A DNA stretch of 64,000 bases from Bacillota bacterium (lineage in GTDB: Bacteria; Bacillota; Sulfobacillia; Sulfobacillales; Sulfobacillaceae): positions 62,001 through 126,000 of the forward strand of contig JAIMBD010000004.1 in assembly GCA_023511625.1 (NCBI GenBank), written 5' to 3'. The first letter of the stretch is position 1, and every line of letters begins with the position of its first letter. The translations under genes were made by a program, and so were the position numbers. This document shows positions 1-64,000 of this stretch, in pieces. Below the pieces are notes generated by a model. It ran no database searches. It was not told where the DNA came from and saw only the letters and a list, made by a program, of their open reading frames with translations.

Positions 1-1277
1 CTACAGACGTCGGTGCCGCCACTGATCGACGTCAGCCACACCGCGTCGCTCACAGCCTGATACACCCACCCAAAGTCCTGCGGTCCCAAGGGCGAACCGG
101 TCGACCCCACCGTTTTGAGAGAGGAGAGGGGAAAGGTTTTCCCCGGCTCCAATCCCGCTTGGCGGCAGGCCGCAAGGTAGGCCGCACTGGTGCCAAAGCA
201 GGTCCATTGGCCGGCTGCCGCCAGCTCCCACAGGCGCCCGGAGTGGGGAAAAAAGGGATGGCCGTCGTAGAAGACGGGCTCGGACCCCACCAACATGGCG
301 CCGACCAAAAAGTTCCACATCATCCACCCGGTGGTGGTGTACCAGAAGACGCGGTCGCCCGGGCCGAGGTCCAAATGCAGGCCCAAAGCCTTCAAATGCT
401 CCAGCAACATCCCACCGTGGCCGTGGACGATGGCCTTGGGCGGGCCAGTAGTCCCAGAGGAAAACAGCACCCACAGGGGGTGGTCAAAAGGCACCTTCGT
501 CCACTCGAAGGGCCCGGGATGCGCCACCAAGTCCTCCCAAGTCCCTGCCCCCCATTCCGGAACCGTCCCCAACACCGGCAACCACACCCAGCGCGTGTCC
601 GGCGACAGCTGGTCCCGCACCGCGCCGAGGACCGTCCGGCGGTCGTAGGCCACGCCCCCGTAGCGATAGCCATCGGCGGCCAACACCACCTTGGGCTGAA
701 TTTGCACCAAGCGCTCGACCAAGGCGGTCGGCCCGAATTCGGGCGCACACGACACCCACACGGCACCCAGCGAGGCCGTAGCCAAAAAGGCCACCACCGT
801 CTCCCAGCGGTTCGGCAAAATGCCGGCCACCCCATCGCCGGCTGCTACCCCGAGCGCCTTGAGCCCCTGCCGAGCCCGGGCTACAGCCGACACCAGCGCC
901 GGCCCCGAGACTGGCATCGGCGGCGTCACCTCGTCCCCCCACCAGAGCGCCACCGGGGCCTGTGCCACCGCCTCGACCAGGTACGCCGCATAGTTCACCG
1001 AGGCCTCGGGAAACCAGCGCACGCCGGGCATTCGCCCGGTGGGGGGCCACTGGATGGCCGGCCCCGGCGGTTCCGGGCCGACCCTGAAATACCGCCACAC
1101 CGACCGCCAAAACCCTTCGAGGTCGCTCACCGACCACTGCCAGAGGGACGCATAGGTGTCGGGATCCGGGCCCGTCCCGGTCCGTCCGAGCCATTTCGCG
1201 TACGCCCACAGCCGGCTGGCCGCGGCCCGCTCTGGACTCGGGGTCCACAACAGCGCTCCTTCGCGCGCCCCATTCAT
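1..1277 (-). CDS. Acetoacetyl-CoA synthetase, C-terminus cut by window edge
   Basis: ANL-superfamily acyl-CoA synthetase that would activate acetoacetate with ATP and CoA. The ATG at 1277 (MNGAREGALLWTPSP) opens an uninterrupted frame to the left edge, about 425 residues of an expected 650. The N-terminal region around PGVRWFPEASVNYA is typical of acetoacetate-CoA ligases. The AMP-binding loop SSGTTGPPKAIVHG lies near residue 272, followed by FWYTTTGWMMWNF, and the frame leaves the window at SISGGTDVC. These features are seen; substrate assignment rests on family resemblance, and propionyl-CoA-type ligases are the alternative. It lies 30 bp downstream of the flavin reductase gene in the same orientation, so the two are probably cotranscribed. 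Such enzymes serve polyhydroxybutyrate or ketone-body use. Confidence 0.8.
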   Translation of the reverse strand, partial: MNGAREGALLWTPSPERAAASRLWAYAKWLGRTGTGPDPDTYASLWQWSVSDLEGFWRSVWRYFRVGPEPPGPAIQWPPTGRMPGVRWFPEASVNYAAYLVEAVAQAPVALWWGDEVTPPMPVSGPALVSAVARARQGLKALGVAAGDGVAGILPNRWETVVAFLATASLGAVWVSCAPEFGPTALVERLVQIQPKVVLAADGYRYGGVAYDRRTVLGAVRDQLSPDTRWVWLPVLGTVPEWGAGTWEDLVAHPGPFEWTKVPFDHPLWVLFSSGTTGPPKAIVHGHGGMLLEHLKALGLHLDLGPGDRVFWYTTTGWMMWNFLVGAMLVGSEPVFYDGHPFFPHSGRLWELAAAGQWTCFGTSAAYLAACRQAGLEPGKTFPLSSLKTVGSTGSPLGPQDFGWVYQAVSDAVWLTSISGGTDVC

Positions 1278-1307
1278 GGTCCGACGCCTCAGCCTCCTTT
1301 GTGCAAT

Positions 1308-1928
1308 CTACCGCTCCCACCGCGGGCGCTCCGCGCGCCGGATCTCCTGGGTCGCGGTCCACGCCGGGCCGCCCATGCGCCCCATGGCGCGAAGCCGCCT
1401 CGGGTCCACGCCGGCCTCGTCGACCACGTCGTCCGCCATCCACATCCAGACCACCCGCCCCACCAGGAAGGTCGCGGGATGCGACCGGCCGTCGGCTTGC
1501 CCAAACTCCAGCGCCGCCTCGAGCACGCACTCGAGGCGCACCGGTGCCTCCGCCAAGCCGGGCACGGACACCTTGTGGCTTTGGACCGGAGTCAACCCCA
1601 CCGCTGCGACCTCGTCGTAGTCCGGCGGCGCCTCGATGCTGGTGGCGTTGGCCATCAGCCAATTCGCCTCCGTCACGGTGTTGATGACAAACTCGCCGGT
1701 GGCCAAGGCGTTGCTTGCCGTGTCCTTCAGGACGCCCCGCCGCCGCATCACCGTCACTCCCAAAAGCGGCGGATGCGCCGCAAGACAGGTGAAAAAGCTG
1801 AACGGGGCCGCGTTGAGCTTGCCTTGGGGAGATCGGGTGGTGACCCACGCCACCGGCCGCGGCACCACCACTGTCGTCAGCCAGCGGTAGAGGGCATCGC
1901 CGCCCTCGGCTTCCGGATCCAGTTCCAT
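1308..1928 (-). CDS. Flavin reductase family protein (FMN-binding split barrel)
   Basis: A 206-residue protein spanning the flavin reductase-like split-barrel domain. The N-terminal segment RPVAWVTTRSPQGKLNAAPF matches the family signature RPxAxVsTxxxxGxxNxAPFSFF, in which the backbone binds FMN. FVINTVTEANWLMANATS and the later FLVGRVV strand also fit the family. Such proteins either reduce flavin with NAD(P)H for a monooxygenase or act as small FMN-dependent oxidoreductases; the sequence does not decide which. The ATG at 1928 has a GAGGAGG Shine-Dalgarno site about 9 nt upstream. It is first in a probable two-gene unit with the acyl-CoA synthetase and is divergent from rpsT. Confidence 0.8.
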   Translation of the reverse strand: MELDPEAEGGDALYRWLTTVVVPRPVAWVTTRSPQGKLNAAPFSFFTCLAAHPPLLGVTVMRRRGVLKDTASNALATGEFVINTVTEANWLMANATSIEAPPDYDEVAAVGLTPVQSHKVSVPGLAEAPVRLECVLEAALEFGQADGRSHPATFLVGRVVWMWMADDVVDEAGVDPRRLRAMGRMGGPAWTATQEIRRAERPRWER

Positions 1929-1987
1929 GCCCCTGCCTCCTCGTCCTGACTGCCCATGGGCCTTAGCCGACGGGCCTTGTGCCTGCC

Positions 1988-2016
1988 TTTACCCCGTCCG
2001 TTGGGACTGGTATAAT
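1988..2016 (+). promoter_or_regulatory. Candidate vegetative promoter of rpsT
   Basis: A -35 box TTTACC (1988-1993) and a perfect -10 box TATAAT (2011-2016) are separated by 17 bp. Transcription would start near 2023, leaving a leader of about 12 nt that contains the GGGAGG ribosome-binding site of rpsT. Confidence 0.7.
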
Positions 2017-2034
2017 CGCGCGGGAGGGATCGGC

Positions 2035-2307
2035 GTGGCCAATACCAAATCTGCCAAGAAGCGCATTCGCCAAATTCGGGTGCGCACGCTCCGCAACAAG
2101 ATCCGCAAGACCATGATCCGCACCGCCGTGCGCCGGTTTGAGGATGCACTCCAGCGGCGGGACTTCGAGGCGGCGGAAATGGCACTGCGGTTTGTGTACG
2201 CGCGCCTGGACCGTGCGGCCCAGAAAGGGGCCATCCATCGCAACAAGGCCGCCCGCAGAAAGTCGCGGTTGGCGCTAAAACTCCAACGCGCGCGCGCGGC
2301 CAGCTAA
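2035..2307 (+). CDS. rpsT: 30S ribosomal protein S20
   Basis: A 90-residue basic protein starting VANTKSAKKRIRQ, which matches S20 from its first residues. S20 binds 16S rRNA early in small-subunit assembly. I chose the GTG at 2035 because GGGAGG lies 7 nt upstream and because the match to S20 starts there; an upstream in-frame ATG at 1927 would lie before the promoter. The gene is convergent with holA, and the last 33 bp of the two genes overlap. In many Firmicutes rpsT and holA are neighbours, as here. Length agrees with the family (about 85-90). Confidence 0.95.
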   Translation: MANTKSAKKRIRQIRVRTLRNKIRKTMIRTAVRRFEDALQRRDFEAAEMALRFVYARLDRAAQKGAIHRNKAARRKSRLALKLQRARAAS

Positions 2308-3321
2308 CTCCGTCGCCCCCGCCCCGAGCCGGTCCGGCGGGGGTTCGTTTTGCCCCCGCCGCCGGGGGGTCACGGTGGCGATCCAGGCCGTGAGCCACAC
2401 CCCGGGGTCGCCGGCGCCGCCTTTGACGGCTTGGTCCACCCGCTTGGCCCATTGCAGGGCCCAGGTGAGTTCGCCGCGCGACCAGCGGGCCGACCGGGCC
2501 CACAGCCGCCGTGCCGCGGCCGGATTCAGGCGAGCCTGGTGCTGAAAGGCGGCCACATCGCCGCCGCCCTCGCGCACGGCCACAGCCAAAAGCAGCGCCT
2601 CCAGTTGCCGAGCCAGCATCACCACCAGGACCACCGGCAACTCGCCGCGTTCAAGCGCCGCCTCGGCCTCGCCCAGCGCCCGCTGGACATCGCGTTCCAC
2701 GAAGGCATCGACCAAGCGCCACAGCGGGCCTCCTTCCGGAGCCGTGACAAACTCCGCCACCTGGTCGCGGTCCCAGATCCCCCGGCGATGCACCGAACCC
2801 CATAAGGCCATCTTTTCCAGTTCGCTGCGCACCTGGTCCCCTTGGTCGAACAGGACCTCGCTCATCCATTCGACGGCCCCGCGAGTCAAGGACACGCGCC
2901 GCGCCTGGGCCTCCTCGGCCACAAAGGCGCGCATCTCGGCCGCCGTGGGCGGCTTCGGCTCGATCACCCGTTCCGTTCCCAAAAGCTCCATCAGGCGGGG
3001 CGCTGGCTTGGACTCGCTCAAGACCAGAACCGCGCCCTCGGCCGGATGCGTGAGGTAGGCGCGCAGTCCAGCCTCCTTCCCGCTGAACCCGGCCTCCCGG
3101 ACCAGCACCACGCGCTTTCGGGCAAACCACTCCGCGCGAGCCAGGGCCTCGGCCACTTTTGCCCAGCCGACGCGCCCTTCCAGCTCCGTCACCGGCCACC
3201 GGCCGTCTTCGCGCAGGGTCCGCCACCACTCCCGCACCCAGAACGTCCACGGTCCGGCGATAAGGTACACCGGTTCCACCTGGCCGCGGCGCGCCCGCTG
3301 CCATGCCTCCCACCCCGTCAT
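2275..3321 (-). CDS. holA: DNA polymerase III subunit delta
   Basis: A 348-residue clamp-loader delta subunit. Segments typical of HolA are visible: an N-terminal EPVYLIAGPWTFWVREW, a central VLVLSESKPAPRL, a lid region RVSLTRGAVEWMSE near residue 165, and the C-terminal helical collar domain (DAVKGG-type motif as VDQAVKGG near residue 310). Delta opens the beta clamp within the DnaX complex and lacks the Walker ATPase motifs, which are indeed absent. The ATG at 3321 overlaps the stop of the upstream histidine kinase gene (ATGA), implying translational coupling. The 3' end overlaps rpsT by 33 bp in convergent orientation. Confidence 0.88.
   Translation of the reverse strand: MTGWEAWQRARRGQVEPVYLIAGPWTFWVREWWRTLREDGRWPVTELEGRVGWAKVAEALARAEWFARKRVVLVREAGFSGKEAGLRAYLTHPAEGAVLVLSESKPAPRLMELLGTERVIEPKPPTAAEMRAFVAEEAQARRVSLTRGAVEWMSEVLFDQGDQVRSELEKMALWGSVHRRGIWDRDQVAEFVTAPEGGPLWRLVDAFVERDVQRALGEAEAALERGELPVVLVVMLARQLEALLLAVAVREGGGDVAAFQHQARLNPAAARRLWARSARWSRGELTWALQWAKRVDQAVKGGAGDPGVWLTAWIATVTPRRRGQNEPPPDRLGAGATELAGRARALEF
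2314..2349 (+). terminator. Rho-independent terminator of rpsT
   Basis: The arms CCCCCGCC (2314-2321) and GGCGGGGG (2334-2341) form a perfect 8-bp stem, followed by TTCGTTTT. The whole hairpin lies inside the 3' coding part of holA on the other strand. Confidence 0.7.
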
Positions 3322-4625
3322 GCCGGCTTCCCCCCTTCCCGGCCCTCGCTCGGGGTTCCCGCTCCCCCGGGCAGGCGGATGATGAAGGTCGTCCCGCGTC
3401 CTGGCGTCGACCGCACCTCCAGGTCCCCGCGGTGCGCCCGCACCAAGCGCTGGGCGATGGCGAGCCCGAGGCCCACCCCGGTGGGCTTGGTGGTCACCAC
3501 GTTGTAGAGGTTGGCCATCACCTCGGCCGGCAGTCCAGGCCCGTCGTCGGCCACCGCGATCGCGACCCACTCCCCCTCGCGGTGCGCCTTCACCGTCACC
3601 GTCCCGGGGCCGGGCGCCAGGGCCTCGGCTGCGTTCTTGAAGAGGTTGAGCAGCACCTGGAACAGCCGGTCGCGGTCGGCCCAGACCTCCGCCACCTCGA
3701 GCGCAGTGCTTAGGTCTACCGGGCCGCGCAGGCGCGGGTCGACCATGTTCCACGCCGCCTCGACCAACGCCGCCAGCGACACCCAGCCAAACTCCAGATG
3801 CAGGGGGCGGGTCAGCCACAAAAGGTCTTCGCTCAACCGCGCCAACCGCTCGACCTCGCGGATGGCCTCCAACAACCATCCCCGCACCGGCTCCTCCGGC
3901 GTTTCGGCCACGGCCAGCTCCAGGTAGCCGGCGATGGCCGTCAGCGGATTGCGCAGCTCGTGCATCACATTGGCCGCCGCCTCGCCGGAGATGGTCTCCT
4001 CGATGCGAAACGGCACCGGCACCGCCTCGACCAGCGCCGCTTGCCCCAGGGGACGAATGCGAAGCTGGACGCGCCCGTGATTGGCCACTACGCGCCCCTG
4101 GGCATCGGCAGTCATCAGGCTTTGCCAGGAGGGCAAGATTCCCACCTCGTCCCAGCGGATGCCCTCCAGGGCCTCTCCCCCCCGCAAGACCGCCGCCGCG
4201 GCGGGATTGGCGTAACGAAAGCGGCCCTCTCGGGCCACGGCCACTCCCGTGTCTAACTGGGCCAGCCAATCCTCTGGCGTCTCCTGGTCCACCCACCCCA
4301 AGAACCCCTGCAGAGCCCCCACCAAATTGCGGACCGGCACCACCAACGCCGGCAACCGGCGCGGCCCCGCCTCGATCCAGGCCCGCTGGGCCCCGTGAGC
4401 GCGGCGGGCGCGATGCTCCCAACGCACGGTAAACGGGTTTTGGACGCCGCCGGCCGCTGCCGCAGCGTTGGCCCACAGCCCTTCGCCCTCTACGCCGGCC
4501 CAGAAGAGCGGCCAGGGCAACAGGCCCAACGCCTCGCGCCGCACCGCAAAATCGTTGGCCAGCAACACCGAGGGCATGACCGTAAAGGTAAAGGACGTCG
4601 CGTGTTCCAATGCCACCGTCTCCAT
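3318..4625 (-). CDS. Sensor histidine kinase, PAS-type input, no membrane span seen
   Basis: A 435-residue kinase. The N-terminal 120 residues are unassigned; residues around 120-200 look like a PAS fold. The HisKA box MHELRNPLTAIAGY places the phospho-accepting His at 222. The HATPase domain has an N box (LLNLFKNAAEAL), a G1 box (VADDGPGLP) and a G2 box (TGVGLGLAIAQRLV). No transmembrane helix is evident, so it is probably cytosolic. No response regulator gene is adjacent, so it may be an orphan, perhaps a sporulation-type kinase feeding Spo0F; that is inference. It overlaps holA by 4 bp. Start at the 4625 ATG has no clear Shine-Dalgarno; a GTG at 4616 with GGAG upstream is the alternative. 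Confidence 0.85.
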   Translation of the reverse strand: METVALEHATSFTFTVMPSVLLANDFAVRREALGLLPWPLFWAGVEGEGLWANAAAAAGGVQNPFTVRWEHRARRAHGAQRAWIEAGPRRLPALVVPVRNLVGALQGFLGWVDQETPEDWLAQLDTGVAVAREGRFRYANPAAAAVLRGGEALEGIRWDEVGILPSWQSLMTADAQGRVVANHGRVQLRIRPLGQAALVEAVPVPFRIEETISGEAAANVMHELRNPLTAIAGYLELAVAETPEEPVRGWLLEAIREVERLARLSEDLLWLTRPLHLEFGWVSLAALVEAAWNMVDPRLRGPVDLSTALEVAEVWADRDRLFQVLLNLFKNAAEALAPGPGTVTVKAHREGEWVAIAVADDGPGLPAEVMANLYNVVTTKPTGVGLGLAIAQRLVRAHRGDLEVRSTPGRGTTFIIRLPGGAGTPSEGREGGKPA

Positions 4626-4802
4626 CGGTCAAAGTGCGAATCGAAAATGAGGAGCGACGGTCAAACCTTCGCCGGGCGGCCCCGAGGGGCTCCCATCCCA
4701 TCTACAAACGGCATTCACCACCCCGGCAAACAAATATTTCCAGTTTTCTTCGCGATTCCCTTGAGGAAATCCTTCCTGGCGGCCCGGCTTTTTGCCGGCG
4801 CG

Positions 4803-5792
4803 TCACGGCGCCGGCGACCGACTCCCGTCCGGTTTCCGGCGGTAGCGCTGGTCGTAGGCGGCGAGAATCTCCCGAGCGGGAAACAGCGCCGCCTCCGGCA
4901 CCCCCACCTCAAGGCCCGGACCCCGGAGGTATCGCTCCGCGTGATCCGGGTAGACCACCACATCGCTCTGGGAGAAGCTTCGCCAGCCCTCCACGTCGAG
5001 GACCGTCATGCCCTCAGGACCGGCGACGAAGGCGAAGGCGAGCCCACCGCCCGCCGGTTTGGCCACGATGTCGCCCTGGGACACCGGCACCGTGCGCCAG
5101 CCCATGTCCAACACCCCCGAGCCGGCCAAGATGGCATAGCATTCGTCCACGTCAGAGTGACTGTGGCGGCGGTTGCCGCGGCCGTGCGGCTTAAGCCGGT
5201 AGACCTGTGCCGCCAAGCGGTCCGAACCCAAGGCGGCGGAAAGATAGACAAAGATTCCATCTGGCGTCACCTTCTGGGTGCGCGCCCAAAGTCCCGCCTC
5301 TGGCGCCTGTGGGTCAAAGGGGCGCGCCACGGGAGGCCACCAGGCCTCTTCCCAGGGTCCCGCGCCCCCGGCCAAAAATGCCGGATAGGCCTCGGCCAGG
5401 GTCTGGGCCGGCATCGGGTGGGCGTCCAGTCGGCACCACCCCACGGCGTCGGCGTAGAACGAGAGGGTGCGGCAGATCCACTCGCGGGCGGCCGGCGTGG
5501 TGCGCGGTACCACCGCCACCCGCGGCCCTGCCGGGGATGCTTGAGCCCCCTGCCCGAGCGTCAGCCGGAACCAATCCGAAAACAGGCGCAGCCTTAATCG
5601 CGGGTTTCCTGCCGGCACATCCACGGCCGCGTCGCCCACCCCATCCGGAGCCAGGAGCTGCCAGGCCCAGTCCAGGCGCAGCACGCGTCCGCTGCCCCAC
5701 GCCTGCGCGAGGGCCTCCGCGACAGCCACGGCCTCCGAGGCCGCTGCCAGGTCGGTCGGCCCCCCGGCCCACTCCAACACCGCCCACTGCAT
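4803..5792 (-). CDS. Cupin-domain protein with uncharacterised N-terminal region
   Basis: A 329-residue protein. The C-terminal part (about 215-310) is a cupin barrel: the metal-site motif appears as RRHSHSDVDECYAILAGSG, with the second motif in GDIVAKPAGGGLAF. The N-terminal 200 residues are not recognised; they contain WICRTLSFYADAVGWCRLDAHP and may form another domain. The ATG at 5792 (MQWAVLEWAGG) has GGGGGCG upstream and was preferred over longer starts that read through promoter-like sequence. Role unknown; cupins of this shape include sugar-phosphate isomerases, dioxygenases and binding proteins. It is divergent from the ABC permease gene, about 210 bp away. Confidence 0.6.
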   Translation of the reverse strand: MQWAVLEWAGGPTDLAAASEAVAVAEALAQAWGSGRVLRLDWAWQLLAPDGVGDAAVDVPAGNPRLRLRLFSDWFRLTLGQGAQASPAGPRVAVVPRTTPAAREWICRTLSFYADAVGWCRLDAHPMPAQTLAEAYPAFLAGGAGPWEEAWWPPVARPFDPQAPEAGLWARTQKVTPDGIFVYLSAALGSDRLAAQVYRLKPHGRGNRRHSHSDVDECYAILAGSGVLDMGWRTVPVSQGDIVAKPAGGGLAFAFVAGPEGMTVLDVEGWRSFSQSDVVVYPDHAERYLRGPGLEVGVPEAALFPAREILAAYDQRYRRKPDGSRSPAP

Positions 5793-6003
5793 GCCATCGC
5801 CCCCTGGTAAACGTCCGCCTAGGCCGGCGATCAGCCCTGCCCCGCGCCGCTTCCAGTATAGCCCATCGCATCCGGGCCCCGCGGAAAATCCGGCAGACTG
5901 GCCCGAGAATGGGCCGAAGCGGCAGCGATGCATGCTAAGATGGCTAAGTAACCCGTTGCTGGTTTGGCCACTGAGGTGCCCACAAGGGAAAGGGAAGCCC
6001 GGA

Positions 6004-7710
6004 GTGAACTCGGCCGAGTCTGTCAAAACCCCCGTCGCCGATGTCTTGGTCGGCGCGCTGGTTCTCGCCCTTTTCTCGCTCCTCTTGGCGTGGGCCACGC
6101 GCGGCCCCCACTACGCGGCCGGAACCGGGACCATCCGGTTGGCCTGGTCGGCCCTGCCCCAAGACGCCGCCTATTCCTGGCTGCGCATGGCTGCCGCCTA
6201 TCTCCTCTCGCTCGGTTTCAGCTTGGTCTACGCCTATCTGGCGGCCTTCAACGCCCGTTGGGAGCGCATCCTCATCCCCATTCTCGACATCCTGCAGTCG
6301 ATCCCGGTCCTGTCGTTCTTGCCGGTGGTATTGGAAGCGTTCATCGCCCTGGTGCCCGGCTCGCGCCTTGGGGTCAACCTGGCCTCCATCCTGCTCATCT
6401 TCACCGGCCAGGTCTGGAACATGGTCTTTGCCTGCTACCACAGCTTCATCACCGTGCCCCGCGACCTCGAGGAGCTGGCGCGTTCCCTCAACCTTTCGGC
6501 CTGGCAGCGGTTTCGTCTGTTGGAGTTACCCTATGCCATGGTGGGATTGGTCTACAACTCCATGATGTCCTGGGCCGGCGGCTGGTTCTTCCTCATGGCC
6601 TGCGAGATGTTCTCCTTGGGCAACCGCAACTACCAACTGGAGGGCCTCGGCTCCTTTCTCCAGACCGCCGCCAACCGCGGCGACTGGGGTGCCGAAGGGG
6701 CGGGACTGGTGACGTTGGTGGCGATGATCGTGGCCATGGACCAGGTCATTTGGCGCCCGCTTTTGGCCTGGGCGGACAAGTTCAAGGTCGAGGGATGGCA
6801 GGCCGAAGGCGCGGGCGCCCACTCTGCCATCTTGCGCCTTTTACGCCGGTCGCGCCTTTTGGCCTGGGCGGGCCACCACCTCTGGCAGCCCCTGGGCGAG
6901 GCCCTCGACCAGGGGTGGGCCCGCGCCGGGCGTACCGCCCGGGCCATTCCCGGGGTCGGAGCCGTGTTGGGGTTGGTCCGGGCCTTGGTGGTGGCCGGCC
7001 TGTTCTACTCCCTTTTCGCGGCCCTGAAAGATGCGGCCCATCTCCTCGCTGCCGTACCGGCAGCAGCGTGGGGGACGGTGCTGGCGGCCACGGCTGCCAC
7101 CTTAGGCCGCGTGGCGGCCGCCCTTGCCATCTCGGCTGCTTGGACGGTACCGGTGGGGGTGTGGGTCGGACTCCACCGCCAGTGGTCGGCCCGCCTGACC
7201 CCCATCTCCCAAATCGCCGCCTCGGTGCCGGCCACGGCCCTCTTCCCGGGGTTGGTGGCCCTGCTCATCCACCTTCGCGGCGGGCTCGCGGTGGCTTCGG
7301 TACTGCTGATGGTCCTGGGTACCCAGTGGTACATCCTCTTCAACGTCATCGCCGGCGCCACCGCCATCCCCGAAGACCTGCGCGAGGCCACGCACCTTTT
7401 TGGCCTCAAGGGGATCCTGTTGTGGCGCACCCTGATTCTCCCCGCCATCTTCCCCTACCTGGTCACGGGATTGGTCACGGCCGCCGGCGGGGCCTGGAAC
7501 GCCAGCATCGTCGCGGAGTACGTCAGTTTCCAGGGGCACGTGTACACCGTGTTCGGCGTGGGAGCCCTCATCGCCGAGTCCTCCGCCGCCGCACACTACC
7601 CCCTGCTCTTGGCCGCCACCGCCACCCTCGCACTCACGGTGGTAGGCATCAACCGGCTGGTGTGGCGCCGCCTGTATCAGAAGGCAAGCCAGCGCTACAC
7701 CTTGTCCTAA
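6004..7710 (+). CDS. ABC transporter permease, two fused permease domains (NitT/TauT type)
   Basis: A 568-residue membrane protein with two copies of the binding-protein-dependent permease domain. Each copy has the cytoplasmic EAA loop that docks on the ATPase: DLEELARSLNLSAWQRFRLLELP in the first half and DLREATHLFGLKGILLWRTLILP in the second (both truncated here to the motif). Multiple hydrophobic helices are visible throughout. Family relatives import nitrate, sulfonate, taurine or similar anions. The GTG at 6004 is preceded by AAGGGAAAGGGAAG; an upstream ATG at 5932 is the alternative. The ATPase gene follows after 147 bp. No substrate-binding protein gene is adjacent. Confidence 0.85.
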   Translation: MNSAESVKTPVADVLVGALVLALFSLLLAWATRGPHYAAGTGTIRLAWSALPQDAAYSWLRMAAAYLLSLGFSLVYAYLAAFNARWERILIPILDILQSIPVLSFLPVVLEAFIALVPGSRLGVNLASILLIFTGQVWNMVFACYHSFITVPRDLEELARSLNLSAWQRFRLLELPYAMVGLVYNSMMSWAGGWFFLMACEMFSLGNRNYQLEGLGSFLQTAANRGDWGAEGAGLVTLVAMIVAMDQVIWRPLLAWADKFKVEGWQAEGAGAHSAILRLLRRSRLLAWAGHHLWQPLGEALDQGWARAGRTARAIPGVGAVLGLVRALVVAGLFYSLFAALKDAAHLLAAVPAAAWGTVLAATAATLGRVAAALAISAAWTVPVGVWVGLHRQWSARLTPISQIAASVPATALFPGLVALLIHLRGGLAVASVLLMVLGTQWYILFNVIAGATAIPEDLREATHLFGLKGILLWRTLILPAIFPYLVTGLVTAAGGAWNASIVAEYVSFQGHVYTVFGVGALIAESSAAAHYPLLLAATATLALTVVGINRLVWRRLYQKASQRYTLS

Positions 7711-7857
7711 ACATCCCCCGGCCCCCAAAAACACCGGCAGAGGGGACGTCGCCCGGGGCCGCCCGATCCCCGGTTTTGCGGCCGGTGTTTGGCTCGGTAA
7801 AGCGGTCAGGTCAGCCTAGGGATGAAGAAGCCTAGGGATCCAGAAAGGAGGGCACGC

Positions 7858-9201
7858 GTGCCAGCATCGCCAGCCAAAGGGCGCACCGAGAAGCCAGAGC
7901 TCTTGCTGCGCCTTTTGGGCGTCACCAAGCGCTATCCCCAACCCGACGCCTACGACATCCTGGTGCTCGAGGACATCACCCTCGACATCTGGTCGGGCCA
8001 GTTCGTGGCCCTTCTGGGTCCGTCGGGCTCCGGCAAATCCACGCTGCTCCGCATCGTCACGGGCCTGGCCCAGCCCTCGTACGGCACGGTGCTGTACCGG
8101 GGCCGGCCGGTCGCGGGTCCGAACCCCCACGCGGCCATGGTGTTCCAGACCTTCGCCTTGTACCCTTGGTTGACGGTGCAGCAAAACGTGGAGATCGGCC
8201 TTTTGGCCAAAGGCGTCCCGGCTGCCCAGCGCCGGGCCAAGGCCCGCGAACTCATCTCGCTCATCGGCCTCGACGGATACGAGGACGCCCTGCCCAAGGA
8301 GCTGTCGGGGGGGATGCGGCAGCGGGTGGGATTCGCCCGCGCCCTGGCCGTGGATCCCGAGCTCTTGTGCATGGACGAACCCTTCTCGGCCCTGGACTTT
8401 CTCACGGCCGAAAACCTCCGCAGCGAACTGTTGGACCTGTGGATCGAGCGCCGGATTCCCACCCGGGCCATCCTGATGGTCACCCACGGCATCGAGGAGG
8501 CCGTGTTTATGGCCGACCGCATCATCATCCTTTCCAAGAACCCCGCTCGGGTCATCGCCGACCTGGCCATTCCTCTCCCCTATCCGCGCAACCGCAAGGC
8601 GCCCGAGTTCCTCCATTGGGTCGACCAGGTCTACCAAATCGTCACCGGCGTCGAGGAGCCGGCCCAACCCACCGTGGAAGAGCTGATTCAGCCCGGCCCC
8701 GCCGGCGCCAAGTTGGCCCCCATCCCGGCCGGTCACCCCCCCATGCTGGCCGGGCTGTTAGAGCTGGTCGTCGACCGGGGTGGGCGCGACGACCTCTACC
8801 GCCTCGGCGCCGAACTGCTGTTGGAGGTAGACGACCTGTTGCCGGTCACCGACGCGGCCGAACTGTTAGGGCTGGCTCTGGTCGAACAGGGCGACCTCAT
8901 CGTCACTCCCCTCGGGCAGCGCTTCGTCGCCGCCTCCCCCGCCGAGCGCCGCGCCATCATCCGGGAACGGCTCTTGGACATCCCGCTCTTTCGCCTCATT
9001 CACCGGGTACTCCACTCCAAGGCCAATCACCGCATGGGCCGCGACTTCTTTCTGGATGTGCTGGAAGGCCACTTCTCCCCCGCCGAGGCCGAACGGCAAC
9101 TGGACGTCGCCATCAACTGGGGGCGCTGGGCCGACCTCTTCCACTACGACCCTGACAGCGAGCAGCTATACCTGGCCGAGGACCAGACCGGTCCCGCCTG
9201 A
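7858..9201 (+). CDS. ABC transporter ATP-binding protein with C-terminal AAA-associated domain
   Basis: A 447-residue protein. Residues 15-250 are a NitT/TauT-type ATPase: Walker A GPSGSGKST, Q-loop MVFQTFALYPW, signature LSGGMRQRV, Walker B LLCMDEPFSALD, and the switch His in MVTHGIEEA. The C-terminal 140 residues (from about GLLELVVDRGGRDDLYR) match the helical AAA-associated extension found on some of these ATPases; its role is unknown, possibly substrate or regulatory sensing. The GTG at 7858 follows AAAGGAGGG by 5 nt and is clearly better than the ATG at 7822. It energises the fused permease encoded just upstream. Confidence 0.88.
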   Translation: MPASPAKGRTEKPELLLRLLGVTKRYPQPDAYDILVLEDITLDIWSGQFVALLGPSGSGKSTLLRIVTGLAQPSYGTVLYRGRPVAGPNPHAAMVFQTFALYPWLTVQQNVEIGLLAKGVPAAQRRAKARELISLIGLDGYEDALPKELSGGMRQRVGFARALAVDPELLCMDEPFSALDFLTAENLRSELLDLWIERRIPTRAILMVTHGIEEAVFMADRIIILSKNPARVIADLAIPLPYPRNRKAPEFLHWVDQVYQIVTGVEEPAQPTVEELIQPGPAGAKLAPIPAGHPPMLAGLLELVVDRGGRDDLYRLGAELLLEVDDLLPVTDAAELLGLALVEQGDLIVTPLGQRFVAASPAERRAIIRERLLDIPLFRLIHRVLHSKANHRMGRDFFLDVLEGHFSPAEAERQLDVAINWGRWADLFHYDPDSEQLYLAEDQTGPA

Positions 9202-9261
9202 GGCGGATGCAAGCTTTGCCGCCCGGCGGGGCATATTTCTCCCGGAGGTGAGGCCACCAAG

Positions 9262-9678
9262 ATGGCGTTGATGCGATGGGATCCCACCGATGTCGACCGG
9301 TTCCGCGAAGACATGCAGCGGTTTTGGAACCGGTTTCGCGAGGAGTGGAACTGGGAAGGGGCGCGTCCGCGCACCCGCTTTCATCAGACCGACGAGGGAT
9401 ATCTGGTAGAATTTGAGCTCCCGGGGGTCGACCCTGACCAGGTCGAGGTAGAGGTCGACGGCGAATCGGTGACGGTCCGCGGCCAATTCCCGCCGCCGCC
9501 CACCGCGCGCGAGGGCGAAGCCGAGGCAGAGGGCGACCGGTTCCACTCGGTGGTCACCTTCCCCACCGAGGTCGACCCCGAGACGGCAGAGGCGCACTTC
9601 CGCCACGGCTTGTTGTCGGTGCGGGTGGCCCGCCTGGGTGGGCGCCGGCGCCGGGTCAGCGTACGCCACGTCCAATAA
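9262..9678 (+). CDS. Small heat shock protein, Hsp20/alpha-crystallin family
   Basis: A 138-residue ATP-independent chaperone. The alpha-crystallin domain occupies roughly residues 40-130, with the characteristic ELPGVDPDQVEVEVDG and the closing strand HGLLSVRV (the GxL motif). The N-terminal arm is short and Trp/Arg-rich (MQRFWNRFREEW), as usual for class A proteins. A C-terminal IxI anchor is not obvious, the end being RRVSVRHVQ. A CCGGAGGTGAG site precedes the ATG. It follows the ABC ATPase gene by 60 bp and could share its transcript. Confidence 0.9.
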   Translation: MALMRWDPTDVDRFREDMQRFWNRFREEWNWEGARPRTRFHQTDEGYLVEFELPGVDPDQVEVEVDGESVTVRGQFPPPPTAREGEAEAEGDRFHSVVTFPTEVDPETAEAHFRHGLLSVRVARLGGRRRRVSVRHVQ

Positions 9679-9689
9679 GGTCCCGCCAG

Positions 9690-9715
9690 GAGAGCGGAGG
9701 GCTCCCTCCGCTCTC
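9690..9715. terminator. Bidirectional hairpin between convergent genes
   Basis: GAGAGCGGAGGG (9690-9701) and its perfect complement at 9704-9715 form a 12-bp stem with an almost closed loop. It lies just after the Hsp20 gene and touches the stop codon of the convergent small membrane protein gene. There is no long T-run on either side. Confidence 0.55.
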
Positions 9716-9983
9716 AGCCCCGCGGGCCGCCGGCGGGCGGTCGCCGGCCCGAGAAGAAGGCCGCCACCCAGCCGATGACCAATCCTCCTGCCATCGGCTG
9801 CAGCACCCAGTGGGGAGGCCCGTTGACCCACACCGTGCCCAGCTCTGCAAGCCCGCTGCCGATTGCAGCCGCCGCGACCACCCAAGCCAGCGGCAGGCGG
9901 GACCACGGCCGCTGATGACGGCCCACGGCCACGCCGACCACGCTCGTGGCCATGGCCACGGCCAAGGCCAAAACCAGTCTCAC
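9714..9983 (-). CDS. Small membrane protein coupled to leuS
   Basis: An 89-residue hydrophobic protein beginning VRLVLALAVAMATSVVGVAVG, with a second hydrophobic stretch LAWVVAAAAIGSGLAELG and a third near the C-terminus (MAGGLVIGWVAAFF). The GTG start shares a GTGA overlap with the leuS stop codon at 9980-9983, so translation is probably coupled. No family is recognised. Two or three membrane helices are likely. The basic, proline-rich tail (SGRRPPAGGPRG) would be cytoplasmic by the positive-inside rule, which is inference. Confidence 0.5.
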   Translation of the reverse strand: MRLVLALAVAMATSVVGVAVGRHQRPWSRLPLAWVVAAAAIGSGLAELGTVWVNGPPHWVLQPMAGGLVIGWVAAFFSGRRPPAGGPRG

Positions 9984-12454
9984 TGCACCACCAGGCTGAC
10001 CAACCGGCCCGGGACTGCCACCGCCTTGACCACCGTCTTGCCGGCGATGGCCGCCTGAACCCGTTCGTCGGACCGCACGAGGTCGATCAAGGCGTCGGCC
10101 TCGGCCTCCTTGGGCACCATCACGCGCGCCCGCACCTTGCCGTTGACTTGTACCGCAATCTCGACTTCCGGCGTCTCGAGCCACACCGGGTCGTAGGTCG
10201 GCCACGGCTGCCGGTGTACGCTTTCGCGATGGCCCAATCGATGCCACAATTCCTCGGCCAGGTGGGGGGCCATCGGGGCCAAAAGCAGGACCAGGGTTTC
10301 CAAGGCCTCCCGGCGCACCGAGGGCGACGCCTGCGGCAACGCCTGGTAGAGGAGATTGGTGTATTCCATGAGGGCACTGACGGCGGTGTTAAAGGCGCGC
10401 CGATCGCCTAAGTCCTCGGTCACCTTCTTGACCGCGCGCGCCCGGGCTCGCGCCACCGCCTCGTCCTGGGCCGGCTCGCCCGCCCCTTCGGGGTAGCTGC
10501 GCATGGCCAGCCGCCACACCCGCTGCAAAAACCGGTACGCCCCCTCTACTCCCTGCTCGGTCCACTCGAAGTCCTTTTCGGGGGGCGCCGCGAAGAGGAT
10601 GAAGAGCCGGGTGGCGTCGGTCCCCCACTCCGCGAGAATGGTCTCGGGGCTCAAGGTGTTGCCCTTGGACTTCGACATCTTGGCGCCCCGGTAGACCACC
10701 ATCCCCTGTGCCAGAAGCCGCTTGAACGGCTCCTGGATGGGGACCCATCCGGCATCGTAAAGCACCTTGGTGAAAAAGCGCGAGTAGAGCAGGTGCAAGA
10801 CCGCGTGCTCCCGGCCGCCCACATACTCGTCCACCGGCAGCCAGTACGCCACCTGGGCCGGGTCGAAGGGGCGATCGGTTTCGTGCGGCGACGTGTAACG
10901 GAAGAAGTACCAGCTGGAATCGACAAAGGTGTCCATGGTATCGGTCTCGCGCCGAGCCGGGCCCTGACAGCGGGGGCACGTGGTGTGCACCCAGCTCTCC
11001 ACCCCCGCCAAGGGAGAGGCCCCGCGACCGGTGAAGGTGGCGTTCTCTGGCAGCAACACCGGCAGGTCAGACCGGGGGACCGGCACCACCCCGCACTGGG
11101 GACAGTGGATGATGGGGATCGGCGCCCCCCAGTACCGCTGGCGGGAGATGAGCCAGTCGCGCATGCGATAGGTGACGCGAGGCCCACCGAGGCCGCGCTC
11201 GGCAAGGTATTGGGCGATGGCCGCCTTGGCCTCCTCGCTGGCCATGCCCGTAAAGGGACCCGAGTCGACCAGGACCCCCGCTTGGGCGTATTCGCGGTCC
11301 GCCACCAAGTCCTCGGGAACGGGCAGGGACGGCGTCACCACCACCTTGATAGGCAGACCATACTTGCGCGCCACCTGCCAGTCGCGAAAGTCGTGGGCCG
11401 GCACCCCCATGACGGCACCGGTGCCGTAATCCATCAGCACGTAGTTGGCCACCCAAATCGGCACCGCCTCGCCCGTCAAGGGATGGCGGGCGTAGGCTCC
11501 GGTGAACATGGCGCGCTTCTCGCTGGTCTCCGCCGTCCGCTCGATGTCGCTGCGCACGCGCTCTTCGGCCACGAACCGCCGTACCGCCTCGGCCGTGGGA
11601 CGGCCCGCCACCAGTCGCTCCACCAACGGGTGCTCCGGCGCCAAGACCACGTAGGTGGCGCCGTAGAGCGTGTCGGGGCGAGTGGTGAAGACCCGAATCT
11701 CGGTGTCGAACTCAGGAACCGGGAAGACCACCTCGGCCCCCACGCTCTTGCCGATCCAGTTGATCTGCTGGACCTTGATCTCCGTAGGCCAATCCAACCC
11801 TTCCAGGTCCTGCAGCAGGCGCTCGGCGTACTGGGTGATGCGAAAATACCACTGCTTGAGGTCGCGCTTGGTGACCGGGGAATCGCACCGCCAACACGCC
11901 CCTTCGACCACCTGCTCGTTGGCCAGCACCGTCTCGCAGGATGGGCACCAGTTGACCGGCCCCTCTTTTTGGTAGGCCAAGCCCCGCTCGTAGAAGAGCA
12001 AAAACAGCTCCTGCGTGAACCGATAGTACTCCGGCTCGGAGGTGGTGACCTCCCGCGACCAGTCCAGGGAGAGCCCCATCTCCTTCATCTGCCGTTTCAT
12101 GTAGGCGATGTTGTCCATGGTGGAGACGCGCGGCGGGATGCCGCTCTTGATGGCGGCGTTTTCCGCCGGCAGGCCGAACGCGTCCCAGCCCATAGGGTGG
12201 AGCACCGCGTAGCCATTCATGCGGCGAAAGCGGGCGATGACGTCGCCCAGCGTGTACACCCGCACGTGCCCCATGTGCAGGTGCCCAGAGGGATACGGAA
12301 ACTGCTCGAGACAATAAAACTTCGGCCGCTCGCCGGCCTCGACCCGGGCTCCCCCGTCCGCCTCCCACCGGGCCTGCCAATACCCTTCGACCGCTTTGAC
12401 GTCGTACCGGTCCGGATTGCCAGCCTGTACCGGAACATCCCGCTCCATCTGCAT
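9980..12454 (-). CDS. leuS: Leucine-tRNA ligase
   Basis: An 824-residue class Ia synthetase. The HIGH motif appears as PYPSGHLHMGHVRVYTLGD near residue 60, the KMSKS loop as KMSKSKGN near residue 595, and the editing CP1 domain carries TTRPDTLYGATYVVLAPEHP. Two CxxC pairs (NWCPSCETV, CWRCDSP and later HCPQCGVV) form zinc-ribbon-like knuckles. Length is normal for bacterial LeuRS. I chose the ATG at 12454 (MQMERDVP) because GAGG lies about 8 nt upstream; the ATG at 12475 is an alternative. No T-box leader motif was found upstream. Confidence 0.95.
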   Translation of the reverse strand: MQMERDVPVQAGNPDRYDVKAVEGYWQARWEADGGARVEAGERPKFYCLEQFPYPSGHLHMGHVRVYTLGDVIARFRRMNGYAVLHPMGWDAFGLPAENAAIKSGIPPRVSTMDNIAYMKRQMKEMGLSLDWSREVTTSEPEYYRFTQELFLLFYERGLAYQKEGPVNWCPSCETVLANEQVVEGACWRCDSPVTKRDLKQWYFRITQYAERLLQDLEGLDWPTEIKVQQINWIGKSVGAEVVFPVPEFDTEIRVFTTRPDTLYGATYVVLAPEHPLVERLVAGRPTAEAVRRFVAEERVRSDIERTAETSEKRAMFTGAYARHPLTGEAVPIWVANYVLMDYGTGAVMGVPAHDFRDWQVARKYGLPIKVVVTPSLPVPEDLVADREYAQAGVLVDSGPFTGMASEEAKAAIAQYLAERGLGGPRVTYRMRDWLISRQRYWGAPIPIIHCPQCGVVPVPRSDLPVLLPENATFTGRGASPLAGVESWVHTTCPRCQGPARRETDTMDTFVDSSWYFFRYTSPHETDRPFDPAQVAYWLPVDEYVGGREHAVLHLLYSRFFTKVLYDAGWVPIQEPFKRLLAQGMVVYRGAKMSKSKGNTLSPETILAEWGTDATRLFILFAAPPEKDFEWTEQGVEGAYRFLQRVWRLAMRSYPEGAGEPAQDEAVARARARAVKKVTEDLGDRRAFNTAVSALMEYTNLLYQALPQASPSVRREALETLVLLLAPMAPHLAEELWHRLGHRESVHRQPWPTYDPVWLETPEVEIAVQVNGKVRARVMVPKEAEADALIDLVRSDERVQAAIAGKTVVKAVAVPGRLVSLVVQ

Positions 12455-12640
12455 GCGTCCAACCTCGCCCTCCATCCCTCGGGCCGCTCGATGCGGGGCG
12501 CGGCCCCGGATCACGAAAATCCCACCGCGACCCCGGCCTTTGCGAAGAGGCCGCCAGATCGCGCCAGGCCATGGACCGGAAGGATTTTTGAATTATTTTA
12601 CCGGGCCCTCCGGGAAAAGGCAAATCCCGACCCGATGCCG

Positions 12641-13339
12641 TCAGTAGCCGAGATTCAGGCCGCCGTCGACGCGCAGCACCTGCCCGGTGATATACGAGGC
12701 CTCCGGGCCCAAAAGAAAGCGGATAGCCGACGCCACCTCCTCCGGACGCCCAAGGCGCCCGAGCGCCGTACGCGCCGCCACCCGAGGCGCCACGGCCGGT
12801 TCGGGACCGCTGCCGGCCGCCACGGCCCCCGGCAGCACGACGTTGACGCGAATACCCGCCGACCCCCACTCCGCCGCGAGGTGCCGCGCCAACCCCACCA
12901 GGCCCGCCTTGGCGGCCCCGTACGCCGCCGCCGGGCCGGCCGCTGCCGCATGCCAGGCATCGACGCTGGAGACCAGTACCACGCTGGAGCCGGGCCGCAG
13001 ATGGGGCCTCGCGACCTGCAGAAGATGCGCCGCCGCCGTGAGGTTGACCGCAAGGGTGGCCTCCCATTCAAAGGCCGTGGTGGATTCAAAGCGGTCGCTG
13101 TACACCACCCCCGCCAGGTGCACCACCCCATCCACGACCTCCCACCCCGGCCGGGCCAGGGCCGCCTCCAAGGCCGGCCGCCACCGGTCAGGGGACTCGC
13201 GGAAGTCGGCCACCACCCCGCCCGAGGCAGGATGCCGCGAGATCCCCAGCACCTGCCATGCCGGGCCTAAGGCTGCCATCAGCGCCTGTCCGATGGCCGA
13301 ACCGAGGCCGGTGGCCAAAAGCCGCCGCGCAGGTTCCAT
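12641..13339 (-). CDS. Short-chain dehydrogenase/reductase
   Basis: A 232-residue SDR with the Rossmann entry ATGLGSAIGQALMAAL (a variant of TGxxxGxG), catalytic Ser in LVSSVDAWHA, and YGAAKAG carrying the Tyr and Lys of the YxxxK pair. The C-terminus YITGQVLRVDGGLNLGY is classical for the 3-oxoacyl-ACP reductase-like group. Substrate is unknown. The ATG at 13339 was chosen as the first residue before the nucleotide-binding strand; a start nine codons upstream is possible. The gene stands alone between leuS and the divergent DUF255 gene. The 186 bp between it and leuS holds no recognised feature. Confidence 0.85.
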   Translation of the reverse strand: MEPARRLLATGLGSAIGQALMAALGPAWQVLGISRHPASGGVVADFRESPDRWRPALEAALARPGWEVVDGVVHLAGVVYSDRFESTTAFEWEATLAVNLTAAAHLLQVARPHLRPGSSVVLVSSVDAWHAAAAGPAAAYGAAKAGLVGLARHLAAEWGSAGIRVNVVLPGAVAAGSGPEPAVAPRVAARTALGRLGRPEEVASAIRFLLGPEASYITGQVLRVDGGLNLGY

Positions 13340-13482
13340 CGCTGGCCGCTCGCCTCCCGCCGCCCGCATCCGGGACGATTTTGGTATCATAATAGCGCGT
13401 CGCGCGCCTGGCCCAAAGTTGTCTGCAGCTGGCCCACAGAAGACGCGCGGAGACGAGGCGACGACGAGGAAAGGATGGGAAC

Positions 13483-15261
13483 ATGGCCGAGGTGGTATTC
13501 CGATTTAGTCCGCGCCCCAACCGGGCAGCGGAAATCCCCTGGCAACCGTTTTCCCCCGAGGTCTTCGCGCAAGCCGAGGCCGAAGGGAAACTTGTGCTCC
13601 TCTCCATCTCGGCGGTCTGGTGCCACTGGTGCCACGTCATGGACGAGACCACCTACTCCGACGACGCCGTCATCGCCCGGTTAAGCCGCGACTTCATCCC
13701 GGTGCGGGTCGACAACGACCAGCGTCCGGACGTCAACCTCCGCTACAACCTCGGCGGCTGGCCGACCACAGCCGTGCTCACGCCGCGGGGCGAGATCCTG
13801 GCCGGCGGCACTTACCTCAATCCGGAACAGCTGCTGAGCCTGCTCGACCAAGCTCAGGCCTATTGGCAGGAGCACCGGGAGGAGGTCCTGGCCGCCCAGA
13901 ACCCGCCGGCTCCGGTCCCGCTCAAGCGCGACGCCACCCAGCCCCAGCCGGCAGCCGTCAACCAGGTGGTAGAGGCCATCCGCCAACAGTTCGACCGCGC
14001 CTATGGGGGACTTGGGCTGCAGCCCAAGTTCCCCCTGCCGGACGTCTGGCACCTGTGCCTCCAACACTATCTGACGGTCGGGGATTCCCCGGCGGCCGGC
14101 ATGGCCATTCGCACGCTGGACGCCATGGCCGGCAGCCGCCTTTTCGACCCCGTCGCGGGTGGCTTCTTCCGCTACTCCACCACTCGCGAGTGGACGGTGC
14201 CGCACTACGAAAAGATGCTGGAGGACAACGCCCAGCTGGCCATCGTCTACCTCCGGGCCTTCCAGATCTTGGCCGACGAGGCCTACCGACAGGTGGCCAA
14301 CGCCGTGCTGACGTGGGCCAACCGCACCCTGATCACTCCTGAGGGGCTGTGGGGCGGTTCACAAGATGCCGACGAGGCGTACTACCAGCAGGATCCCGAG
14401 GCCCGGCAAAAGCTTACGCCCCCCCGCGTCGACCCGGTGATCCACACCAACGCCAACGCCTGGATGGTCTCGGCCCAGCTGTTGGCGGCGGCGCTCATCA
14501 ACCCCGGCGTCTACGCGCCCACTGCCTTCACGGCCCTCGAAGCGCTGTGGGACCGGATGTGGGACCCGGAGCGCGGCCTCTACCACTACGACGACGGCAC
14601 GCCCTCCTTGCCAGGGCTGTTGGTCGATGTGGCCGCCTTGGCCAATGCCCTCCTCGATGGATACGAGTACAGCGGCGACCCCATCTTCGTCGAACGAGCC
14701 ACAGCCTTACTACACTGGGCCGACCAGCACCTTTACGACGGCACGGCCTATTACGACCAAATCGAAGACCCGAGCCGGCAGGCCGGCCGCCTGCAGTACC
14801 GCCAGCACCCCTTGGCCGACAATGCCGCCATGGCCCGCTTTCTCTGGCGCCTCGGGCTCATCCAAGAGGACACGGCCCTCATCACCCGCGCGCAGGCTCT
14901 GCTCGGAGCCTTTGAGGAATTCGCCGCGGCCCAGGGGGTCTTCGGGGCGCCCTGGGCGCTGGTGGCCGAGGGGATCAACACGCCGCTTTTGAGTCTGACG
15001 GTGGTGGAGTCCGACCATCGGCCGGGCCACACCTTGCGCCAGGCGGCCGCTGCCGTCTACGCTCCCAACCGGCTGCTCCGCACCGTCAAGCAGGGGACGG
15101 AGGCCTTTCGCGCCGGCGGTTACGCCGAGGTGCCCATGCCGGCCCTCTACCTCTGCCGGGGTACGGTGTGCGCTGCCCCCATCACCACCCCCGAGGGCAT
15201 CGCGCCGGCGCTGCAGCGCCTGTTGCAGGCGGAGGTGAACGCGCCGACTTCGCCCACCTAG
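13483..15261 (+). CDS. Thioredoxin-domain protein, DUF255 / YyaL family
   Basis: A 592-residue protein. The N-terminal thioredoxin-like domain (about 1-150) carries the invariant CHWCHVMD, with cysteines at 47 and 50 and the cis-Pro strand NLGGWPTTAVLTP. The rest is an alpha/alpha toroid resembling N-acylglucosamine 2-epimerases (for example FRYSTTREWTVPHYEKML and WGGSQDADEAYY). The cellular role is not established in any relative I can name with confidence. AAAGGA precedes the ATG. It is the only plus-strand gene in its neighbourhood; its end overlaps the rsfS stop by 4 bp. Confidence 0.85.
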   Translation: MAEVVFRFSPRPNRAAEIPWQPFSPEVFAQAEAEGKLVLLSISAVWCHWCHVMDETTYSDDAVIARLSRDFIPVRVDNDQRPDVNLRYNLGGWPTTAVLTPRGEILAGGTYLNPEQLLSLLDQAQAYWQEHREEVLAAQNPPAPVPLKRDATQPQPAAVNQVVEAIRQQFDRAYGGLGLQPKFPLPDVWHLCLQHYLTVGDSPAAGMAIRTLDAMAGSRLFDPVAGGFFRYSTTREWTVPHYEKMLEDNAQLAIVYLRAFQILADEAYRQVANAVLTWANRTLITPEGLWGGSQDADEAYYQQDPEARQKLTPPRVDPVIHTNANAWMVSAQLLAAALINPGVYAPTAFTALEALWDRMWDPERGLYHYDDGTPSLPGLLVDVAALANALLDGYEYSGDPIFVERATALLHWADQHLYDGTAYYDQIEDPSRQAGRLQYRQHPLADNAAMARFLWRLGLIQEDTALITRAQALLGAFEEFAAAQGVFGAPWALVAEGINTPLLSLTVVESDHRPGHTLRQAAAAVYAPNRLLRTVKQGTEAFRAGGYAEVPMPALYLCRGTVCAAPITTPEGIAPALQRLLQAEVNAPTSPT

Positions 15262-15602
15262 GTCGCCAGCACCACCTCGGCATCGCCCCACAGCCGTTCG
15301 AGGTTGTAGTACTGGCGCTCCTCGTCGGTAAAGAGGTGGACCACCACGGCTCCGTAGTCGAGCAGCACCCAATGCGCGCGATGGCGCCCGTTGCGCTGCA
15401 AAAGCGCCACCCCGGCCTTGGCCATGGCCTCGTCGACGTGTTCGGCCAGCGCCTCCACCTGTAGCGGAGTAGAGCCGGAGGCGATGACGAAGTAATCGGC
15501 GATGAGGGTCACTTGGCGTAAATCCAAGACCGTTACCCGGTGGCCCTTTTTAGACTGCAGCACCGAGGCCGCCAACAAAGCGGCCGCTTTGGCGTCGTCC
15601 GT
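15258..15602 (-). CDS. rsfS: Ribosomal silencing factor RsfS, probable ACG start
   Basis: RsfS binds ribosomal protein L14 and blocks subunit joining in starvation. The body DLRQVTLIADYFVIASGS, HWVLLDYGAVVVHLF and YYNLERLWGDAEV is diagnostic. The homologous region begins right at TDDAKAAALLAAS. An ideal Shine-Dalgarno AGAAGGAGGG (15619-15610) lies 7 nt upstream of the ACG at 15602, and no in-frame ATG, GTG or TTG is close. I therefore give the ACG start (114 residues, the usual length). The alternative is the ATG at 15677, adding a Pro/Gly-rich tail of 25 residues. Part of the obg-nadD-yqeK-rsfS cluster. Confidence 0.82.
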   Translation of the reverse strand, partial: TDDAKAAALLAASVLQSKKGHRVTVLDLRQVTLIADYFVIASGSTPLQVEALAEHVDEAMAKAGVALLQRNGRHRAHWVLLDYGAVVVHLFTDEERQYYNLERLWGDAEVVLAT

Positions 15603-15703
15603 CGCTCGTCCCTCCTTCTCTGCGCCCGACCCGAAGGACGCCCTGGCCCCTGCCGGAGGCGGGCCCGGGTTCAGCATACCACGGACCCCCGACCGGGCGC
15701 ATG

Positions 15704-16288
15704 TCAAATCCGGCGCCTTTCGCCGGAGCCGGCTTGGCACTCGGCTTCGGCTGCGGCCATGTCCGGATGGCGGGTCAAGCCCCGGCGCTCCAGGTAGGCG
15801 GCGCTTGACGCCACCACTGCGCAGTAAGCCGCGTCGAGGTCGCGGAAGGCCAAGGCCTCAAGGTCGGCCCGTCCTGGATACTCGCCCCGTCCCGGCTCCA
15901 CCCCGTCGGCGATGAACAGCGCCTTGGCCAGCGGGCCCAAACCGGGTCCGGCCGTGGTGTGATAGCGGATGGCCTCCCACGCCGCCGAGCCGCCAATGCC
16001 CCGCTCCCGAAGCCATGCGGCTGCCACCGGCCCGTGTAGGAGCAGCGGTTCGGCCGCCTCCGCGGGACCGATGGCCAGGCCAAGGCGCCGCGCCTCGGCC
16101 AAGAGGGCGTCCCGCGCCATCTCCCGGGCCAAATCGTGGCCCATTCCTGCCCACCACCCCGCTTGGCGGTCGAGCCCATGGCGCTCGGCCAACGCCACCA
16201 GGAGTGCGGTCACCCGGTGGATGTGGCCCCGCCGGTGGGGGCTTAACGCCGCCAAGCGCTGCGCCAACCACTCGTGATCCGCCTGCAT
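15704..16288 (-). CDS. yqeK: YqeK-type HD hydrolase (diadenosine tetraphosphatase)
   Basis: A 194-residue HD-domain phosphohydrolase. His25 in HIHRVTALL, the HD pair at 51-52 in GMGHDLAREM, and the later HTTAGPGLGPLAKALFIADGVEP match YqeK. The family splits Ap4A symmetrically into two ADP. It sits between nadD and rsfS, as in Bacillus, although here an RRM gene intervenes on the nadD side. The ATG at 16288 has a GGAGGCGCC region upstream. The C-terminus contains a conserved AAYLERRGLTRHPDM helix. Confidence 0.88.
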   Translation of the reverse strand: MQADHEWLAQRLAALSPHRRGHIHRVTALLVALAERHGLDRQAGWWAGMGHDLAREMARDALLAEARRLGLAIGPAEAAEPLLLHGPVAAAWLRERGIGGSAAWEAIRYHTTAGPGLGPLAKALFIADGVEPGRGEYPGRADLEALAFRDLDAAYCAVVASSAAYLERRGLTRHPDMAAAEAECQAGSGERRRI

Positions 16289-16323
16289 GGCGCCTCCCTT
16301 CCTGGTCTCGCTCAGCCTGGGGC

Positions 16324-16361
16324 AAAATGCGCGCGAGCCCCCGCGCTTTGAGGGGGCTCGC
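16324..16361 (-). terminator. Terminator after the RRM gene
   Basis: A perfect 10-bp stem GCGAGCCCCC / GGGGGCTCGC (16333-16342 with 16352-16361) and a 9-nt loop. Reading on the minus strand the stem is followed by GCGCATTTTG, a short T-run. It separates the RRM gene from yqeK. Confidence 0.6.
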
Positions 16362-16386
16362 CCAAGCGAACGTTGCCGCTGCGGTC

Positions 16387-16644
16387 TTAATATTTGCTCT
16401 GCCGAGGCCGCGCCTCGTTGACGATGATGTCACGGCCTCCCAACTGGGTCCCGTTCATCGCCTCCACCGCCCGCTCGGCGTCCTCGTCGGAAACCTCCAC
16501 GAAGCCGAAGCCCCGCGACCGACCAGTCTCGCGATCGGTGATGATGCGCGCGCTCAAAACCTGTGCGTGCCGGGAAAACGCCTGCGCCAACTCTTCCTCG
16601 CTGGTCGACCACGGCAGGTTTCCGACGTAAAGGGTTCTCGCCAC
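16387..16644 (-). CDS. RNA-binding protein with one RRM domain
   Basis: An 85-residue protein that is almost entirely one RNA recognition motif. RNP2 is TLYVGNLPW near the start and RNP1 is RGFGFVEV near residue 42; RIITDRETGRSRG precedes it as usual. Similar single-RRM proteins in cyanobacteria and other bacteria are cold-induced and bind single-stranded RNA. The GTG at 16644 follows a G-rich site (CAGGGGGGG). It lies between nadD and yqeK, a place normally without an extra gene, with 168 bp of leader and its own terminator, suggesting a separate transcript. Confidence 0.9.
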   Translation of the reverse strand: MARTLYVGNLPWSTSEEELAQAFSRHAQVLSARIITDRETGRSRGFGFVEVSDEDAERAVEAMNGTQLGGRDIIVNEARPRQSKY

Positions 16645-16812
16645 GGTATAGTACCCCCCCTGAGAAAATCCGCCCAAAGGCACCTGGCCAGGGACCCAGG
16701 CACCCGAATTCGATTATCCGCTCGAATGGATAAAGATTCTCGTGATGCTGGGAAACCACTGACACTAAGTATAGTATTAGGCTTCTTCTGCAGAGTATGC
16801 AGAACCGGCCCG

Positions 16813-17439
16813 CTACCCCTCGGGATCCCGATACAAACCTTTTTTGGCAATATACTGCTCTACAGCCTCCGGCACCAGGTACTTGATCGACAGCCCCTGC
16901 CGCACCCGCTCGCGAATCTGGCTAGAGGAGATGGCCAACGCCGGCACCTCGAGCTGGTGGATGCGGGCCATCCGCTCGCGGCCCAGTTTACTCTCCAGGG
17001 CCGTCAGGCGTTCCAGGGAGTACCCCGGGCGGCTGGCGGCGATGAGGTGGGCGTAGCGGAAGATGTCCTCCGGAGCATGCCACGAGGCGATCTCCAAAAT
17101 GGCGTCCGCCCCGCTGATAAAGTACCAGTCGACCGTCGGATCCAACGTGTGAAAATAGGCCAAAGTGTCACTCGTATAGGACGGGCCGCCCCGATCCAAC
17201 TCCACGCGAGACAGATCGAAGTGCACGTTGGTGGCCACCGCCAAGAGCGTCATCAGATACCGGTCTTCGGCTCTGGCAACCTCCCGCGGGGGCTTGTGCG
17301 GGGGTTGGCCGGACGGGATGAACACCACCTCGTCCAGCCCAAAGGCATCCCGCGCCGCTTCCGCCGTCACCAAGTGTCCGTAATGGATTGGATTGAAGGT
17401 TCCTCCCATGAGTCCTACCGCTCGACGTGCTTTGCCCAT
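16813..17439 (-). CDS. nadD: Nicotinate-nucleotide adenylyltransferase
   Basis: A 208-residue nucleotidyltransferase. The substrate loop GGTFNPIHYGH spans residues 12-22 and the second ATP-binding motif is ISSSQIRERVRQG near residue 180. NadD joins ATP and nicotinate mononucleotide to make deamido-NAD. The segment FIPSGQPPHKP is typical. The ATG at 17439 begins 8 bp after the obg stop codon, with AATGAGG just upstream. Order obg-nadD-(rrm)-yqeK-rsfS agrees with Bacillus. Confidence 0.93.
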   Translation of the reverse strand: MGKARRAVGLMGGTFNPIHYGHLVTAEAARDAFGLDEVVFIPSGQPPHKPPREVARAEDRYLMTLLAVATNVHFDLSRVELDRGGPSYTSDTLAYFHTLDPTVDWYFISGADAILEIASWHAPEDIFRYAHLIAASRPGYSLERLTALESKLGRERMARIHQLEVPALAISSSQIRERVRQGLSIKYLVPEAVEQYIAKKGLYRDPEG

Positions 17440-17447
17440 TGCCTCAT

Positions 17448-19495
<2,048 letters not shown>

Positions 19496-19500
19496 GGAGA

Positions 19501-19776
19501 CTACCCCTCCATCGGCAGCACTTCAACCAACCGTCGCCCGAAGCGGTTACGGGTAAACTTGACCCGCCCGTCGACCAGGGCAAAGAGGGTGTAATCCCGT
19601 CCCAGCCCCACGTTGCGCCCCGGGTGCATCCGGGTGCCGCGCTGGCGGACCAAGATGCTGCCCGCCGTCACCACCTGCCCGTCGTGGCGCTTGACCCCGA
19701 GCCGCTTGGGGTTGGAATCGCGCCCGTTGCGGGAGCTTCCGCCCCCCTTTTTGTGGGCAAACAACTGCAGCCGCAT
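19501..19776 (-). CDS. rpmA: 50S ribosomal protein L27, with Prp-cleavable leader
   Basis: A 91-residue protein of the peptidyl-transferase neighbourhood. It starts [19 protein letters not shown]. In Firmicutes L27 carries such a short leader, removed after the FA dipeptide by the protease Prp before the mature KKGGGS tail can enter the ribosome. The body [15 protein letters not shown] and [15 protein letters not shown] is standard L27. The ATG at 19776 follows AAAGGGGGG. The prp gene is directly upstream, 2 bp away. Confidence 0.95.
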
Positions 19777-19778
19777 CG

Positions 19779-20129
19779 TCAATCCCCCCTTTCTCGACCG
19801 GCCGTGGCCGGCTCTTCGACGTCGTCATACCGCACGTAGCGCCGGTGGCTCGTCCCGAGGTCGGCCAGCCCGGCGGCGATGGCCTCCACCACCGCCCGCA
19901 CCTCCGGGGAGATCGGCTCGGCAAAGGAAAAATCGGCCGCCCCTTCCTCCACCCGGATCTGCCCCTGCCAGCCGGGCGTCTTTGGGAGCGCCAAGGCCAA
20001 CGTCTCGACCAAGGCGCTGACGGCCGCACAGACCACATCCTGCCCGGCCGCACCCGCCCCCGCGTGCCCCCGCACCCAAAGCCTCCGGGGCATCTGATCG
20101 GGGCCGCGAACCAGGCGGACACGGATCAC
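19779..20129 (-). CDS. prp: Ribosomal-processing cysteine protease Prp
   Basis: A 116-residue YsxB/Prp family protein. The catalytic pair sits in the motif [20 protein letters not shown]: His in GHA and Cys in the CAA segment, spaced as in the family. Prp removes the N-terminal leader of L27. The GTG start at 20129 overlaps the rplU stop (GTGA), and the stop lies 2 bp before rpmA, giving the conserved rplU-prp-rpmA operon. The C-terminus is extended by a charged tail ([13 protein letters not shown]). Confidence 0.9.
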
Positions 20130-20455
20130 GAGGCGGCTTCGGGAAGGTGGATGGCCAGCACCTTAAGCCGGGTCAGATTCTGCCGATGGCCCTGGCGGCG
20201 GCGGTAGTTGACCTTGGGCTTGTACTTGAAGACCAGAATCTTCGGCCCTCGCTCTTGCCGCAAGACTTGGGCCACCACCTTGGCCCCGGGCACGTACGGC
20301 GTGCCCACCCAGGTCTCGCCTTGGTCGCCGGCCACCATGAGGCACCGATCGATCTCGATCTCTGCCCCCTCTTCGCCTGGCAGCCGCTCGACCACCACCA
20401 CCTGCCCGGGCTCCACCCGATACTGGCGCCCGCCGGTCTCTACAATCGCGTACAC
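20126..20455 (-). CDS. rplU: 50S ribosomal protein L21
   Basis: A 109-residue protein that begins VYAIVETGGRQYRVEPGQ, which matches L21 exactly at its N-terminus, and ends with HRQNLTRLKVLAI, the usual C-terminal signature GHRQ-x-x-T-x-x-x-I. L21 binds 23S rRNA domain I together with L20. I chose the GTG at 20455 because AGGAGGGG lies 7 nt upstream and the homology starts there. First gene of the rplU-prp-rpmA unit, with its own promoter overlapping the end of rng. Confidence 0.95.
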   Translation of the reverse strand: MYAIVETGGRQYRVEPGQVVVVERLPGEEGAEIEIDRCLMVAGDQGETWVGTPYVPGAKVVAQVLRQERGPKILVFKYKPKVNYRRRQGHRQNLTRLKVLAIHLPEAAS

Positions 20456-20478
20456 GGTCCTACCCCTCCTGCACCCAC

Positions 20479-20536
20479 GGCGCCTTGCCGGCGCCAAACC
20501 GCACTGAGCCTATCACACCCCAAAAGCCCTTGTCAA
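20479..20536 (-). promoter_or_regulatory. Promoter and leader hairpin of rplU
   Basis: A perfect -35 TTGACA (20536-20531, overlapping the last codons of rng) and a -10 TAGGCT (20512-20507) are 18 bp apart. The leader contains a GGCGCC-loop-GGCGCC hairpin (20479-20495). L21 leaders in other Firmicutes regulate this operon; whether this hairpin belongs to that class is inference. Confidence 0.5.
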
Positions 20537-22434
20537 ACCGCCCCGCCTCCGGTCCAAACCTCGACCGCCTCCGGGTGGGGATCCGGCGCCGGGGACTCGG
20601 GCGCCGCCAATCCCGCCGGGGCCAACGGTGCCGGCTCGACCATGCGCGCCGTGGCAAAGGTGCGCATGGTGCGCACGATCTCCACCTCCACGCGCTCCCC
20701 GATGCGGTTGCCGGCCCCCTCGATGTCGATCACGTACCCCGACAGCCGGCTGATTCCGTCCCGCGGATTGGTGGCGTGGCGCTCCTCCACCACCACCTCC
20801 ATGCGGTGGCCCTCTCGCACCGGCAGGGCCATGGCCTCCACCTCGCTCTTGCTCCCCACCTGCACGATCTTCAGCTCATCGAGCTCGCATAAGCTGGATC
20901 CGCGGATGTAGACCGCGCGCCCCGTCTCCCGCTCCAATTCCCGGAGGTTGACGCCGCCGGGCCCGATGAGGTGAGCCGCCACGTGCGGGTGCGCCTCGGC
21001 CAAGATGGCCTCGGCGCCGGTCTCCCGAAGCTTCTCGGCGATGCGCTGGCTGAACCGGCGCGCCGTCACCTCTTCCGAGAGGATGTGGCCACGCCCCTCG
21101 CACAGCGGGCAGACGCGCGTCATCTGGTCGAGCAGCGACTCCCGCACCTTCTTGCGCGTCATCTCCAAAAGCCCAAGCCGTGTCATCCCCAACACCGTCA
21201 CCCGGGTGCGGTCTTCCTGCAGCGCCTCCTCAAAGGCCCGCACCACCGCCTTCTGATCGGCCTCCTGCTCCATGTCGATGAAGTCGACCACGATGATCCC
21301 GCTGATGTCGCGCAGCCGCAGTTGGCGGGCGATCTCCACTGCCGCCTCGAGGTTGGTGGTGCGCACGGTGTCAGCGAGGTCCGTGGTGCCCACGTTCTTT
21401 CCGGTGTTGACGTCGATCACGGTCAGCGCTTCGGTCTCGTCGATGACCAAATAGCCGCCGCACTTCAGCCACACCCGGCGCTTTAAGGCCCGCTCCAGCT
21501 CTGCCTCGACCCCGCGCGCCTCAAACAGCGGCACCTCGCCCTGGTACAGTTCGATGCGGTCCTTCAATCCTGGCGACAGCGAAGCGGCCATCTCCCGCGC
21601 CCGCTGATACGCGCGCGGCGAATCAATGATTAACCGGTCTACCGACTCGTCGAAGTGGTCGCGGATGGTCCGGGCGATGAGACCCGCCTCCCGGTGGAGC
21701 ACCGTCGGGGCCTTGGCCGTCTTGGCCTTCTGGCGAATGCGGGTCCAAAGCCGCCGCAGGTAAGCGAGGTCGCGCATCAGGGTCCGCTGCGAGACGCCCT
21801 CTGCCACCGTGCGCACGATGAGCCCCATGCCCTTCGGGCGGATCTTCTCGGCGATGGCCCGAAGCCGTTCGCGCTCGGCCTCTGACTCGATCCGGCGCGA
21901 GACGCCGATGGTATCCGAATACGGCGTCAGCACCAGATAGCGCCCCGGCAGGCTGAGATTGGTCGTCACCCGCGCCCCTTTGGTGCCGATGGGCTCCTTG
22001 GCGACCTGGACCACGATCTCCTGCCCCACCTTGAGCACATCCTGAATGGCGGTGGTCTTGCGCCGGTCGCGCTCGGGCCCATGGGCGTCGTCGACATACA
22101 AGAAGGCGTTTTTGTCCAGTCCCAGGTTGACGAACGCCGCGCGCATGCCGGGCAGGACGTTTTCCACCCGCCCCTTGTAGATGTTGCCGGCCGCCTGCTC
22201 TTCGTCGTCGCGCTCGGTGTAGAACTCGACGAGTTGCCCGTCCTCTAAGATGGCCATGCGGCTGTGACGGGTTCCAATGTTGACCAAAACTTCCTTAAAA
22301 ACTTTCCGCTCCGGCACAATGGGGGCGCTTTGGGCTCCGGCGTCCCCAGGGGATTCGGCGCCGGATTCTTTGACCGCCTTACCGCTTTCTTCTGCGGGAA
22401 GAATCCCCCAACGGCGACGCTTGCGCCGTGACAT
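20533..22434 (-). CDS. rng: Ribonuclease E/G family endoribonuclease
   Basis: A 633-residue RNase G/E. After a basic N-terminal tail, an S1-like RNA-binding region follows VLVNIGTRHSRMAILEDGQL (about residues 50-130: NIYKGRVENVLPGMRAAFVNLG). The catalytic DNase I-like core has the metal aspartates in ALTVIDVNTGKN and IIVVDFIDME. The Zn-link motif CPLCEGRG is present near residue 472, the Cys pair that bridges dimers. The C-terminal domain is short. The ATG at 22434 follows AAAGGAG. Position next to rplU is conserved in many clostridia. Confidence 0.92.
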   Translation of the reverse strand: MSRRKRRRWGILPAEESGKAVKESGAESPGDAGAQSAPIVPERKVFKEVLVNIGTRHSRMAILEDGQLVEFYTERDDEEQAAGNIYKGRVENVLPGMRAAFVNLGLDKNAFLYVDDAHGPERDRRKTTAIQDVLKVGQEIVVQVAKEPIGTKGARVTTNLSLPGRYLVLTPYSDTIGVSRRIESEAERERLRAIAEKIRPKGMGLIVRTVAEGVSQRTLMRDLAYLRRLWTRIRQKAKTAKAPTVLHREAGLIARTIRDHFDESVDRLIIDSPRAYQRAREMAASLSPGLKDRIELYQGEVPLFEARGVEAELERALKRRVWLKCGGYLVIDETEALTVIDVNTGKNVGTTDLADTVRTTNLEAAVEIARQLRLRDISGIIVVDFIDMEQEADQKAVVRAFEEALQEDRTRVTVLGMTRLGLLEMTRKKVRESLLDQMTRVCPLCEGRGHILSEEVTARRFSQRIAEKLRETGAEAILAEAHPHVAAHLIGPGGVNLRELERETGRAVYIRGSSLCELDELKIVQVGSKSEVEAMALPVREGHRMEVVVEERHATNPRDGISRLSGYVIDIEGAGNRIGERVEVEIVRTMRTFATARMVEPAPLAPAGLAAPESPAPDPHPEAVEVWTGGGAV

Positions 22435-22545
22435 GCGATAACTCCTTTCCCCCAAGCTCCGTCGGCAAAAGGCGCCGGTTCTGGCGGCATACCGCCTTCC
22501 CAGGCGTTCCCTCGCCCTCATCATAGAGGTTTGCCGGGGGCGGCG

Positions 22546-23412
22546 TCAACGCGAGGCCAGAAGCCGCCCCACCGGAACGGTGGGGCCCCAGCGCCGAAGC
22601 CCCGCCCACAGGTCCTCCTCCCATAAGATGCCCAAGCGGTGCAGGTTTTCGTCCACCACTGCCACCCGGTGATAGCGCAGTGGTCGCATGGCTTCCAAGA
22701 CCAGCCCCAAGGGCGCGGTGTCGCGCACGGCGAAATCGTCCAGCGGCCACAGCGGCCGGCGGGCGAAGGCCGCCCCCCGCGCCGCGAGGTCGCGCACGGC
22801 CCAGACGGCACCGTAACGCGGGTGGCGCAGGGCACCCCAATACAGGACGCCGGCAAAGAGGAGGCGGCTCGGCGAAGGATGGCCGAGCGCGGCCTCGGCC
22901 AACGCGGCCGCCATCAACCCTAGCCCCAGCCAACGTCCCCCCGCCTGCACCCAGGACTCCGCCCTGCGATACCCGACCCGCCGGGCCAGCACCAACTTGG
23001 CGAGGTGTCCGCCATCGAGCGGCCACACCGGTAGGAGATTGATGAGGCCGATGAAGAGGTTGGCGCGGCTAAATGCCGCCACCCAACCGGGGTCGACGCC
23101 GGCCCGGGGCCCGATCCAGGTGGCCAACGTGGCCCAGACCGCGTTTTGCAACGGCCCTACCACTGCCACCATGGCCTCCACCGGCGGGTCCTGGCCCTCG
23201 AGCCCAGGGATGCGAGCGATGCCGCCGAACGGCCAAATCTCCACCCGCTGCACCGTCAACCCTAACAGTTCCGCCATAGCGGCGTGGGACAGCTCGTGGA
23301 GCAGTACCGCCAAAAATCCGACCACGAACCAACGGAGCTGGCCGGTGGCCAAAAACCAGGGCACTGCCAGCCAAAAGAGCGGGTGGACCCAAATCCGCCC
23401 CACTGCCCCCAC
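22546..23412 (-). CDS. spoIVFB: Site-2 zinc metalloprotease, SpoIVFB-like
   Basis: A 288-residue intramembrane protease. The zinc motif is HELSH (residues 39-43) within a hydrophobic helix, and the third ligand lies in NLLPVWPLDGG (Asp near 133). Five to six hydrophobic segments are visible. The C-terminal 90 residues resemble a CBS domain (PLRYHRVAVVDENLHRLGI), as in SpoIVFB, which cleaves pro-sigma K in the mother cell. The GTG at 23412 follows directly after the TAG of the upstream spoIVFA-like gene and has GAGG 6 nt upstream. Position next to rplU is as in Bacillus. Substrate assignment is inference. Confidence 0.8.
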   Translation of the reverse strand: MGAVGRIWVHPLFWLAVPWFLATGQLRWFVVGFLAVLLHELSHAAMAELLGLTVQRVEIWPFGGIARIPGLEGQDPPVEAMVAVVGPLQNAVWATLATWIGPRAGVDPGWVAAFSRANLFIGLINLLPVWPLDGGHLAKLVLARRVGYRRAESWVQAGGRWLGLGLMAAALAEAALGHPSPSRLLFAGVLYWGALRHPRYGAVWAVRDLAARGAAFARRPLWPLDDFAVRDTAPLGLVLEAMRPLRYHRVAVVDENLHRLGILWEEDLWAGLRRWGPTVPVGRLLASR

Positions 23413-24078
23413 CTACCGCCTCACGGTGCCGGCAGGCGGCCACAGGGCGCCAAAATATTGCACCGCCAGGGGGTCGGTGGGGATGCCCCGCACCCACACC
23501 TCGAGCGTCCACGGTCTGCTGCCGGCCACGCCGATAGCGGCGTCGGCGCCCACCCGCTCTCCCACCTTCACCGAGGCCCGACCGAGCCCCACGAACGCCA
23601 CCGCCACGGTGGGCGTCACCCGCTCTACCACTGTGGCCCCCGTCGGCCCCGACGCCACCGTGACCACCATGCCGCCGGGCCCCGAACGGACCGGCGCGCC
23701 GGCGGCCTCGGCGATGCGCACCCCTGGAAAGAAGGCGGCCTTCAAGCCAGTGCCCTGCCACCCGTAGCGCTCCATCACCGCAAATGCCCCGCGCACCGGC
23801 GGCGGCCACATCGACGGCGGGGCCGTACCGACGGGGCCCCCCAAGGCCGGCAACACCGCGCGCCACGTCGGCGGCAGTGGCGTGTTCCAGTTCAGCCACC
23901 GGGTGACGGTGGCGCTCAACACCGCGCGCCACGGGGGACCCAAGCGATCCAAACCGCCCCGCACCAGGCTAAACAACACCAAAGCCGCCACGGCCTGGGT
24001 CAAGAGCCGGGGCGGGCGCCGCCGCGGCGGGGGCGACCAGGAGGGCAGCGTAGAAGAAGAAAACGGTTCCGCCTGCAT
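23413..24078 (-). CDS. spoIVFA: SpoIVFA-like membrane-anchored LytM (M23) protein
   Basis: A 221-residue protein with a basic N-terminal segment, a single hydrophobic span (LLTQAVAALVLFSLVRG, about residues 25-42), and a C-terminal beta-rich region resembling a degenerate M23/LytM fold (GGMVVTVASGPTGATVVERV, then GLGRASVKVGERV). SpoIVFA holds and inhibits SpoIVFB in the forespore outer membrane. The catalytic HxH of M23 peptidases is not seen. GGAGGGATTCC precedes the ATG. It abuts spoIVFB with no gap. The name rests mostly on position and architecture. Confidence 0.65.
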   Translation of the reverse strand: MQAEPFSSSTLPSWSPPPRRRPPRLLTQAVAALVLFSLVRGGLDRLGPPWRAVLSATVTRWLNWNTPLPPTWRAVLPALGGPVGTAPPSMWPPPVRGAFAVMERYGWQGTGLKAAFFPGVRIAEAAGAPVRSGPGGMVVTVASGPTGATVVERVTPTVAVAFVGLGRASVKVGERVGADAAIGVAGSRPWTLEVWVRGIPTDPLAVQYFGALWPPAGTVRR

Positions 24079-24140
24079 CGGAATCCCTCCGGGGTTCCTT
24101 ATGCCCGCCGAGGGACAAACATGCGTCGGGGTTTGGCAGC

Positions 24141-24163
24141 AAAACGGGCGCGTCGGCGCGCCC
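24141..24163 (-). terminator. Terminator after the PAP2 gene
   Basis: A perfect 7-bp stem GGGCGCG / CGCGCCC (24146-24152 with 24157-24163), loop of 4 nt. Read on the minus strand it is followed by GTTTTG. It separates the PAP2 gene from spoIVFA. Confidence 0.6.
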
Positions 24164-24192
24164 GGTCTGGTCTTTCGGCTTGTCGCCGCCGT

Positions 24193-24819
24193 TCAGCGCC
24201 GAAAGCGGTACCGCTTTCCCCCTTGGATGCGGAACAGGCCGAACAACACCCGCACCAACCCCTCGAGGCGCGCGCGGATGGCCAGGACGAAAAGCCCGCT
24301 GGCGATCCCCACCAAGGCCCCCGCCAGCACGTCCGTCGGCCAGTGCAGCCCCGTCACCACCCGCGCCCAGGCCACGGCCGCCGCCAAGAGGAGGCCCCAC
24401 AAGAAGTCCTGCGCGCCGGCGAAGGCCAGGGCCACGGCGAAGGCGAAGCTACCGGCGGCGTGGTCACTGGGAAACGAGGTGTCGGCGGCGTGGCGCAAGA
24501 GCGGATGGATGAGGCCGGGCAAGGCCACGAAGGGGCGAGGCCGGTACGGCAAGAGGTGGCCCAAGACGGCATTGACTACCAAGGCCAACACGCCGGCCAC
24601 CACCGCGTAGACCACTGCCCGTCGGGCGCGATTTTGCACCCGCGGTGGCCAAAACCAGAGCAACAGGAAGACCACGGCCCAGATCTCGGGGCTGTATTTC
24701 GCCAAGAGAGCCGCCACACTGCCGACCAGGTGGTGATGGAGGCCCAGCTGGTTTAGGGCCAGGGCGCCGTGGCGATCGATGGAGAAGATGGGAAACGTGT
24801 GGGCGGTTCGGACCTTCAA
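24193..24819 (-). CDS. PAP2-family phosphatase, probably undecaprenyl-diphosphatase
   Basis: A 208-residue membrane protein with the three PAP2 phosphatase motifs: HLLPYRPRPF, SFPSDHAAGS (with the catalytic His) and RVVTGLHWPTDVLAG (second His plus Asp). About five hydrophobic helices. BcrC-type members recycle undecaprenyl pyrophosphate for cell-wall synthesis; given the neighbouring rodA, that role is likely, but lipid phosphatases of other specificity look similar. It starts 12 bp downstream of the rodA stop codon in the same orientation. Confidence 0.85.
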   Translation of the reverse strand: MKVRTAHTFPIFSIDRHGALALNQLGLHHHLVGSVAALLAKYSPEIWAVVFLLLWFWPPRVQNRARRAVVYAVVAGVLALVVNAVLGHLLPYRPRPFVALPGLIHPLLRHAADTSFPSDHAAGSFAFAVALAFAGAQDFLWGLLLAAAVAWARVVTGLHWPTDVLAGALVGIASGLFVLAIRARLEGLVRVLFGLFRIQGGKRYRFRR

Positions 24820-24831
24820 GCGGCACCGTCC

Positions 24832-26013
24832 TCATTCGGAAATTTGACGGGTAGAGTATAGCACAACCCGGGGCGTGGTTTCGGGATACGGCACCGCATG
24901 CCGCCGCATGGCCACGTTGATCAACAGCCCCAGGCCGACGGCATCGGTCAGATAGGCCGACCCGCCGTAACTGATAAACGGCAGCGGCACCCCTGCCACC
25001 GGCATCACCCCTGCCGCCATCCCGGCGCTTTCTACCACGTGAAAGGCGAAAAACGCGGTCACGCCGGCCGCCAAGAGGCTGCCGAAGCGGTCGCGGGCGT
25101 GCGCTGTGATGGCCAGAGCTCGCCAGATGAGCAACAGGTACAGAAACAGCACCGCCATAGCCCCTACGAACCCGAGCTCTTCGCCGATGACGGCGAAGAT
25201 GAAGTCAGTGTAGGCTTCCGGAAGAAAGCTGAGCTGGCTCGGCGGCGCCCCGAAGAGGCCGGTTCCGAAGAGCCCCCCCGAGCCCACCGCGATGCGCGAC
25301 TGAATGACGTTGAACCCGGCGCCCAAGGGGTCGCGTTCGGGGTGCAAGAAGATCATCAAGCGGTTCAATTGGTACTGGTGCATGGGAATGAAGAGGTGAA
25401 AGCGCAGGTGCAGGTAAATCCACAGCACGGCCACGCCGAGCCCCCCGGGAAAGAGGATTAACATCTTGAGCCAGGGCACGCCAGCCACGTAGAACATGCC
25501 CGCGACGATGGCCACCAGGACCAGGGCCGTGCCGAGGTCGGGCTGCTTTAAGATCAGCAGCATCGGCACGGCCACCACGCCCAGCGCCTGGGCGATGTCG
25601 CGCCATCGCTCCAGGCGCTCGCCGCGGTCAAGGTAGGTGGCCAAGGCCAGAATGACGGCTACTTTGGAAAATTCTGAGGGCTGAAGCTCAAAGGGGCCGA
25701 GCTGGATCCAGCGCTGGGCGCCTAGGGCGGTGTGCCCCTTGACCAGCACCAACATCAGCAGGAGGACGGCGCCGCCCCAGACGAAGGGCGCCCAGGCCTT
25801 CAAGCGCTCGTAGGGGATGGCGCAGGTCAAAAACAACAAGCCCATCCCGAGCGCGATCCACACCCCCTGCCGCAGGGTGTAGTAGAGCGGGTGGTGCGGC
25901 GGGACCACCGGCTGGGTGGCGGTGGTGATCAAGACCAAGCCGAGCCCCGACAACAACACCATCAAGGCAAAACTCCAATAGTCGAAATGGCGCCAGACCC
26001 CGCGCTCCGACAC
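24832..26013 (-). CDS. rodA: Peptidoglycan glycosyltransferase RodA
   Basis: A 393-residue SEDS protein with about ten hydrophobic helices. Typical motifs are GAQRWIQLGPFELQPSEFSK, QPDLGTALV, GSGGLFGTG, EAYTDFIFAVIGEELGF and LPFISYGGSAYLT. RodA polymerises glycan strands in the elongasome with a class B PBP, guided by MreB, whose genes lie 2 kb upstream. No PBP2 gene is in the cluster. The GTG at 26013 follows GAGGGGGG. The 214 bp between it and minE contain a GGCGCC inverted repeat (26203-26219) but no clear T-run. Confidence 0.93.
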   Translation of the reverse strand: MSERGVWRHFDYWSFALMVLLSGLGLVLITTATQPVVPPHHPLYYTLRQGVWIALGMGLLFLTCAIPYERLKAWAPFVWGGAVLLLMLVLVKGHTALGAQRWIQLGPFELQPSEFSKVAVILALATYLDRGERLERWRDIAQALGVVAVPMLLILKQPDLGTALVLVAIVAGMFYVAGVPWLKMLILFPGGLGVAVLWIYLHLRFHLFIPMHQYQLNRLMIFLHPERDPLGAGFNVIQSRIAVGSGGLFGTGLFGAPPSQLSFLPEAYTDFIFAVIGEELGFVGAMAVLFLYLLLIWRALAITAHARDRFGSLLAAGVTAFFAFHVVESAGMAAGVMPVAGVPLPFISYGGSAYLTDAVGLGLLINVAMRRHAVPYPETTPRVVLYSTRQISE

Positions 26014-26227
26014 CCGGTATCCCCCCTCGGCGGCTCTCGCGGTCAGTATACCGAAAAGGCGCGCCCCCCTCGCGGCCAGATTTCGGTGGACAGGCCAGGG
26101 TTCGACGCCCTTCCCTCATCTTGACAGCCTACCGCGCACGCCTCCCGCTGGGGTGGAAACGCGATGAGAACTGGTTAAAGGTCTTTTCATGGACGCCGCG
26201 CCGGCGCCGTCCCGGCGCCCCGTTGCT

Positions 26228-26494
26228 TCACGGCGCCGGGCGCTTCACCCACTTGACGGGAATGTTGGCCACCAGTGCCATGGAGTCGTCCTGGCGAGCC
26301 ACATCCACGCGGAATCCGTGGTCGTCGATCTCGAGATACTCGGAGATGACGCGAATCAGGTCGTCCTTGAGATGCTCCAGGGTTTCCGGCGACAGGCTGG
26401 TCCGGTCGTGCACCAGCACCAGCCGCAGGCGCTCTTTGGCCACCGTCTTGCTGGACTCTTCGCGGCCGAAAACCCGCGCCAGCAGATCAAACAC
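26228..26494 (-). CDS. minE: Cell division topological specificity factor MinE
   Basis: An 88-residue protein with MFDLLARVFGREESSK at its membrane-targeting N-terminus, the anti-MinCD segment AKERLRLVLVHDR (about 18-30) and a beta domain ending DDSMALVANIPVKWVKR. MinE drives MinD off the membrane and makes the Min system oscillate. I chose the GTG at 26494 because GGGGAGG lies 5 nt upstream. It follows minD by 15 bp. Presence of MinE (and no DivIVA here) points to an oscillating Min system. Confidence 0.9.
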   Translation of the reverse strand: MFDLLARVFGREESSKTVAKERLRLVLVHDRTSLSPETLEHLKDDLIRVISEYLEIDDHGFRVDVARQDDSMALVANIPVKWVKRPAP

Positions 26495-26509
26495 GGACCT
26501 CCCCACCTT

Positions 26510-27307
26510 TTACCCCCGTAATCCCATGAGCTTGCGGATTCGGCCGAGAAACCCCGATTCCTCCTCCAATTTGAAGAGCGGCACATCCTCGCCCATCAAC
26601 CGGCGGGTGATGTTGCGGTAGGCCTCGCCGGCCCGCGACTGCGGGTTGAGGACTGCCGGCTCGCCGCGGTTGGTCGAGACGACGATGGTCTCGTCTTCCG
26701 GCACCACGCCTAACAGTTCGATGGCCAAGATCTCGATCATGTCGTCGATGTCCATCATGTCGCCGCGGCGGACCATGTTGGGGCGGATGCGGTTGATGAT
26801 GAGGCTTGGCTTGTGCTTCTCCTGGGCCTCCAAAAGCCCGATGATGCGGTCGGCGTCGCGCACCGAGGAGACCTCCGGGGTGGCCACCACCAGCGCCTTG
26901 TCGGCACCGGCCACGGCGTTGCGGAACCCCTGCTCGATGCCGGCCGGCGAGTCGACCAACACGTAATCGAACTCGTCCTTGAGCCGTCCCACCAACTCCG
27001 CCATCTGCTCGGGGCTGACCGCCGTCTTGTCCCGGGTCTGCGCGGCGGGCAACAGGTACAGGTTCTCAAAGCGCTTGTCCTTGATGAGCGCGTTCTTGAG
27101 CTTGGCGAAGCCCTCCACCACGTCCACCAAGTCGTAGACGATGCGATTCTCCAGTCCCATCACCACGTCCAGGTTGCGCAACCCGATGTCGGCGTCGACC
27201 AAGGCCACCTTCCGCCCCGCCTGCGCCAAAGCCGCGCCCAAATTGGCGGTAGTGGTGGTTTTGCCGACCCCTCCCTTGCCGGACGTGATGACAATCGCTT
27301 CCCCCAT
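26510..27307 (-). CDS. minD: Septum site-determining ATPase MinD
   Basis: A 265-residue deviant Walker ATPase. The P-loop SGKGGVGKTTTTANLG lies at residues 9-24, switch ADIGLRNLD at 39-47, and DSPAGIEQGF in the middle. The C-terminal amphipathic helix GFLGRIRKLMGLRG is the membrane-targeting sequence. With ATP bound it recruits MinC and is displaced by MinE. The ATG is 27 bp downstream of the minC stop. All hallmark motifs are intact. Confidence 0.96.
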   Translation of the reverse strand: MGEAIVITSGKGGVGKTTTTANLGAALAQAGRKVALVDADIGLRNLDVVMGLENRIVYDLVDVVEGFAKLKNALIKDKRFENLYLLPAAQTRDKTAVSPEQMAELVGRLKDEFDYVLVDSPAGIEQGFRNAVAGADKALVVATPEVSSVRDADRIIGLLEAQEKHKPSLIINRIRPNMVRRGDMMDIDDMIEILAIELLGVVPEDETIVVSTNRGEPAVLNPQSRAGEAYRNITRRLMGEDVPLFKLEEESGFLGRIRKLMGLRG

Positions 27308-27334
27308 CGGCTCTACTCCCCCTTAATACGCTGG

Positions 27335-27820
27335 TCAGCGGTTGGCCGGCCAGCGATCGATCACCAATTGCCCATTGCGTATCTCGGCGTACTCGGGGAC
27401 ATCGGGCACGTGGTCCTCGCCGTCATCCGGTGCCCGGGCAATGAGGTGCGCGATCCGCAACTGGGTGGGGGCCAGTCGAAATGCGCTGACAATGGCGCGC
27501 TGATCTCCGCGCGCCCCGGCATGAGCCACGCCGCGCAGCCAACCCATGACCACGATGTCGCCTCCGGCGGTGATCTCGGCCCCCGGATTGACATCGCCCA
27601 ACACCACGACGTTGCCGCCAAACCGCACGGTCTGCCCGGAACGGAGCGTACGCCGGATCAGGACGGTGGGGTGGCGGCGCGCCTCTTCATTCCAATCTGC
27701 CGGTCCTTGCGCCTCCGCGTCCCCGCGCCGGGCCCCCGCCCCGCGCCACCCGTTCGCCTCCGGTTCCCAACCGTGCCCCGCCCACTCGGGAAAGATCTCG
27801 CCCGTTCTCCGTTTGGCCAC
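27335..27820 (-). CDS. minC: MinC, C-terminal domain only
   Basis: A 161-residue protein. From about residue 58 it has the MinC C-terminal beta-helix (TLRSGQTVRFGGNVVVLGDV, NPGAEITAGGDIVVMGWLRG, VSAFRLAPTQLRIAHLIAR), which dimerises and binds MinD. The first 55 residues (EWAGHGWEPEANGWRGAGAR and similar) are low-complexity and do not resemble the N-terminal FtsZ-inhibiting domain. Typical MinC proteins have 220 or more residues. I chose the GTG at 27820 because GGAGGAGG lies 7 nt upstream; the ATG at 27838 adds six residues. It heads a minC-minD-minE unit. Confidence 0.85.
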   Translation of the reverse strand: MAKRRTGEIFPEWAGHGWEPEANGWRGAGARRGDAEAQGPADWNEEARRHPTVLIRRTLRSGQTVRFGGNVVVLGDVNPGAEITAGGDIVVMGWLRGVAHAGARGDQRAIVSAFRLAPTQLRIAHLIARAPDDGEDHVPDVPEYAEIRNGQLVIDRWPANR

Positions 27821-27852
27821 CCTCGGCGCCTCCTCCATCCAGCGTCACCAAC

Positions 27853-27873
27853 TTACAGATTCTCCCTTGGCAT
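27853..27873 (-). other. Possible six-codon leader minigene before minC
   Basis: On the minus strand AAGGAG (27884-27879) is followed after 5 nt by ATG and the codons for MPRENL, then TAA, 32 nt before the minC start. The spacing is ideal. It may be translated, but nothing shows a regulatory role, and it could be chance. Confidence 0.3.
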
Positions 27874-27949
27874 TAGAACTCCTTCCAGGAGCCCGAAGGG
27901 ATCGCGAAGTTTTTGAGGTCAAATTGCGCCACCGGGCGACGCGAAGCGG

Positions 27950-27977
27950 AAAATCCGGCGAAAGCAGGGGGCTTTCG
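27950..27977 (-). terminator. Terminator after mreD
   Basis: Directly after the mreD stop codon, CGAAAGC / GCTTTCG (27959-27965 with 27971-27977) form a perfect 7-bp stem with a 5-nt loop. On the minus strand it is followed by CCGGATTTTCC. It would separate the mre and min transcripts. Confidence 0.5.
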
Positions 27978-27978
27978 G

Positions 27979-28491
27979 CTAAAGACGGCTCCGACGATAG
28001 TCGATCCGCGGCACGGCTTTGATGCCCAGAATCTCCCCCAGGGCCGGAGCCAGCAACATCGCCGTCAGCATCCGATACGCAAGCGGCCCCAAGACGGCGT
28101 TCCACGGGATGGGCACCGCCGCAAGATGCATCAACGCCGCCTCCGCCAGGCCAGCCACACCCGTGGCCACGCCCGCCAAAAGGCCGGGCACAAACAACCG
28201 GTCATGCACCAAGCGGCGCTGGAGGTAGGCCACGCCGCCCCCCACGGCGGCCAGCGTCACGGCGTGCAGTCCGATGAGCCGCCCGACCCACACGTCTTGG
28301 ATCAGCCCCATCACGGCGCCCAACCAAAGCCCGCGCCGCGGGGTTTCGTAGAAGGACAGGATGACCACCAAGGCCAGGATCAGGTCGGGCGCGTAGCCGG
28401 GCGGAAAGAAAAACGTCCACAACGAGGTCTCCACCACCAGCGCCGCCACCGCCAACCCCACCCAGGCCCAGGCGCGCGAATGCCAGCGCAC
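27979..28491 (-). CDS. mreD: Rod shape-determining protein MreD
   Basis: A 170-residue membrane protein with five hydrophobic helices. Typical MreD features are the N-terminal FFPPGYAPDLILALVVILSFYETPRRG (read as PPGYAPDLILALVV then FYETPRRG) and GAVMGLIQDVWVGRLIGLHA. MreD bridges MreC and RodA in the elongasome. The ATG at 28491 starts 2 bp after the mreC stop. Identification relies on position and helix pattern, because MreD conserves few residues. Confidence 0.82.
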   Translation of the reverse strand: MRWHSRAWAWVGLAVAALVVETSLWTFFFPPGYAPDLILALVVILSFYETPRRGLWLGAVMGLIQDVWVGRLIGLHAVTLAAVGGGVAYLQRRLVHDRLFVPGLLAGVATGVAGLAEAALMHLAAVPIPWNAVLGPLAYRMLTAMLLAPALGEILGIKAVPRIDYRRSRL

Positions 28492-28493
28492 GC

Positions 28494-29360
28494 TTACCCT
28501 CCTCCGCCGTACAAGGGCGGCGCCACCGCTCCAGGCGGCGCGTACTCCACCACCATCACCGTAGCCAATTGGTCGAAGTGGACACTGGGGTCGACGGTGG
28601 CGGTGACCGTCAGGCCAAACTGGGTGTGGCGCACGGCTACCACCCGCCCGATGAGCAGACCCGGCGGAAAATACTGGCTGAAGCGCGAGGTGACCACGGC
28701 GTCCCCGGGGGCGACGTCGGGGCGATGGGCAAAGAGGAGGAAGTTGACCGTCCCGCTGACCGGATCCTGCCCCTGTACGATGCCGGCGGCCTGTGAGCGG
28801 ACATCGACGGCGCCCACGCCGGAATTGGGGTCCAACAGGAGCATGACGGTGGCGGTGTGGGGCGTGACCTGGATCACGCGCCCGACCACCCCTTGGGGCA
28901 CCACCACGGCCATGCCCACCTGCACGCCGGCATCGCTCCCGCGGTCGATGACCACTGTGTCAAACCACGAATCCGGGCTCCGGGCGACGATGGTAGCCGG
29001 GACGAGGCGCCACCCGCGGTAGGCCCGCTGCATCCCCAGCGCTGCCGCCAACTGGTCGTTGACGGCCAACACCTGGGCCAATTCGGCGCGCACGCTCTGA
29101 TAGTCGGCCATTTCCTGGCGCAGCCGCTGGTTTTCGGCCTGGAGTTGACCCAACTGGCGCACCGTCGCCGCCGCTTGCACCACGTGTTGGCCCACTGCTG
29201 CGAACCCGGTTTCCACCGGCAGCGCCGCCCAGGCCAAGAGGCCCGACAGGGTGATGAGGCGGCCGCGAACCTGGGCGGTGTAACTTAAGCTTAAGGTCAC
29301 CACCGCCATGATCAGGATCAGCAGCACGGGCCGGCGCCAACGCTGCCAGAGCCCCCCCAT
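28494..29360 (-). CDS. mreC: Rod shape-determining protein MreC
   Basis: A 288-residue protein with one N-terminal membrane helix (VLLILIMAVVTLSLSYTAQ), a coiled coil (RQLGQLQAENQRLRQEMADYQ, about residues 75-110) and a periplasm-type beta domain containing ATIVARSPDSWFDTVVIDRG, GVVGRVIQVTPHTATVMLLLD and GDAVVTSRFSQYFPPGLLIG. MreC activates the RodA-PBP2 synthase. I chose the ATG at 29360 (MGGLWQRWRRP) because GGGAGGGG lies 5 nt upstream. mreB is 36 bp upstream. Confidence 0.9.
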   Translation of the reverse strand: MGGLWQRWRRPVLLILIMAVVTLSLSYTAQVRGRLITLSGLLAWAALPVETGFAAVGQHVVQAAATVRQLGQLQAENQRLRQEMADYQSVRAELAQVLAVNDQLAAALGMQRAYRGWRLVPATIVARSPDSWFDTVVIDRGSDAGVQVGMAVVVPQGVVGRVIQVTPHTATVMLLLDPNSGVGAVDVRSQAAGIVQGQDPVSGTVNFLLFAHRPDVAPGDAVVTSRFSQYFPPGLLIGRVVAVRHTQFGLTVTATVDPSVHFDQLATVMVVEYAPPGAVAPPLYGGGG

Positions 29361-29396
29361 CCAAACCCCTCCCACCCGCGAGCGCCGTCTTGGGGT

Positions 29397-30431
29397 TTAC
29401 CGCCGGTTGCGGCGGCGCAGCGCCGCCAGGTGATGCGGATCCTCGAGCACCATGCCGGTGCCGCGCACCACCGTCAACAGCGGGTCCTCGGCCTGATGGA
29501 CCGGCATCCCGGTCTCGGCGCTGACCAGCTTGTCGAAGTTGCGCAGCAGGGAGCCGCCGCCCGTCATGACGATCCCGCGGTCCATGATGTCGGCCGCCAG
29601 CTCCGGTGGCGACTTTTCCAGCGTGGCCTTGATGGCCTCGATGATGGGGTTGATGGTCTCGGCCAAGGCGCGCTGGATCTCGGTGGAGTTGACCTTCAGG
29701 GTCTTCGGCAACCCCGTAACGAGGTCGCGCCCGCGGACATCCATGTACTCCTCGTGGTCCGGGGGATAGGCAGAGCCGATGGTGATCTTGACCTCTTCCG
29801 CTGTCCGCTCCCCGATCATCATGTTGTAGGTGCGCTTGATGTGGTTGACGATGGCCTCGTCCATCTCGTCGCCGGCCACGCGGATCGACTTCGAAGTCAC
29901 GATCCCGTCGAGCGAGATGATCGCCACCTCGCACGTCCCTCCACCGATGTCGACGATCATGTTCCCCGTCGGCTCGTTCACCGGGAGCCCGGCGCCGATG
30001 GCCGCCGCCATCGGCTCGTCCACCACCAAGGCCTCGCGGGCGCCCGCCTGGATGGCGGCATCGCGCACGGCCCGTTCCTCTACTCCCGTCACCCCCGACG
30101 GGACGCCGATGACCACCAGCGGGTGGAAGAAGCGCATGTTGGGCACCGCTTTATGAATGAAGTACTTCAGCATGGCCTGGGTGATGTCGAAGTCGGCGAT
30201 CACCCCATCTTTCAGCGGGCGCACGGCGCGAATGTTCCCCGGCGTCCGCCCCACCATCTGCTTGGCCTCTTGCCCCACGGCGATGATCTCGCCCGTCATC
30301 TGGTCGATAGCCACCACCGAGGGCTCTTGGAGGACGATCCCCTTGCCTTTGACAAACACCACCGTATTGGCAGTGCCCAGGTCGATTCCCATGTCGCGGG
30401 AGAAGGCCCCGTACAGCGACTTCCAAAACAT
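29397..30431 (-). CDS. mreB: Rod shape-determining protein MreB
   Basis: A 344-residue bacterial actin. Phosphate 1 loop [19 protein letters not shown] at residues 13-31, phosphate 2 loop [19 protein letters not shown] near 162, and adenosine motif [14 protein letters not shown] near 288. The N-terminal [13 protein letters not shown] is a short amphipathic membrane-binding segment. MreB filaments guide lateral cell-wall synthesis, so the organism should be rod-shaped. First of mreB-mreC-mreD; 16 bp after radC. Confidence 0.96.
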
Positions 30432-30447
30432 CCCGAACCCTGTCCTC

Positions 30448-31122
30448 CTATCTCAACTCCGTCACCTGATGATCCCGCAAACTGACATGACGCCCATGGC
30501 CCACGATGAGATGATCCAAGACCGGAATGCCCATGACGGCGCCCGCCTGTTCCAGCCGAACGGTCAGTGCCCGGTCTTCAGGGCTGGGAGTGGGATCTCC
30601 GCTGGGATGGTTGTGCACGGCAATCACCGCCGCCGCGGAATGGGCCACCGCTCGCCGGAACACCTCTCGGGGAAAGACCTCGACGCTGTTGAGCCCCCCG
30701 CGAAACACCGTCTCCACCGCCAACACGCGATGCTTGGTATTTAAAAGCAACACCCGAAACTCTTCTTGCGTCAGCCGCTCCATGTCCGAAACCCACGGCA
30801 ACACATCTTGCGGTCCGCCGATAGCCTCTCCGGCCGTCGCAAGGCGCACACGCCGCCCCACCTCCAAGGCCGCCAACAATACCGCCGCCTTGGCCGGGCC
30901 GAGCCCCCGCACCTGAACCAACTCTTCCACCGAGCGCCGGGCCAGCCCGCCCCACCCGTCGGCCAACAGGGCGCGGGCCAATTCCAGGGCCGATTGCCCC
31001 GGCCCGCCGTGGCCGATCAGGATGGCCACCACTTCCGCATCCCCCAGCACCGTCGGACCGTGGCGCAGCAACCGCTCCCGCGGCCGCTCGTCGGGCGGCA
31101 GCGCCTTGATCGACGTCGCCAT
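30448..31122 (-). CDS. radC: RadC/YsxA family JAB-domain protein
   Basis: A 224-residue protein. A helix-hairpin-helix ([21 protein letters not shown]) occupies about 65-90 and the C-terminal JAB/MPN+ domain carries the metal motif [14 protein letters not shown] near residue 170, with the upstream Glu in VFREVF-type context ([13 protein letters not shown]). The family was once called a DNA-repair protein, but its real activity is not settled. The ATG at 31122 has GGAGGG 8 nt upstream. The order folC-maf-radC-mreB matches Bacillus except that comC is missing. Confidence 0.92.
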
Positions 31123-31135
31123 CCCCGTCCCTCCA

Positions 31136-31705
31136 TCACCCATCCGGCCAATGTCGCAACAGCGCCCGCACGGCGTCCAACGGCAACCCGATGACGGCTT
31201 CCAGGTTCCCCGCGAACGCCTCCACAAAACGTCCCGCGCCCCCTTGGATGGCATAGGCGCCGGCCTTGTCCAACGGCTCGCCAGTGGCCACGTAGTCCGC
31301 GATTTCCTCGTCCGCCAACGGGCGAAAGCCGACCTCGGCCACCTCCACGCGGACAAACCCGCGTCCCCGCACCTCTTGGTAGACCGCCACGCCCGTGTAG
31401 ACCTGGTGTCGGCGGCCGGACAACCGCCGCAGCATGGCGCGTGCCGCTTCGACATCCTCAGGCTTGCCCAGGATGTCGTCCCCCAGCGCCACCACCGTGT
31501 CAGCGGCCAGCACCAGCGCCTCGGGGTGGCGCCGGGCGACCGTGACGGCTTTGACGGCCGCAAGGCGCCGAACCAGGGCGTACGGGCGCTCTCCCGCCCG
31601 GGGGGTTTCATCCGCCGCTGCCGGCTCGACGGCAAAGGGAATCCCGAGGCGCCGCAACAACTGTACCCGGCGTTCGGAGGCACTGGCCAAAATCAGTGTC
31701 GCCAT
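31136..31705 (-). CDS. maf: Maf-type nucleoside triphosphate pyrophosphatase
   Basis: A 189-residue house-cleaning enzyme that hydrolyses dTTP, UTP or modified nucleotides to monophosphates. The signature ILASASERRVQLLRRLG is at residues 5-21, VLAADTVVALGDDILGKP near 67, and KAGAYAIQGGAGRFVEAF near 150 with GNLEAVIGLPL at the end. The ATG at 31705 begins the homology exactly; the preceding bases on the minus strand (GGGGGGACC) give a G-rich Shine-Dalgarno. The 166 bp up to folC hold no recognised feature. Confidence 0.93.
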   Translation of the reverse strand: MATLILASASERRVQLLRRLGIPFAVEPAAADETPRAGERPYALVRRLAAVKAVTVARRHPEALVLAADTVVALGDDILGKPEDVEAARAMLRRLSGRRHQVYTGVAVYQEVRGRGFVRVEVAEVGFRPLADEEIADYVATGEPLDKAGAYAIQGGAGRFVEAFAGNLEAVIGLPLDAVRALLRHWPDG

Positions 31706-31871
31706 GGTCCCCCCATCTCTGCCTCGCCCACCACCCGCCCCGCGTTTCGGCTTTGCACCGAGCCTTCGGGGGAGGCCTGTCCCGCCAAGCCACCGCCGAC
31801 GGCGCCATCTGCCAGGCCCTTGCCGAAGACCAGCATACCATTGCCCAAAAACCCAGGGCAATTGGAGAAAT

Positions 31872-33131
31872 TCACCGGCCGAGCGCGCCCGCGTTCCAGG
31901 CCCCGGCCCGCCTGAGCCAGGCGAGGAGGGCCAAGGATCCCGTCACCAACACCGCCGTGCCCTCCCGCTTCCGAGCGGCGTCGCAGGCCTTTTGGAACGC
32001 CGCCATCGGATCCGGGACCGGGGTCGCCCCGACGGCCGCGGCCAGTGCGGTAGCTGGCGTCCGGCGCTCCCCCGGCACCTCCGTCACCCACAGGCCCGCC
32101 GCCACCTGAGCCAGCTGGGCAGCCATGGCCGGGCCCGGCTTGTCCTGCAGGGCGGCGAACACCACCTGCCACTGGTAGCGCGACCACGGCGGCTGGCCCA
32201 AGGTGTCGCACAGCGCCGCCACTCCGTGGGGGTTGTGGGCGCCGTCGATCACCACCAACGGGCGGCGCGAGACCACCTGAAACCGCCCCGGCCATTCGAC
32301 GTGGCGCAGGGCCCGCGCGGCCGCGTCCAAGTCCGGGCAGAACCCCAACCGGTGCAGCACCTCCACGGCAGTCCAGGCCGTGGCCAAGTTCTCAGCCTGG
32401 TAGCGGCCTGCCAAGGCCGCCTCCACGGCACGCCCTTCCGGGCTTTGATACCGCACCCGGTCGCCCAACGCCTCTGCCTGGCCGCGGGGGCTGAAGACCG
32501 GCACCTCCAGGGCCTGAGCGCGCTCCCGGATGACCCGGGCCGCAGCGGGATAGGGTTGGGTGGCCAGTACCAAAGGAGCCCCCGGTTTGAGGATGCCGGC
32601 CTTCTCCCCGGCAATGGCCTCGATGGTGTTTCCCAATCGGTCCATGTGGTCGTAGGCGACGGGCGTGATCACCGTCAGCCGCGGGTTCGGCACCACGTTG
32701 GTGGCGTCAAGGCGCCCGCCTAAGCCCACTTCCAGCACCGCCACGTCCACCCCCGCCTCGCGAAAGGCGAGAAAGCCTAGGGCCGTGACCGCCTCAAAAA
32801 ACGTCGGCGTCTCCGGCAAGTCCCAGCCCACCGCCTCCACCTGGTCGGCCAACCGATCCCATGTGGCTTCGTCCAGCGGCGCGCCGTCGATCATCACCCG
32901 CTCGTTGATACGCCCCAAGTCAGGCGAGGTGTAAAGCCCTACCTTCCACCCCTGTCCTCTCAGGGCCGCCGCAATCATGGCCGAGGTGGAGCCCTTGCCG
33001 TTGGTCCCCGCCACATGCACCACCGGCACGGCCCGCTCGGGATGGCCCAGGCGCTCCATCAGCCATTGAATGCGCTCAAGGCCAGGCCGCATCACCTCCG
33101 GGCGAGTGCCGCCCCACCACGCGTCCTTCAA
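31872..33131 (-). CDS. folC: Folylpolyglutamate synthase / dihydrofolate synthase
   Basis: A 419-residue Mur-ligase-like enzyme that adds glutamate to folates. The P-loop VAGTNGKGSTSAMI is near residue 40, GRLDATNVVPNP near 143, the omega-loop region VITPVAYDHMDRLGNTIEAIAGEKAGI follows, and VVIDGAHNPHGV near 290 opens the C-terminal domain. The chosen start is TTG at 33131, with GGGAGG 8 nt upstream; residues RPGLERIQWLMERLGHP then align with the normal FolC N-terminus. It is 18 bp after valS. Confidence 0.9.
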   Translation of the reverse strand: MKDAWWGGTRPEVMRPGLERIQWLMERLGHPERAVPVVHVAGTNGKGSTSAMIAAALRGQGWKVGLYTSPDLGRINERVMIDGAPLDEATWDRLADQVEAVGWDLPETPTFFEAVTALGFLAFREAGVDVAVLEVGLGGRLDATNVVPNPRLTVITPVAYDHMDRLGNTIEAIAGEKAGILKPGAPLVLATQPYPAAARVIRERAQALEVPVFSPRGQAEALGDRVRYQSPEGRAVEAALAGRYQAENLATAWTAVEVLHRLGFCPDLDAAARALRHVEWPGRFQVVSRRPLVVIDGAHNPHGVAALCDTLGQPPWSRYQWQVVFAALQDKPGPAMAAQLAQVAAGLWVTEVPGERRTPATALAAAVGATPVPDPMAAFQKACDAARKREGTAVLVTGSLALLAWLRRAGAWNAGALGR

Positions 33132-33149
33132 CGGCCCCGCCTCCCCCCG

Positions 33150-35765
33150 TTACTGCAGGTCTTCCAAGCGCTGGGCGATCCGCTTTAGCCTGGCCTCCAA
33201 CTCCTCCACGCGCGCGGCGGTCTTGGCCACCACCTCGGCTGGGGCGCGATTGCGAAACCCGGCATCGCCCAGGCGGGCCACCGTGCGCGCCCACTCCGCC
33301 TGACTTTCCCGTTGCGCCTTCAACAGGCGCTCCCGCTCCCGCTCGGGGTCTACCACGCCCGCCAAGGGCAGGTAGACGGTGCCGCCCTCGGTCACGCCCG
33401 CAATGGCTTGAGCCACTCGGCCCCGGGCCGTCACCTCCACGCGCTCCACGCGCAGAAGCTCGGCCATTTCCGGCGACAGGGCCTCAAAGGCCTCCCGCAC
33501 GGTTGCCGCCTCGCTCACCAGGACCACTCGAGGCAGCCTGGCCTGGGGACTTAGGCCCAATTCGGCGCGCAGGTTGCGCCCCGTCCGCACCGCCGCCTGG
33601 ACGACACCCACTCGCGCTTCGGCCTCCGGATCGGCCCGGCCGGCCGCGACCGGCCATGGCGCCACCATGATGCTCGGCCCGCGATGGGGCAGCGACTGCC
33701 ACAACTCCTCGGTGACAAACGGCATGAACGGGTGCAAGAGGCGCAAGGCCGTCTCGGCCACCGTCACCAGGACGCCCAGCACCTCCGACCGCCAGGCCTC
33801 CTCGCGCAGGCGTACCTTGGCCAGTTCGATGTACCAGTCGCAAAATTCGTCCCACCAAAAATCGTACACGGCGCGCGCCGCCTCGCCGAACTCGAAGCCC
33901 AACAAAAGGTCGGTGACCCGTGCCACCACCGCGTCAAGGCGCGAGAGGATCCAGCGGTCGACGGGATGGCGCGGGCGGTCGGAAACCGCCGGCTCTGTGG
34001 TCAGATTCAAGCGCACGAAGCGGACGGCGTTGTAGATCTTGTTGGCGAAGTGACCGCCTGCCTTGACCTTCTCCTCGCTGTAGCGGATGTCGTTGCCTGG
34101 TGTCGATCCCAAGACCAAAGCGATGCGCAGGGCATCCGCCCCGTAGCGGTCGATCACCTCGCTCGGGTTGACGCCGTTGCCCAGCGACTTCGACATCTTG
34201 CGCCCTTGGGCATCCCGCACCAGCCCGTGCAACAAGACGGTCCGGAAGGGCACCTGGCCGGTGAAGTGCACCCCTTGCATGATCATCCGCGCCACCCAGA
34301 AGAAGATGATGTCGTAGCCGGTGGACAGCACGGCAGTGGGGTAGTAGACCCGCAGGTCTTCGGTGTCCTCGGGCCATCCCAAGGTGGAAAAGGGCCACAG
34401 GGCCGAAGAAAACCAGGTATCGAGGACGTCCGCATCCTGCTCCATGGGACCGCCGCAGTGCGGGCAACACGTGGGGGGATCCGCCGCCACTTCTGTGGCC
34501 CCGCACTGTTGGCAGTAGTAAGCGGGGATGCGGTGGCCCCACCAGATTTGGCGAGAGATGCACCAGTCGTGGATGTTCTCCATCCAGTTCAGGTACACTT
34601 TGGCGAACCGTTCGGGGACGAACTCCACTGCACCCCTTCGGACCGCCTCCAGCGCCGCTTCGGCCAAAGGCGCCACCCGCACAAACCACTGGAGAGAGCG
34701 CAGCGGCTCGATGACGGCTCCGCACTTCTCGCAGTGGCCGACGGCGTGGGTAATGGCCTCCTCGCGCACCAGGTACCCGCCGGCCCGAAGGTCTTGCCGC
34801 ACCCGTTCCCGCGCCGCATACCGGTCCAAACCCGCGTAAGGGCCGGCCTCGGCCGTCATCCGGCCGTCCTCGCCGATGACGTGGATGGCCGAAAGCCCAT
34901 GCCGCTGCCCAATCGCAAAGTCGGTGGGGTCATGCGCCGGCGTCACCTTGACCGCTCCCGTGCCGAACTCGGGGTCGACCAACGGGTCGGCCACGATGGG
35001 GATGCGGCGGCCCACCAACGGCAGCACCACCTCCCGCCCCACCCAGTCCCGCCAGCGGGGGTCATCGGGGTGCACGGCCACGGCCGTGTCCCCCAGCATG
35101 GTCTCGGGCCGAGTGGTGGCCACTTCGATGGCCCCGCTACCATCGGCCAAGGGATAGCGGATGGTGGTGAGGGTGCCGGCCTCCTCCACGTGTTCGACCT
35201 CGATGTCCGACAGCGCCGTGCGGCACGAGACGCACCAGTTGGTGATGTAGTGGCCGCGGTAGACCAGCCCCTCGCGGTAAAGGCGCACGAACACCTCCGT
35301 GACGGCCCGCGACAAGCCCGGATCGAGAGTAAAGCGCAGCCGCGACCAGTCCACGGAGGCCCCGAGCCGCTCGATCTGGCGCAAGATCTCGTCCCCGTAC
35401 TCTGCCTTCCAACGCCAGACTTCGGCCAAAAACGCTTCCCGGCCGATGGCGCGACGGTCGATGCCCTGCTCGCGCAGCCGCTCCTCCACCTTCATCTGCG
35501 TGTGAATGCCGGCGTGGTCGATGCCAGGGAGCCAGAGCGTGTTCTCGCCCCGCATGCGGTGAAATCGAATCAAGACATCCTGCCAGGTGTTGTTCAGCGC
35601 GTGCCCGAGGTGCAGGATACCGGTGACGTTGGGCGGAGGCAGCACGATGGCGAATACCGGCCCCGGCGCCTTGGGATCGGCGCGGAAGAACCCGGCCTCC
35701 TTCCAGTACCGGTACCATTTGGCCTCTACCTCGGCCGGGTCGTAACGCGGGCTGAGTTCCGTCAT
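33150..35765 (-). CDS. valS: Valine-tRNA ligase
   Basis: An 871-residue class Ia synthetase. HIGH motif as GILHLGHALNNTWQD near residue 45, KMSKS as GRKMSKSLGNGVNP near 522, editing-domain segment VATTRPETMLGDTAVAVHP near 215, and a C-terminal coiled coil (about residues 805-870) ending in RIAQRLEDLQ, which is specific to ValRS. Zinc knuckles HCEKCGAV and CQQCG..CCPHCGG are present. The ATG at 35765 follows AAGAGGGGG. The 222 bp upstream, toward groES, contain a GGGCGTG inverted repeat but no T-box motif that I can see. Confidence 0.96.
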   Translation of the reverse strand: MTELSPRYDPAEVEAKWYRYWKEAGFFRADPKAPGPVFAIVLPPPNVTGILHLGHALNNTWQDVLIRFHRMRGENTLWLPGIDHAGIHTQMKVEERLREQGIDRRAIGREAFLAEVWRWKAEYGDEILRQIERLGASVDWSRLRFTLDPGLSRAVTEVFVRLYREGLVYRGHYITNWCVSCRTALSDIEVEHVEEAGTLTTIRYPLADGSGAIEVATTRPETMLGDTAVAVHPDDPRWRDWVGREVVLPLVGRRIPIVADPLVDPEFGTGAVKVTPAHDPTDFAIGQRHGLSAIHVIGEDGRMTAEAGPYAGLDRYAARERVRQDLRAGGYLVREEAITHAVGHCEKCGAVIEPLRSLQWFVRVAPLAEAALEAVRRGAVEFVPERFAKVYLNWMENIHDWCISRQIWWGHRIPAYYCQQCGATEVAADPPTCCPHCGGPMEQDADVLDTWFSSALWPFSTLGWPEDTEDLRVYYPTAVLSTGYDIIFFWVARMIMQGVHFTGQVPFRTVLLHGLVRDAQGRKMSKSLGNGVNPSEVIDRYGADALRIALVLGSTPGNDIRYSEEKVKAGGHFANKIYNAVRFVRLNLTTEPAVSDRPRHPVDRWILSRLDAVVARVTDLLLGFEFGEAARAVYDFWWDEFCDWYIELAKVRLREEAWRSEVLGVLVTVAETALRLLHPFMPFVTEELWQSLPHRGPSIMVAPWPVAAGRADPEAEARVGVVQAAVRTGRNLRAELGLSPQARLPRVVLVSEAATVREAFEALSPEMAELLRVERVEVTARGRVAQAIAGVTEGGTVYLPLAGVVDPERERERLLKAQRESQAEWARTVARLGDAGFRNRAPAEVVAKTAARVEELEARLKRIAQRLEDLQ

Positions 35766-35987
35766 CCACCGGTCCCCCTCTTGTCCTCTCCAACCCTTTC
35801 GGCAAGCCGCGGCCAAACGCAGGGGAGGGCGTGCCCGACCAGGGTCACGCCCCGGATATCATTCAAGAAAACGACCCCCTTCGCGCTGGGGCGAAAAGGA
35901 TCGTCGTTGGGCTTCGAGACGCAAGACCGGAATTCCCCCCATGCGCGGGGGTCCGGAAAGGCCGCCAAGCGAAGCGGATTTGGGTGG

Positions 35988-36254
35988 TTAGCCTTCGACT
36001 ACGGCTAAAATGTCGTCGGTGGAGAGGATGAGGTGCTCTTGGTTGTCGATCTTGATCTCCGTGCCCGCAAACTTGGCGAAGAGCACTTTCTGCCCTTCCT
36101 TCACCTTGACCTCTTCCCCGTCGCCGACGGCCACCACAATGCCGGTCTGGGGTTTGTCCTTGGCGGTGTCCGGGATGTAAATACCCCCCTGGGTCCGCTG
36201 CTCCTCCTCCACCAACTTCACCAAGACCCGATCCCCTAGCGGTCGTACCTGCAT
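35988..36254 (-). CDS. groES: Co-chaperonin GroES
   Basis: An 88-residue protein. It begins MQVRPLGDRVLVKLVEEEQR, contains the mobile loop TQGGIYIPDTAKDKPQTG, and ends with DDILAVVEG, all standard for GroES. The ATG at 36254 follows GAGGAGG by 7 nt. It normally forms the heptameric lid of GroEL, but no groEL follows here: 222 bp of noncoding sequence and then valS. groEL must be elsewhere. Confidence 0.95.
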   Translation of the reverse strand: MQVRPLGDRVLVKLVEEEQRTQGGIYIPDTAKDKPQTGIVVAVGDGEEVKVKEGQKVLFAKFAGTEIKIDNQEHLILSTDDILAVVEG

Positions 36255-36306
36255 TCCGTGTCCTCCTCGCGTCAAATGATGGGGCAAGCCTTAGCCAACA
36301 CCCCTC

Positions 36307-36334
36307 ATTATAGCGCAGGCAAAGGGGCTGTCAA
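36307..36334 (-). promoter_or_regulatory. Strong vegetative-type promoter of groES
   Basis: Perfect -35 TTGACA (36334-36329) and perfect -10 TATAAT (36312-36307) with a 16-bp spacer. No full CIRCE operator (TTAGCACTC-N9-GAGTGCTAA) is seen between it and groES, so HrcA control is not supported. Confidence 0.8.
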
Positions 36335-36485
36335 ACCGCTCCAGCGGACGCCCCAGCCCCGGGATCGGGTACCCCCGGTTGTCCCGGTTCTGGCCCCACC
36401 CCGCAGGTCATAGCCATGTCCCGGAAGGCCGAGGCCCATGGCCCAAACGGGTCTCGGACCCTGAGCGCGGTAGAGGTGAAGCGGG

Positions 36486-37388
36486 ATGGGGCGAAGGGCA
36501 CGCGTGAGACCCTTTTGGGCCCTGTTGGCCCTGGTGGCAGCTCTCGGTGCCGTGGCGCTCTGGCGCCTCCTGCTTCCGCCCCAACCGCCGGCCCCGGTGC
36601 TGCCGGTGGCCTTGACCGGCGGCGATCCCCTTTTGGCCATGCCGTGGTTCGTGGCCCAGCGCCTCGGAGCCTTCCGCACCGTCGGCGTCTTGCCCGAACC
36701 GGCTCCGGGAGGCATCCGTCTTGGGCCTCCCCTACCCTGGACGGCACCGGTGATGGGATACCTCGCCGTGCGCCCCGACGTGGTGCTGGTCGCGCCCACT
36801 GCCGACCCGCACTTTCGTTGGGCCCAGGTCCAGGCACTACCGCTGGCCTACCAGGCCGACGACCCCGCCGTCCGGACCTGGACCGAGGCGGTCCTGGCCC
36901 AACACAGTGTGCGACCGCGCTCCTGGGAGCCGCTCTCCCAAAAGGCCATCGCCCAGCTCTGGCCTCGGCAATACCTGCCGTACGCGGTCGTCCCGCTGAC
37001 TGCAGTGCCTACCCTGGAACGCCTTTGCCCCACCACGCACATCCTCGCCTTCCTGGGCGGGTCCACAGGCCCCTTGCCGATCCTGACAGTCAATGGGCGC
37101 AATCCGGCGCTGATCCGTTTTCTCGCCGGCCTCAACCTCGGCCTGTGGTACCTCCACACCGAGCCGCCAAACCGAATCGGCCGCCTGCTGGCCGGAGTGG
37201 ACGGGCGCTCGGCAGCCGAGTGGGCCAAGCTCGACGCCCTCGGTCGACGCTACCGGTTGTGGCCCGCCACCACCTATCCCGACGCCGCCTTGTGGCACCG
37301 GTTGGAGCAGTGGCAGCCGACTGCGCCCGACTACCGCGCGGCAGTCGAGCCAGAGGCGGCGCTGTCGGCGTTGCAGCTCTTGCCGTAA
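36486..37388 (+). CDS. Membrane-anchored orphan protein resembling an ABC solute-binding protein
   Basis: A 300-residue protein with a basic start and one hydrophobic helix (FWALLALVAALGAVALWRLLL), then an exported region. The segment GGDPLLAMPWFVAQRLGAF recalls the opening strand-helix of SsuA/NMT1-type binding proteins (G-x-x-P-L-x-x-A...VA-x-x-x-G-x-F), and NRIGRLLAGVDGRS could belong to the second lobe. This is a resemblance, not a firm match. GAGGTG lies 8 nt before the ATG. It has no transporter genes beside it; the nearest importer without a binding protein is at 6-9 kb. Its last 58 bp overlap the convergent GNAT gene. Confidence 0.55.
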   Translation: MGRRARVRPFWALLALVAALGAVALWRLLLPPQPPAPVLPVALTGGDPLLAMPWFVAQRLGAFRTVGVLPEPAPGGIRLGPPLPWTAPVMGYLAVRPDVVLVAPTADPHFRWAQVQALPLAYQADDPAVRTWTEAVLAQHSVRPRSWEPLSQKAIAQLWPRQYLPYAVVPLTAVPTLERLCPTTHILAFLGGSTGPLPILTVNGRNPALIRFLAGLNLGLWYLHTEPPNRIGRLLAGVDGRSAAEWAKLDALGRRYRLWPATTYPDAALWHRLEQWQPTAPDYRAAVEPEAALSALQLLP

Positions 37389-37903
37389 TAGCGCGCGCGG
37401 TCGATTTCCATCAAAAACAGGCTCGGAGAACCCGGCAGGCGATCCGACGGGGGCAAGACGCCCGTCTTGCGAAACCCGAGCTTGCGGTAGACGTGCAGCG
37501 CCCGCGCGTTGTCCTCGGTCACCCGCAGGTACACCCGCTCGCAGGCCAGTTCCGCAAACGCCACCTCCAGTCCCTCGCGCAGAGCGGCCGTGCCGATCCC
37601 GCGGTCCCAATACCGCTTGTCGCCGATGGAGATGCGGATCTCCGCCCTCCCGGCCCGCCATGCGATGTGCTCCAACTCCAAGTCGCCGATGAGGGCCCCG
37701 TCTTGGCTGACGATGGCAAACCCCGTGCGGTGCCGGTCGCGTTGGAGCGCTTGCCACCAACCGCCTGCCTCCTCGCCGTCCGGGAACTTCCGCCCGCAAA
37801 AGTACGCGATCTCGGGGTCTTGTTCCCAGGCCTTCAAGGTCGGCACATCGGCCTCCGCCAGCGGTCGAATCCAGCGATACCTGCCCTCGAGGGCGACTAT
37901 CAT
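37331..37903 (-). CDS. GNAT-family N-acetyltransferase (RimJ/RimL-like)
   Basis: A 190-residue acetyltransferase. The acetyl-CoA loop is RYWDRGIGTAALREGLEVAF near residue 98 (R/Q-x-x-G-x-G/A), and VTEDNARALHVYRKLGFRKTG near 133 is the C-terminal signature. The N-terminal IRPLAEADVPTLKAWEQDPEI is typical of the RimJ/RimL-type subgroup that modifies protein N-termini or small amines. Substrate unknown. I chose the ATG at 37903 with GAGGTG upstream. It lies before engB in the same orientation, 136 bp away. Confidence 0.85.
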   Translation of the reverse strand: MIVALEGRYRWIRPLAEADVPTLKAWEQDPEIAYFCGRKFPDGEEAGGWWQALQRDRHRTGFAIVSQDGALIGDLELEHIAWRAGRAEIRISIGDKRYWDRGIGTAALREGLEVAFAELACERVYLRVTEDNARALHVYRKLGFRKTGVLPPSDRLPGSPSLFLMEIDRARYYGKSCNADSAASGSTAAR

Positions 37904-38039
37904 TCCCGTCACCTCGCCAACCGAAGTCGGTCCTCAAGATTCGACAAAAAGTCCCCGGGTCCTTTCGGGCCGGGGGCAGAGATCAGTGGCAAGGATGGAC
38001 GAAGGCGGTATGCCTGGACAGGCTCGGCAAACGGTGCGC

Positions 38040-38600
38040 TCAGAGCGCCAGCCCCAAGCCGCGAATGGCGGTCTTCAGCGCCTCGAGATTCTCGCGGGTT
38101 TTGGCCGAGAGCATCAGCACCGGCCGTCCCCACGCGGTCGCGAGCGCCGCTTCCCGTGCCCGACGCTCGGCTTGGTTCAGTTTATCCACTTTGTTGGCCA
38201 CCACCACCAACCAGAGGTTGCGCGTGGCCGCCCACTCCAGCAGCTGATACTCCTCGGCCTCCGGATCCCGGCGGCAGTCTTGCACCACCACGCCGCCCAG
38301 TAGCGGCTGGCGCTGGGTCAGGTACCATTCCACCATTTCCCCCATGGCTTCGCGGCGGGACTTGCTGGTCCGGGCATAGCCGTATCCCGGAAGGTCGACC
38401 AGGTACCAGCCGCGCATGGGGTAAAAGCTCACCGTCTGGGTTTTGCCCGGCGTGGCGCTCACCGGTGCCTGGCGGCGGCCGACCAAGGCGTTGAGCAGAG
38501 AAGACTTGCCGGCGTTGGACCGACCCATGAGGGCCAACTCCGGCCAGCCCGCATCCGGAAGGGCAAAGGCCGAAGGGGTCGGACGGCGCCTATCCGACAT
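38040..38600 (-). CDS. engB: Ribosome biogenesis GTPase EngB (YsxC)
   Basis: A 186-residue GTPase: G1 [16 protein letters not shown] near residue 27, G3 [10 protein letters not shown] with Arg/Lys-rich SKSRREAMG following, G4 VANKVDKL, and SAKT. YsxC is needed for late 50S assembly. The reading frame starts 11 bp before the end of lon, so the two genes overlap and are probably coupled; the order lon-engB is as in Bacillus. In Bacillus the hemAXCDBL cluster follows; here it is replaced by the GNAT, orphan and groES genes. Confidence 0.94.
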
Positions 38601-40914
38601 GATCCTCCACGCGCTTTTTCAGGGCCAAGCGCAGGACTTCGTCCAAATGGCGGACGAAGTGAATGGTCATGGCGCGCTGCACCGGCCGCGGGATCTCCTC
38701 AAGGTCCCGTCGATTCTCTTCGGGGAGGATGAGTTCGCGAATCCCGGCACGGTGCGCCGCCAACGCCTTCTCCTTGATCCCCCCCACCGGGAGCACCCGG
38801 CCGCGCAGGGTGATCTCGCCGGTCATGGCCAAGTCGGCACTGACGGGGGTGTTGGTCAGAGCTGAGACCATGGCCGTGGCCATGGCGATGCCGGCTGAAG
38901 GGCCGTCCTTGGGGATGGCACCTTCGGGCACATGCACGTGCAGGTCCAGGGTTTCGTGAAACATGGGGTCGATGCCGAGCTCGCGCGCCCGCGAGCGCAC
39001 ATAACTGAATGCCGCCCGCGCCGACTCCTGCATGACGTCACCGAGTTGCCCCGTCAAGAGCAACTGCCCTTTGCCCGGCATGGTGGTAACCTCGATGGGC
39101 ATGACATCGCCCCCAACCTCCGTCACTGCCAAGCCGGTGACGATGCCCACCTGGTCCTTCTCCTCGGCCGCGCGGTGGCGTACGCGCTCGGGCCCGAGGT
39201 AATGCGCCACGCGGCTACGGGTGACCCGAATAGGCACGGCATGGCCGGTCAAGATCTCGCGGGCCGCCTTGCGCAGGATGCTGCCGAGTTCGCGCTCCAA
39301 CTGCCGCACCCCCGCCTCTTGGGTGTAATGGCGGATGACCAGCGACAGCGCGCGGTCGGTCACCTCCACCTGTTCGGCCGTCAACCCGTGCTGCTCCCGC
39401 TGCTTCGGCCACAGGTACTGGCGAGCGATGTGCAGCTTCTCCTCCTCGGTGTAGCCGGGGATGACGATGGTCTCCATGCGGTCGGCCAACGGTCGCGGAA
39501 TGGTGTGGAGCACATTGGCAGTGGTGATGAACATCACCTGTGACAGGTCAAAGGGCAATTCGATGTAATGGTCGGAAAAGCGCACGTTTTGTTCGGGATC
39601 CAGCACCTCCAGCAACGCCGCCGACGGGTCACCGCGAAAGTCCATCGCCATCTTGTCCACTTCGTCGAGGAGAAACAAGGGGTTCTTGGAACCGGCCTGG
39701 CGGATGCCCTGGATGATCCGGCCGGGCATGGCCCCAACGTAGGTGCGCCGGTGCCCGCGGATCTCGGCTTCGTCGCGCACGCCGCCCAGGGACATGCGCA
39801 CGAAGTTGCGCCCCGTAGCCCGGGCGATGGACCGCGCGAGCGACGTCTTGCCCACGCCGGGCGGCCCCACCAGGCACAGGATGGGCCCTTTGAGCGACTT
39901 GGACAACTGGCGCACGGCCAAATATTCGAGGATGCGCTCCTTGACCTTGGTCAAGCCGTAGTGGTCGGCATCCAATATCCGCTCTGCCTCTTGGATGTCG
40001 AGGCGCTCTGGGGTGGTCACGGCCCAGGGCAGGGATAACAGCCAATCGACATAGGTGCGCACCACCACTGCCTCGGCGGCCATGGGTGGCATTTTGGCCA
40101 AGCGGTCGATCTCCCGCTCGATCTTCTCCCGCACCTCTTCGCCGACGTCGCCCAGTTGCTCTAAGCGCGCCTTGAGTTCCTCGATCTCGGTCTGCTGGTC
40201 ATCGCGCTCCCCGAGTTCGCGCTGGATGGCCTTGAGCTGCTCGCGCAGGTAGTACTCCTTCTGCGAGCGCTCCATCTGCTTGCGCACCCGCACGTTGATC
40301 CGCCGCTCGATCTCCAACAGCTCAATCTGGTGGGAGAGCAAATCCGAGACCTTGGTCAGCCGCTCCTTGGCCGAAAACGTCTCCAACACCTCTTGCTTGT
40401 CGGCCGTGCGGACGTCGAGGTAACTGACGATGGTATCGGCCAGGCGACCGGGATCGTCCAGATTCATGGATAGGGAGGCCTCGCCCGGCATGCGTTTGGA
40501 GTTCTTGATGTATTGCTCGAAGAGTTCGACCACCGCGTGCATCAGGGCTTCGGTTTCGGCGCCGGTCTCGGTCACCTCTTCCACTGGCTCTACCGTGGCG
40601 CGGTAATACCCATCGGCATCCTCGATGGCCACCACCTTGCCCCGGGCCCGCCCCTCGACCACGACCTTAGAGCCCCCGCCGGCCATCTTCAGGAGCTGCT
40701 TGACCTCGCCGATGACGCCCACCCGGTAGAGGTCATCGATCCCGGGGTGGTCTTGACGAATGTCCTTTTGGGCTACAAAGATGAGTTCGCGGTTCTCCAG
40801 CATGGCGGCCTCGAGCGCGCGCAGGCTCCGCTCGCGGCCTACTTCGAGGGGCACCACCATATAGGGGAAGACCAAGACCCCCCGGAGCGGCAACAACGGC
40901 AATTCGATCGGCAT
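38590..40914 (-). CDS. lon: ATP-dependent protease Lon (LonA)
   Basis: A 774-residue Lon. The N-terminal LON domain starts [19 protein letters not shown]. Walker [16 protein letters not shown] lies near residue 350, Walker [10 protein letters not shown] near 415, and the Ser-Lys protease dyad has Ser in [11 protein letters not shown] near 675 and Lys in [14 protein letters not shown]. It degrades misfolded and regulatory proteins in the cytosol. The ATG at 40914 (GAGGGGGG upstream) starts the homology. A -10-like TAGAAT (40942-40937) lies just upstream. Confidence 0.96.
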
Positions 40915-40984
40915 GCTGACCCCCCTCACCTTTCCTATTCTATCCCAAGCCCCGGGGGGATACTATCCGCGCCCCAGAACGCCA

Positions 40985-41014
40985 GGCAGCGGGTGGTGAA
41001 CCCCACCCGCTGCC
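40985..41014 (-). terminator. Strong hairpin between the amidohydrolase gene and lon
   Basis: GGCAGCGGGTGG (40985-40996) and its perfect complement (41003-41014) make a 12-bp stem with a 6-nt loop. It lies 14 bp after the amidohydrolase stop codon. A T-run is lacking on the minus strand (TGGCGTTCTGG follows), so it may be a weak terminator or a processing signal. Confidence 0.55.
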
Positions 41015-41027
41015 CGAAGGGCGCCTT

Positions 41028-42020
41028 TTAGCGGAGCGGCATCAGGCGGCGGGCATTGCCTTCGTAGATCTGGCGGCGTTCGGCCTCGGGAATCGGCAAC
41101 TGGTCGAGGACGCGAATGGTCTCGCGAATAAAGCGGGCTCCCCCCTCGGGGTCAAAAGGACAGTCGCTGGCAAACAGGCAGTGTTCGGCGCCAAAGAACT
41201 CGTAACCCAAACGGGTGGCGTTGGCGGCACCAAACAGGGCCGTGTCGGCGTAAAACCGCTTGAAGTACTCGAGCGCTGGCCGCGCCAAAGGCTCGTACTC
41301 CTCTCCGATGCTCCGCTGCCCCATCACGTCCAGGCCCGGGCTGATGCGCCCCTCAAAGTAGGGCACCATGCCGCCCATGTGGTGGGTGACGATGACCAGG
41401 TCCGGCAGCCGTTCCATGACCCGCGAGAAGACCAGGCGGGCCATGGCCACGCTGGTCTCGTAAGGCCAGCCGAAGGCCCACCACAACTCGTAGCGGGACT
41501 TGGTCTCGGTCTGGTAGTCCGGAAAGGTGGCAGGGCGGGTAGGGTGGAGAAACATGGGGATGTGCCGTTCCGCCGCCCGGGCAAAGATGGGAAAGAAGTC
41601 GGGGTGGTCGAGCGGGCGCCCGTTGACGTTGGAGTAGATCTGGACCCCGGCCGCACCCAGTTGGTCCCACGCGCGGTCCATCTCCCGCACGGCCGCCTCG
41701 GGATTGTTCATAGGCAGCGCGGCCAGAAAGCTGGGAAACCGGTCCCGATGCCGCGCCACAATCTCGGCCAGGGCGTCGTTACCGATGCGGGCCAATTCCG
41801 GCGACTCGTCCGGTCCGGCCAGCACCTCCGGGGCCGGAGAGGCCAAGGAGAGGACTTGTTGCAGGTCGTCGTAGGGATCGAGCAGGCGCAGGCGGGCATC
41901 GAGGTCCCACAAGGTGGGAATGTGGGCATCGCGCTTGGCGATCTCGAGGTGTCCGGTCAGCTTCTCGATCCGCTCCATGAAGGGCCTGGGCAGGAAATGG
42001 GTAAAGACGTCGAGTTTCAC
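41028..42020 (-). CDS. Amidohydrolase-2 family protein (ACMSD/resorcylate decarboxylase-like)
   Basis: A 330-residue metal-dependent TIM-barrel enzyme. The N-terminal DVFTHFLPRPFMERI provides an H-x-x-x-P strand in place of the usual HxH. Later HPTRPATFPDY, the metal His in VTHHMGGMVPYFEGRI, and the Asp of HCLFASDCPFDPEGG fit the amidohydrolase-2 decarboxylase/hydrolase group. RYELWWAFGWPYETSVAMARL is a well-conserved family helix. Substrate probably an aromatic or unsaturated acid; not determinable. AAAGGAGG precedes the ATG. It is inserted between lonB and lon. Confidence 0.8.
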   Translation of the reverse strand: MKLDVFTHFLPRPFMERIEKLTGHLEIAKRDAHIPTLWDLDARLRLLDPYDDLQQVLSLASPAPEVLAGPDESPELARIGNDALAEIVARHRDRFPSFLAALPMNNPEAAVREMDRAWDQLGAAGVQIYSNVNGRPLDHPDFFPIFARAAERHIPMFLHPTRPATFPDYQTETKSRYELWWAFGWPYETSVAMARLVFSRVMERLPDLVIVTHHMGGMVPYFEGRISPGLDVMGQRSIGEEYEPLARPALEYFKRFYADTALFGAANATRLGYEFFGAEHCLFASDCPFDPEGGARFIRETIRVLDQLPIPEAERRQIYEGNARRLMPLR

Positions 42021-42193
42021 CGTGGTTCCTCCTTTATCGCTCCGTCGCTCCCCCGGGGGACGGCGACATGCGGGCCGAGGGCCCGTGCGGCCCTGAAGGC
42101 CATGGGCTCAACGTTTACACTATTCGCCTTTCGGGTCGAGAATCCTGCCCCTGTCAAGATCCGGCTCCCAAATTGGGTGCCTGCGCGGCCACT

Positions 42194-43885
42194 CTAGCCC
42201 CCGGTGGGGGCCGGAGGCGCACTGGCGGACAACAGCTCAGCCGGAGCCAAAGTGCCTGCGGGGGCTTCGGCGTCGGCCGCCACCAACGCCCGGCTCCAGA
42301 CCTCAGCCAGGTTGGCCACTGCCACCACTTCGATGCCTTCCCAGTTGGCCATCGACTGTTGCCAGTTTTCGCGAGGAATGAGCACCGTGCGGCACCCAGC
42401 CAACCGCGCCGCTTCGATTTTGGCCACGACGCCCCCCACCGGTTTGACGGCGCCCAGGATGGAGATCTCCCCGGTCATGGCCACGCGGTTGTCACACGGT
42501 CGCCCGGTCATGGCCGAGTACAGCGCCGTCGCGATGGCCACCCCAGCCGAAGGGCCGTCGAGGGGCATGCCGCCGGGGAAGTTCAGGTGCAAATCGTAGC
42601 GATCCGGATCGAGCCCCTGTCCGCGGAGCACCGTGAGCACGTTCTCCACCGACGCGCGGGCCGTCGACTTCCGCCGCACCACCCGGCCGAGTCCGGCCAT
42701 TTCCTCCTCATCCACCACGCCGGTCACGTACAGGCGCCCGCGTCGGCCCCGCACCGGTACGGCAATGGCCTCGACCTCCAAGACCGTGCCGAGGTTCGGC
42801 CCGTAGACGGCAAGGCCGTTGACGACGCCCACCGCCGGGCGTGTCCCCACTTTTTTGTCCAGGCGGGGATTGTGCTGACCCGAGTTGACCACCCACTCCA
42901 CGTCGGTCTGGGCGATGTGGGACCGACCTTCGGTCAGGGCCACGCCAGCCGCAAGCTGCATCATGTTGACCGCCTCTCGCCCGTTGGTGGCGTACCGTTT
43001 AATCACGTCTAAGGCCCCCCGCTCCACCTCCGTCCCCATGCGCCGGGCTGCGTTGGCGGCCACTTCGCCCACCTCGTCGGACGTCAGCGGGCGAAAGAAG
43101 ATCTCAAGGCAGCGCGAGCGGATGGCCGGCGGGATCTCGCTGGGTTGCCGGGTGGTGGCTCCTACCAGGCGAAAGTCGGCCGGCAGCCCGTTCTCGAAGA
43201 TATCCTGGATGTGAGCCGGCAGGTTGTGGTCCTCAGGGTTGTAATAGGCCGACTCGAAGAACACCTTGCGGTCTTCCAAGACCTTCAAGAGCTTGTTCAT
43301 CTGAATCGGATGCAGTTCTCCGATCTCGTCGATGAACAAGATGCCCCCGTGGGCCCGGGTCACGGCCCCGGGTTTTGGCTGTGGAATGCCGGCGATGCCC
43401 AGCGGCCCTGCCCCTTGGTAGATGGGGTCGTGGACGCTGCCGATAAGCGGGTCGGCGATCCCGCGCTCGTCAAATCGCGCCGTGGTGGCGTCGATCTCGA
43501 CAAACTTGGCGTCAGGCCCAAACGGGGACAGCGGGTTGCGTTTGGCTTCCTCCAATACCAGGCGGGCAGCGGCCGTCTTGCCCACGCCGGGAGGCCCGTA
43601 GATGAGGACGTGTTGAGGGTTCGGGCCGCACAGGGCCGCCTTGAGGGCTCGGATGCCATCGGCCTGACCTACGATCTCCTCAAACCGCGTGGGCCGGGTC
43701 AGCTCAGAGAGCGGTTCGGTCAGGCGAATGGCTCGCAGCCGCCGCAGCTTTTCGATCTCCTTGCGCGACTCGCGCTCGATCAGGATCTTGTTGCCCTGCT
43801 GGGACTTCAGGAGGTTCCAGAAATAGAGTCCGATGATGATGGCAAAAATGAATTGCACCCACGTGACCAGGTTGGTGAACGTCAT
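42194..43885 (-). CDS. lonB: Sporulation-associated ATP-dependent protease LonB
   Basis: A 563-residue membrane-bound Lon. The N-terminus is a single helix (LVTWVQFIFAIIIGLYFWNLLK), followed by a basic linker and the AAA domain with [20 protein letters not shown] near residue 107. The protease domain has GGMPLDGPSAGVAIAT with the catalytic Ser near 452 and Lys in VKPVGGVVAKIEAARL. In Bacillus LonB is made in the forespore. AAAGGAGGG precedes the ATG at 43885. It stands between clpX and lon, as in Bacillus, apart from the inserted amidohydrolase. Confidence 0.93.
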   Translation of the reverse strand: MTFTNLVTWVQFIFAIIIGLYFWNLLKSQQGNKILIERESRKEIEKLRRLRAIRLTEPLSELTRPTRFEEIVGQADGIRALKAALCGPNPQHVLIYGPPGVGKTAAARLVLEEAKRNPLSPFGPDAKFVEIDATTARFDERGIADPLIGSVHDPIYQGAGPLGIAGIPQPKPGAVTRAHGGILFIDEIGELHPIQMNKLLKVLEDRKVFFESAYYNPEDHNLPAHIQDIFENGLPADFRLVGATTRQPSEIPPAIRSRCLEIFFRPLTSDEVGEVAANAARRMGTEVERGALDVIKRYATNGREAVNMMQLAAGVALTEGRSHIAQTDVEWVVNSGQHNPRLDKKVGTRPAVGVVNGLAVYGPNLGTVLEVEAIAVPVRGRRGRLYVTGVVDEEEMAGLGRVVRRKSTARASVENVLTVLRGQGLDPDRYDLHLNFPGGMPLDGPSAGVAIATALYSAMTGRPCDNRVAMTGEISILGAVKPVGGVVAKIEAARLAGCRTVLIPRENWQQSMANWEGIEVVAVANLAEVWSRALVAADAEAPAGTLAPAELLSASAPPAPTGG

Positions 43886-44038
43886 CGGGCCCTCCTTTCC
43901 ACGCCGCACCGTCCACAGGATGGCGTCGCCCGGATAGTGTCCCCCCTGCCCCGGGGGCTATATCGGCAATTGATGGGGCGGCATCGTCATGGAAATTATG
44001 TCCGTTGGCCCGGCCATCCAAACCTGGGTCGTCAACCC

Positions 44039-44074
44039 AAAAAAGACCGCCGGGCCTGTCTGAAGGCCCGGCGG
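44039..44074 (-). terminator. Terminator after clpX
   Basis: A perfect 10-bp stem CCGCCGGGCC / GGCCCGGCGG (44047-44056 with 44065-44074), 8-nt loop. On the minus strand it is followed by TCTTTTTTGGG, a run of six T. It ends the tig-clpP-clpX transcript. Confidence 0.88.
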
Positions 44075-44090
44075 TGTTGTCAAGCGCCGA

Positions 44091-45365
44091 CTACGCCGTC
44101 TCCTCTTTCTGCTTCTTCGCCCGCTTGGCTCGGTCTTGGGTCACCAAGAGAGGCGGCTCACGCTTTTCCACCACCTCGCGCGTCACCACGCATTTGGCGA
44201 TGTCGTTGCGCGACGGCATCTCGTACATCACGTCCAGCATGATGTCCTCGATGATGGCCCGCAACGCCCGCGCGCCGGTGTTGCGCCGAATGGCCTCGGC
44301 CGCCACGGCCGCCACGGCGTCTTCCTTGAACTCGAGCTCGATGTTGTCGAGCGCCAAAAGCTTCTGGTACTGCTTGATCAGCGCATTGCGCGGCTCGGTC
44401 AGGATCTTGATCAAAGCCTTCTCATCCAAAGCGTCCAAAGTGACCACGATCGGCAGACGGCCCACGAACTCCGGGATCAGGCCGAACTTCAGGAGGTCTT
44501 CCGGCATGATCTGCGCCAGGATCTCCCCGATGTTGGCATCCTTGTTGCTCTGGATCTCGGCGTTGAACCCGAGCCCCTTGCGCCCGATGCGCCGCTTGAT
44601 GATCTTGTCGATCCCGTCGAACGCGCCGCCGACGATGAATAGAATGTTGGTGGTGTCAATCTGGATAAACTCTTGGTGCGGGTGCTTGCGGCCCCCCTGG
44701 GGCGGCACCGAGGCCACGGTGCCCTCCAGGATCTTGAGCAGGGCCTGTTGCACGCCCTCGCCGGAAACGTCGCGGGTGATGGACGGGTTCTCCGACTTGC
44801 GGGCGATTTTGTCCACCTCGTCGATATAAACAATCCCCTTTTCGGCCTTCTCGACGTCATAGTCGGCCGCCTGGATCAGCTTGAGCAGGATGTTCTCGAC
44901 GTCTTCGCCCACGTACCCGGCTTCCGTCAAGGAGGTGGCATCGGCGATGGCAAAGGGGACGTTCAAAATCTTGGCCAGCGTCTGTGCGAGCAAGGTCTTG
45001 CCCGAGCCGGTCGGTCCCAACATCAAGATGTTAGACTTCTGCAGCTCGACGTCGTCGATCTTGCTGCCCATGTTGATGCGCTTGTAGTGGTTGTAGACCG
45101 CCACCGAGAGGGTCTTCTTCGCCCGCTCCTGTCCCACCACGTATTGGTCGAGGATGGCCTTGATGTCCTGCGGTTTGGGGATGTCCTTCAGTTCGAACTC
45201 GACGTCATCGTTGAGTTCCTCCTCGATGATCTCCGAGCATAGCTCAACGCACTCGTCGCAGATGTAGACGCCCCCTGGTCCGGCGATCAGGCGCTTGACC
45301 TGGTCCTGGTACTTCCCGCAGAACGAGCATTTCAGCTGTCCCTTTTCGTCGGTGAACTTGAACAT
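44091..45365 (-). CDS. clpX: ATP-dependent Clp protease unfoldase ClpX
   Basis: A 424-residue AAA+ unfoldase. The N-terminal zinc finger has [14 protein letters not shown] and CDECVELC. Walker [16 protein letters not shown] lies near residue 120, Walker [14 protein letters not shown] near 183, and the ClpP-binding loop contains IGF-equivalent GLGFNAE. The pore loop GYVGED is present. The ATG at 45365 starts the homology and lies 13 bp after the clpP stop. It works with the ClpP encoded upstream. Confidence 0.96.
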
Positions 45366-45378
45366 GCGACCACCCTCC

Positions 45379-45990
45379 TTACTGACCGCCGGCCTGTGAC
45401 TTCCCCCGTGGCACCACCACTTCGTCAATCAGATGATACGCCTTGGCCTCCTCTGCCGTCATCCAGTAGTCGCGTTGAGTTTCTTCCAGCACCTGTTCCA
45501 CCGAGTGATTGGTATGATAGGCCAAAATGCGCGCCAGCGTCTCGCGGCTGCGCAAAAGCTCGCGCATCTGAATCTCGACGTCCGTGGTGCGGCCCCCGAG
45601 GTTGTTGATCCACGGTTCGTGGATCATGATGCGGGCGTTCGGGAGGGCAAAGCGCTTCCCCGGTGCGCCGCCTGCCAACAAGAGCGCGCCCATGCTGGCC
45701 GCCATGCCCACGCAGATGGTCGACACGTCCGGCTTGATGTACTGCATGGTGTCGTAGATCCCGAGTCCCGCGCTGACTGAGCCCCCGGGAGAGTTGATGT
45801 AGAGGTGGATGTCCCGCTCCGGATCGTCACTCTCCAAAAACAGCAGCTGCGCGACCACCAAGTTGGCGACGTCGTCGTCGATGGCGTTCCCGAGGAAGAT
45901 GATGCGCTCCTTGAGGAGTCGGGAGTAGATGTCGTAGGACCGCTCTCCTCGGTTGGTCTGCTCAATCACCATGGGAATCAGGTAACTCAA
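45379..45990 (-). CDS. clpP: ATP-dependent Clp protease proteolytic subunit
   Basis: A 203-residue serine peptidase. The catalytic triad is Ser99 ([11 protein letters not shown]), His124 (RIMIHEP) and Asp174 (TQRDYWM). [14 protein letters not shown] near the N-terminus and [13 protein letters not shown] are standard. Translation starts at a TTG (45990) giving [11 protein letters not shown], with AAGGAGG about 9 nt upstream; the internal ATG at codon 7 would remove conserved residues. It lies 46 bp after tig. Confidence 0.96.
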
Positions 45991-46036
45991 GGTCCAACTC
46001 CTCCTTACCGCTCGACCGCTCGCTGGTTTGCGGGGG

Positions 46037-47335
46037 CTACTCCACTACGGTGGAAGCCAGATATTCGCGGGCTTTGGAGATCAAAAGATTGTTCCTCAGT
46101 TCTTCGAACTCACCGCGCTGGCGGAACAGCTGCACCACTACGGAGAGAGGCTGCTTGAAGGATTCGGCCACGGGCTTGAGGCTTTGCACCACCTCTTCGT
46201 CGTCCACCGCGAGGCCCCGCTGCCGCGCCACTGCCTCCAGGATCAGCTGGTTTTTGACGCGTTCTTCCGCTCCGGGAAGCAAGTCGTTTTCGAATGCCTC
46301 CGCACTCTGCTGGCGACTTTTGAGGTAGTCCTCAAAATTCACCCCCACGCGGGCCAAGTTGTCGGCCACCTCGTGGACCATCCGATGGGCCGTCGCCCGC
46401 ACCATGCTGGGAGGCAGCTCTACCTCCAATTGCTCCCTCAGTTTACCCAAAATCTCTGCCAACCGGCTTTCCTTGGCTTCCCGCTCCCGTCGCTCGCTTA
46501 ACCTATTCGCGACCTGTTGGCGTAATTCCTCTATCGAGTCGAACCCCAAGGTCTTGGCCAACTCGTCGTCGGGCGGGATCTCCGGGCGCTTGTTCTCTAG
46601 CACCACCACCTCGAACCGCGCCGACTTCCCCGCCAACGCGGCGTCGGGATGGTCTTGGGGGTAGGTTAACCGCAGGACGGCAGGCTCTCCTACCTTGAGG
46701 CCGATCAGTTGAGTCTCAAGGCCTTCGACCAAGATGCCGCTGCCGACCTCTAACGATAGGCTGTCCTCCTCCGCGAACGGCTCCGATTCTGGCTCGCCCT
46801 GTTCGTTTTCCAAAAACCCTTTCAGGCGCAACTGGACCCGATTGCCCATGGCCACCGGCTCCTCATCCGCCGGCACCAGCTGGGCCACACTTTTGGCCAG
46901 GTTCTGCACCTCGCGGTCGATGTCTTCGGGGCTCACCTCCGGAACCACCAGCGGCAGGCGCAACACCTCCTCGAGAGCCGGGACTTCCACTTCAGGTTTC
47001 GCCTCAACCTCGATGCTAAACTGGAAGGGCTTGGCGTCCTCGAGGCTGATGATCTCGATGCGCGGCTGGGACACCGGTTCTACGCCAACTTCTTGCAGGG
47101 CCGGGCGATACCGGTCCTCCACCAACGACTCCGCTGCTTCTTGAAGGATGACCGAACGGCCCACAAACCGCTCGAAGATCGGGCGCGGAGCCTTGCCGGG
47201 GCGAAATCCCGGGATGTTGTACCGGCGCACCACCTTCCGGAAGGCCTTGTCCATAGCCTGTTCCAGCTCTGCCGGCTCAATGGTGACCGATACCTTCGCC
47301 ACGGCGTTGGGCAGCCGCTCCATGACCACCTGCAT
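46037..47335 (-). CDS. tig: Trigger factor
   Basis: A 432-residue ribosome-bound chaperone and prolyl isomerase. The ribosome-binding signature is [20 protein letters not shown] near residue 43 (GFRxGKxP). The PPIase domain follows at about 150-240 ([15 protein letters not shown], then [21 protein letters not shown]), and the C-terminal arms are helical. The ATG at 47335 follows GAGGAGG. It is first of a tig-clpP-clpX unit with its own promoter. Confidence 0.95.
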
Positions 47336-47372
47336 CGTTGCCAGATCCTCCTCAACCGTTCCAAATCGCCCT

Positions 47373-47402
47373 ATTATAGCACGAGGCTTTGAGGATTGTC
47401 CC
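47373..47402 (-). promoter_or_regulatory. Candidate promoter of tig-clpP-clpX
   Basis: Perfect -10 TATAAT (47378-47373) and -35 GGGACA (47402-47397) with an 18-bp spacer. The -35 keeps only the GACA part of the consensus. Transcription would start about 30 nt upstream of tig. Confidence 0.6.
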
Positions 47403-47452
47403 CGACCCCAAATATAAAGAGGGCAGGGAGGCCTGCCCGTCGATGCGAAACC

Positions 47453-47527
47453 TGGAGCGGAAGACGGGATTTGAACCCGCGACCCCCGCCTTGGCAAGGC
47501 GATGCTCTACCCCTGAGCTACTTCCGC
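47453..47527 (-). tRNA. tRNA-Gly (GCC)
   Basis: Cloverleaf on the minus strand, 5' GCGGAAG, with anticodon loop TTGCCAA (anticodon GCC), T-loop TTCAAAT and 3' CTTCCGC followed by T and an encoded CCA. The 75 nt length includes CCA. Confidence 0.95.
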
Positions 47528-47537
47528 AAAAGCTGTC

Positions 47538-47621
47538 TGGTGCGAGGGAAGGGACTTGAACCCTTACGCCTTTCGGCACGAGATCCTAAGTCTCGCATGT
47601 CTGCCATTCCATCACCCTCGC
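47538..47621 (-). tRNA. tRNA-Leu (TAG)
   Basis: Class II tRNA on the minus strand, 5' GCGAGGG, anticodon loop CTTAGGA (anticodon TAG), long variable arm TGCCGAAAGGCG, 3' CCCTCGC-A-CCA with CCA encoded. Length 84 nt. Confidence 0.95.
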
Positions 47622-47630
47622 GGCCGCTCC

Positions 47631-47706
47631 TGGTGCGCCCGGTAGGATTTGAACCTACGACCTCCGGATTCGAAGTCCGTCACTCTATCCCCTGAGCTAC
47701 GGGCGC
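47631..47706 (-). tRNA. tRNA-Arg (TCG)
   Basis: Minus strand, 5' GCGCCCG, anticodon loop CTTCGAA (anticodon TCG), T-arm GTAGG-TTCAAAT-CCTAC, 3' CGGGCGC-A-CCA with CCA encoded. Length 76 nt. Confidence 0.95.
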
Positions 47707-47708
47707 GG

Positions 47709-47732
47709 AAAAACCCTACGCATTCGCGTAGG
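47709..47732 (-). terminator. Terminator between tRNA-His and tRNA-Arg
   Basis: Perfect 7-bp stem CCTACGC / GCGTAGG (47715-47721 with 47726-47732), loop of 4. On the minus strand it is followed by GTTTTT. It lies inside the tRNA cluster and should reduce read-through from tRNA-His. Confidence 0.7.
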
Positions 47733-47740
47733 TCAAAATT

Positions 47741-47818
47741 TGGGGTGAATGAGGGGACTTGAACCCCCGACCCCCAGGGCCACAACCTGGTGCTCTAACC
47801 AACTGAGCTACATCCACC
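47741..47818 (-). tRNA. tRNA-His (GTG)
   Basis: Minus strand, with the extra 5' G(-1) opposite C73 that marks tRNA-His: 5' G-GTGGATG, anticodon loop TTGTGGC (anticodon GTG), 3' CATTCAC-C-CCA with CCA encoded. Length 78 nt. Confidence 0.95.
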
Positions 47819-47872
47819 ACGTCACACCCCGGCGCTACGGCACCGGTCTGCACTCGGTCCGAGGGCGCTTTT

Positions 47873-47901
47873 AGCATAGCACCAGGGTGAGCAAGATGCA
47901 A
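47873..47901 (-). promoter_or_regulatory. Candidate promoter of the tRNA cluster
   Basis: -35 TTGCAT (47901-47896) and -10 TATGCT (47878-47873) with a 17-bp spacer, about 55 bp before tRNA-His. Confidence 0.5.
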
Positions 47902-48413
47902 GAGGCGGAGGGCGATTGCCGGACGCCCGCCCACGCCCAGAGGGCCTGGGGCCGAAAGCCGCCGGCGTGACCCAAAGGCGTTTCCTCGTCTCAGGGTACC
48001 GGTAGACGGGACTCGGTCTCAGGACTGCGGTCGATCACGGAGCACCCCGCAGCTCCCTGTCTCCGAAGGGCAGCCCGCACTCGGGCAAGGCCGCGGAAGG
48101 GGTCTTAACGAGCCCCCGCCGCGTCAGCACCCGGCACAGGCGAAAGAGCATTCCGGCTGCGGTCTAGGGCAAGAGCTCCCCGGTCCCTCGCACTGGGCTT
48201 CGCTGGTCCACGGGGAAGGCCCGTAAGCGAGTATAAGGGGGATACGGCGGCCGATATCCTCCTCGGGACTGTGCTCACTCCCGCTCCCATGCTACCTTGA
48301 TGCCGATCCTCCTAACCACGCCGAGCCACCAAAAGCCAGCGAATCTCCCTAGGGAAAGACGTCCGCCGCCCCACGATCCCATGCTAGAGCCCCCGAGAGG
48401 AAAGGAAGCGCCT
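47902..48413. other. Noncoding stretch without recognised features
   Basis: About 510 bp between the tRNA promoter and the next gene. I checked for RNase P RNA, tmRNA and SRP RNA hallmarks and saw none. Short frames here have no supported start or family. Confidence 0.4.
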
Positions 48414-49064
48414 ATGGCCGGTTTGAACGACCCTAAGCGATGGCCGAGATGGCTCGGCGCAGCCGTTCCTACCCTCGCCTTGGTCCTTGCGGCGCTTGGG
48501 GTCACCCACAGCGCCATCCAAGCCCAAGACCCCCATGCGCCGCTTCGAGTGCCCGGGATGGTCGTAGCGGTCACTCCCGAAGCCGGTACCGACCGCGTCT
48601 ATGCGGTGACCGTCGCCCTGGAAGCCCTCCCCTGGGCTCGCCACCCATCATCCGGCCTGGCCTTCTCGCCCCGGCTCACGTTCTGGATCAGGCCGCGCGG
48701 CCGAAACCGTCTCGGCCCCGCGGTAACCGCGACGTTGCAGCCTTTCCCGGCGCCGACCATCGTCAGCCCACCATTCGGAGGACCCTCGCCGGCACTGATC
48801 CAATACCGGATAAAACTGGCCAAGCCCCTGCCGCCGGGCGCCGAACTGTTCAACCCTTCCCTCTCCCCGGCCCGGATTGACCCTCCCGCGCAGCTCCCCC
48901 CCGCCGGTCTGCGGGTGTCCTCTCCCGCCCCGATCGCGACGGTACCGGCCGGACAGCTACCAGAGGTGGCATGGGCCGGCGCCTTACCGCCGCTGGGATT
49001 GCTGGGCGCCGTGCTCGGTTGGCGACTCGGACGGACGACACCTCGGGTTCGCCGCCCACGTTAG
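48414..49064 (+). CDS. Exported membrane-anchored hypothetical protein
   Basis: A 216-residue protein of unknown family. It has an N-terminal signal or anchor (WLGAAVPTLALVLAALGVTHSAIQA, about residues 14-38), an extracytoplasmic beta-rich and Pro-rich domain (VPGMVVAVTPEAGTDRVYAV through PSLSPARIDPPAQLPP), and a C-terminal hydrophobic helix (LPPLGLLGAVLGWRLG) followed by a basic tail RTTPRVRRPR. This sortase-free type I topology resembles small surface proteins. AAAGGAAG lies 8 nt before the ATG at 48414. No neighbouring gene gives a clue. Confidence 0.6.
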   Translation: MAGLNDPKRWPRWLGAAVPTLALVLAALGVTHSAIQAQDPHAPLRVPGMVVAVTPEAGTDRVYAVTVALEALPWARHPSSGLAFSPRLTFWIRPRGRNRLGPAVTATLQPFPAPTIVSPPFGGPSPALIQYRIKLAKPLPPGAELFNPSLSPARIDPPAQLPPAGLRVSSPAPIATVPAGQLPEVAWAGALPPLGLLGAVLGWRLGRTTPRVRRPR

Positions 49065-49252
49065 GGCCAAGGCCATCCTTCGCCCTCCGTCTGCCCCGAT
49101 CGCCGCCACGCCACCGCTACGCGTCGCAAGGCGGGCCACATCCGCGCATCCGAAGGAAGGGCGACGCTTGCCGACGGCCACCCAGCCTGGACCGACGGGC
49201 ACCGGAGCGGTGTGGAGCCGCCGCCCTGGCATTGACGCATGCCGCGTTTTTC

Positions 49253-49808
49253 CTAACCGATGCCGCGGGCTTCCGGAATCGCGTCCACCACCCCGTCCCA
49301 CAAGGCGATCCGCGCTTCCAAGGCGCGCTCGGCAGTCGCCTGAGCTTCGGCCGCGCGCAGGATCTCCCCCGATGAGCGCCTGCAACAGTTCAGCCGCCAA
49401 AGGACCGTGCTCGCTGGCGTCCACTGCCATGTGGCGTCGGAGATAACAGCGGAAGGGTTGAACCGGGGCCGAAGGGCCCAGGTACTCCCGGAGGTCGCGA
49501 AACCTATCGGGAATGATCGCTTCCCGGCCATACAAAAACGCCGCCACCGACCAAGGTGGCGCTGCCAGGGCAATAGCCCGCAAGGTGCGCACGAACGGCG
49601 CCGCAGCCTTGGGCAGCACCACGGGGGACAGCGCCTCCTCCACCGAGGCCCTGCGTTCCAACTCGTTTAGCCAAGCCTGGGTCGCCGCACAATCGGCCCC
49701 GCATTCCTCCATGGCGGTAAGGTCGAGGCCGAAGTGGCTCCAATACCCTCCCTGACCATCGGAGGTCAGACTCTTCTCCCAGCCAAATCTCTCCCAGCCA
49801 AATCTCAT
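49253..49808 (-). pseudogene. DUF3050-like protein, frameshifted near its C-terminus
   Basis: Residues GYWSHFGLDLTAMEECGADC, PFVRTLRAIALAAPPWSVAAF, LYGREAIIPDRFRDL and CYLRRHMAVDASEHGPLAAELLQAL fit the DUF3050 (haem-oxygenase-like helical) family. The frame from 49808 then runs into unrelated sequence. The expected C-terminus (ILRAAEAQATAERALEARIALW, ending at 49253) is in a different frame. Removing one base from the C-run at 49366-49370 (GGGGG on the coding strand) joins them. The N-terminus carries a 15-bp tandem repeat (two copies of RFGWE). It may be a true frameshift or a sequencing error in the homopolymer. Confidence 0.6.
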
Positions 49809-50149
49809 TGATCAGCCTCGCGAACCGAGGGTGGCCAGGGGGTTCTTTGCAGCGAGGGCAAACGCCCCATCGTGTAGCTCGGGTGGTGAAGCTACCTCAA
49901 TGTGCCAACACAGCCGCCGCCACCGGCCCTGGTCTACACCTAAGTGGCCATGCCGGGAGAGACCGCCCGACTTAGGTCCCCAATAAGGAGCGAGAAGGCG
50001 CTAGCGGGCCCCGTGATTGCGCTGCGGGGAGCCGCATCCAGCGAGTTGCCCCGACAGCGAGCGCTCTTACGCTTCTTCAGAGCCATGGAACGCCTTGGTT
50101 ACAGCCCGGCCCGCGACCTCCCGTTCTCTACCCTCTTCTCGAGGACACT
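49809..50149. other. Intergenic stretch, no supported gene
   Basis: A plus-strand frame at 49944-50153 ends in LPRQRALLRFFRAMERLGYS, which looks protein-like, but it has no Shine-Dalgarno and no family match that I can see. A 6-bp hairpin GTAGCT / AGCTAC occurs near 49877. Confidence 0.3.
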
Positions 50150-50716
50150 CTAGGCGGGGCGACCCGCGGAGGTGGGCGCCTGGCTGGGCACGTGCCACGA
50201 ATATCCACTATTGTCAGTGACATAGAGGGTATACTGGCCGTGGCGATCGACGACCAACCACCCCCGGTCCACGGTCGTAAAGCCCAAACCAGCCACTGCT
50301 GTGGCGCTGATCCCCGCCGGCAATCGCCGTGCATGGAAGGAGAAACCCCCGTTCGGGGTCATTAACAGCAAGGGGCGACCGTCCGCATCGTCTGCCACCA
50401 GCCAGGCGACGTAGGTCACCGAGGCCAGGGGCCCCACGACCCGAAAGCCGGTAGGGGTCACGTTATGCCACGTTCGCCCCCCGTCGGTCGTCTGGAGAAC
50501 CGCTCCCCTCGCCGTGACGGCCAGCCCTAGCTGGGCTGTGAGCATCCGTACCGTTGTGCCCGCGCTTACGGGCGCAGCGGGGAGTGGTACGGGGGAACGT
50601 TGGACCGTCGCAGCCAAAGCAGGAGGAGCCCCCCGGGCAGCGGGGCGCGCCGTACACCCCGTAGCCGTCCCCAGGAGACACGCTGCCGCTATGAGCCCCA
50701 TGCCACGCACTCCCAT
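50150..50716 (-). CDS. Lipoprotein with BNR/beta-propeller-like repeats
   Basis: A 188-residue exported protein. The signal peptide MGLIAAACLLGTATGC ends in a lipobox-like TATGC, so lipid attachment is likely. The mature part has two Asp-box-like segments, LQTTDGGRTWHNVTP and VTDNSGYSWHVPS, and MTPNGGFSFHARRL between them, the pattern of BNR/sialidase-like or Ycf48-like repeats. With only about three blades it cannot close a propeller alone. The ATG at 50716 has GGGAGC upstream. Role unknown; it is downstream of another exported propeller-like gene. Confidence 0.6.
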   Translation of the reverse strand: MGVRGMGLIAAACLLGTATGCTARPAARGAPPALAATVQRSPVPLPAAPVSAGTTVRMLTAQLGLAVTARGAVLQTTDGGRTWHNVTPTGFRVVGPLASVTYVAWLVADDADGRPLLLMTPNGGFSFHARRLPAGISATAVAGLGFTTVDRGWLVVDRHGQYTLYVTDNSGYSWHVPSQAPTSAGRPA

Positions 50717-50867
50717 GGCCCTAAGCTCCCTGCATCGCGACAAGGGCGTGGTATGGTACGGCAACCCGCTCTTCATGTGGCACCCTCTTGCGCTTTTTTG
50801 CAGCGCGAGACAACCTTCTGGCTCCGAGCCGGCTACCTGCTGGTGCTGTGCAAGACCACAGCCAGGC

Positions 50868-51925
50868 TTAAACGATACGCCAAGGATTTTGGGTGGCCCT
50901 ACGGAAAGGTGTGGGCAGCTTCTCACACGCGGGGACGGCCACGGCCAGCGTCAGTGCATGGCGCTCGCCCCTAGCGTTGTTGCGGCGGCTCGCCCCGTGA
51001 CAGTGCACCAGGACCGGCCCCGATAGCCCCACCACCAGTCCTGGCACGGGCAAGGCCGGACACCGGTCGGACCCTGAGACGACATAGGGTTGGTCGGGCC
51101 AGGGCTGATGGCGGCTAGGTCCCATCAGGAACGTCGGACCCCAGACCGGCAACCAGCTGACGCTGTACGACCCTTGGGGGATGCGATGCCCGGCCACCGT
51201 CGGGAGCGTCACCGGCCGAAACCGACGGGATGGCAGATCGTAGAATCCCCATTGCCCGTGCCAGGTGCCAAAGACATCCGCGCCTGCGGCGACAGCCCCC
51301 ACGAAGGAATCCGGCAGGGCATCCACGCGACGGCCCGCCCGGTAGAGGCCGGGCCGCGATCCGCCCACGACCACGACCGCCGCCCCATCTGGGAGCACGC
51401 GCGAAGGTTGGCTAGGGAGGCCGCGGCGAGGTAACCCGTGGCCATATTCCACCACACAAGGTTTGTCCAGGCGCCGCCGTGCTGGGCGCTCTGGCCGAGC
51501 AGCACCCAGGGGCTCGTCCCCATGGCCGCCACCCGCCAAGCCTCCCCGAGATTCCCAGGCTCCCGCAGCAGAGGGATCAGCCGGCCCGTCCACGTTCGCC
51601 AAGCCAGCGCAGTCGGGGTATGCACGAGGAGGCCGTTGGCAAAGATCCCTACGGGATATCCGTGAGGCGGTAGCGTCACGGGCCGGGGCAAAGTCGGCTG
51701 TTGCCCCGGGGCTACAGGCTGGACACTCCCCACCACAATGGGCCATGTTCGGTGGGCTGGCATGACACCGATTGCAGTCGCACCCGGAGAATTCTGGCTG
51801 GCTGGAGGGCGACCTGCCGGGCCGCAGCCGTCAAGGCATGCCACCGCCCCCACCGCGGCCATCCACCAGAGGCCTGCGAGCCACAGGCGCTGGGATCGGT
51901 TTTGCCTAAAAAGCTCGGCTCGCAT
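50868..51925 (-). pseudogene. Exported lipoprotein-like gene with a frameshift
   Basis: The first frame starts at 51925 with a signal sequence (LWLAGLWWMAAVGAVACLDGC, lipobox-like LDGC) and continues through GYPVGIFANGLLVHTPTALA and AWRVAAMGTSPWVLLGQSA to about SLANLR. Protein-like sequence then continues in another frame (RVLPDGAAVVVVGGSRPGLY, DVFGTWHGQWGFYDLPSR, SYSVSWLPVWGPTFLMG) to a stop at 50868. The switch lies near 51395-51410. Together they would give about 350 residues with repeated hydrophobic beta strands, like a beta propeller. Either a decayed gene or a one-base error. Confidence 0.5.
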
Positions 51926-52006
51926 TCCGCCATCTGTCTCGCACTTTCCTGGGCTACTCCGGTACCGCGTGTCCCATCCCGCCTGGTCGCCGTCTTCGCT
52001 CTCCCC

Positions 52007-52405
52007 TCACATCTGCATTCGTTGCCGCCGGTGCTGCCCACAATAACCGGTCAGGGCAGGGTCGCACCGCGAACAGAGCGGGGCCCCGCAGGCGGTGCAG
52101 TAAATGACGGCCCAGCGTTGGTGCGCATTGCAGTGCAGGCGGAACGACGGCCGGCGGGGCGACGGGGCATCGGCGACCGGACGCCTGGCGGCCGAGCTTG
52201 TCCGCCGTCGCGCCTCTTGATAGGCCCAGATGACCTCCTTGAGCCGTTCCTCGTGCCAGCGCGCCTCCGGGGAGCCACGGGGAAACTGGTCCGGATGATG
52301 CCGCCGGACCAATCCCAGAAAGGCGCGCCGGATCTCCCCCTCTCCGCTGCCAGGGGGAATCCCCAGGATCCGCCAGGGGTCGCGCGCCGCCGCCATTTGC
52401 TTCAC
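52007..52405 (-). CDS. J-domain protein with C-terminal zinc-binding module
   Basis: A 132-residue protein. Residues 8-70 form a DnaJ domain: DPWRILGIPPGSGEGEIRRA, then HHPDQFP with the HPD tripeptide that stimulates Hsp70 ATPase. The C-terminal 40 residues contain CNAHQRWAVIYCTACGAPLC then CDPALTGYCGQH, a Cys/His pattern like a B-box or short zinc finger. The combination suggests a specialised DnaK partner, perhaps membrane- or substrate-specific. The GTG at 52405 is taken as start; the ATG at 52396 is possible. An extended -10 (TGT-TATACT, 52443-52438) lies upstream. Confidence 0.75.
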   Translation of the reverse strand: MKQMAAARDPWRILGIPPGSGEGEIRRAFLGLVRRHHPDQFPRGSPEARWHEERLKEVIWAYQEARRRTSSAARRPVADAPSPRRPSFRLHCNAHQRWAVIYCTACGAPLCSRCDPALTGYCGQHRRQRMQM

Positions 52406-52658
52406 CCGCCATGCCCGGTTTTCAGCTTCTAGGCTTCAGTATAACAAACCGAGCCACTCGGAATGGCTCAACGGTGGACTGCTACCGCGTCCCAAGATCG
52501 GTCCAACCCCTGGCCTTCGGGAGTAAGCACCAATGCACAATCGGCCTCCCCGGTGGTCAGTGGTAGCACAGCTTGTCGAAGGCCTCGTGGGACAAGGGGC
52601 GCATGAAGAGGTAGTTGGCCTCGGGCACCGATTGGGCGGCGCGGCTTGGGCTGAGAGC

Positions 52659-52874
52659 TTAGCCGACGCGCAATCCCTTCGATACCGACACATTGAGCGG
52701 GATCTCAAACTCCACCCGCCAGTGACTGGGGCGGGACAGCGCAGACTCGAAGAGGTAGGTCCCGGGCATTCGCTCTTTGCCGATCCGGGCTTGGTTCCTG
52801 GTCACCTCCAACATGGCGCCGGCCAGCGACATCCCCGCCGGCACGGTCGCCTCCGCCACCGGATGCACTGGGGG
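52659..52874 (-). pseudogene. Fragment resembling the C-terminus of a YtkA/FixH-like domain
   Basis: About 71 residues read as protein: VPAGMSLAGAMLEVTRNQAR, then MPGTYLFESALSRPSHWRVE and FEIPLNVSV before the stop at 52659. The pattern (two beta strands, G-x-Y, then P-x-x-W-x-v-x-v) recalls YtkA/FixH-type beta sandwiches. No start codon with a ribosome-binding site is visible upstream and the frame becomes unconvincing beyond 52874. I treat it as a remnant. The rest of 52875-53427 shows no supported gene. Confidence 0.3.
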
Positions 52875-53427
52875 CGGCTTTTGGCGATCAGGGGGAAATC
52901 GGGGGTTGCCCCGCGTCCCGCAAGAGGCCGAAAACGCCGATGCCAGGATGTTGGGCCCGTGGCAAGCCTCCCCGGCCGCCAGAGCCCCAGCCGGCCGCCA
53001 CTTTGTTGGTACGGTGCATGGCGCCACCGCCGTCGCGAGCATCGTATTGTGTTCCCGACATCCGCCCGTTGCCAGATGATGACCCAGGTCTTGCGGTTGA
53101 CACCCAGTCGGCTTCCCGCTTCCCCCAGGACCGCCCGCCTGCCGGCTGGTCTTACGTCCCCTCCCCGACCGTTCTCGTTCTCGGGGCCACTCCCGGCGAC
53201 GGCGGCCGCCAAGCTCCCAGCGGCATTCTGGTCCCGGTCCAGGGACGAGCCCGCGTGCGTCGTGCCGGACGTCCGGTGGCCCAGCTCCAGCGAACGAGGG
53301 TCCAGGGCCTTTCGGACCAGTTGTGGAGCGATTCGACCTTGCCGGGATGACTACGCTTCCTTGATGTCTGCTTCCACCGCCATGAACCGACGGCCCCCTT
53401 CTCCGGGGCTTGGCATTCCTTGCGGTT

Positions 53428-54114
53428 TCATCCCCAGAATCGATCGCTCTTGCGGGTGCGCAACAATCCCCACTGGTGGGCATTTCGGGTCGCCTCGTGC
53501 CGAGAGCTGGCTTCGAGCTTGCGAAAAAGATGTTCCAAATGGCGTTTGACGGTGTGCGGAGAGACGAACAGCCGACGGGCGATCTCGTCGTTGCTGAAGT
53601 CGCGGTCCAAAAGCTCCAAGATCTCTCGTTCCCGGCGAGTCAGGCGCACTTTCGGCATCGGCAGTTCATCCGGATAGAACAGAGGCACCTCCAAGACCAT
53701 GCGCTGGGGCAGAAGCACCAGCGGATGGGGAAACGGCGCGGCGCGCTCGACGGTGTCCAATACGCTGAGCAAAAGCTCGCTGGAAACCGGCAGCACCACC
53801 GCCGCGTCCACCTCCCGGCGCAGCACGTCAAGGAGAAGCGACCACGAAGGGTTGGCCACGATGGCCACCAGCGGCCACGAGCGGTCATTACCGAGGGCGT
53901 GGCGAGGAGTAGAAGGCAGGTGCTCGAGGTCTTCTCGGCTATTGGCCAGGCACACCCAGACCAAAGACCCCCGCCCCGGGTATTCCATGGGCGTAGTTGC
54001 CACCACCACCTGACGGCCCATCTCAGTCAACCACTGGGCCAAAAGGCGGCAGGCCCCCATCTGAAGCCCAGTGATTACAAGGCGCGCACTCTCAGCCTCG
54101 ACCCCTTCAATCAT
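53428..54114 (-). CDS. LuxR-family transcriptional regulator with pseudo-receiver domain
   Basis: A 228-residue regulator. The C-terminal 65 residues are a LuxR/NarL helix-turn-helix: LTRREREILELLDRDFSNDE, then IARRLFVSPHTVKRHLEHLF. The N-terminal 150 residues have the alternating strand-helix look of a receiver (ARLVITGLQMGACRLLAQWL, WPLVAIVANPSW, AAVVLPVSSELLLSVLD) but lack the phosphorylated Asp and the acidic pair, so it is probably not controlled by a kinase. GAGGGAGG precedes the ATG at 54114. It is divergent from the TasA-like operon, 335 bp away, and is its likely regulator (inference). Confidence 0.8.
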   Translation of the reverse strand: MIEGVEAESARLVITGLQMGACRLLAQWLTEMGRQVVVATTPMEYPGRGSLVWVCLANSREDLEHLPSTPRHALGNDRSWPLVAIVANPSWSLLLDVLRREVDAAVVLPVSSELLLSVLDTVERAAPFPHPLVLLPQRMVLEVPLFYPDELPMPKVRLTRREREILELLDRDFSNDEIARRLFVSPHTVKRHLEHLFRKLEASSRHEATRNAHQWGLLRTRKSDRFWG

Positions 54115-54236
54115 CGGCGTTCCTCCCTCGCCAGGCCACAACGGAAAACACCCAGGTTCTGTGCCGACCAACAAAATCAGCTTCCGAGCACTACATTCTT
54201 TACCATTCTGACTTTTTCCTGCCAAAACCGATGGAG

Positions 54237-54272
54237 CTGGCAAAATTAGGTCTAGTGACCTAATTTTGCCAG
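54237..54272. promoter_or_regulatory. Perfect 16-bp palindrome between luxR-type gene and TasA-like operon
   Basis: CTGGCAAAATTAGGTC (54237-54252) is followed by TAGT and its exact complement (54257-54272). There is no T-run on either side, and it lies in the divergent intergenic region, 123 bp from the regulator start and 178 bp from the first TasA-like gene. An operator is more likely than a terminator, but both remain possible. Confidence 0.65.
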
Positions 54273-54449
54273 GAGAAAATAGGAAGCACAGTCAATTTCC
54301 ACCACGGTGTCTCCTCCGTAAGGTGGAGATGGGAAGTCGGAGGGGTGGTACGCCGCCCTCAGAGACGGCGAGAGCCGCCCCGAAACGAAGGTATTCCCAG
54401 GAGAAAGGGACCAAGCCTCGTCCCTTTGCCTTCTACAGGGGGAAAGGGT

Positions 54450-54890
54450 ATGTGGAAGATGACGCGATGGAGACGCAGGATCTTGGCACCGTTGCTCCTA
54501 ACAGCGACGTTGGGGGCGTCCGCCTACGCGTTCATGGCCTCCAACAGCGTCGCCGAGTCGTCGGCCGGAGCAGGCCAGGGGACCATCACCGGATACACCG
54601 TGACCGATATTCAGTACGACCTCAATGCTCTGGCTCCCGATCCTGGCCGACTGTGGTTGGTGACCTTCGACCTAGTTCCCTCCGACCCAAGCCAGCCCGC
54701 CACCCAGGTTGCGGTGTGGTTTGACAACCAGACGCAAGCGGTGGCTTCGACCTGGTACCACACCTGCCAGCAGACGTTTGGTCCCGACTCCCAGGGCGTC
54801 ACCGGATGGTCGTGCGGCCTGCAAGGCTGGGATCAAGAGGCTGGTCCCGGGCCCACCGCGACCATGTTGAACGTGGCCGCCGCCCACTGA
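54450..54890 (+). CDS. TasA/camelysin-like secreted protein 1
   Basis: A 146-residue precursor. Basic N-terminus (MTRWRRR), hydrophobic core and the motif GASAYAFMASNSVAESSAG, with a likely SipW-type cleavage near residue 27. The mature part is beta-rich (GTITGYTVTDIQYDLNAL) with AVWFDNQTQAVAS and two cysteines (106, 122) that probably form a disulfide. It ends NVAAAH. TasA-family proteins are cut by SipW and polymerise into extracellular fibres by donor-strand exchange; that function is inferred. GGGGGAAAGGG precedes the ATG. It is 39% shorter than TasA-type proteins of Bacillus (about 240). Confidence 0.75.
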   Translation: MWKMTRWRRRILAPLLLTATLGASAYAFMASNSVAESSAGAGQGTITGYTVTDIQYDLNALAPDPGRLWLVTFDLVPSDPSQPATQVAVWFDNQTQAVASTWYHTCQQTFGPDSQGVTGWSCGLQGWDQEAGPGPTATMLNVAAAH

Positions 54891-54904
54891 CCCCAGAGGT
54901 CAGT
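54886..54904 (+). terminator. Short hairpin after TasA-like gene 1
   Basis: ACTGACC / GGTCAGT (54886-54892 with 54898-54904), perfect 7-bp stem overlapping the stop codon, loop of 5 nt. No T-run follows, so at most a weak terminator or an RNA-stabilising 3' end. Confidence 0.35.
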
Positions 54905-55056
54905 CAAACCGTCGAGCATCTTGCTTCGGGGGAAAGGCGCAGTCTCGACAACCAAACCGAAGGCAAGTCGCAGAGGTGCTTGAAGTAAAGTGGCCTCGCC
55001 CAGGGAACCCTCCCCGGCAAATCGATTTACATCCGAAATTAAGGAGGAAATACCCC

Positions 55057-55494
55057 ATGCGTCTTATGCACTCGAAGTTAGGCCGGATCGCAGCCCCAGT
55101 CGCCCTCGCCGTGGCCTTAGGCGGCTCGGCCTACGCCTTCATGGCATCCAACTCCGTCCAGGAATCCAGTGCGGGCGTCGGTTCAGGCACGATTTCCGGC
55201 TACAATGTAAGCAATATCACCTACACGCTAAGCAGTGCAAACGGGAACCCCGACCAAATTACCAACGTGCAGTTCACCCTGACCCCGGCCGATAGCAACG
55301 GCTTGCCAGCACAGTCGGTAGCCGTGTGGTTTGACAACAATACGGCGAATGTGGCCTCCAGCGCCAACCAGGACTGCACGATCCAGTCCGGTTCCAACAG
55401 CAACAGCGTCACCGTCAACTGCAACGTCACGGCTCTCAACCAAATGGCGGGCGCCAACTCCTCCACCGCCTTGGACGTCGCCGCGGCGCACTAA
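55057..55494 (+). CDS. TasA/camelysin-like secreted protein 2
   Basis: A 145-residue paralogue of protein 1. The signal region IAAPVALAVALGGSAYAFMA and the following SNSVQESSAGVGSGTISGY are nearly the same as in protein 1. Later AVWFDNNTANVASS and cysteines at 107 and 122 are in matching positions, and the C-terminus DVAAAH is shared. The mature protein is rich in Ser, Thr and Asn and poor in Lys, as expected of a secreted structural subunit. AAGGAGG lies 9 nt before the ATG, the best Shine-Dalgarno of the operon, suggesting this is the major subunit (inference). Confidence 0.78.
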   Translation: MRLMHSKLGRIAAPVALAVALGGSAYAFMASNSVQESSAGVGSGTISGYNVSNITYTLSSANGNPDQITNVQFTLTPADSNGLPAQSVAVWFDNNTANVASSANQDCTIQSGSNSNSVTVNCNVTALNQMAGANSSTALDVAAAH

Positions 55495-55505
55495 GCGACA
55501 CCGAA

Positions 55506-55542
55506 GGGGCCTGGGGACGAGCGGTATTCGTCCCCAGGCCCC
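55506..55542 (+). terminator. Strong attenuator-like hairpin between TasA-like gene 2 and the peptidase
   Basis: GGGGCCTGGGGACGA (55506-55520) and its perfect complement (55528-55542) form a 15-bp GC-rich stem, 7-nt loop. No T-run follows (CCTTGGTGG). It would lower expression of the downstream peptidase gene relative to its substrates, or protect the upstream mRNA. Confidence 0.6.
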
Positions 55543-55595
55543 CCTTGGTGGCGAAAGACCATAGATCGACGATCGACAAGGAGAGGGGGAGGGTC

Positions 55596-57200
55596 GTGAA
55601 GGCTGCTCCTCATGGCCGGCGCTGGCTGAGGTGGATGATCGCTACGGCATTGATTGCGGCCTTCTGGTATACCTTGGCCCCTCCTCAGCTGGGTGGCAAA
55701 ACTACGATCTTGCTGGTCCAAGGAACCAGTATGTTGCCGCGTTTTCACGCTGGCGACTTGGTGGTGGTGCGCCAGGCCGCCCACTATACGGTAGGAACGC
55801 TGGCCGCATACCACTATGTGCCATTTCACTCGATCTTTTTCCACCAAATTATCGCCCGGGTCGACGGGCGCTACGTCTTTCAAGGCATCAATAACCCCGT
55901 GGCGGATAACTATCACCCGACCCGCCAACAAATCATCGGTCGCCTGTGGTTCGCCCTCCCCGGGGTAGGCAGCTGGTTCATCTTCTGGCGCCAACCGATG
56001 CATGCCGCCCTATTGGTGGGTGCTTTGGCCTTGGTGACCACCCTCACCGCCCCAAGGAGGAGACGGAGAATGGGACGAGTCGAACAGAAGGCGCCCCTGG
56101 GGCTGGCCGCCGCTGGCAGTCCAGGCCCTTGGTGGATCTTGTCCGGCGCGTTGGCCACAGTTGCGGCCGCGTCGCTGGCGATCAGCGGATGGAGCTACAC
56201 CCATCCCCTGACCACCGTTCAATCCCGGCCGATTACCTATTCGCAGAGCGTACATTTTGACTATCAGGCCCAGGTGGCTAAGAGCGTGCTCTATCCACTA
56301 GGAAAGCTCCGGCCAGGCGACCCGGTCTACGTGCCCCCGGTCGAAGCGATGACGGTGGGGCTGCAATACCAGTTAGACCTAAGGCAAGGCCAGGTCCTGG
56401 GCGGAACCGCCGGGCTAGATGCCGAAATCGTGAGTACCAGCGGCTGGCACTACCGCTATCCCCTGATCTCTCCCCGGCGGTTCACCGGCGCCTCCACTGC
56501 GCTGTCGGTGGCACTCGACCCCACGTCGGTCTTGAACACGGTGTCCCAGGTCACAGATATGACTCAGGACCAGCTAGACACCTATCAGCTTCGCCTCATT
56601 CCGATGGTCCGGGCCACCGCCCTGAGCCATGGAAAGCTGTTCTCGGCCCAGTTCGACCAGCCAATCGCCTTCGACCTCAACAAAAGCTGGCTAAGACTCC
56701 AGGTGCCCGACACGATCAGCCTAAACCAATACCTCAATCCGGTCAGCACGGGCTCAAGCCAGTATTCTCAAGTCGTGCCCAATGCCCTGACCGCCTTTGG
56801 GCTTGCAGTGCCCCTAAGTCAGACCAGACGCTACGGCCCCCTGGCGACTACCCTGTTCCTGTTGGGAGCAGGACTGGCATGGTGGTGGGGCCAGCGCGTC
56901 CAAAGCCGGCTGGATCCGGCCAGCCGGATTGCCCAACGATACGCCTCAATTCTGGTCGATGTCGACCACCTCCCATTCTCGCCCTTTGAGCGCAGTATTC
57001 AGGTGGGTTCGATCGACGGCCTGGTTCGCCTGGCCCTGCAGTGCGAACGGATGATCCTCCATGCCAAAAGCGGGGAGGACCTACACCTTTATCTTTTGGA
57101 GAACGTGGGGGAAAGTTACTACTACGTCGTGCCGGCCTCGGCCTCGAGTCCCCTCCCGCAAGCCCACCTGCAGTCGGTCGAGTCGATTCCCTCCCCGTAG
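55596..57200 (+). CDS. SipW-type signal peptidase I fused to a DUF5305 domain
   Basis: A 534-residue membrane protein. Helix 1 (WMIATALIAAFWYTLA) leads into an S26 peptidase domain: Ser45 in QGTSMLPRF, then His83 in FFHQIIARVD in place of the bacterial general-base Lys, and Asp104 in NNPVADNYH. This Ser-His form is the ER/SipW type that processes TasA. A second helix (about 127-150) is followed by a third (WILSGALATVAAASLAISGW) that opens a DUF5305-like extracytoplasmic domain (YTHPLTTVQSRPITY, KLRPGDPVYVPP, ISPRRFTGASTALSVALD) and a final helix near 430 (LATTLFLLGAGLAWWWG). GTG at 55596 follows AAGGAGAGGGGGAGGG. Confidence 0.82.
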   Translation: MKAAPHGRRWLRWMIATALIAAFWYTLAPPQLGGKTTILLVQGTSMLPRFHAGDLVVVRQAAHYTVGTLAAYHYVPFHSIFFHQIIARVDGRYVFQGINNPVADNYHPTRQQIIGRLWFALPGVGSWFIFWRQPMHAALLVGALALVTTLTAPRRRRRMGRVEQKAPLGLAAAGSPGPWWILSGALATVAAASLAISGWSYTHPLTTVQSRPITYSQSVHFDYQAQVAKSVLYPLGKLRPGDPVYVPPVEAMTVGLQYQLDLRQGQVLGGTAGLDAEIVSTSGWHYRYPLISPRRFTGASTALSVALDPTSVLNTVSQVTDMTQDQLDTYQLRLIPMVRATALSHGKLFSAQFDQPIAFDLNKSWLRLQVPDTISLNQYLNPVSTGSSQYSQVVPNALTAFGLAVPLSQTRRYGPLATTLFLLGAGLAWWWGQRVQSRLDPASRIAQRYASILVDVDHLPFSPFERSIQVGSIDGLVRLALQCERMILHAKSGEDLHLYLLENVGESYYYVVPASASSPLPQAHLQSVESIPSP

Positions 57201-57779
57201 CCTGCGCGGAAGCCCGCGACTGGGCCCCGCTGCGAGGCCTGGGAGCGGCCACAAGACAAGCGATTGACAGGACGGTCAAGTTAGAGGCCACCGCGGCCTT
57301 CCAGCGGCCGCAAGGAACATAGACCGTCTCCACCCCGAAGGGAGGACAGTCCCAGGGCGCGGAATGAACCGTTTAGCCTCGATATCGTGACCTCGGGGAG
57401 CAGTCCAGGGGACATCGGGAGACCGCCCGTAGCATATGCGGCCACACTGGAAGATTGGTGTTGCTGGCCGCCCGCCGGACCCACCAGGGATGAATAGCCG
57501 ACCCAATCCATATGGCGGGGGAGTAGCCGGAAGGCGCCTTGTTGGTGTATTTGAAATTATAGCCAGAGATGTGGCAGGGGTAATATATCCTGTTCTTGTA
57601 CAAGTGTGTTGGCTAAGAACTCGTTCTTCCTTGTGCTCATGTTGTACGGGCTGATCGTGAGGCTGGTGGCGCACCCGATCAGATGGCAGGCCGAACACGA
57701 CCTGGGTGGCAGTAGCGTTTTGAATAACCACCTCCTCGACCATAAGGTCGGCCTCGTATATATCAACTCTCAGGCAAGG
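57201..57779. other. Noncoding or unrecognised stretch of lower GC
   Basis: About 580 bp after the peptidase gene. The part at 57540-57770 is clearly less GC-rich than its surroundings. Frames here lack ribosome-binding sites and known motifs; a minus-strand frame with QVVFGLPSDRVRHQPHDQP is not convincing. No terminator with a T-run was found after 57200. Confidence 0.35.
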
Positions 57780-58049
57780 TCAGGGGTCAGAGGCATATCC
57801 CAGGGTAGGTGTCCCGGATGCCCCGAGCCCGGCTGATGGCATCGCCAACATGATACAGTCGGCGGACGCCGACATGGTAGAAAGCCCGCCGGGTCTCCGG
57901 AGGCCTGCCGAGGCGAGGCCATGAGGCGTCTGGGTTAACTCGCGGCGCCGCCCGGCCTCCGCCTCGTAGACGATGGCTCGGCCTTTCCACCGCCCGGAGG
58001 GGAGTTGGCGGAGGTCAATGGCATAGGGCTGTTTGGGGCCTCCGGACAT
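57780..58049 (-). CDS. Small hypothetical protein, possibly frameshifted
   Basis: The frame from 58049 begins MSGGPKQPYAIDLRQLPSGR, then WKGRAIVYEAEAGRRRELTQ, which looks like a genuine N-terminus. Beyond residue 45 the sequence becomes less plausible, while an alternative frame (57787 onwards) reads RAFYHVGVRRLYHVGDAISR, so a frameshift is possible. No family is recognised. Its 5' end and upstream region are duplicated at 62276-62399. It lies beside the MNT/HEPN remnants. Confidence 0.35.
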   Translation of the reverse strand: MSGGPKQPYAIDLRQLPSGRWKGRAIVYEAEAGRRRELTQTPHGLASAGLRRPGGLSTMSASADCIMLAMPSAGLGASGTPTLGYASDP

Positions 58050-58125
58050 CCTGCACCATTACCCCGGTAAAGCCTGCCAACTGTCCCGGTAAGCGAACCT
58101 TTCCGGTACAGCATAGCCATAAAAA
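58001..58125. repeat. Duplicated segment, copy A
   Basis: About 125 bp covering the 5' end and upstream region of the small gene at 57780-58049. It is repeated in the same orientation at 62276-62399 with roughly 80% identity by eye, for example sharing GGTCAATGGCATAGGGCTGT. It contains three TACCGG-like direct repeats in its upstream half (minus strand). Confidence 0.7.
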
Positions 58126-58246
58126 GGCCCATCGGCGTGTTGCCTAAGCTGGGATGGGAACATGGGGACTCCTGAGGAGTGCCCTGCCGAAGTGGACAAT
58201 GAATGTTAATGCAGGAACCAACATGATGAGGGGAGCCACGGGGCCA

Positions 58247-58597
58247 ATGAAATCCTCCACGCGCAAGCACGGGAATCCGAAGGGGACAGCCAGCCTTTCC
58301 CTGCCCATAGCCCTGCCCCCTGAGCGTGTGGCGAAAATCGCCCAACAGTATGGAGTGCAAACCCTTGCCGTCTTCGGCTCAGTATTGCGGGACGATTTTT
58401 CGCCGACCAGCGACATCGATGTCCTGTGTACCTTAAAGCCAGACTCCCCGGCCCGAGGCCTCGGGTGGATCCGGCTCAAGCTGAGTCTCGAGGACCTGTG
58501 GGGACGCCCGGTGGATCTCGTCAAGCCGCAGAATCTGGACCCGCTCATTCGAGATGCCGTCCTGCGGGAGGCCCAGCTCATCTATGTCGCGCCATGA
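58247..58597 (+). CDS. MNT-type nucleotidyltransferase (antitoxin of HEPN/MNT pair)
   Basis: A 116-residue minimal nucleotidyltransferase. The motif VFGSVLRDDFSPTSDIDVLC gives Gly44-Ser45 and the metal aspartates 56 and 58. The C-terminal LRLSLEDLWGRPVDLV-type region (here LKLSLEDLWGRPVDLVKPQN) adds the third acidic residue. In MntA/HepT pairs the MNT protein AMPylates the HEPN toxin. The start is uncertain: ATG at 58247 is chosen because homology begins shortly after it; ATGs at 58199, 58223 and 58226 are possible. The HEPN gene overlaps its end by 14 bp. Confidence 0.78.
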   Translation: MKSSTRKHGNPKGTASLSLPIALPPERVAKIAQQYGVQTLAVFGSVLRDDFSPTSDIDVLCTLKPDSPARGLGWIRLKLSLEDLWGRPVDLVKPQNLDPLIRDAVLREAQLIYVAP

Positions 58598-59048
58598 CGA
58601 CGCTTTGTATCTTCGCCACATTCGGGAAGCGATCGCCAAGGCGATGGCTTAGGCGGGCTCTTCCCGCCAGGCCTTCTTCGCGGACGAGTTCCGTCAGTCC
58701 GCGGTGATTGGACAACTCGAGATTGCAGGAGAAGCGGCCGGTCGCTTGTCGGAGGCTTTGCGGCAGGCGCATCCCGGGATCGCGGCGCGAGAACTCAAGG
58801 CACTGCGGAATGTCCTGATTCACGCCTGTAGCGACGTCGAGTTGGAGACGGTGTGGGACGTCCACCGTGCCCTGGAACGGATTTCCATCGACGCCGTGGC
58901 CGCGCTTTGGCGCGAGCGGATCCGGCGGGTGGTGACCGAACGCATCCCGGCCCTGATCACCGAGGACGGCCGGGTGCTCGGCATGCTCACCCCCAATGCG
59001 TTCGGTCCATGGATAAGACCACCGGCAATCGGCCGTCGCGCGCCCTGA
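58584..59048 (+). pseudogene. HEPN-domain toxin (HepT-like) with in-frame amber codon
   Basis: The frame from ATG 58584 reads MSRHDDALYLRHIREAIAKA, a typical HepT N-terminus, then meets TAG at 58650-58652 after 22 codons. The same frame continues with GSSRQAFFADEFRQSAVIGQ, LEIAGEAAGRLSEALRQAHP and the HEPN ribonuclease motif LKALRNVLIHACSD (R-N-x-x-x-H). Downstream of about residue 105 the frame runs on into unrelated sequence. A GTG at 58704 could restart translation without the first helix. The toxin is probably inactive unless the amber codon is suppressed. Confidence 0.65.
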
Positions 59049-59051
59049 TGT

Positions 59052-59189
59052 CCTCCTGATTTCCGTAGGACAGATGCCGACCGCCTCTATCTTTACCAAG
59101 ACTTCGTCGGAACGAGGCTCCTCTAGATCAAGGGTGTCTGCCGTCAGTGGTTCCCCTGGTTTCCAAGCAACCGCGGCCACCATCTCCAT
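59052..59189 (-). pseudogene. N-terminal fragment of a zinc-type alcohol dehydrogenase
   Basis: About 46 residues, MEMVAAVAWKPGEPLTADTL then EEPRSDEVLVKIEAVGICPT, match the start of medium-chain dehydrogenases (EPRpDEVLVKIvAtGiChTD). Homology stops abruptly at 59052, where HEPN-derived sequence begins. The catalytic zinc and Rossmann domains are missing. The equivalent of the catalytic Cys is retained (GIC). Confidence 0.55.
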
Positions 59190-59374
59190 GGTCGTATCCC
59201 AGTAAAAAGTAACCCGCCACCCGCTCATCCTTTGTATAGAAAATTTATTGCTTCCCTCCCTAAACGATCCCCTTTAAGATTAGAATAGGTGTCAATAGTT
59301 TCTTTTTTCTCATCCAGTTGTTCTAGCGATAGGTCCAATAATAAATTTCCCAAATCTCCGCAGGAGGGATCTCT
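59190..59374. other. AT-rich leader region of the MFS gene
   Basis: 185 bp, markedly more AT-rich than its surroundings, with T-runs and an AATAATAAATTT stretch. It probably contains the MFS gene promoter (TTGTTC at 59319 with ATAAAT 17 bp later is one option), but no box pair is convincing. Confidence 0.35.
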
Positions 59375-60712
59375 ATGGCCACCCCGGCCCTTGCCGATCG
59401 ACGCATCTTCACCCCTGCCAATCGCGGCCCGGTGGCGGCAGGCGTCGTGTCGATGATCCTGCAGACGTACGACGTCACCCTGCCCGCTCTTGTATTGTCT
59501 GCCGCCATCACCTACTTCGTTCCGGCGTCCTTGCCCGCCGTCGTCCAGGCCACGATTGTGACCCTCACCTCTGTCGTCTCGGCGGTGGGCAACGCCGTAG
59601 GCGGCCTTGGCCTCTCGCCGCTCGCCGACCGCTTAGGGCGCCGGACATTGATGACCATTACCAACATCGGCTACACGGCCATTGCCGCCGCCATCGCCTT
59701 ACTGCCCGGATACGCCGCCTGGGGTTACGCCGCCATCGCGGTGTTGTTGTTTCTACGCTTCTGCAACGGCGTCTTCGCGGGCTCTTCGCCCGCCGGTGCC
59801 ATCCCGTTGGCCTTAGAACGTACCCCGACCCCGGCCCGTGGAATCGTGGGCGCCGTCCTCGGCATCGGCCCAACCTGTGGCGTACTTCTGCTCACGCTGG
59901 TGCAAATCGGCAGCCTGGCAGTGGCGCATGGCCCGGTGGGGTTCCTTGGGTGGGGCTGGCGCCTGCCGTTTTGGGTCGGCGCCGGAATCGGAATCCTGGA
60001 AACGCTACTCACGCTGTTCGGCACCAGTGACCTTGAGTACTTTACCGAAGCCCAAACCCGGCGGGAACGCCAGCGGTTTACCTTGGTGGAGGTGTTTTCG
60101 CGCCGCAACCTCGCGACCTTCGCTCAGACGTTGATCTTGAACCTGGGTTTCTTCTTCCTGGCCCAAAACATCCCCCTCTTCATCCCCGCGCTGTTCATCA
60201 CGTACCTACACCAGAACCCCGCCATCGTCACCCAAAGCCTCACCTGGGGGAGCGTCGGCGTCCTGATTTTGGCCCTGGCCCTGGGCGCGTGGGCCCAGCA
60301 GATCGGGCGGCGCCGGGGGCTCATCCTGGGCGGGTTGATTGCACTCTTCGTCGTCACGCCCCTCTTCGGGTGGATGATTCATACCGCCGCGCGTCACGGG
60401 TCTCCCACCACCATCATGGTGCTCGGTGCCTTGGTCGATACCTTAGGCTTGGCGTTCTTCTCGGGGATCGGATTTACCTACCTGACGGAACGTTACCCTC
60501 TGAACATCCGGGCCGCCGGTTTCGGGGCCGTCTACTCGCTGTCGACCGTCATCCCCGGGTTTTCGTCCTTTTTTCTGCTGGCGCTTCGCGGCATCATGCC
60601 GTACCAGTATACTGTCTTGGTGCTCATCGCCGTAGCAGGCGTCCTGGTCACCTGGGGAGCCTGGGCCGGCCCCGAAACGAAGGAGCGCAACATGCTCGAA
60701 ACCACGGACTAG
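59375..60712 (+). CDS. MFS transporter, metabolite:proton symporter-like
   Basis: A 445-residue permease with twelve hydrophobic helices. The loop between helices 2 and 3 is SPLADRLGRRTLM, the standard G-x-x-x-D-R-x-G-R-R motif, and a second copy is QQIGRRRGLILGG in the other half. LRFCNGVFAGSSPAGAIPLA on helix 4 and FTYLTERYPLNIRAAGFG are typical of the sugar-porter/MHS type. Substrate unknown; aromatic or organic acids are likely given the nearby SnoaL-like protein and ADH remnant. GCAGGAGGG precedes the ATG. Confidence 0.85.
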   Translation: MATPALADRRIFTPANRGPVAAGVVSMILQTYDVTLPALVLSAAITYFVPASLPAVVQATIVTLTSVVSAVGNAVGGLGLSPLADRLGRRTLMTITNIGYTAIAAAIALLPGYAAWGYAAIAVLLFLRFCNGVFAGSSPAGAIPLALERTPTPARGIVGAVLGIGPTCGVLLLTLVQIGSLAVAHGPVGFLGWGWRLPFWVGAGIGILETLLTLFGTSDLEYFTEAQTRRERQRFTLVEVFSRRNLATFAQTLILNLGFFFLAQNIPLFIPALFITYLHQNPAIVTQSLTWGSVGVLILALALGAWAQQIGRRRGLILGGLIALFVVTPLFGWMIHTAARHGSPTTIMVLGALVDTLGLAFFSGIGFTYLTERYPLNIRAAGFGAVYSLSTVIPGFSSFFLLALRGIMPYQYTVLVLIAVAGVLVTWGAWAGPETKERNMLETTD

Positions 60713-60736
60713 CCGCCCTACTCCGCGACGCACCGC

Positions 60737-60782
60737 GAGGGCCATCCCGGACACCGCATCTGCGTCCCCGGCGATGGCCCTC
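60737..60782. terminator. Structured region between convergent MFS and SnoaL-like genes
   Basis: GAGGGCCATC (60737-60746) and GATGGCCCTC (60773-60782) form a perfect 10-bp stem. The 26-nt loop contains a nested GGAC...GTCC stem. No T-run; likely a bidirectional terminator. Confidence 0.5.
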
Positions 60783-60875
60783 CCGGGTCGGCCCAGGGGG
60801 AGTATATCCGCTGTGCCCGATGCTTCGCAGATCGCTCATTCCCGACGCCGGTCCGGCCGTCCGCGAGTAGCCCGC

Positions 60876-61601
60876 TTACGCTTCCTGTCGAGGTGGAGCC
60901 GGACGTTCCCGCGGCGTCCACCGTTGGCCCGTCACGGGATGTGGATAGTGAAACGGCACCACCTCCGTATCCGGCCACAACGCCGGATGCGGGTCCATCA
61001 ATTCGTCGGGGCCCAACGGGTCGTCCGGATAGGTCACCGAGTAAAACGGGAAGGAATTCGGTGGCGTGTGCGCCCAGCCGCTGGCGTAATCTGCCTGCCA
61101 CTGCGTGCGGTAGTCGAGCACGCGGATCTTCCAAATGCCATCTTCCTTCACGTACTCGTTTTCGTAGATGCCGCCTTCCCACCATTGCCGCGTCTCCCCC
61201 GGCGCCAGCACATGGCGGCCGGCTTGCATCAGAGACCGGAACCGCGCCCGCGCCCGTCGTCCATCGGGGTCGACATCGATGACGCCCTGCAGCTGCGGAT
61301 GGTCGAGCAAGTACCCCCAGTTCGGCCCGTCGCGTCCCTGCCCATGGCGCTCGCGGAACCGCCCGCAGTACAGTCGCCGCACCCCCTCGGTGCCCTTGAA
61401 AATCCCTCCCATGAAGCGAACCTCGCCGGTCGGCGAAAACAACGCCACGACTTCCTCGTACAGGCACTTGTCGAGGTAGTAGCCGTACTTGTACTGCAGC
61501 GCACGAATGGCCTCGCGGTCTTCCATCAGGCTCACGCGCTGGGAAAGCTCGGCCACGGCGCGCCGCAAACCTTCCAACTCTTGGGACTCGGCGTCGGTCA
61601 T
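60876..61601 (-). CDS. SnoaL-like / NTF2-fold protein
   Basis: A 241-residue protein. After a short coiled coil (SQELEGLRRAVAELSQRVSL) it has the NTF2-like opening EDREAIRALQYKYGYYLDKC and DEVVALFSPTGEVRFMG-type strands (here EEVVALFSPTGEVRFMGGIF), then WWEGGIYENEYVKEDGIWKI. Relatives include dehydratases and hydroxylase small subunits for aromatic or steroid compounds. Catalytic residues cannot be assigned. AAAGGAG lies upstream of the ATG at 61601. It may belong to a catabolic set with the MFS transporter and the broken dehydrogenase. Confidence 0.75.
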   Translation of the reverse strand: MTDAESQELEGLRRAVAELSQRVSLMEDREAIRALQYKYGYYLDKCLYEEVVALFSPTGEVRFMGGIFKGTEGVRRLYCGRFRERHGQGRDGPNWGYLLDHPQLQGVIDVDPDGRRARARFRSLMQAGRHVLAPGETRQWWEGGIYENEYVKEDGIWKIRVLDYRTQWQADYASGWAHTPPNSFPFYSVTYPDDPLGPDELMDPHPALWPDTEVVPFHYPHPVTGQRWTPRERPAPPRQEA

Positions 61602-61649
61602 CCTCCTGCTCCTTTCCCCGCCATCAGGCGGTCTGGCGTTCCGAAAATG

Positions 61650-61681
61650 ATTTTATCAGAAGAAGTCTTCCGATTTCTTCT
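61650..61681 (-). promoter_or_regulatory. Candidate promoter and operator of the SnoaL-like gene
   Basis: An extended -10 (TGA-TAAAAT, box at 61655-61650) lies about 50 bp upstream of the start codon. Just upstream, AGAAGAA and TTCTTCT (61658-61664 with 61675-61681) form an inverted repeat with a 10-bp spacer overlapping the -35 area, the layout of a dimeric repressor site. Confidence 0.4.
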
Positions 61682-62275
61682 CCGCGGGTGAACCAACACA
61701 CTCGCTCAAATCTCCCAATTTCTCGCCCTGTCAGTTCTAGGTCGACCGTGCGATGGCCTCCCAATTGGTAGCCATCGAGCTGTCTGAGTCCTGTGCCCGC
61801 CGAAGTTGGTGGCCCGCCGGGCTTAACGAGGGATCGCAGACGCAGTGCCCAGTTACGGGGCAAACAGCTGCCACGGGCCGCACTGAGGTTCTCTTGCCAG
61901 CAGGGGACAGCTTGGCGGCTCAGTGGTGGCCATCGTATTCGCAGTAGCACGGTGGCATGAGGCTTTAGCCCGTACCCCTCCCTTATCCCCCGCCGGTCAA
62001 CCCAGTGCCAGTGGTCGGGCAAGGGAACCTCGTTGGCGCAGATGCGGCCTACACGGTGCCGTTGTTGGTAGTCCGCGGGTCCTTTTCATGGTCCGCGGCA
62101 GGCATTAACGCGTCTGCACCCGGCCGAGGATAGAGTCCCAGAGTGTGGTGGAAAAAGGCCACGTTTCTTGAGGTGTTGGCCTCACCTTCGTGAGCCCCGT
62201 TCGCGGCTGTCGAGGCCTTTTGATGGCGGGGTTGCCCACCACGACCGAGTTAGCGGCCTGAGCCTGGGGCAACTA
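61682..62275. other. Stretch without supported genes
   Basis: Nearly 600 bp. A minus-strand frame at 61624-62022 has no known motif. The sequence around 62130-62160 (GAGTCCCAGAGTGTGGTGG) resembles ends of some transposable elements, but no transposase or inverted repeat pair is present. Confidence 0.3.
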
Positions 62276-62399
62276 GGAGTTGACGGGGGTCAATGGCATA
62301 GGGCTGTTTGGGGCCTCGGGGCATCCTGCACCATCACCGCGGGGAACCTATCAAGTGTACCGGCAAGCGAGCCTTTCCGGGACAGGATAGCACAAAAAA
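62276..62399. repeat. Duplicated segment, copy B
   Basis: Second copy of the segment at 58001-58125, same orientation. The minus strand still encodes an N-terminus (MPRGPKQPYAID) like that of the small gene at copy A, but the coding part stops after about 15 residues. It lies just downstream of the YgiT-type gene. Confidence 0.7.
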
Positions 62400-62447
62400 C
62401 GCGCAATGAGGCACGTGGGGTGGCACACGCGGCCCTGTTCCTCAGGC

Positions 62448-62675
62448 CTAAACCGGGTGGAACGTCCGCACGTCGATTTCGGCGCCCGTGGCCGCAGCCG
62501 CCTCTGCCGCTGCGTATACCGCCTCCATCACCTCAGCGTCGAGATATCGTTCCCCGCAGTCGGGGCAAATCTGCGCCGGCACCTGTCGAAACACCACCAG
62601 CGTCCCTGGCCGTTCTACGGTCACTGTAGTCGTGCCCGATTGCGGGATACCGCGCTTGCAAATCACACAGGTCAT
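62448..62675 (-). CDS. YgiT-type zinc-finger protein (MqsA-like antitoxin N-domain)
   Basis: A 75-residue protein with two CxxC pairs, TCVICKRG at residues 2-9 and QICPDCGERY near 37-46, and a central RVPGTLVVF-type strand (here ERPGTLVVFRQVPA). This is the YgiT/MqsA zinc domain. The helix-turn-helix half of full MqsA is missing. AGGAGGAAGTT precedes the ATG, which overlaps the stop of the DUF4258 gene (ATGA), so the pair is translationally coupled. Likely antitoxin of a toxin-antitoxin-like pair. Confidence 0.8.
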   Translation of the reverse strand: MTCVICKRGIPQSGTTTVTVERPGTLVVFRQVPAQICPDCGERYLDAEVMEAVYAAAEAAAATGAEIDVRTFHPV

Positions 62676-62950
62676 AACTTCCTCCTGGAAAACGTCGCGT
62701 CCCACCGGCGAGGGTCCGGCTCATACACGGTGATTACGATGACCTGGTCCTCCGCGGGATTGTCCGCAACCACGACATGGACCGGACGACGCCCTTCCCA
62801 CCCCAGCAGCAGCCGACTCGGATAGGGGGTATCATCCGGGTAGCGTTCAATGATGGCGCCACCTTGTATCACCGCTTCCACCACCGCGGGCGAGATATTA
62901 CGTTCGAACATGCGCTGCAAGGCGTGCACCCGGTATACGACGCGACTCAC
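62672..62950 (-). CDS. DUF4258 protein (MqsR/RelE-like toxin candidate)
   Basis: A 92-residue protein: VYRVHALQRMFERNISPAVV, then GAIIERYPDDTPYPSRLLLG and VIVITVYEPDPRRWD. This is the DUF4258 pattern (H-x-x-x-R-M-x-x-R at the start, ITVYEPDPxxW at the end). Such proteins are often paired with YgiT-type zinc-finger genes and are predicted RNases. The GTG at 62950 follows GCGGAGAAGG and fits a start of transcription from the extended -10 at 62984-62979. Toxin function is inferred from family pairing. Confidence 0.78.
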   Translation of the reverse strand: MSRVVYRVHALQRMFERNISPAVVEAVIQGGAIIERYPDDTPYPSRLLLGWEGRRPVHVVVADNPAEDQVIVITVYEPDPRRWDATFSRRKL

Positions 62951-62978
62951 TGCCTTCTCTCCGCAGCTCTTTTGTATC

Positions 62979-62987
62979 ATTGTACCA
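62979..62987 (-). promoter_or_regulatory. Extended -10 promoter of the DUF4258/YgiT pair
   Basis: TGG-TACAAT on the minus strand (box at 62984-62979). Transcription would start near 62972, about 20 nt before the GTG start. No good -35 is visible. Confidence 0.45.
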
Positions 62988-63298
62988 TGAGGCTGGCTTC
63001 CTCCAGATCAGGCTCCTCGCCAGCCCCCGCAAGCTGCCCCGATACCAGTCGGCGGCCCCGCGGCGGCATGCGCACGCTATTTAGGAATGGCTGTGCTAGG
63101 TCGAGCGCCGGGACGCCCCAGAGCGTTCTCCCCGGGGCATGGCTGTGGGTCCTGTTGACGACGGTGGCTTCCGAACTCGACTTAAGGGATTTGGTTGGCA
63201 TGGCAGCCCTTATGGGTCGGGTATCCCGCCGCCTGGCCGTGCAGTCGGGGGCCGGTGCCGCCATAGACCGTTTGGCCGCAACCTGTGGCTCTTTATAG
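62988..63298. other. Stretch without supported genes
   Basis: About 310 bp. Frames on both strands are open but show no start signals or motifs. A plus-strand frame ending at 63298 reads DLRDLVGMAALMGRVSRRLA and may be a remnant continuous, after a frameshift, with the fragment that follows. Confidence 0.3.
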
Positions 63299-63556
63299 CG
63301 GGGATCGTGGTTACACCCCGAATCGTTCGACCGGGAACGGCTTCGCGCAGTGGTTAAGACGTTGTTGTCCCAGGATCTCCGGCTAGAAGAGGCCCCTGCA
63401 GGGCTGACGATCGCCGCGTCTGTGCCCACCTCCCTTTCAGAGAGTCCGGTTTCCTCGTTTCAAGACCCCATGTTTCGAGAGTTAGCAGCCCGCTGGCCGC
63501 AATTGACCCCACAGCAGCGGGAAACTCTGATGGCCATGCTGCGCTCGTGGGGCTAA
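63299..63556 (+). pseudogene. C-terminal remnant of an unrecognised protein
   Basis: Open frame without an upstream start: SWLHPESFDRERLRAVVKTL, then QDPMFRELAARWPQLTPQQR and ETLMAMLRSWG before the stop. The composition is protein-like and the last 30 residues form a plausible helix pair, but no family is recognised. A GTG at 63350 gives a 68-residue version without a Shine-Dalgarno. It may be the tail of a decayed DNA-handling protein near the integration site. Confidence 0.35.
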
Positions 63557-63707
63557 TTGGGGGATCGGCCTTTCTGTCACGGTTGGGGCCCGAGTCTGCG
63601 GCCCAAACGGAGAGCGGAGGAATTTGCGCAATATTATGATGGCGTCCCGAAACGTCATGCTCTCTTTCAGCGGCCCGCGATCCGAAATCGGCCTGAAATT
63701 GCGCAAC

Positions 63708-63738
63708 AAAAAATCCCGCAAGCCTTGTGCCATGCGGG
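63708..63738 (-). terminator. Terminator following the tRNA-Arg 3' fragment
   Basis: CCCGCA / TGCGGG (63715-63720 with 63733-63738), 6-bp stem with a 12-nt loop, followed on the minus strand by ATTTTTTG. It would be the native terminator of the tRNA-Arg gene. Confidence 0.65.
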
Positions 63739-63745
63739 TTTGGGG

Positions 63746-63796
63746 TGGTGTCCCCGGCAGGATTCGAACCTGCGACGCCGGGATTAGAAGTCCCTT
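63746..63796 (-). other. 3' half of tRNA-Arg (TCT): attachment-site remnant
   Basis: Minus strand from the anticodon stem to CCA: GGGA-CTTCTAA-TCCC (anticodon TCT), T-arm GCAGG-TTCGAAT-CCTGC, acceptor strand CGGGGAC, A and CCA. The D-arm and 5' acceptor strand (expected GTCCCCG) are absent upstream, so this is a fragment, not a functional tRNA. It marks the end of an integrated element. Confidence 0.75.
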
Positions 63797-63879
63797 AGGC
63801 TGGATTTTCAGGGGTATGCTGTCGCCTCCCGGTGTTGCAGAATTCCTTGTGACACAATGCTTTCACGGTATCACGAGCA

Positions 63880-64000
63880 TTACCGTCTTTCTCTGGTGTC
63901 CGCATTTCTCTCGTCTCCTGGTGACGCCGTGGTGACGCCGGGCGCAAACAAGGTATCCATCTGCCGAGCGGCCTCGGCCTGCATCGTAGGCAGGAGATGA
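63880..64000 (-). CDS. Tyrosine-type integrase, C-terminal end
   Basis: Thirty-nine codons read from the right edge to TAA at 63880-63882: HLLPTMQAEAARQMDTLF and then a polar tail. This is the sequence that follows the catalytic Tyr in phage and ICE integrases (YSHvlPtMqxEAAxxMDxLF). The catalytic residues lie outside the window. It is 84 bp from the tRNA-Arg fragment, the normal arrangement of an integrase next to its attachment site. Confidence 0.65.
   Translation of the reverse strand, partial: HLLPTMQAEAARQMDTLFAPGVTTASPGDERNADTRERR

Follow-up and report, generated by a model that had tools for sequence, protein, structure and literature searches.

The locus at 53428-57200 of the window, the whole 64,000-nucleotide stretch of DNA that was analyzed, encodes a SipW-like system that exports a small β-sandwich subunit, an assignment that is well supported. 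It is best read as a fibre system of the donor-strand type, with SipW-like processing and a subunit family of its own, and we infer that its product is on balance probably a thin fibre or fibrous coat of protein outside the cell. The locus consists of a LuxR-type regulator gene that is divergent from the genes for two secreted subunits, here called SubA and SubB, and an ER/archaeal-type signal peptidase. Its features are as follows.

53428..54114, minus strand, divergent LuxR/NarL-type regulator of 228 aa with a C-terminal GerE helix-turn-helix (PF00196, E = 2.5e-17)
54237..54272, no strand assigned, perfect inverted repeat in the divergent promoter region with 16-bp arms and a 4-base loop
54404..54427, plus strand, hairpin in the SubA leader with 8-bp arms, from sequence and fold
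54450..54890, plus strand, SubA, secreted subunit paralogue of 146 aa, mature form 119 aa if cut after AYA
55057..55494, plus strand, SubB, secreted subunit of 145 aa, mature form 118 aa if cut after AYA
55506..55542, plus strand, stem-loop between the SubB and peptidase genes with 15-bp arms
55596..57200, plus strand, fused ER/archaeal-type signal peptidase I and DUF5305-type domain of 534 aa (TIGR02228, PF00717, PF17231)
55686..55973, plus strand, catalytic signal-peptidase part, residues ~31-126
56211..56780, plus strand, β-rich, presumably extracellular domain, residues ~206-395, DUF5305-type profile, modelled mostly at pLDDT 75-90

The preliminary description had reported this gene order, the divergent LuxR-type regulator, hairpins and two secreted paralogues of about 118 mature residues that share their signal region, cysteine positions and C-terminus, and all of these were borne out. 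Two start codons were reassigned from the ribosome-binding sites: the peptidase most likely begins at GTG 55596 behind AAGGAG, giving 534 rather than 551 aa, and the regulator most likely begins at ATG 54114 behind GGGAGGA, giving 228 rather than 271 aa. Elsewhere in the window, a nucleotidyltransferase (58247-58597; PF18765/PF01909) is followed by a HepT-like RNase (58704-59048; PF01934) as an MNT-HepT type toxin-antitoxin pair downstream of the locus, an MqsA-type antitoxin-like ORF (62448-62950) lies beside a DUF4258 ORF and is likely part of a second toxin-antitoxin pair, and a short ORF at 52007-52405 has a DnaJ-like domain and a B-box-like zinc finger near the Pfam cut-offs.

SubA and SubB are 50% identical over the matched part (E = 6e-31). 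Both carry SAYA-FMASNSV at the predicted cleavage site, where the hyphen marks the cut, both have two cysteines (C80 and C95 in mature SubB), and both end in VAAAH. Alignment of 13 subunit sequences shows that the two cysteines are invariant or nearly so, as are most positions of the N-terminal pattern M-A-x-N-x-V-x-x-S-x-A-G-x-G and, at the C-terminus, the Leu and Ala in L-x-V-x-A-A-(H/Q). Mature residues 1-24 are the best-conserved stretch of the subunit, with a mean conservation of 0.77 compared to 0.54 for the rest (shuffle p = 5e-5). The subunit has no family match in Pfam, NCBIfam or the PDB. Single-sequence and profile searches of the PDB returned no match for the subunit or the DUF5305-type part and no solved fibre subunit, and tblastn of plasmid records with two subunit queries found no match. 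Similar subunits may also occur in Actinobacteria.

An AlphaFold2 model built from six subunit sequences is a seven-strand β-sandwich (pLDDT 79) in which mature residues 1-15 are disordered. The preliminary description had proposed modelling the mature proteins and had held that the lack of a β-sandwich would speak against a fibre; the monomer is modelled as a sandwich. C80 and C95 occupy facing positions in one hairpin, as judged from the strand limits. A fold search with the model returned generic Ig-like sandwiches (Z ≤ 5.6) among the matches listed; TasA and TapA are not among the matches listed, an absence that excludes nothing. The amino-terminal segment is the most conserved part of the subunit and yet has no place in the monomer model, which argues for a donor-strand role.

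Sec would export SubA and SubB by means of a SipW-type signal that places aromatic residues around the cut, AYA-FMAS. The linked membrane signal peptidase, of the Ser-His-Asp type and fused to a DUF5305-type accessory domain, would cut both subunits. Each mature subunit would then fold into a small Ig-like β-sandwich clamped by a C80-C95 disulfide, and its free conserved N-terminal segment would act as a donor strand inserted into the following subunit, giving a linear polymer.

The main rival, which we consider fairly unlikely, is that the subunit is a non-polymerizing surface coat or wall-bound protein, either camelysin-like or part of the spore or cell envelope, with a dedicated peptidase and an N-terminus kept for peptidase recognition or anchoring. 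Conservation does begin exactly at the cleavage site, the conserved N-terminus could serve peptidase recognition instead, and the fold match is to a generic Ig-like sandwich only, all of which fit a coat protein; however, conservation extends 24 residues beyond the cut, which is more than a cleavage site needs. Two further observations, one on each side, come from related genomes and are given with them below.

The peptidase identity is clear at the level of class. TIGR02228 (best E = 5e-16) and PF00717 each match 8/8 members of the peptidase family, and the window peptidase matches the NCBIfam TIGR02228 model with E = 3e-10, under the equivalog cut-off. The SipW model NF046067 matches only two of the eight. 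S45, H83 and D104 are invariant, giving Ser and His (not Lys) together with Asp, and Asp104 is by our own mapping presumably the third catalytic residue. Members of the order have Ile or Leu in place of the first Asp of the usual KGD motif, whereas three loci of family f176 (L114-L116) retain it. P-type signal peptidases use a Ser-Lys pair and ER-type enzymes a Ser-His pair (PMC10269814), which identifies Ser45 and His83 as an ER-type active site. The DUF5305 profile (PF17231) matches seven of the eight peptidases (best E = 2e-8) and the window peptidase marginally (E = 0.12), and a membrane helix and then a conserved cytoplasmic tail come after the β-rich domain. The preliminary description had placed a SipW-type peptidase after the subunit genes; the ER/archaeal class and the TIGR02228 match uphold this, but the enzyme is not a plain SipW because it is fused to the DUF5305-type domain. 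The catalytic half is modelled poorly (pLDDT ~30-40), and fold matches of the peptidase model were left unused for this reason.

The DUF5305-type part was found in 28 of 398 Bacillota genomes, where it is typically a separate ORF of ~360-400 aa. A signal peptidase lies within ~4 kb of such an ORF in 15 of 20 Bacillota regions and is often adjacent or overlapping. Among seven secreted proteins encoded near some of these ORFs, there were matches to the cognate_SipW (6/7), camelysin (4), BsaA (3) and TasA (1) models. These neighbourhoods suggest that one machine handles TasA-type cargo elsewhere and a SubA/SubB-type subunit here. The natural fusion and the gene neighbourhood together point to DUF5305 as a helper of SipW-type peptidases, which would give an uncharacterized domain, with no mention found in the literature searched, a likely role as a signal peptidase partner. 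In the single-contig genome G035 (locus L038) an in-frame TAG at ~7625 separates the signal-peptidase and DUF5305-type halves; this may be a decayed peptidase gene, or the halves may be made separately.

The gene set recurs in relatives. Searches found the subunit in 8 of the order's 42 genomes and in 12 of 154 genomes of the class, where two of the 12 hits are weak and lie within larger ORFs. Across 398 genomes sampled evenly from the phylum, it was found in one, the window's own. It is missing from the other genome of the window's genus, which makes the distribution patchy. A peptidase of one kind adjoins the subunit at 12/12 loci read, from four families of the class. The preliminary description had proposed looking for the trio in related genomes and counted its absence as disproof; subunit and peptidase are together at all 12, and the occurrence of homologues there argues that the set is not a chance grouping. 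G041 has a second subunit copy at the position of SubA (L034:5396-5821), and the subunit frame is interrupted in G509 (L115). A tree of 13 subunits fits a SubA/SubB duplication either before or after the window and G041 lineages parted.

Of nine loci in the order, eight have a regulator homologue next to the subunit, and the ninth lies at a contig edge. The N-terminal half is receiver-like, and the window copy lacks the usual acidic phospho-acceptor. The LuxR-type protein would control the locus. The 16-bp inverted repeat at 54237-54272 is unique in the genome, was not seen in relatives, and is a candidate operator or transcript hairpin, with the operator role a guess. The stem-loop after the subunit gene is more general: one lies directly 3' of the subunit gene in 11/11 loci examined, although the sequences are unrelated. 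For eight of the nine loci of the order, no more than 1.5% of random stretches drawn from the locus contain a perfect stem of that length; the stem-loop in G035 is imperfect and very stable. Such an element fits strong expression of the subunit and weak expression of the peptidase, and a high subunit-to-peptidase ratio is suggested. It counts in favor of a fibre, since it would be expected of a strongly expressed structural gene.

An alternative that we regard as highly improbable is that SubA and SubB are small secreted proteins with a signalling or antimicrobial role under quorum-type control, a reading that their small size and the adjoining LuxR-type regulator would suit; the regulator matches GerE and a receiver-like half with no autoinducer-binding domain match, no conserved immunity or transporter gene was found at the loci, and the subunits are predicted to be folded with an invariant cysteine pair rather than peptide-like.

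Some genes near the relatives' loci are also consistent with a fibre. VKOR is encoded near the subunit locus in six relatives and a thioredoxin-like protein near five, and EAL-GGDEF proteins are encoded 3' of the peptidase in six; because many of these loci are close relatives of one another, the counts overstate the number of independent events. A VKOR mutant of Actinomyces oris is defective in pilus assembly (PMC5478893), and the VKOR and thioredoxin neighbours count toward a fibre. The VKOR/thioredoxin pair of the window genome is on another contig than the subunit genes, and the window locus itself has no VKOR, EAL-GGDEF, sortase or mini-protein gene. The EAL domain comes first in the EAL-GGDEF proteins of L038 (8894-10675), L039 (2435-4240) and L042 (9486-11360), with the GGDEF motif intact in L042 and degenerate in L038 and L039.

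Family f176 (L114, L115 and L116) has a cluster with two sortases, a transglutaminase-like protein and further secreted proteins, and these are the only sortases among the loci read. They fit wall attachment, and this is the family-level evidence in favor of a coat; the sortases and the transglutaminase count toward a fibre as well. A 280-aa protein in the L114-L116 cluster holds a subunit-like domain. A sortase-assembled pilus is not supported in the window, where the subunits end in VAAAH with no LPxTG-type sorting signal and there is no adjoining sortase gene.

Four loci of family f1 have an additional gene between the subunit and peptidase genes that encodes a mini-protein of 54-60 aa resembling a signal peptide joined to the subunit N-terminus.

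L041, 7586-7750, mini-protein ORF
L042, 7574-7753, mini-protein ORF
L043, 7472-7633, mini-protein ORF
L044, 8076-8258, mini-protein ORF

Compared with the subunit N-terminus, three of the four whole mini-proteins beat all 4000 shuffles, and two of the four do so with the mature part alone, which is modest evidence for homology. Bacillus subtilis TapA trimmed to its signal and residues 44-57 still supports biofilm (PMC10151520), and the f1 mini-protein resembles this minimal functional TapA in having a signal and a short N-terminal segment. The retention of just these parts speaks against a coat, and confirmation of the mini-protein would make it a naturally occurring counterpart of the 14-residue TapA segment sufficient for the B. 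subtilis biofilm (PMC10151520). Taken in full, the fibre reading describes a separate family of small disulfide-clamped donor-strand subunits, export by a fused peptidase/DUF5305 protein and, in some relatives, initiation or capping of the fibre by a natural mini-protein that consists of the donor strand alone; we put this complete version forward tentatively, as a possible rather than a probable one.

The preliminary description had called the subunits TasA-like. The processing and the N-terminal layout sustain the term, but the mature sequence does not. None of 11 subunit sequences matched the TIGR04088, TasA, BsaA or Peptidase_M73 models, and TIGR04088 (cognate_SipW) had no match in the whole window genome. 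Alignment of the subunit profile with true SipW cargo by hhalign covers 20 signal-peptide columns only, at a probability of 14%, and the C-terminal QW/QF motif of SipW cargo is absent from the subunit. The same processing machinery, the GG-x-x-aromatic-A layout with an aromatic after the cut and then a strand, and the modelled β-sandwich would also suit a true but highly diverged member of the TasA/camelysin family; given the unmatched models, the alignment confined to the signal peptide and the missing motif, we judge that improbable and favor a separate subunit family in a donor-strand-type fibre.

Several known systems share parts of this arrangement. The sortase pili of Actinomyces oris, assembled with MdbA and VKOR (PMC5478893), are similar in that pilin export is tied to VKOR and in that one related family here has sortases, whereas neither a sortase nor VKOR is linked to the window locus. 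Archaeal threads (Saci_0406) and archaeal bundling pili are built from β-sandwich subunits processed by signal peptidase I and joined by N-terminal donor strands (PMC9715654). They resemble the present system in SPase-I-type processing and the modelled β-sandwich, with donor strands suggested here by conservation and modelling; in contrast, no sequence relation was found, and this locus is bacterial and has different neighbours. BsaA (TIGR04090), camelysin/CalY (PF12389) and other SipW cargo have the same SipW-type signal peptide layout, BsaA and camelysin share the peptidase class, and a DUF5305-type gene lies near some of them, but the mature parts show no profile match and their C-terminal motif is lacking here. 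DUF5305 (PF17231) is fused to the signal peptidase in this locus and is a separate neighbouring ORF elsewhere in Bacillota.

The closest comparison is with TapA-SipW-TasA of Bacillus subtilis. TasA polymerizes through an N-terminal donor strand, residues 28-38 (PMC9674648), and its cleavage site TWA-AFND (PMC10269814) and AYA-FMAS both have an aromatic residue at P2. The subunits here are about half the size of TasA, have an invariant cysteine pair and show no sequence match, and the locus differs in its fused DUF5305-type domain and LuxR-type control, with no full TapA gene seen. In both systems the cargo is linked to an ER-type signal peptidase of its own, and a free conserved N-terminus precedes a β-sandwich, which is modelled here. 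TasA-type fibres are well characterized mainly in Bacillus; if the donor-strand fibre reading is true, they extend beyond Bacillus to another branch of the Bacillota, with a different subunit.
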